A stretch of DNA of 20,277 nucleotides from a virus: IMG/VR virus record IMGVR_UViG_3300027759_000532, positions 1 through 20,277 of that record. The stretch is one strand, 5' to 3'. The translations under genes and the position numbers were made by a program. Below are positions 1 to 20,277 of the stretch, piece after piece. The notes under the pieces are model-generated. The model did not search any database. It had not been told where the DNA came from and saw nothing but the letters and a program-made list of their open reading frames with translations. Position 1 is the stretch's first letter. Every line of letters starts with the position of its first letter.

Positions 1-214
1 GTGCCACATTCCAAAAGTTCACAAGTATATCAAATACATCATATGCTATAACTTCATCTACAGGTAGATTATTTGCCCAATGTATTTCAAGCGAACATCC
101 TCCTGCGAATGGAGATACTATGCGTTTTGTATCCTTTGGAATAAAAGGAGTGATTATTTTTATCGCACGAGATTTACCACCCGCATAGCGTAATATAGAT
201 TTAGTCATACTCAT
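1..214 (-). CDS. DNA adenine methyltransferase, D12 class (Dam-like), 5' part only
   Basis: The minus-strand frame is open from the left edge to ATG starts at 214 or 208 (in frame, two codons apart), giving about 70 N-terminal residues. Two family marks are visible: LRYAGGKSRAIK near the N-terminus, matching the RYxGGK opening of D12 adenine methyltransferases, and SPFAGGCSLE, matching the FxGG AdoMet-binding motif I. A following VIAYDVFDILVNFW resembles the yDxn..Lvn.w segment seen after motif I in Dam. The catalytic DPPY motif would lie beyond the edge. In phages such orphan enzymes methylate adenine, often for protection from host restriction or for regulation. It is transcribed away from the replication gene. 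Family call is confident; target specificity is unknown. Confidence 0.88.
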   Translation of the reverse strand, partial: MSMTKSILRYAGGKSRAIKIITPFIPKDTKRIVSPFAGGCSLEIHWANNLPVDEVIAYDVFDILVNFWNVA

Positions 215-259
215 ATATATCAGCACCAAGAGTAAATGTTATTTATATCTTCATTTTTG

Positions 260-287
260 TTGACGTTTGGCAATAGTGATGTATATT
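260..287 (+). promoter_or_regulatory. sigma70-like promoter for small RNA / leader
   Basis: TTGACG (260-265) and TATATT (282-287) are separated by 16 bases, a good match to the -35/-10 consensus. The predicted transcription start is about 293-295, some 85 bases before a perfect terminator hairpin at 379-409. Confidence 0.6.
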
Positions 288-293
288 TATCGT

Positions 294-410
294 ATGAACA
301 GCAACGTGGGTCGGACCATATGCATTTCACAAAAGATTTTTGGCGGAGTAATGACCGTCTGAACATAATAAGTGGAGAGCCGCGATAGTCCGACCTATCG
401 CGGCTTTTTA
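294..410 (+). ncRNA. candidate phage small RNA or attenuated leader, about 115 nt
   Basis: A promoter-like element (260-287) and an intrinsic terminator (379-409) bracket a short transcript that contains no convincing gene. The eight bases GGTCGGAC (309-316) are exactly complementary to GTCCGACC (388-395), which is the terminator loop plus its closing pair, so the 5' part could pair with the terminator loop as a pseudoknot. Two 22-codon open frames exist (294-362 and 320-388); the second stops inside the terminator's 5' arm. This could be an independent small RNA, or an attenuator controlling the initiator gene that starts 22 bases after the hairpin. I recognise no known RNA family. Confidence 0.5.
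379..409 (+). terminator. rho-independent terminator
   Basis: A perfect 10-bp stem, GCCGCGATAG (379-388) with CTATCGCGGC (395-404), has a 6-nt loop TCCGAC and is followed by TTTTT, then A, then TTTTT. It lies directly upstream of the initiator gene start at 432, so that gene needs read-through or its own start signal. Confidence 0.9.
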
Positions 411-431
411 TTTTTACACAAAAACACTATT

Positions 432-1121
432 ATGAATGAACCATTTCTAAAAATACCACATTCTGTATTATTACATACAGAATTATCTTGGCTTGAAAAA
501 ATAATAATATCATATCGTTTATCATATGGAGAGGAAAAATACTTTGCATCAAATGAATATGTTGCAGAATACTTTTCAACTACTAAAAAAACTGTATGTG
601 TTGCTTTCCAAAAAGCACGCAAACTTGGAATACTTCCACAAGAACAAATGCTTATGAATGTTATAATAAATCAAAGCGGTAGTTACGTACAGGTAACTGG
701 TAGTTACGTACAGGTAACTGGTAGTTACGTACAGGTAACTGGTAGTTACGTACAGGTAATCAATGAGTTACCTACAGGTAACCAACAATCGGTCATTTTA
801 CCTATGAAAACTGATGTCCTATTAGATCAGTATATAAGATTAGATATATTAGAAAATAATATAAGATCAGTTAGATTACCAGAAACTGGATCTTTTATAA
901 AAAGTAATAGTATTCAGAATATAAAAAGCAAACCTAATACAGAAGGTAAGTTAGATATTATAATTCAGAGTTCTAAACTTGGTTCTTATCATAAAGTACC
1001 TAAAGATTATCCAGATAGTCTCAATCAGAATAGTGTTTATTGTTACAGCAAAGGCTGGTGGCTGGGACTGTCTAAATCGGATTATGACAAAGCAGCAAAA
1101 AGCCTTACAAAAACAATATAA
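432..1121 (+). CDS. winged-helix replication initiator-like protein
   Basis: 229 residues from ATG 432; a longer frame reaches a GTG at 372, but that lies inside the terminator hairpin, so 432 is chosen. Residues 1-72 (FLKIPHSVLL, LSWLEKIIIS, FASNEYVAEYFSTTKKTVCVAFQKARKLGIL) follow the pattern of HTH_36-type winged-helix domains found in phage and plasmid replication initiators: a conserved opening, a helix, then an 'x-SN-x-x-IA-x-x-L' turn and recognition helix. Residues 83-110 are the four-fold repeat GSYVQVT, encoded by 21-bp iterons. The rest is polar and ends with a W-rich stretch (SKGWWLGLSKSDYDKA). An initiator gene carrying its own origin repeats is the arrangement of lambda O, to which this has no evident sequence similarity. 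The role is inferred from the domain type and iterons; a transcription regulator is the alternative. Confidence 0.6.
   Translation: MNEPFLKIPHSVLLHTELSWLEKIIISYRLSYGEEKYFASNEYVAEYFSTTKKTVCVAFQKARKLGILPQEQMLMNVIINQSGSYVQVTGSYVQVTGSYVQVTGSYVQVINELPTGNQQSVILPMKTDVLLDQYIRLDILENNIRSVRLPETGSFIKSNSIQNIKSKPNTEGKLDIIIQSSKLGSYHKVPKDYPDSLNQNSVYCYSKGWWLGLSKSDYDKAAKSLTKTI
678..782 (+). repeat. iteron array, candidate replication origin inside the initiator gene
   Basis: Units of 21 bp start at 678, 699 and 720, with a fourth, shortened unit at 741-759. Each contains GTTACGTACAGGTAAC, an imperfect palindrome. A fifth, isolated site at 767-782, GTTACCTACAGGTAAC, is a perfect 7-bp inverted repeat around AC. 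The sequence directly downstream (about 815-920) is very AT-rich (for example TATATAAGATTAGATATATT), as expected for a DNA-unwinding element. Because the period is 21 it keeps the reading frame as GSYVQVT. Confidence 0.6.
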
Positions 1122-1129
1122 TACAGAAT

Positions 1130-1501
1130 ATGAATACTATTAAACTAACTGATGAAAACCTTCACGCTCTTGGAACCAATGGTAAAGGTTTCAACAAGAA
1201 ACAACTATCTGTGCTTGGCATTTCCTGGCCACCAAAAGGAGGCTGGTTGAAGAAACTGATTGGAACAGAAATAACAAACATACAATACCAAACCATACTA
1301 TCGCTACGCAATGCTAAACAGAATGGATATATCTCAAAGGAAACGCCACTACAACCGAAACCAGAACAACAACATACAGTGTCTGATAAGCAATATATAA
1401 ATTTGCTCAAGCGTTGCAAAGCAGAACTTATGTTTCCACTTGATGAACTTACTGATCTGCGTCAAAACATTATAACTGAAATAGACAATCTGTGTAAATA
1501 A
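1130..1501 (+). CDS. hypothetical protein (123 aa)
   Basis: It starts 8 bases after the initiator stop, so is probably co-transcribed with it. No domain is recognised with certainty. Residues about 25-50 read QLSVLGISWPPKGGWLKKLIG, a compact W-P-P-x-GGW segment that looks like a small folded module; the C-terminal half (residues 85-123) is predicted helical, with charged heptad-like spacing (LLKRCKAELMFPLDELTDLRQNI). It is basic overall. Its position next to the initiator suggests an early or replication-associated role, by context only. Confidence 0.7.
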   Translation: MNTIKLTDENLHALGTNGKGFNKKQLSVLGISWPPKGGWLKKLIGTEITNIQYQTILSLRNAKQNGYISKETPLQPKPEQQHTVSDKQYINLLKRCKAELMFPLDELTDLRQNIITEIDNLCK

Positions 1502-1534
1502 AAATATAAGAATGGTCATAGTTATAAATCACTT

Positions 1535-1723
1535 ATGACAATTGGACAAAAACATGAAGCAATAGCAGCACAGTATTATAAAGAATTAGATAAAGCCAAT
1601 GCAACCATCTACCATTATAGCATATCCACAGATAAGCCAGACAAGCAGATAATCAAGGCATATCTAAAGAAAAGAAACTGTGATAGTCTTACAGATTTTC
1701 TGAATGCTGAAGAGTTGTTCTAA
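1535..1723 (+). CDS. hypothetical small protein (62 aa)
   Basis: 62 residues, mostly helical and charged (HEAIAAQYYKELDKA, then DKQIIKAYLKKRNCDSLTDFLNAEELF). No signal peptide, membrane segment or known motif. The leader at 1511-1534 has no Shine-Dalgarno sequence but contains CATAGTTATAAA. Its last 35 bases overlap, tail to tail, a minus-strand frame (1689-1871). It is probably a continuation of the early operon. Confidence 0.55.
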   Translation: MTIGQKHEAIAAQYYKELDKANATIYHYSISTDKPDKQIIKAYLKKRNCDSLTDFLNAEELF

Positions 1724-1871
1724 CCTTTTTGAGCAATATCTTGCCATCTTTTACACTTGCAATAAACTTATCACCATCAACGATTTGTAGTTGTTCTGCT
1801 TTCAATTCGTCGTCAAACGCCAACGACCCATCAACAAGAAGAAAAAATGTGTAATCTAAAAACAACTGCAT
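1689..1871 (-). CDS. hypothetical small protein on the minus strand (60 aa)
   Basis: From ATG 1871 the frame gives 60 residues with sensible amino-acid composition: DDELKAEQLQIVDGDKFIAS, then VKDGKILLKKV, which looks like a beta-strand-rich small domain. No plus-strand gene occupies 1724-1970, which supports reality. A longer start at 1907 adds the unlikely MLVFITTCYLYY. It converges on and overlaps the end of 1535-1723 by 35 bases. Function unknown; may be spurious. Confidence 0.45.
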   Translation of the reverse strand: MQLFLDYTFFLLVDGSLAFDDELKAEQLQIVDGDKFIASVKDGKILLKKVRTTLQHSENL

Positions 1872-1913
1872 ATAATATAAGTAGCAAGTGGTTATAAAAA
1901 CCAGCATAATTGA

Positions 1914-1943
1914 TCTTGAGTTTTATAAAAAGGTTGGTAGGAT
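1914..1943 (+). promoter_or_regulatory. diverged copy of the small-gene promoter cassette
   Basis: TCTTGAGTTTTATAAAAAG (1914-1932) resembles the core TCTTGACTTTCTATAAAAAG of the three cassettes at 2227, 2594 and 3012. TTGAGT (1916-1921) and TAGGAT (1938-1943), 16 bases apart, could serve as -35/-10 for the gene starting at 1971. Confidence 0.4.
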
Positions 1944-1970
1944 AGTGGAGTAATAAAAAACAACACATCT

Positions 1971-2231
1971 ATGAAAAAACAAAACACAGTTATTATCTCC
2001 AACGGCAATATGGGCGAGTTCAATGAATTGCTTGATATTTTTCTTGAAGAATTGCTTGTATCACAGCAATTTATTTTCATTGAAACCATATCTGAAAATT
2101 ATCGCACATTTACCAAAAGCGTCACTTTTACTACCGATTTTACTAAAAAGGAATTGCTTTCATTTGAAAGCCTTATGAACCTTGCTGACACATTTATTTT
2201 CAACGGAAAAAAAGTAAATCTTAGTCAATAA
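1971..2231 (+). CDS. hypothetical small protein (86 aa), first of the cassette genes
   Basis: 86 residues, acidic, with a helical first half (MGEFNELLDIFLEELLVSQQF). The second half, SVTFTTDFTKKELLSFESLM then FIFNGKKVNLSQ, has a strand-helix-strand 'F.NG..V.L' ending similar to LTVNGEDIDV in the next gene. I therefore suspect, weakly, that it is a diverged relative. Its leader carries a diverged version of the cassette that precedes the next three genes. No Shine-Dalgarno sequence is present. Function unknown; position suggests early expression. Confidence 0.65.
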   Translation: MKKQNTVIISNGNMGEFNELLDIFLEELLVSQQFIFIETISENYRTFTKSVTFTTDFTKKELLSFESLMNLADTFIFNGKKVNLSQ

Positions 2232-2283
2232 TCTTGACTTTCTATAAAAAGTCCTCATACTCTATTCTGTAATCACTACTATT
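2227..2283 (+). promoter_or_regulatory. repeated promoter cassette, copy 1
   Basis: TTGACT (2234-2239) is 18 bases from TACTCT (2258-2263), a plausible though weak sigma70-like pair. GACTTT (2236-2241) and AAAGTC (2248-2253) form a 6-bp inverted repeat around CTATAA, overlapping the -35, as an operator might. It is almost identical to 2594-2650 and 3012-3066. Confidence 0.55.
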
Positions 2284-2598
2284 ATGACAACTAAAAACAA
2301 AATCACTATCAAATTTGAGACGCTTGATGAAGCATATAACTTCCTTAAAACAGGTTATGTTGGGTTTGAGTTTGACAATCACAATATGGCTCTGCCAAAT
2401 ACATTTGGTGCTGATGTATCGTTTGATATGGACGACAGCAACAATAGCGTTATGGCATTCATTCAAAAGTTTATTCACGAAGGTGCTGCTGCTAATAGTC
2501 TTACAGTAAATGGTGAAGACATTGATGTATGCTATCTTACAGAAGTTGGCGACCCCGATGCCACTTATGACCATCACTACGCTAATCTATCCAAATAA
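2284..2598 (+). CDS. hypothetical cassette protein A (104 aa)
   Basis: 104 residues, strongly acidic (GADVSFDMDDSNNSVMAFIQ, then NGEDIDVCYLTEVGDPD). The N-terminus MTTKNK is identical in sequence to that of the following gene, because the upstream cassette repeat extends into the first codons. Both proteins share a layout: an N-terminal beta strand and helix (ITIKFETLDEAYNFL / VTLNFSCMYDAVGFY), a GA-x-[VL]-[ST]-[FI] strand followed by a helix, then a 'D-I-D' strand near the end. I infer they are ancient paralogues. No known domain; small size, acidity and early position fit a phage host-takeover or anti-defence protein, but that is only context. Confidence 0.75.
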   Translation: MTTKNKITIKFETLDEAYNFLKTGYVGFEFDNHNMALPNTFGADVSFDMDDSNNSVMAFIQKFIHEGAAANSLTVNGEDIDVCYLTEVGDPDATYDHHYANLSK

Positions 2599-2650
2599 TC
2601 TTGACTTTCTATAAAAAGTCCGCATACTCTATTCTGTGATACCTACTATT
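2594..2650 (+). promoter_or_regulatory. repeated promoter cassette, copy 2
   Basis: It aligns without gaps to copy 1 at an offset of 367 bases and differs at only a few positions (for example TCCGC for TCCTC). Identity continues through the first six codons of the gene it precedes. TTGACT is at 2601-2606 and TACTCT at 2625-2630. Confidence 0.55.
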
Positions 2651-3016
2651 ATGACAACTAAAAACAAAGTAACTCTCAACTTCTCTTGTATGTATGACGC
2701 CGTTGGCTTCTACACCAACTTTCATTCTCGCTTGAGAAACGCCATCACTATATCAGATCGTGATGGTAATGTTCTCAAGGATGGCAATGGCAGCAAAGAA
2801 GGTCTTATTTATGGAGACAATCTATCTATATCTGAAGATGGAATTTACGGAGCACATCTGACCATTTCTACAGAATCTAATGTTGCCGAAATTATTGACT
2901 TTGTAGTATGCGGTATTCTTGACGATACATCAGGTCACAGTGTCAAACAAACTTATATCAATGATATAGACATCACTGAACTTGTTGATGATATTTACAA
3001 CACCGTATCAGAATAA
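2651..3016 (+). CDS. hypothetical cassette protein B (121 aa)
   Basis: The frame is open from an upstream ATG at 2636, but ATG 2651 lies exactly where the start of protein A does relative to the shared cassette, so 2651 is chosen (121 residues, MTTKNKVTLNF). It is acidic, with a middle Gly/Asp-rich part (SDRDGNVLKDGNGSKEG) absent from protein A. The C-terminal half, GAHLTISTESNVAEIIDFVV then INDIDITELVDDI, resembles protein A in layout. No recognised motif or membrane segment. It probably arose by duplication of a promoter-gene unit followed by divergence. Confidence 0.75.
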   Translation: MTTKNKVTLNFSCMYDAVGFYTNFHSRLRNAITISDRDGNVLKDGNGSKEGLIYGDNLSISEDGIYGAHLTISTESNVAEIIDFVVCGILDDTSGHSVKQTYINDIDITELVDDIYNTVSE

Positions 3017-3066
3017 TTCTTGACTTTCTATAAAAAGTCCTCATACTCTATTCTGTAATCACTACT
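3012..3066 (+). promoter_or_regulatory. repeated promoter cassette, copy 3
   Basis: It carries the same core TCTTGACTTTCTATAAAAAG and the same ATTCTGTAATCACTACTA tail as copy 1, with one extra T before the core. The similarity stops just before the start codon at 3073. Confidence 0.55.
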
Positions 3067-3072
3067 AATACT

Positions 3073-3534
3073 ATGGAAACAAACTACATCAGCCTACAAA
3101 AGTGCGCTACTCAACAGTTCACTGATATTCATTTTGAGTCAAATCGCATTGGCGACAATCTTTTACAAGTAATCATTGGAAAAGATACATATACCGTAAC
3201 CAATCATCAAATCAGAACAAAGAATATGGGTAGAAAGAAAACTGATATGAAGGCAGGAGATGTGTTCAGTATGATTCACGATACTGACATTATTCATAAG
3301 ATTGTAGGTGCAATATCATCATTTGATGGTAATGACACGGGTTCATTTGGTGTAAAGAGCAGATATAACCAAAATCGCAATGACTATTATATTTGGCAAC
3401 TATTGGTGCAAGCAGACGACAATAGCGTAATAACTATGAAGGTAAGTAGAAATCCATTTCTTACTGATAGTTGGCGCTTTGGTCCAGGCGGCATATCGTG
3501 GTATGACATTGTTACAATCATCAAAACTAAATAA
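3073..3534 (+). CDS. hypothetical cassette protein C (153 aa)
   Basis: 153 residues under the third copy of the cassette, but not visibly related to proteins A and B. It begins METNYISLQKCATQQF and contains GKDTYTVTNHQIRTK, then a GDVFSMIHDTD segment and an aromatic C-terminal part (NDYYIWQLLVQADDN, WRFGPGGISWYDIVTIIK). Overall it looks like a soluble, beta-rich globular protein. No family is recognised. A hairpin without a T-run follows at 3548-3568. Confidence 0.75.
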   Translation: METNYISLQKCATQQFTDIHFESNRIGDNLLQVIIGKDTYTVTNHQIRTKNMGRKKTDMKAGDVFSMIHDTDIIHKIVGAISSFDGNDTGSFGVKSRYNQNRNDYYIWQLLVQADDNSVITMKVSRNPFLTDSWRFGPGGISWYDIVTIIKTK

Positions 3535-3547
3535 TACAGATACAATA

Positions 3548-3568
3548 GAAGAAGAAAACAACTTCTTC
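3548..3568 (+). other. hairpin after the cassette genes
   Basis: GAAGAAG (3548-3554) pairs perfectly with CTTCTTC (3562-3568) around a 7-nt A-rich loop. There is no T-run, so it is at best a weak terminator or an mRNA 3'-end stabiliser. Confidence 0.4.
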
Positions 3569-3577
3569 ATAGAATAG

Positions 3578-3612
3578 TTGACAATATACAGCGTATAGTT
3601 TATGCTGTATAT
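3578..3612 (+). promoter_or_regulatory. strong sigma70-like promoter with a built-in inverted repeat
   Basis: TTGACA (3578-3583, perfect) is 17 bases from TATGCT (3601-3606). A perfect 9-bp inverted repeat, ATATACAGC (3584-3592) and GCTGTATAT (3604-3612), spans the spacer and -10, a typical operator position for a repressor. The predicted transcription start is at about the ATG at 3613. Confidence 0.6.
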
Positions 3613-3762
3613 ATGGATAATCAGCACATAATAGATTATAATACATTCAATATAGAACAGATAGCTTGGTATGATGAGCATCAACAGCGATTAGCTCAAC
3701 ACACTATATGGCTAGAAGAGTTTATGAAAGACCTGCCATTTGAAGTTAGAACAGATATGTAA
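3613..3762 (+). CDS. hypothetical small protein (49 aa)
   Basis: 49 codons from ATG 3613 to TAA 3762, encoding an acidic, helical protein rich in W, Q and H (NIEQIAWYDEHQQRLAQHTI then WLEEFMKDLPFEVRTDM). Amino-acid composition looks genuine. It sits immediately behind the best sigma70-like promoter of the window, whose predicted start point is at or within a base or two of the ATG, so the message may be leaderless. No family is recognised; it could be a small regulator or host-interaction peptide. Confidence 0.55.
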   Translation: MDNQHIIDYNTFNIEQIAWYDEHQQRLAQHTIWLEEFMKDLPFEVRTDM

Positions 3763-4021
3763 AGAATGTGGGGGTCACAGGGGGCTGTGCCCCCTATCCT
3801 AGCACGGCGTAGCGTGCCATAATAAGGCAAATAGATGACTAGACAGCCATAACACAATCTGACAGTCAGAAAACGCAAAGAAAGGTGGGGGGAGGTAAAA
3901 ACATACACCATTTTATAAACAACCGATGGTCTCTCTCCTTTTTTTACACGGAATATCTATAACTTCAAGACTGCTATTCACAGTCTTGTCAAATGCTTAT
4001 ATGCTTTAATACACACACTAT
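3763..4021. other. hairpin-rich non-coding stretch upstream of packaging genes
   Basis: No convincing gene in about 260 bases. The first 55 are unusually GC-rich: hairpin AGGGGGC-TGT-GCCCCCT (3779-3795), then GCACG/CGTGC (3802-3817). Further on are the 13-base palindrome TCTGACAGTCAGA (3858-3870), a G-run GGTGGGGGGAGG (about 3894-3905), a T7 run near 3938-3944, and a perfect 8-bp hairpin CAAGACTG/CAGTCTTG with a 7-nt loop (3966-3988). The position next to terminase makes a packaging (cos/pac) site possible; terminators or a foreign insertion are alternatives. Confidence 0.45.
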
Positions 4022-4234
4022 TTATTCGCCATTTTTTGTTCTTATGCTATGACACGATTTACAGAGGCTCATTAGATTATTGCTGTCATATTTTAATTCT
4101 GGATGCTCTGACAATTTCTTTATATGATGCACTTCATTAGCTGCTGTGTATATATTTTTTTTATAGCAATCAAAGCATAATGGATTGTTTTGTAAAATAT
4201 GTGCTCTACATATATATACGCCAAATATTGTCAT
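4022..4234 (-). CDS. HNH endonuclease
   Basis: 70 residues on the minus strand. The HNH fold is readable: zinc-binding pairs C20-x2-C23 (PLCFDC) and C58-x2-C61 (LCKSCH), with the catalytic region VHHIKKLSEHPEL (H36, H37), N53 in SNNLMSLC, and H62. This is the compact type found beside terminase genes in many HK97-like phages, where such proteins can assist terminase-dependent DNA cleavage during packaging. Here it is divergent from terminase rather than in the same operon, with its own promoter (4255-4282) about 20 bases upstream. A free-standing homing nuclease is the alternative. Confidence 0.85.
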   Translation of the reverse strand: MTIFGVYICRAHILQNNPLCFDCYKKNIYTAANEVHHIKKLSEHPELKYDSNNLMSLCKSCHSIRTKNGE

Positions 4235-4254
4235 AGCCGCGTGAATAAATAAGT

Positions 4255-4282
4255 ATTATAGTTTTGATTTGGCATAAATCAA
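4255..4282 (-). promoter_or_regulatory. promoter of the HNH gene with inverted-repeat operator
   Basis: Read on the minus strand: TTGATT (4282-4277), 16 bases, then a perfect TATAAT (4260-4255), about 20 bases before the HNH ATG. A perfect 7-bp inverted repeat TTGATTT-GGCAT-AAATCAA (4264-4282) covers the -35 and spacer and could control both divergent genes. On the plus strand TTGGCA (4269-4274) and TATATA (4294-4299), 19 apart, is a weaker candidate for terminase. Confidence 0.5.
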
Positions 4283-4318
4283 CAACAAAATGCTATATAT
4301 AGATATACAAATAACTAT

Positions 4319-4717
4319 ATGCCCGGAAGAATTGCATCAATTGATAGTATAATGACATCTGACAAACGCCCAAAAGCAGTTGGCGACAATAACTTGAGCA
4401 CACCACCAAAATGGCTCAATGCCAACGCCAAAAAGATATACAAGAAAACTAGCAATGAAATAAAGAAACTGGGCATAAGTGATAAATGTGACACAAACAT
4501 CTTGGCAATATTTGCTGCTCAACTGGATAGATTGCAAACTATATCACAACTATCAGCCAGAGAACTATATCACGAAAGATTACAGAATGATTTGACAAGT
4601 AGTGTATTGAGTTTAAGCAAAGAGTTGGGCATCACTCCAAGTGCCAGAGCCAAGTTGCGTATTGCCAGAGTAGAAACATCAGACGACTTGGACGACTTGA
4701 TGAACGAAAATGATTGA
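4319..4717 (+). CDS. terS: terminase small subunit, P27 family
   Basis: 132 residues from ATG 4319; an internal ATG at 4352 is possible but would remove only the unconserved lead. The family features are PPKWLNANAKKIYKK (the P27 'P..L...A...W' opening with the usual helix), a long helix with ILAIFAAQLDRLQ, and ELGITPSARAKLRI, the classic 'LG.tP.sRakl' signature at the C-terminal end. In phages this subunit recognises the packaging site and recruits the large subunit to the viral DNA. Its last 8 bases overlap the large-subunit gene, so the two are translationally coupled. The leader lacks a Shine-Dalgarno sequence. Confidence 0.9.
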   Translation: MPGRIASIDSIMTSDKRPKAVGDNNLSTPPKWLNANAKKIYKKTSNEIKKLGISDKCDTNILAIFAAQLDRLQTISQLSARELYHERLQNDLTSSVLSLSKELGITPSARAKLRIARVETSDDLDDLMNEND

Positions 4718-6239
4718 GTATCTGCACGATGATACTGTTCCAAAAAGAATAAAGAAGTTCTTTGAGAACTTTTTAACACACAGTAAAGGAACTCACGCCA
4801 ACAAACCATTTGTGTTGTTGGATTGGCAATATGATATAATAAATCAATTATATGGTGCTCACTCAATGGATGGATTGCGAAGATATAGAAATGGATTGAT
4901 ACTTGTGCCACGCAAAAATGGCAAAACATCTCTTGCAGCGGGGCTGTGTATATATGAAATGTTGTTTGGCGAAGCAAGCGGTGAAGTATATGCTGTTGCC
5001 AATAGCAGAGAACAAGCACGCATCATATTTGGCATTGCCAGTGAAATGGTTGCACGCAGCAGCATTTTGAGCAAACGCATAAAGGTATATAAAAACGCAT
5101 TATATAATCCAAAGAATCGCAGCACATTCAAAGTATTGAGCAGAGATGCCAACACTGCTCTTGGACTCAATGCTTCGTTTGTTATATTTGATGAACTGCT
5201 GGCAGCACCAGATGATGCACTATACAACAGTATGGTGACAAGTATGGGAGCACGCAAGCAACCTTTGATGTTGAGCATAAGCACAGCAGGATTTAGCAAA
5301 GCAAGTTTCTTATATCAACTGGTTGAGCACGGAGAACGAATCAACAGTGGTATTGTAAATGACGACACATTTTTTGCTCGTATATATGGACTGAAAGAAA
5401 CTGATGATTGGACAAGCGAAGATGTTTGGCATAAATGCAATCCAAGTTTGGGTCACACAATCAGCATAGAGTTTTTTCGTACTGAATATAACAGAGCCAA
5501 AGAGTTTCCACGATTTGAAAATGCGTTCAAAACATTATATCTCAATGCTTGGATAGATCACGAAAAAAATTGGATTGGTGATAGTCAATGGATGTTATGT
5601 GGGAAAGATAGTGATATAAGTGAGTTCAATGGTGAAACTTGTTATGCTGGATTGGACTTGAGTAGCACCACAGATTTGACAGCATTGAGTTTATGTTTTT
5701 ATAAAAATGAAAAATATTATATTTTTTGTTATAGTTTCTGTCCAGAAGAAAATATAAAATTACGAAGCAGAAAAGATAAAGTGCCATATGAGTTATGGAG
5801 ACAACAAAATCATTTATTTAGCACATCTGGCAATGCTTGTGATTATGACTTTGTATTGAAAAAACTGGTGGATTTGAGTAAAGAATATAATATAGCATCT
5901 GTATATATAGACAGATGGAACAGCAGTTATTTGAGCAACAAACTAATGGACGAAGGATTTAATGTTACAAACTTTGGACAAGGATTTTCGTCAATGTCAT
6001 CACCTACCAAAGCACTTGAGCGACTGGTGCTGGACCAAAAACTGGTGCATAATAAAAATCCAATACTTCGTTGGGCAATAAGCAATGTTATATTACAGGT
6101 GGATGCTGCTGGCAATGCCAAGCCCAACAAAGCCAAAAGCAGAGAACGCATTGATCCAGTGGTTGCGACTGTTATGGCGTTGGAAGGTTGTCATACAGCC
6201 AATCATAACAGCAACGACGCAAACATCTCTTGGGTGTAA
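4710..6239 (+). CDS. terL: terminase large subunit (Terminase_1 / HK97-like)
   Basis: 509 residues, full length. The ATPase has a variant Walker A LVPRKNGKTSLAA (K72, T73) and Walker B SFVIFDE (D161, E162), followed by LMLSISTAG as coupling motif. The nuclease domain has the RNase H-like acidic residues in YAGLDLSSTTDL (D316), VYIDRW (D401) and RIDPVVATVMALEG (D482). The protein drives DNA into the prohead through the portal and cuts concatemers. The start overlaps the small subunit by 8 bases. All key residues are present, so the enzyme is expected to be active. Confidence 0.97.
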   Translation: MIEYLHDDTVPKRIKKFFENFLTHSKGTHANKPFVLLDWQYDIINQLYGAHSMDGLRRYRNGLILVPRKNGKTSLAAGLCIYEMLFGEASGEVYAVANSREQARIIFGIASEMVARSSILSKRIKVYKNALYNPKNRSTFKVLSRDANTALGLNASFVIFDELLAAPDDALYNSMVTSMGARKQPLMLSISTAGFSKASFLYQLVEHGERINSGIVNDDTFFARIYGLKETDDWTSEDVWHKCNPSLGHTISIEFFRTEYNRAKEFPRFENAFKTLYLNAWIDHEKNWIGDSQWMLCGKDSDISEFNGETCYAGLDLSSTTDLTALSLCFYKNEKYYIFCYSFCPEENIKLRSRKDKVPYELWRQQNHLFSTSGNACDYDFVLKKLVDLSKEYNIASVYIDRWNSSYLSNKLMDEGFNVTNFGQGFSSMSSPTKALERLVLDQKLVHNKNPILRWAISNVILQVDAAGNAKPNKAKSRERIDPVVATVMALEGCHTANHNSNDANISWV

Positions 6240-6240
6240 T

Positions 6241-6286
6241 TTGTAAATAAAACAACATAATTTATGTATGGACTTATAGTTATAGA
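6241..6286 (+). promoter_or_regulatory. repeated promoter-like element upstream of portal
   Basis: This stretch closely resembles 9944-9988 before the connector gene. Both start TTGTA-A/T-ATAAAACA, continue with CATA, and end in the identical 14-mer CTTATAGTTATAGA (6273-6286 and 9975-9988), at almost equal spacing. It probably is a phage-specific transcription start or leader element for structural genes. Confidence 0.45.
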
Positions 6287-6291
6287 CACAC

Positions 6292-7983
6292 ATGGCACTA
6301 TTAGACTTTCTTAAATTCAACAAAACTGTGGATGAACCAGTTGAAACTCGCAGCGACACGCTTGGTGGTCCAGTAGTTCTAAACTGGGATAGTGCTTATG
6401 GCTATGGACGCAACATTGACCGTTTGAGTGTTGTATATGGTTGCATCAATCTGCGAGCAAGTACTGTTGCTAGTTTGCCAATACAACTGAATCGTAAGTT
6501 GAATAGAGGACACGAGCCAGCCAAAGATCATGAATATTATGATTTGATTACCAAGCGTCCAAACGGCTTTCAAACAAATTATACTTTTTGGCATTGGGTT
6601 ATTACACAAGTGGATATGTTTGGTAATGTATATATCCAGAAAATCCGTAATAATGCTGGAACTGTAATAGAGATGTTTCCGCTCAACCCAATCAGTGTTG
6701 AGGTTTTTATGAGCAGCGATGGTATGCCGTATTATAAAATGAACATCACTGGTGTTGATGGTGTGAACTATTACAAAGAATTTAGTTATGACCAAATCAT
6801 TCATATCAAAGGATATAGCCGCAATGGTGTATATGGATTGAGCCTCATTGATACATTTCGTACATTATATGATGGCTATCTGGAACTGGAAAATGCTGGA
6901 ACAGCAATAGCTAAGAATGCAGCCAAGCCAGCGGGTATTGTATATTATCCTGGCAATATGAAAGAAGAAGAATTGGAAAAGATGAAAAGTGGATGGAAAG
7001 CAGGATTCACAAGTGGCAACAGCGGCAAAACAGCATTTCTTCCAAACACAATAAAAGTTGAAACTCCAACTGTTGGACTTACAGCACAACAAGCAGAATA
7101 TATTCAACAAAAGCAATTTAGTGCTCAACGTATTGCTGCTGACATTTTTAGAGTTCCATTGCATATGTTGGGATTAACCAATGCTCCAACATACAGCAGC
7201 ATAGAACAACAAGCCATTGAGTTTGTGCAATATACAATCACACCACTTGTTACAAACATTGAACAACAAATACAAAAGCAATTGTTGGATGATGCTGAAG
7301 ATGTATATATAAATTTTAATGTAAATGGATTGTTGCGTGGAGATATCAAAACCAGAATGGAATGGTATAGATTTGGTATTGAGCACGGCATTCTTACACC
7401 AAATGATGTGAATGAAGCAGAAGATACTGGATTATTTATTCCTGCCGAAAAAGGTGGAGACGATTATATTCGTCCACTCAACTTCACAGTTATTGGAGCA
7501 GCACCTATACAATCTACAGCAGCACCTGCTATTTCTCCATTATCTGCATCTATAGAAGGTCGTAGTTGTCCAGTAGAAACGCAAGACATAGGTGCTAATC
7601 TTGCTAACAGACAAAAAGCAATAAATGTTGCTCACTACGGACCAGCCAATCCACAATTACCAAATGAAGAATACTGGATGGCAAAGGCAAAACAGTTCAA
7701 TACTAATATATCTGAAGCACGCACAATGAGATGTGCAAACTGTGCTGCATTCAATGTTAGTAAAAGAATGAAAGATTGTATCAATACTGGTATAGGTGCT
7801 GACGCAAATGAAGTGCAAGCACAAGTTGGAGAACTTGGATATTGTGAGTTATTTGACTTTAAATGTGCTGGTTCAAGAACTTGCGATGCTTGGCTGACTG
7901 GCGGACCAATAAGAAATGAAAACTCTGATTCATTAGCAAATAATGAAGTTTCAAGTAGTGTTGCTATTTCATCACCTATCTAA
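6292..7983 (+). CDS. HK97-family portal protein with six-cysteine C-terminal extension
   Basis: 563 residues; the portal domain occupies about 10-400 and has hallmark segments VVYGCINLRASTVASLPIQL, FWHWVITQVDMFGNVYIQKI, KGYSRNGVYGLSLI and RIAADIFRVPLHMLGL. Twelve copies form the ring at the capsid vertex through which DNA passes. HK97 portals are usually near 400-430 residues; the extra 130 include NEEYWMAKAKQFNTNIS followed by a cysteine cluster at C481, C484, C496, C518, C525 and C531 and a terminal CDAW. The spacing (C-x2-C, then C, then GYCELF, then TCDAW) suggests metal or iron-sulfur binding, somewhat like HiPIP proteins. Similar cysteine modules occur in phage structural proteins as I recall, but I cannot confirm that here. 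Confidence 0.95.
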   Translation: MALLDFLKFNKTVDEPVETRSDTLGGPVVLNWDSAYGYGRNIDRLSVVYGCINLRASTVASLPIQLNRKLNRGHEPAKDHEYYDLITKRPNGFQTNYTFWHWVITQVDMFGNVYIQKIRNNAGTVIEMFPLNPISVEVFMSSDGMPYYKMNITGVDGVNYYKEFSYDQIIHIKGYSRNGVYGLSLIDTFRTLYDGYLELENAGTAIAKNAAKPAGIVYYPGNMKEEELEKMKSGWKAGFTSGNSGKTAFLPNTIKVETPTVGLTAQQAEYIQQKQFSAQRIAADIFRVPLHMLGLTNAPTYSSIEQQAIEFVQYTITPLVTNIEQQIQKQLLDDAEDVYINFNVNGLLRGDIKTRMEWYRFGIEHGILTPNDVNEAEDTGLFIPAEKGGDDYIRPLNFTVIGAAPIQSTAAPAISPLSASIEGRSCPVETQDIGANLANRQKAINVAHYGPANPQLPNEEYWMAKAKQFNTNISEARTMRCANCAAFNVSKRMKDCINTGIGADANEVQAQVGELGYCELFDFKCAGSRTCDAWLTGGPIRNENSDSLANNEVSSSVAISSPI

Positions 7984-7995
7984 CTATTTATATCT

Positions 7996-8661
7996 ATGAA
8001 CAACAGTCTTGAACACAGAGCATATAATATGATGGATGTCAAAGTTGACAAAACACAACGCATTATTGAAGGCAGAGCAGTTGTGTATAACAGCATGAGC
8101 AATGAACTGCGAACATCAAGTGGAGATAAATTTCGTGAAATCATACAACCAGGTGCATTGACTGATAGTTTAGCAAACAATGATATTTTAGCATACAAAG
8201 AACACAATCCAGCAATGTTGTTGGGAAGAAAAAGTGCTGGCACATTGATGTTGGAAGATAGAAATGATGGATTGTATGTAAGAATAAATGTGCCCGACAC
8301 AAGTTATGGACAAGACACATTGGTCAGTGCTGAACGCGGCGATCTAAAAGGATTTAGTTTTGGCTTCAACAGTCCAAAAACAAAAAGTTACAGCCGCTCT
8401 GGAGAAAAGATTCGTGAAATCAGTTCATTGAACTTACGTGAAGTGAGCATTGTATCTAATCCAGCATATAATGAAACAACATTGAGTGTTGTTCGCAGTG
8501 AAGATTTTGTTGAAGAAACTAAAGAAGAAACTGAACGATCTGTTGTTATTGCTGAAGCATTGAAAAAAATAACAGATATGATGGAAAAGAAAGACGATAT
8601 CAAAGACGACAGCAAAGAATACGAATATCGTTTCAAGTTCATAAGTCTAACACATAAATAA
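7996..8661 (+). CDS. prohead protease, HK97 family (peptidase U35/S78-like)
   Basis: 221 residues. The catalytic region is clear: His70 in AYKEHNPAMLLGR, Ser121 in RGDLKGFSFGF, and acidic E149 in NLREVSIVSNPAY, the same order and spacing as HK97 gp4-type proteases. The opening 'R.IEGRAVVYNS' strand is also typical. After about residue 165 comes a charged tail (EETKEETERSVV, then KKDDIKDDSKEYEY), probably a scaffold-like or self-processed segment. The enzyme cleaves the capsid delta domain and itself during head maturation. It lies 12 bases after portal and 52 before capsid. No Shine-Dalgarno sequence is visible. Confidence 0.95.
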   Translation: MNNSLEHRAYNMMDVKVDKTQRIIEGRAVVYNSMSNELRTSSGDKFREIIQPGALTDSLANNDILAYKEHNPAMLLGRKSAGTLMLEDRNDGLYVRINVPDTSYGQDTLVSAERGDLKGFSFGFNSPKTKSYSRSGEKIREISSLNLREVSIVSNPAYNETTLSVVRSEDFVEETKEETERSVVIAEALKKITDMMEKKDDIKDDSKEYEYRFKFISLTHK

Positions 8662-8713
8662 TTTTGCCAAGGGCATCCCCAAGGCTTCAGATAAACAATA
8701 AAAAACAAAACAT

Positions 8714-9889
8714 ATGTCTAATCTATTACAAGATAGAAACACAGTATACGGGGAAATGAAGTCTATCATGTCCCTTGAAAACCGCAGCGAAGGTGACTTC
8801 GCTAAATATAATGAACTGGAAGCAAAATACTCCAGTCTTACCAAACAAATTGAAGCCGAAGTTCGCTTTGATTCTATCAAATCTTCAATGGGAGCAGCCC
8901 TTGACAAACGCGCAGTTGGCAGCAGCAAGACTGGAAATGACGAAGAAATTCGTTCTGCTTTCTTGAACTATGTTCGCACTGGCGATGTGTCTGAAATCCG
9001 CAATATCAACAGTTTCACATCCACAGAAGGTGGCGTGAACGTTCCAGTAATTCTTCTTGGTCAAATCCAAAAAGCATTGCTTGAAAACAGCGTAATGCGT
9101 CGTATTGGTGCTCGTGTTATTGGTACAACCAGCACAACCACGTTGCCAATCACCAACACTGCTCCAACAGCATTGTGGAAGGATCAAAATCCATCTGCTT
9201 CGTATGCTGAAACACCACAAACATTTAGTTCTGCTACACTTGGTGCATACAAACTAACGGCTCTGATCAAAATTTCTGAAGAAGTTCTTCAAGATGCTGC
9301 AACTGATTTGGAATCCACAGTGGCTTCCAACTTGGGAGTTTCGTTTGGTAATGCCGAAGAAACAGCATTCGTGTCTGGTAGTGGCGTTCTACAACCAACT
9401 GGTTTGTTCCGCACAACTGCTGCTGGCGGCAACAATGCTCTTTCGCAAAATCTTGGATCGTCAACTGGCTCTGCATTGTTGGACAATATGATTGCTGCGT
9501 ATTACAAAATGCCAGGTAATCGTCGTCAAGAAGCTTGCTGGATTGTTGGCGATGGTCTTGCTTCGCAAATGCGTCAACTCAAGGCTAGTACCGCAGGTAC
9601 ATACTTGTGGGAAACATCTGTACAAGCCGGAACCCCAGACCTATTTTTAGGGCGTCCCGTTTATACAACCTTTGCTGCTCCTGCTTCGTGGCAATCAACA
9701 ACTGGCGTAATGGGTGCTCTATTGTATCCACAACACTATGTTATTGGTGATCGCGGCGGTTATAGTCTAACTCGCTTGAACGAGTTGTATGCCGCTGAAG
9801 GCAATGTAGGCTACAAAGCATACAAACGTGTTGATGCAGTCTTGACAGACGGCAACTCGTTGGTGAAGCTGGTAGCGAACGTCGCATAA
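8714..9889 (+). CDS. major capsid protein, HK97 fold
   Basis: 391 residues. Residues 1-60 are a charged coiled coil (MKSIMSLENRSEGDFAKYNE, LEAKYSSLTKQIEAEVRF), the delta-domain scaffold expected to be removed by the neighbouring protease. The mature part starts somewhere between residues 65 and 95 and contains family segments STEGGVNVPVILLGQI, ALLENSVMRRIGA, LPITNTAPTALWKDQNPSAS, KISEEVLQDAATDLE, ETAFVSGSGVLQPTGL and PVYTTFAAP. The exact cleavage site cannot be read. Codon choice is somewhat richer in G/C than in neighbouring genes, as in a highly expressed gene. A strong terminator follows. Confidence 0.96.
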   Translation: MSNLLQDRNTVYGEMKSIMSLENRSEGDFAKYNELEAKYSSLTKQIEAEVRFDSIKSSMGAALDKRAVGSSKTGNDEEIRSAFLNYVRTGDVSEIRNINSFTSTEGGVNVPVILLGQIQKALLENSVMRRIGARVIGTTSTTTLPITNTAPTALWKDQNPSASYAETPQTFSSATLGAYKLTALIKISEEVLQDAATDLESTVASNLGVSFGNAEETAFVSGSGVLQPTGLFRTTAAGGNNALSQNLGSSTGSALLDNMIAAYYKMPGNRRQEACWIVGDGLASQMRQLKASTAGTYLWETSVQAGTPDLFLGRPVYTTFAAPASWQSTTGVMGALLYPQHYVIGDRGGYSLTRLNELYAAEGNVGYKAYKRVDAVLTDGNSLVKLVANVA

Positions 9890-9911
9890 AGTTTGTTAGT
9901 TCTCTCATAAT

Positions 9912-9942
9912 AAAGCCCCACTTTTTACAAGTGGGGCTTTTT
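9912..9942 (+). terminator. rho-independent terminator after the capsid gene
   Basis: A perfect 12-bp stem AAAGCCCCACTT (9912-9923) with AAGTGGGGCTTT (9929-9940) has loop TTTAC, followed by a short T-run. It lies 23 bases after the capsid stop and separates capsid from neck genes. Confidence 0.95.
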
Positions 9943-9943
9943 A

Positions 9944-9988
9944 TTGTATATAAAACAGCATATTCTATAGTATTCTTATAGTTATAGA
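9944..9988 (+). promoter_or_regulatory. promoter-like element restarting transcription at the neck genes
   Basis: TTGTAT (9944-9949), 16 bases, TATAGT (9966-9971; five of six matches to TATAAT), then the 14-mer shared with the portal leader. Its position directly after a strong terminator supports a promoter role. Confidence 0.45.
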
Positions 9989-9989
9989 T

Positions 9990-10475
9990 ATGAGAACTAC
10001 AACCAATATATCTTCGTATGGACCAACACTCACAGAAGCCAAAAATTACCTTCGTGTTGATATAACAAATGATGATGCACTTATAGGTGCTCTTATCACA
10101 GCAAGTTATGACCAAGTGACTGCTGAATGCAACAGACAGTTTAGTCCTTGTACTCAAAGTATGACTGTGTTCAGTTCAAGTGGTGATATATTTTTATCTA
10201 CTCAAACTGTAAATACTGTAAGTACAGGCAGCATAAAAGAATATGCTGGAAGTTGGTACACATATATTCCAGAAGGTGAATATTTTACTGGAAATATATC
10301 ATTCACAGTATCCAGTGGCAGCACTATTCCAAGCAATGTAAAGATTGCTCAAATGATGCTTGTAAATAGTTTTTACGAAAATCGTTTGCCAGAAAGTATT
10401 GGTGTAAGCACATCTCCATTGAGTTACAGCGTTGCTGCAATGCTCAATCCATATAAACTTATAAAGCCGCAATAA
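9990..10475 (+). CDS. head-tail connector protein (gp6-like)
   Basis: 161 residues. The N-terminal segment PTLTEAKNYLRVDITNDDAL then IGALITASYDQVTAECNRQF is the signature of HK97 gp6-type connectors (LxEaKxyLRvdxxxdDxxixxLixaAxxxve). The middle is beta-rich (SMTVFSSSGDIFLSTQTVN and onwards), and the helix KIAQMMLVNSFYENRLP matches the conserved C-terminal 'aillLvahwYenRe' segment. Such proteins form the first ring below the portal. It begins the second late unit after the capsid terminator and is followed, after one base, by the head-closure gene. Confidence 0.85.
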   Translation: MRTTTNISSYGPTLTEAKNYLRVDITNDDALIGALITASYDQVTAECNRQFSPCTQSMTVFSSSGDIFLSTQTVNTVSTGSIKEYAGSWYTYIPEGEYFTGNISFTVSSGSTIPSNVKIAQMMLVNSFYENRLPESIGVSTSPLSYSVAAMLNPYKLIKPQ

Positions 10476-10476
10476 T

Positions 10477-10797
10477 ATGGCATATAATCCTGGAAAATTA
10501 GATGAAAGAATAGTGATGAAATATCCTACTAGCAGTAGCATAGATAGATTTGGTCAATCTATTATGACATACAGCAGTTCAAGTTTATGGACAAATGTAA
10601 AAAAGGAAAGTGGAACTGAAACCAGCAATGGTGGATATATCTACAACACTGCAACATATAAGTTTACATTACGCAGCAACGATAATATAAGTGAAAAATC
10701 AATTATAACATACAACAGCAATGATTATAACTTGGTGTTTATTGATGAACAACCTTTTATTGGATATACAATTGTTGTTGGAGAACGCAGAAACTAA
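10477..10797 (+). CDS. head closure / head-tail joining protein
   Basis: 106 residues: PGKLDERIVMKYPTSSSIDR and FGQSIMTYSSSSLWTNVKKE match the pattern of the Phage_H_T_join family (small beta-barrel stoppers such as SPP1 gp16): 'L..RI.i......d..G......w..vw..v.p..G.E'. GTETSNGGYIYNTATYKFTL is the next conserved strand pair, and FIDEQPFIGYTIVVGERR fits the C-terminal strands. It plugs the portal channel after DNA filling. Its stop codon overlaps the next start by one base (TAATG). Confidence 0.8.
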   Translation: MAYNPGKLDERIVMKYPTSSSIDRFGQSIMTYSSSSLWTNVKKESGTETSNGGYIYNTATYKFTLRSNDNISEKSIITYNSNDYNLVFIDEQPFIGYTIVVGERRN

Positions 10798-11240
10798 TGG
10801 CTGACATTCTAAAAGTTGATATAAAAGGATTGAGCCAACTTCAATCCAAACTTGATGCTATGACTCAAGATATGGCTGCTAAAAGCATTGTGAGTGCAGC
10901 ATATAGTGCCAACAAGCAGGTTGTTGATGCCATAAAAAATAACATAGTATCAAATGGACTGGTGGATACTGGACTATTACAAAGTAGCATAATACGCAAA
11001 AAACTTATATATGGTAAAGATGGCACAGTTGTTATTATAACAGGCATAAATAAAAATACAAAGGGTGTGGACAGCAAAGGCAAAAGCAGAGTGCCGTGGC
11101 GTTATGCCAATGTGTTGGAACCAAAATATAAATTTGTTGAAAATGGATTTGATGTCACCAAACAAAAAGTTGTGGATAGTTTTGTTTCAGCTATAGCACG
11201 CAGAATAAAAAAGTTTGATAAAAATGGAGGCAGTAAATGA
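10797..11240 (+). CDS. HK97 gp10-like neck / tail-completion protein
   Basis: 147 residues: VDIKGLSQLQSKLDAMTQDM then a helix with VVDAIKNNIVSNGLVDTGLLQSSI, the invariant 'DTG.L..S' motif of the gp10/HK97 family, followed by beta strands (GTVVIITGINKNT), a 'RVPWRYANVLE' segment matching the usual 'yA..vEfGt' and a final helix (VVDSFVSAIARRIKKFDK). It acts at the head-tail interface. It starts within the stop codon of the closure gene and overlaps the following gene by four bases (ATGA), so is translationally coupled on both sides. Confidence 0.85.
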   Translation: MADILKVDIKGLSQLQSKLDAMTQDMAAKSIVSAAYSANKQVVDAIKNNIVSNGLVDTGLLQSSIIRKKLIYGKDGTVVIITGINKNTKGVDSKGKSRVPWRYANVLEPKYKFVENGFDVTKQKVVDSFVSAIARRIKKFDKNGGSK

Positions 11241-11596
11241 TACCAACAGGCAGTTATGAGTTTATAAGAGAGTATGTATATAAACAACTGCAAATACCTG
11301 TATATACACAAACAAGTTATGCCAATAGCAATGTATCATTGCCGTGTATTATATTCTCTCGCAACAATACAGATACAATAATGAACATGAATGCTACAGC
11401 AGTATATACAGATGCTATATCATTTGCTATAAAAGCCAAGACTATAGAAAAAGTTGAAGAGTATAGAGACTTTCTTATAGGACTGTTGGATGGATATGAA
11501 TCTCAAATATCTTTACAAGCAGAAACAAACGACTTTGATATAGATACTGCTATTTATACACGAGATGTCTTTTTCAATGTAATCTATAAATTATAA
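11237..11596 (+). CDS. tail-completion / tail-terminator-like protein (DUF3168-like)
   Basis: 119 residues: FIREYVYKQLQIPVYTQTSY then VSLPCIIFSRNNTDT, FAIKAKTIEKVEEYRDFLIG and a final DFDIDTAIYTRDVFFNVIY. The pattern (helix, 'VPVY', 'LP.i.f', strand, helix with RD, 'D....Y...lDf.v.Y') is that of DUF3168/tail-terminator proteins found right after gp10 in siphophages. A GGAGG precedes the start by seven bases. The next ORF begins with a clearly homologous domain, so this is one of two copies. In siphophages the tail-tube protein would come next; here it does not. Confidence 0.7.
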   Translation: MIPTGSYEFIREYVYKQLQIPVYTQTSYANSNVSLPCIIFSRNNTDTIMNMNATAVYTDAISFAIKAKTIEKVEEYRDFLIGLLDGYESQISLQAETNDFDIDTAIYTRDVFFNVIYKL

Positions 11597-11600
11597 TCAT

Positions 11601-14600
11601 ATGTCCGGAATTACAGAATACTATAATAATCTTCGCCAACTAATACACTATAATCTGGGAGTTCCGGTATATAGCGAAGCTACATTTGAAAATCAGAATG
11701 TTGAACTGCCGTGTGTTGTGTTTAGCCGAAATGATACACTGGGAACACAAACAATGAATGGTCCAAGTGTTCGTACAGAAACTGTAACATTTAGTGTAAA
11801 AGCAAAAACAATACAAGCTGCTGATGATGACAGAGATTTGATAATCTCTCTATTGAATGGATATAGTGCAGAAATACAAATGGTTCTCAACAGCGAACAA
11901 GATGATTTTGATATAACCAGTGGAATTTATAGCAGAGACATAAGTTTTGATGTAACATATGGTGCAGACATAGAATATTTTAATCCTATCAGTGGCAATG
12001 GTGATGCTCCACAAGTTGCAATCTGGAAAAGTAAATATATCATTACAGGCAGCAATGTAATGGGCATCACCGGCAGCAATGTATTGTTTATTGGCGATGT
12101 AGTTATTAGTGGAAGTTTGAGTGTGAGCGGCAGTTTTGTTGGCACAAGCGGAACCAGTGGTATGAACGGCAGCAGCGGAACCAGTGGTATAAATGGTACA
12201 AGTGGAACTACCGGAACAAATGGAACCAGCGGCAGCAGCGGATTTGGCAGCAGCGGAAGCACTGGCAGCAGTGGTTCGTCTGGCAGCAGCGGAGCCAATG
12301 GCAGTAGTGGCAGCAGCGGAGCCAATGGTACTAGCGGAAGCAGTGGTAGTAGCGGCAGCAGAGGCTCGTCTGGTAGTACTGGCTCAAGCGGAAGCACTGG
12401 CAGCAGTGGTAGTAGCGGCAGCAGTGGAGCCAACGGCACAAGTGGAAACAGTGGTAGTACAGGCTCAAGTGGTTCATCTGGCAGCAGTGGAAGCACTGGC
12501 AGCAGTGGTAGTAGCGGCAGCAGTGGAGCCAACGGCACAAGTGGCAGCAGTGGTAGTACAGGCTCAAGTGGTTCATCTGGCAGCAGTGGAAGCACTGGCA
12601 GTAGTGGTTCGTCTGGCAGCAGCGGAGCCAATGGCACAAATGGTAGCAGCGGCAGTAGTGGAGCCAACGGAAGCAGTGGTAGTAGCGGAAGCACTGGCAG
12701 CAATGGTAGTAGCGGCAGCACTGGATCAAGTGGCAGCACTGGAACAAGTGGCAGCAGCGGACAAGACGGCAACTCAAATACATTCTTTGATTATCAAGCA
12801 AAAACAAACATCACAACCGGAAATCCCGGTAGTGGTCATATAATTTGGCACAATGCCAATCAAACTGGAAGCAATACAATAGGTGTAAATCATTTAACAT
12901 ATGCTGGTATAGACATAGATGTGTTTCTTGCACTAATACCAAGTGGTAGCACTGTACTATTACAAGATTTAAACGATAGCAATAATTATCAACAATGGCA
13001 ATTTGGTACAGGCGTTGAAATATCTCCAAATTTATATTGGGAGTTTCCAGCCACACATATAACAGGTAGTTATAGTTTCACAAATAATCACCAGATATTG
13101 TTTATTATAGCACAGTTGCCAATGGGCACAAGTGGAACAAGCGGAGTTAATGGCTCAAGTGGCTCTTCTGGTTCAACGGGTTCGTCAGGTTCAAGTGGTT
13201 CTTCTGGTTCAACAGGAACCAGTGGATCAAGTGGTTCAACGGGAACATCTGGTAGCAGTGGTTCAACGGGAACATCTGGTAGCAGTGGTTCAACAGGCAC
13301 AAGTGGATCAAGTGGTTCGTCTGGAACAAGCGGTTCAACAGGAACCAGTGGTTCGTCTGGAACAAGCGGAGTTAATGGCTCAAGTGGCTCTTCTGGTTCA
13401 ACGGGTTCGTCAGGTTCAAGTGGTTCTTCTGGTTCAACAGGAACCAGTGGATCAAGTGGTTCAACGGGAACATCTGGTAGCAGTGGTTCAACGGGAACAT
13501 CTGGCAGCAGTGGCTCGTCTGGCAGCAGCGGAGCCAACGGTTCGTCTGGCAGCACTGGATCAAGCGGAAGCACTGGAAGCAGTGGTTCGTCTGGCAGCAG
13601 TGGAGCCAACGGTTCGTCTGGAACCAGCGGTGCAAATGGTTCGTCTGGCAGCACTGGATCAAGCGGAAGCACTGGAAGCAGTGGTAGCAGTGGTAGCAGT
13701 GGTAGTAGCGGAAGCAGTGGTAGTAGAGGCAGCAGTGGCAGCACTGGAAGCAGCGGGTCAAGTGGCAGCACTGGCTCAAGCGGCAGCAGTGGAAGCACTG
13801 GCTCAAGCGGAAGTAGTGGCAGCACTGGAAGCAGTGGTAGCAGTGGTATAAGTGGAACAGTATTAACAAGTGGAAGTCTTTATGACATAACAAGCAGTTA
13901 TGCTATAACAGCAAGTTATGCACTAAACGCAGGTAGTGGAGTGTCTGGTGGTGCAACAAATTATGTAGCAAAATTCAGCAGTGCTACAACATTAACAACT
14001 GGATCATTGTTTGATAGTGGCAGCAGAGTTGGTATTGGTACAATATCACCAAACGCAACATTGGATGTAAATGGAAAAGTTATTATAACAGGTAGTTTAA
14101 CCTCTTCACTTGATGCAAATATATATGGTATAAATGTTGGTAGAGGAGGCGGTTCAATAGACACCAACACAGCAGTTGGAAGTGGGTCTCTAAACAGCAA
14201 CACCACGGGAAGCTACAACACAGCAGTTGGATATCAATCTCTAGCAAGCAACACCACTGGATGGTTAAACACAGCGGTTGGACATACTTCTTTAGCCAGC
14301 AACACCACTGGATACGGAAACACAGCAGTTGGGCATCAATCTCTATTAAGCAACACAACTGCATATTTCAACACAGCAGTTGGATACAGATCTTTATTAT
14401 TAAATACTACTGGAATTAATAATACAGCACTTGGAGCCAGTTCTTTGCTATATAACACCACTGGAAAAGAGAATGTAGCAGTTGGAACTTGGGCTTTATT
14501 TGCCAACACAACTGGAAGTTATAACACAGCCGTTGGACTTACTGCTTTATATCAAAATACTAGTGGAAGTTATAACACAGCAATTGGATGGAAATCTCTT

Positions 14601-16913
14601 CTCAATAATACAACTGGAGATAGTAATGTTGCTGTCGGATATAGTTCTCTACAAGCAAATACAACTGGATACAGCAACACAGCGGTTGGACTTAGTTCTC
14701 TATATAGCAACACAAGTGGATACAACAATGTAGCAATTGGAATTTTATCTCTACAAGCCAACACCACTGGAGAAGGCAATATAGCGATTGGACCTAGTGC
14801 TCTATACAGCAACACAACTGGTACTAACAATGTAGCACTTGGAGTTAGTGCTCTAAACGCCAACACATCAGGATTCTCAAACATAGCGATTGGACGCAGT
14901 TCTCTATTCAACAACACCACAGGATACCAAAATGTGGCGAATGGATATGCTTCTCTATACAGCAACACAACTGGAAATAAAAACACAGCAGTTGGACACA
15001 ATTCATTACAAATCAACACAACTGGATTTGAAAATACAGCGGTTGGATTTGAATCTCTATTAAACAACACCACTGCGGACTACAACACAGCGAATGGATA
15101 TCGTTCATTATACAGCAACACAACTGGAGAACTTAACACAGCGAATGGACATCGTTCATTATACAGCAACACAATTGGAGGCAGCAACACAGCGGTTGGA
15201 CTTAGTTCTCTATATAGCAACACCACGGGAGACGAAAACACGGCGGTTGGACTTAGTTCTCTATATGGCAACACCACAGGAATCGGTAACACAGCGAATG
15301 GATGTGGTTCTTTACGCAACAACACTGGAAGTTACAACACAGCAGTTGGACATATATCTCTATTCAACAACACGATAGGATACGCAAACACGGCGATTGG
15401 ACATGATTCTGGTAGAACAATAACAAGTGGTAGTGGAAATACATTTGTTGGAGATAGTGCTGGTTATAATGCAGCTCAACTAATAGCACCAGTCAATAGT
15501 ATGGCTTTGGGCAGTGGTTCATACACAACAGCAGACAATCAAGTGGTGATTGGAAATACTAGTATAACACAAACATTGTTGAATGGAAGTGTTGCTATAT
15601 CCAAAACAAATCCAAACGCAACATTGGATGTAAATGGCAATGTTATAATAACAGGTTCACTCAATGTTACAACATATATAACAGCCAGTTTATTTGGAAC
15701 TGCCAGTTATGCTGTCACGGCTTCGTATGCATTGAATAGTGGTGAAGTTTCTGGTGGTGCAACAGATTATGTAGCAAAATTTAGCAGTGCCACACTACTA
15801 ACAACTGGTTCATTATTTGATAGTGGCAGCAGAGTTGGTATCAATAAAACTACACCAAGTGACACACTGGATGTAAATGGAAGTGTTAAAATTACAGGTA
15901 GTCTTGTTATAAGTGCGGCAATAACTGCCAGTGCGATAACAACTACAAATGATTCAACAATCAGTGGATTGAGAATTGGAAAAGGACTTGCAAGTGTTAC
16001 CAGTAATACTGCTGTTGGAGTTAGTGCATTGGGATCAAGTACTACTGCTGGAACTTTTAATACAGCACTTGGAAATAATACACTGAGAGTAAATACAAGT
16101 GGAAGTTTTAATACAGCAGTTGGTGCTGAGGCTATGTATGTCAATACAGTTGGAAGAAACAACGTAGCAGTTGGCTATGCGTCTCTAAGAAACGGAAACA
16201 TCTCAGGAAGTTCAAATGTAGCAATTGGATCAAGAGCTGCATACAATAATACTGGAAGTGGAAACGTAGCAATTGGAAGTGGATCTTTTTTTGCAAAATC
16301 TGGTGGAGACAACAATGTTGCAGTTGGATCGCAATCTGGTCTCAGTATAACTAGTGGTGATGGAAATACATTTATTGGAGAAAGTGCTGGTAATAACGTA
16401 CTTCAACTAGCAACTCCAGTCAACAGTATGGCTCTGGGTAGTGGATCATACACAACAGCAAACAATCAAGTTGTGATTGGAACCAACAGCATCACACAAA
16501 CATTGTTGTATGGAGCTGTTCAAATAACAGGTTCATTGAATGTATCTACATCTATAACAAGTAGTTTGTTGGGCACAGCAAGTTATGCTAATATAGCAAT
16601 GTCTGCATCATTTGCTACATCAGCAAGTTATGCTACAACATCTTCAGTTGCTAATACTGCTTCATATATTGCTTGGGCAAATGTAAATGAAAATAATACA
16701 GACACATTTATTGGCACAGCAAGTTATGCTACACAAGCATTGACGGCTTCATATGCAACTACAGCAAGTTATGCACTCAATGGTGGAAGTGCATTGACAT
16801 CTGGCAGTCTTTACAATATAACCAGCAGTTGGGCAGTAACAGCAAGTTATGCCTTGAACGCCACAGCAACAACATTGGACCTTGACAGTGTATGGATATA
16901 TTCTGGTATATAA
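11601..16913 (+). CDS. giant modular tail fibre with N-terminal tail-completion domain
   Basis: 1770 residues. In order: 1-125 a homologue of the preceding tail-completion protein (shared VPVY, N-V-x-LPC, FSRN, KAKTI, LL-x-GY, DFDI, IY-x-RD); 126-180 linker with GSLSVSGSF; 181-390 Gly-X-Y collagen-like block; 391-508 globular insert (FFDYQAKTNITTGNPGSGHI, LALIPSGSTVLLQDLNDSNN); 509-752 second Gly-X-Y block; about 755-840 GTASYA-like stalk and VGIGTISPNATLDVNG module; 856-1280 twenty-five 17-residue NTAVG repeats; about 1280-1455 a stalk/module duplicate; 1469-1588 seven further repeats; then a third stalk to the end. There is no C-terminal S74 chaperone domain. It is probably a trimeric host-recognition fibre anchored by the N-terminal domain. 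The start at 11601 follows the previous stop by four bases. Confidence 0.85.
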   Translation: MSGITEYYNNLRQLIHYNLGVPVYSEATFENQNVELPCVVFSRNDTLGTQTMNGPSVRTETVTFSVKAKTIQAADDDRDLIISLLNGYSAEIQMVLNSEQDDFDITSGIYSRDISFDVTYGADIEYFNPISGNGDAPQVAIWKSKYIITGSNVMGITGSNVLFIGDVVISGSLSVSGSFVGTSGTSGMNGSSGTSGINGTSGTTGTNGTSGSSGFGSSGSTGSSGSSGSSGANGSSGSSGANGTSGSSGSSGSRGSSGSTGSSGSTGSSGSSGSSGANGTSGNSGSTGSSGSSGSSGSTGSSGSSGSSGANGTSGSSGSTGSSGSSGSSGSTGSSGSSGSSGANGTNGSSGSSGANGSSGSSGSTGSNGSSGSTGSSGSTGTSGSSGQDGNSNTFFDYQAKTNITTGNPGSGHIIWHNANQTGSNTIGVNHLTYAGIDIDVFLALIPSGSTVLLQDLNDSNNYQQWQFGTGVEISPNLYWEFPATHITGSYSFTNNHQILFIIAQLPMGTSGTSGVNGSSGSSGSTGSSGSSGSSGSTGTSGSSGSTGTSGSSGSTGTSGSSGSTGTSGSSGSSGTSGSTGTSGSSGTSGVNGSSGSSGSTGSSGSSGSSGSTGTSGSSGSTGTSGSSGSTGTSGSSGSSGSSGANGSSGSTGSSGSTGSSGSSGSSGANGSSGTSGANGSSGSTGSSGSTGSSGSSGSSGSSGSSGSRGSSGSTGSSGSSGSTGSSGSSGSTGSSGSSGSTGSSGSSGISGTVLTSGSLYDITSSYAITASYALNAGSGVSGGATNYVAKFSSATTLTTGSLFDSGSRVGIGTISPNATLDVNGKVIITGSLTSSLDANIYGINVGRGGGSIDTNTAVGSGSLNSNTTGSYNTAVGYQSLASNTTGWLNTAVGHTSLASNTTGYGNTAVGHQSLLSNTTAYFNTAVGYRSLLLNTTGINNTALGASSLLYNTTGKENVAVGTWALFANTTGSYNTAVGLTALYQNTSGSYNTAIGWKSLLNNTTGDSNVAVGYSSLQANTTGYSNTAVGLSSLYSNTSGYNNVAIGILSLQANTTGEGNIAIGPSALYSNTTGTNNVALGVSALNANTSGFSNIAIGRSSLFNNTTGYQNVANGYASLYSNTTGNKNTAVGHNSLQINTTGFENTAVGFESLLNNTTADYNTANGYRSLYSNTTGELNTANGHRSLYSNTIGGSNTAVGLSSLYSNTTGDENTAVGLSSLYGNTTGIGNTANGCGSLRNNTGSYNTAVGHISLFNNTIGYANTAIGHDSGRTITSGSGNTFVGDSAGYNAAQLIAPVNSMALGSGSYTTADNQVVIGNTSITQTLLNGSVAISKTNPNATLDVNGNVIITGSLNVTTYITASLFGTASYAVTASYALNSGEVSGGATDYVAKFSSATLLTTGSLFDSGSRVGINKTTPSDTLDVNGSVKITGSLVISAAITASAITTTNDSTISGLRIGKGLASVTSNTAVGVSALGSSTTAGTFNTALGNNTLRVNTSGSFNTAVGAEAMYVNTVGRNNVAVGYASLRNGNISGSSNVAIGSRAAYNNTGSGNVAIGSGSFFAKSGGDNNVAVGSQSGLSITSGDGNTFIGESAGNNVLQLATPVNSMALGSGSYTTANNQVVIGTNSITQTLLYGAVQITGSLNVSTSITSSLLGTASYANIAMSASFATSASYATTSSVANTASYIAWANVNENNTDTFIGTASYATQALTASYATTASYALNGGSALTSGSLYNITSSWAVTASYALNATATTLDLDSVWIYSGI
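12141..12770 (+). repeat. collagen-like Gly-X-Y repeat block I
   Basis: Glycine occupies every third position for about 210 residues, with X and Y almost only Ser, Thr or Asn/Ala and no proline; a single frame break (GSSGFGSSG) occurs near the start. Serine is mostly AGC/AGT. A 99-bp internal period is visible (the GGAGCCAACGGCACAAG segment recurs at 12426 and 12525). Confidence 0.9.
13125..13857 (+). repeat. collagen-like Gly-X-Y repeat block II
   Basis: About 244 residues of Gly-X-Y with Ser/Thr/Val/Asn and no proline. The first half uses TCA/TCG/TCT serine codons, the second half returns to AGC/AGT. It includes an exact 147-bp direct duplication. Confidence 0.9.
13133..13504 (+). repeat. 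exact 147-bp direct duplication, 225 bp apart
   Basis: Bases 13133-13279 and 13358-13504 are identical; the second ends where TCTGGT becomes TCTGGC. The offset of 225 bp is 75 codons, so the frame and the triplet register are kept. Confidence 0.85.
14166..15437 (+). repeat. 25 tandem 51-bp units (17-residue NTAVG repeats)
   Basis: Consensus N-T/V-A-V/I-G-x-x-S/A-L-x-x-N-T-T-G-x-x. Nearly all units are exactly 17 residues (one is 16, NTANGCGSLRNNTGSY). The pattern resembles trimeric beta-roll heads such as that of YadA, whose period is shorter. Confidence 0.9.
16005..16364 (+). repeat. second, shorter NTAVG-type repeat set (7 units)
   Basis: Seven looser units (NTAVGVSALGSS, NTALGNNTLRVN, NTAVGAEAMYVN, NVAVGYASLRNG, NVAIGSRAAYNN, NVAIGSGSFFAK, NVAVGSQSGLSI), then NTFIGESAG and the NSMALGSGSYTTA module, mirroring the order after the first set. 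Confidence 0.85.
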
Positions 16914-16975
16914 AATGTTCCAGTATTTATATTAAACAAATAATAGCAAACTAACTTTCAACAATATATATTCAT

Positions 16976-17338
16976 ATGGCTTACGGCAACATAAAACAAT
17001 TATCATCATACACATTACATGCAACAGAAAGCATTGTATATACTGCTCCTATCAGCAAATCTGTTGAAGTAGCAACATTTTGGTTTCATAACACTGGTTC
17101 AGCAGTTATTACAGCACAAATGTTTTTTCCATTTACTGGCAGCACTGCAACAGTTGGTTTGAGTGGAAATATACAACGCTTGAGTGAAGGCTTTAGCGGC
17201 AGTGTTACATTAGAAATTAGTCCAAAGGTTCCATTTGTGCTCAACAGCGTAACTGGTAGTCATGGTGAAAAAATCACAATGAAAGCAAGCAACAGTGGTT
17301 CATTGAATGTAATCATTTACGGACGAGAAGAAGTATAA
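16976..17338 (+). CDS. hypothetical beta-rich structural protein (120 aa)
   Basis: 120 residues starting MAYGNIKQLSSYTLHATES. It is dominated by alternating strand segments (VEVATFWFHNTGSAVITAQM, SVTLEISPKVPFVLNS, EKITMKASNSGSLNVIIYGR), suggesting a single beta-sandwich. No cysteines, no membrane segment, no signal peptide. It stands between the giant fibre and the propeller-like protein, 1 base before the latter, so it is likely a fibre-associated, adaptor or decoration protein. The family is not recognised. Confidence 0.75.
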   Translation: MAYGNIKQLSSYTLHATESIVYTAPISKSVEVATFWFHNTGSAVITAQMFFPFTGSTATVGLSGNIQRLSEGFSGSVTLEISPKVPFVLNSVTGSHGEKITMKASNSGSLNVIIYGREEV

Positions 17339-17339
17339 T

Positions 17340-18263
17340 ATGTTCAAAAATAGCACAGGGCGATTTGGTAGAGTAAAATTTGCCATTGGTATGGAAAGTC
17401 CATATCCATATATCATAGTTATTACACCAACAGGAACAGGAACACAAAAAGCTATATTTGGATATGGATATAATGGTGGCAATGTTTCAATGACCAATCT
17501 TGTTAGCAACACAGGCGTTGTAGCGACTGATACAACGGGTGTTGGAACGGCAAGACAGGCTCTAGCAGCAGCGGGTTATGGCAGTGACAAAGCTATATTT
17601 GGATATGGATATTACGAGGTTTCAATGACCAATTTAGTTAGTAACACAGGTGTTGTATCAACTGACACAACTGGTGTTGGTACGGGAAGACACTATTTAG
17701 CAGCAGCGGGTTATGGAACTGACAAAGCAATATTTGGATATGGAAATGGAAGATCAATGACCAATAAAGTAAGCAACACCGGTGTTGTATCAACTGACAC
17801 AACGGGCGTTGGTACGGCAAGACAAATTTTGGCGGCGGCTGGGTATGGAACAGACAAAGCTATATTTGGATATGGGCAAACCTTTTCAATGACCAATTTA
17901 GTTAGCAACACCGGCGTTGTAGCAACTGACACAACTGGTGTTGGAACGGCAAGATATGGTCTTGCAGCAGCGGGTTATGGAACTGACAAAGCAATATTTG
18001 GATATGGAAACGGTGGTGGTTATCTTTCATTGACAAATCTTGTTAGTAACACTGGCGTTGTATCAACAGATACAACGGGTGTTGGCACAGCAAGAGAGTT
18101 TCTAGCAGCAGCGGGTTATGGAACTGACAAAGCAATATTTGGATATGGAAACGGTGGTTATGTAACAAATCTTGTTAGTAACACTGGTGTTGTAGCAACT
18201 GATACAGCTGGTGTTGGCACGTCGAGATTTGTTCTAGCAGCAGCCGGATTCTCACTAACATAA
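17340..18263 (+). CDS. propeller-like repeat protein, putative receptor-binding protein
   Basis: 307 residues: a 36-residue N-terminal part (MFKNSTGRFGRVKFAIGMES), then six tandem units of 44-47 residues starting KAIFGYG, followed by SMTNLVSNTGVV, STDTTGVGT and LAAAGYGTD. Unit starts are at bases 17448, 17589, 17724, 17856, 17988 and 18129. Six similar blade-sized units suggest a six-bladed beta-propeller of Kelch-like type. The framework is almost invariant; residues after KAIFGYG and two residues after GT-x-R differ in every unit, as expected for loops on one face that contact a ligand. Position beside the fibre suggests host recognition. Repeat type is certain; role and fold are inferred. 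Confidence 0.75.
   Translation: MFKNSTGRFGRVKFAIGMESPYPYIIVITPTGTGTQKAIFGYGYNGGNVSMTNLVSNTGVVATDTTGVGTARQALAAAGYGSDKAIFGYGYYEVSMTNLVSNTGVVSTDTTGVGTGRHYLAAAGYGTDKAIFGYGNGRSMTNKVSNTGVVSTDTTGVGTARQILAAAGYGTDKAIFGYGQTFSMTNLVSNTGVVATDTTGVGTARYGLAAAGYGTDKAIFGYGNGGGYLSLTNLVSNTGVVSTDTTGVGTAREFLAAAGYGTDKAIFGYGNGGYVTNLVSNTGVVATDTAGVGTSRFVLAAAGFSLT
17448..18260 (+). repeat. six tandem 132-141 bp repeats
   Basis: Units of 141, 135, 132, 132, 141 and 132 bp. Length differences fall in the variable loop after KAIFGYG. Confidence 0.9.
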
Positions 18264-18269
18264 AATATT

Positions 18270-18887
18270 ATGGCATCAAACTTAAATTCTGAATTCAATT
18301 ATAAATACCAAGTCATTGGTAGTACTCCTTGGGAAAAACTCAAAACACTGCAAGGATTTTTAGTTGGTCGCAAACGAGCCGCTGTACTTGAAAAATGTGC
18401 TGATCTTAAATATAAATCAAAACTTGCTGAATACAAGCATCTGCTGACAGTTCCAGCATTGCCACATATATTATTGAATCTTGAAGCCGAAATACTGGAA
18501 TTAGAATCACACCTAGATGATCAAAAACATGCGTTTGAGCTTAATCGTAATGAAATTAAAATATTAGAAAATCTTATAAAACAACTATATGAAATTTGTG
18601 AACCTACTCGTATAGAAGGCTATACAGATGATCAAATGTTTGAAGCTAATGCCAATCTTGAATTCACTGTAAATGTTGGTCGTGAATTACAAGCCGAGAT
18701 TATTGCAAATGGACGACCAAGTCCAGCAAAGCTATTGAACGCAATGAGCAATCCCCAAACACTACAAATGCTAACATCAGTAGGTTTGGTTCCAGAAGGC
18801 ACAACATTACTAACAGCAGGTAGCAAAGAAGATTTTCTTAAACTAGCCGCTGGTGTAAGTTCGGAAGATAAAAAACTTATACAATAA
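18270..18887 (+). CDS. hypothetical protein with central coiled coil (205 aa)
   Basis: 205 residues: N-terminal YKYQVIGSTPWEKLKTLQGF and LVGRKRAAVLEKCADLKYKS, a long charged helix region 45-125 (LNLEAEILELESHLDDQKHA, ELNRNEIKILENLIKQLYEI), and a C-terminal part with FTVNVGRELQAEIIANGRPS and a 'NPQTLQMLTSVGLVPEG' motif. Soluble and acidic. It starts six bases after the propeller gene stop and is followed by a small W-rich gene, so belongs to the fibre/lysis operon. A chaperone or assembly factor is possible; no family recognised. Confidence 0.75.
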   Translation: MASNLNSEFNYKYQVIGSTPWEKLKTLQGFLVGRKRAAVLEKCADLKYKSKLAEYKHLLTVPALPHILLNLEAEILELESHLDDQKHAFELNRNEIKILENLIKQLYEICEPTRIEGYTDDQMFEANANLEFTVNVGRELQAEIIANGRPSPAKLLNAMSNPQTLQMLTSVGLVPEGTTLLTAGSKEDFLKLAAGVSSEDKKLIQ

Positions 18888-18897
18888 CTAAAATATC

Positions 18898-19107
18898 ATG
18901 ATAACAATTTCATACACTCCACCAACTCCAGAGCAAATTGCACAAGCCCGTGCCAATGCATTAGCTGCCAGCCATCCAGCATCATGGGTCTGGGACGAAG
19001 CTGCTGTAAGTTTTGTTCCGCCAATACCGTTGCCAACAGATGGACTTCCAAAACTATGGGACGAAGATTCACAATCCTTTATACCATTTCCAGGATTTCC
19101 AACATGA
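18898..19107 (+). CDS. small W/P-rich protein (69 aa)
   Basis: 69 residues: EQIAQARANALAASHPASWV, then WDEAAVSFVPPIPLPTDGLP and KLWDEDSQSFIPFPG. The doubled 'W-[DE]-E....F.PP..-P.DG...WDE....[WF]' pattern is one I associate with short proteins in phage structural regions, but I cannot name a family. Its TGA overlaps the start of the holin gene by four bases (ATGA), so translation is coupled. No membrane segment. Confidence 0.65.
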   Translation: MITISYTPPTPEQIAQARANALAASHPASWVWDEAAVSFVPPIPLPTDGLPKLWDEDSQSFIPFPGFPT

Positions 19108-19421
19108 GTGATATAAAAGAACTATTCAAAGATTTTATAACAGGTGGTTGGATTGTATCTGTTATTGGTGGATTGGGTATGGCTGCACGCTTGCTGCTGG
19201 AAGGGCGAAAGATGACGATTATAGACTATATCAAGCGTATATGTGCTGCTGTGATATGCAGCACCATATCTTGGTTTATATTGGAACAGATTGTTGTAAG
19301 CAGCCTAACAAAAGCCATATGTTATGGCATCATTGGTTTGGTCAGTCCAGAGGTTGTGGCTGGTGTAATTTTGTTGGCAAAAAAGTTTAGCAAAAAGCCA
19401 GAAGATTATATAAAGAAATAA
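19104..19421 (+). CDS. phage holin, LydA-like
   Basis: 105 residues from ATG 19104 (an upstream in-frame start at 18984 lies inside the previous gene and gives a non-hydrophobic, unlikely lead). Three hydrophobic segments are visible: GGWIVSVIGGLGMAARLLL (about 14-32), ICAAVICSTISWFILEQIVV (about 47-66) and ICYGIIGLVSPEVVAGVILL (about 72-91), with a lysine-rich tail FSKKPEDYIKK. Size, three segments and the GW..G.lG..aR opening fit LydA-type holins, which permeabilise the inner membrane at lysis. No endolysin gene is identifiable nearby. Confidence 0.7.
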   Translation: MSDIKELFKDFITGGWIVSVIGGLGMAARLLLEGRKMTIIDYIKRICAAVICSTISWFILEQIVVSSLTKAICYGIIGLVSPEVVAGVILLAKKFSKKPEDYIKK

Positions 19422-19459
19422 AAAAACTGTTTGATAAATGCTGTTCATATATATCAAAT

Positions 19460-20110
19460 ATGAAAATCAGCGAAGAAGAAGTTGAGCATACTGTAATATA
19501 CCAAGGCAGAAACTATGACAAAATATATCTGCCTGTATTTTTGAGATTCAATAAGGAAAAGCTCATGCACTACACATTTATAAAAACAATAAATGCTGGC
19601 AGCACAAATGCACATATACTACAAGGTGGCAATGAATATTATATGTGCTTGAGCAAAGATGAATATATATCAGCAGAAGAAAGAACAATGGAGCCTATGG
19701 GATTTAGAAAAAACAGTATAGAAGCATTGGAAAAACTTGCTGAAACATTTATCAAAGCATATAAAAATGAAACAAAAAGTATATACAGTTCAATCAACAG
19801 ACGCACAACATCTACTGTAATAGCACCAAAACTAAATGAAACAGAGCATTGGCATATAAAAATGCAGAACCATTATATCATCAATATCAAAACCAAACAA
19901 GAAGTTCATCTTGGTGCAAACAAGGGAGATATATGTACGCAGTGTGGTCTTACAATACATCTACTCAATGTTATACTTCGTGATGGTATATGTGGCAGGG
20001 ATTGGTGCTATAAAGGAACACGAGTTGATGGACTTACTTGGCCTGAATATTTTTCTTCGCGTGGAGTTGGAGAATTTGTGCAAACTCCATTGCATTACTC
20101 TCAACCCTAA
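19460..20110 (+). CDS. hypothetical protein with C-terminal cysteine cluster (216 aa)
   Basis: 216 residues. The N-terminal 110 are a mixed alpha/beta region (EHTVIYQGRNYDKIYLPVFL, GGNEYYMCLSKDEYISAEER). The C-terminal part has ICTQCGLTIHLL then ICGRDWCYKG, i.e. C-x2-C ... C-x3-C with nearby His, which may bind zinc. No lysozyme, amidase or peptidase motif could be found, so I do not call it an endolysin despite its place after the holin. The last 77 bases overlap an open frame on the other strand. Leader lacks a Shine-Dalgarno sequence. Confidence 0.7.
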   Translation: MKISEEEVEHTVIYQGRNYDKIYLPVFLRFNKEKLMHYTFIKTINAGSTNAHILQGGNEYYMCLSKDEYISAEERTMEPMGFRKNSIEALEKLAETFIKAYKNETKSIYSSINRRTTSTVIAPKLNETEHWHIKMQNHYIINIKTKQEVHLGANKGDICTQCGLTIHLLNVILRDGICGRDWCYKGTRVDGLTWPEYFSSRGVGEFVQTPLHYSQP

Positions 20111-20277
20111 AATAATAAATGCTGTGCTTTGCTTTGTGTGCATATGCAGTGGTATAACATTCTATTGCTATTGCGAATATACCATTGGGCTTTAGCGTCA
20201 CTCTGTCATTATAAATTTTAACGTTAAACTCACTGTCCCCGTGTATATCATCGTTATAACCATCGTCATATGTATCA
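20034..20277 (-). CDS. partial minus-strand frame running off the right edge
   Basis: An uninterrupted frame of 81 codons from the right edge down to TAA at 20034. Composition looks coding: GDSEFNVKIYNDRVTLKPNG, then IFAIAIECYTTAYAHKAKHS and a helical end FAQILQLHAKKNIQAK. Only the C-terminal part of the protein is present. It converges on the preceding gene and would overlap it by 77 bases, which is long and lowers confidence; either frame may be shortened. No family recognised. Confidence 0.45.
   Translation of the reverse strand, partial: DTYDDGYNDDIHGDSEFNVKIYNDRVTLKPNGIFAIAIECYTTAYAHKAKHSIYYFRVESNAMEFAQILQLHAKKNIQAK

Follow-up and report, generated by a model that had tools for sequence, protein, structure and literature searches.

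Why should a giant phage fibre begin with a copy of the small protein encoded just ahead of it, and where on the virion would such a fibre be held? These questions are raised by a viral contig of 20,277 nucleotides (IMG/VR record IMGVR_UViG_3300027759_000532), analysed over its whole length and referred to here as the window. The genes described below, from the head-tail adaptor to the fibre cassette, lie on its plus strand. An open frame for a 119-aa protein (11237..11596) is followed, after four bases and in a different reading frame, by a single open frame of 1770 aa (11601..16913), an arrangement with counterparts in relatives. Residues 1-125 of the larger product (11601..11975) are homologous to the 119-aa protein: 49 of 113 positions are identical (43%; 110 bits, E 3e-37 in BLASTP), and the local alignment score of 273 compares with a mean of 30.6 (SD 5.6, maximum 67) over 2000 shuffles. 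A sequence-only reading of this DNA had recognized this homology; its coordinates for both copies are correct, and the motifs it named are found in the sequence. Neither copy is resembled by any other ORF of at least 60 aa in the window.

The genes immediately upstream encode a head-tail adaptor (gp6-like, Ad1; 9990..10475; PF05135, E 4.7e-10; phrog_40, E 1.1e-15), a head closure protein (Hc1; 10477..10797; PF05521, E 1.1e-6; phrog_25, E 2.1e-6), and an HK97 gp10-like protein of the Neck1/tail completion family (10797..11240; phrog_5, E 3.2e-11). The order adaptor, head closure, gp10-like, terminator is that of TP901-1 (PMC4493119), whose "Tap" we take to hold the gp10-like position, and of the contigs L057 and L059.

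The Two Domain Copies and the Fibre

AlphaFold2 models of the two copies, obtained in separate runs, have identical topology, with a mean pLDDT of 83.8 for the stand-alone protein and 80.5 for the fused domain; the N-terminus of the fibre is not an unrelated fold. Foldseek searches of the PDB put the two copies with tail terminators: matches of the stand-alone copy include lambda gpU, phiXa, T5, and T1, those of the fused copy phiXa (E 1.5e-6), gpU, T4 gp15, and T5 p142, and DT57C, GTA, and R4C terminators also appear, which bears out the tail-completion or terminator identity proposed from the sequence. Among predicted viral proteins, the named top matches of the fold search are mostly tail completion, tail terminator, or DUF3168 proteins. 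At the sequence level, phrog_347 ("tail terminator") is matched by nine of 17 family members (best E 3.3e-6), the two copies in the window being unmatched, and hhalign of the family against outgroup terminators gives E 2.3e-4 (probability 44%). Neither copy has a relative among 50,697 phage records. The sole PDB sequence match, to designed WRAP-T proteins, covers 30 residues only and was judged irrelevant. Two of the terminator-fold matches among predicted viral proteins exceed 300 aa (A0A516LX71, 641 aa; A0A8S5QQ35, 385 aa, a "bacterial repeat domain" protein), and given these, fusions other than the present family may exist.

Behind the domain, a linker (residues 126-180, 11976..12140; ...W.D.YI.TGSN...GSLT), similar in most fused relatives, leads into a collagen-like region (12141..13862; Pfam Collagen, E 1.1e-61). 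This comprises 152 Gly-X-Y triplets in runs of 11 (12141-12239), 59 (12246-12776), and 82 (13125-13862), the second and third separated by a globular insert. Two blocks of YadA-head-like repeats of ~17 residues (NTAVG..SL..NTTG) follow at 14166..16415, the first with 26 regular copies. The shaft is probably trimeric, because collagen-like and YadA-head-like motifs normally trimerise. The collagen-like part is estimated at ~132 nm, assuming 0.29 nm per residue as in the collagen triple helix, and the tail at ~124 nm from an 825-residue tape measure, assuming 0.15 nm per residue; under both assumed rises, the two lengths are similar. Fibre length differs among relatives (a second fusion in L014, of 473 aa, lacks collagen), so reach beyond the tail tip is no general rule. 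Phage zth2-2 has the fibre module alone in common with the window and otherwise looks unrelated.

The fibre cassette continues with three satellite genes (16976..18887) encoding 120, 307, and 205 aa. None matched a family in profile searches. The 120-aa gene keeps its relative place 3' of the fibre in many relatives, and the three products are possibly fibre accessory proteins. The 307-aa protein (17340-18263) is built of tandem repeats of ~45 residues (GTDKAIFGYG...SNTGVV.TDTTGVGT.R).

Relatives and Their Gene Arrangements

No tube or tape-measure genes occur in the window because it stops too early. Downstream, relatives encode a lambda-like tube protein (Phage_TTP_11, phrog_158), two small genes where the G/T assembly chaperones belong, a tape measure of ~825 aa, and Dit-like, DUF6950, and J-like tip proteins. 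Such a gene set rules out a podovirus or tail-less particle; since the relatives carry tube, tape measure, and J-like tip genes, they are siphophages that have an ordinary distal tip as well.

Terminator and tube genes normally adjoin. In the relatives they are separated by the fibre, its satellites, a holin-like gene, and an endonuclease: the slot directly after the gp10-like gene is of the terminator type, and the tube gene follows ~10 kb on, past the fibre cassette. The corresponding place in L057 and L059, two siphophages serving as outgroups, is taken by a short ORF of like sequence pattern that carries no fusion and is flanked by the gp10-like and tube genes. Several relatives have homing/endonuclease VII-like genes near the one for the tail tube (L026, 9418-10044, minus strand; L001, 15481-16125, minus strand). 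In the unrelated siphovirus contig L056, a 503-aa ORF (7432-8940) with a secretion-signal-like start fills the terminator position, after the gp10-like gene and before the tube gene.

Scans of IMG/VR found contigs with the fused domain in 17 metagenomes, representing about 11 lineages counting the window; the domain fusion that the sequence-only reading had singled out thus recurs in about ten further lineages. Three arrangements occur. A stand-alone copy accompanies the fused one in the window, in L001/L002, in the lineage of L003-L007 and L010-L012 (the L010 and L012 contigs stop before the fibre), and in L019. Only the fused domain is seen, directly adjacent to the gp10-like gene, in L013, L015/L016, L017/L018, L020, and L021/L022; several of these contigs are short, and a copy may lie elsewhere in those genomes. 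Two different fusions occur without a stand-alone copy in L014 (8875-11490 and 13269-14687) and L023 (5420-7801 and 9998-12754; this lineage is also represented by two shorter contigs, L024 and L025).

In whole-record searches, the contig G014 (28,996 bp, from terminase through tail tip) yields one terminator domain, which is fused to a fibre and lies in the terminator slot, next to the gp10-like gene. No other OR­F of its tail module gave a terminator-family match; within the reach of the profile applied, the fusion is the sole predicted terminator of this phage, with a small chance that one of unrelated sequence is also encoded. G007 and G016 each have two terminator domains, both fused and neither stand-alone. 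Whole-record searches with phrog_347 and PF11367 returned nothing, a weak result since they also missed the fused domain, and a host/prophage search of a genome-contig collection with terminator and MCP profiles gave no match.

Of the structural proteins compared, the fused domain varies least (mean identity 79.5%, against 73.2% for the adaptor, 72.7% for MCP, 67.7% for head closure, 63.2% for the gp10-like protein, and 62.6% for the stand-alone copy), and its dN/dS is lower than that of the stand-alone copies, with dS near saturation. The stand-alone copies group in a single, fully supported clade, yet they are scattered across the core-gene tree; the window has one, and none is seen in L013 and L020, the relatives closest to it, whose contigs end in or just after the fibre. 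The fused copy is conserved and universal; the stand-alone one is an optional duplicate that most lineages seem not to have. Of the earlier description of a tail-completion domain duplicated and fused to the fibre, the two homologous copies stand, but gene maps and trees of the relatives point to the stand-alone copy, not the fused one, as the extra. In the simplest history, the fused terminator would be the old form, duplicated once, and the stand-alone copy would later have been lost or transferred on several occasions; the reverse order of events may also apply, the root of the domain tree being unsure.

Proposed Anchoring of the Fibre at the Neck

We consider it likely that a hexameric terminator ring has the fusion chain among its subunits and that the fibre of this chain projects from the neck as a second adhesion device. 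The first ~125 residues would be part of the ring by which the tail tube is capped and joined to the head, an assembly and position suggested by the domain's family. In phages with one such gene the fusion would make the entire ring, and in those with two, whether one of each kind or a pair of fusions, it would probably be mixed. The rest of the chain would trimerise through its collagen-like and YadA-like segments and extend from the neck as a long fibre, serving alongside the J-like distal tip in host binding, as its fibre type suggests. The single fused domain of G014 and the exclusively fused pairs of G007 and G016 make it likely that the fusion is, or helps to build, the terminator ring. 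Given the terminator domain, and its slot in the single-domain relative, the neck anchoring suggested by the sequence-only reading is the most economical reading, with the position in the virion a predicted one.

A sixfold ring could carry two trimeric fibres, a single fibre if half its subunits are stand-alone ones, or two unlike fibres where there are two fusions; such stoichiometries are speculation, with which the three gene arrangements happen to agree. Sixfold ring and threefold fibre have no simple match, and this counts against the ring model. The terminator sheet lines the tube, the C-terminus of the T5 terminator helps to bind the neighbouring subunit, and C-terminal tagging of that protein led to aberrant polymerisation (PMC11784142); a C-terminal fibre would therefore need an outward exit. 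The T5 tail completion protein, contrary to expectation from gene position, is absent from the proximal end (PMC11784142). Both the tagging and the tail completion results may be read as cautions for the predicted neck position of the fusion. A more specific proposal, to which we give an even chance, is that the fibre is itself the tail terminator: where there is a single copy, six fusion chains would close the tail and necessarily bring fibres with them, so that completing the tail and attaching the fibres would be a single step, and in two-gene phages a mixed ring would set the number or kinds of fibres.

Improbable, in our judgement, is a retired terminator, in which the fused fold would serve only to attach the fibre to a ring formed by another protein, the stand-alone copy or one that escaped recognition, and would not close the tail itself. 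Division of tasks is common between duplicates, the four lineages that keep a stand-alone copy (the window among them) would suit it, and fixed class-specific residues are present. However, G014, G007, and G016 have no stand-alone copy, the G014 module offers no other terminator candidate, and constraint is stronger on the fused domain than on the stand-alone copy. Considerably less probable still is cleavage of the fusion, as a polyprotein, behind its terminator domain, which would leave the fibre unattached to the ring. Processing occurs in some phage structural proteins and the sequence is compatible with it, but most lineages have a similar linker at this place, cleavage would be superfluous where a stand-alone copy is present, and no specific cleavage signal was recognised. 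An assembly or frameshift artefact joining a terminator and a fibre gene can practically be dismissed: repeat-rich fibre genes are prone to misassembly, but here the junction precedes the repeats and lies in one open frame, it recurs identically with a conserved linker in independent contigs from the 17 metagenomes and about 11 lineages (window included), and dN/dS is 0.04-0.14, with dS near saturation.

Known Neck Appendages and Other Genes of the Window

A terminator that holds a fibre at the neck, the reading we prefer, has partial counterparts. Siphophage terminators (lambda gpU, SPP1 gp17, T5 p142, phiXa; DUF3168 / PHROG 347) are like the present domain in fold, in domain size, and in their slot after the gp10-like gene, but those known are ring proteins of 110-170 aa with no fibre, whereas that of the window carries a giant one. 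The fibres of the lactococcal neck passage structure, or NPS (TP901-1, 936 group), have been proposed to exit at the connector by way of a BppU-like anchor (PMC6669499, PMC4493119). They are long trimeric siphophage fibres with variable ends, thought to leave the neck, much as predicted for the present fibre; unlike it, they have a BppU-like N-terminal anchor and a separate non-essential gene, and the terminator is separate. In our fibre the N-terminus has the terminator fold in place of a BppU-like domain.

Whiskers offer a second comparison. In Sf14 they are distinct proteins fixed to the adaptor (PMC11821841); in phage 812 a stopper decoration protein probably holds them (PMC12886913); and in R7M the whiskers at the junction of head and tail are unexplained (PMC8265664). 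Together with the whiskers of T4, these share with the fusion, whose position is predicted from genes, the character of fibrous neck appendages; they differ in being separate proteins, at adaptor or stopper level where resolved, and fusion to a terminator is not reported. The larger terminators of myophages and PVC16 (PMC11784142) likewise bear an additional domain on the terminator chain, but their extra domains bind sheath or repeat the ring fold and are not fibres. We found no report of a terminator-fibre fusion in the open-access literature, subscription papers being mostly outside the search. The sequence-only reading had called the architecture unfamiliar; neck fibres as such are already known (PMC6669499, PMC8265664, PMC11821841), and it is the tail terminator as their anchor that appears new.

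If true, a core ring for finishing long tails has been turned into the socket of an adhesion device. Tail assembly would be coupled to attachment of the neck fibre, these siphophages would have a second receptor-binding system, and neck fibres could be predicted from sequence. The anchor domain is ~80% identical across lineages, and the fibre bodies behind it differ widely.

Elsewhere in the window, the left end of the contig truncates a gene on the minus strand (2-229) whose start resembles an adenine DNA methyltransferase (RYAGGKSRAIKIITPFIP), and a 249-aa ORF (372-1121) contains four in-frame copies of the short repeat GSYVQVT. The portal protein (6292-7983) has 563 aa, compared with 414-424 aa in most relatives, and its extra C-terminal portion is rich in cysteine (CANC...YCELFDFKC...C); extended portals are also found in L014 (550 aa) and L038 (578 aa).
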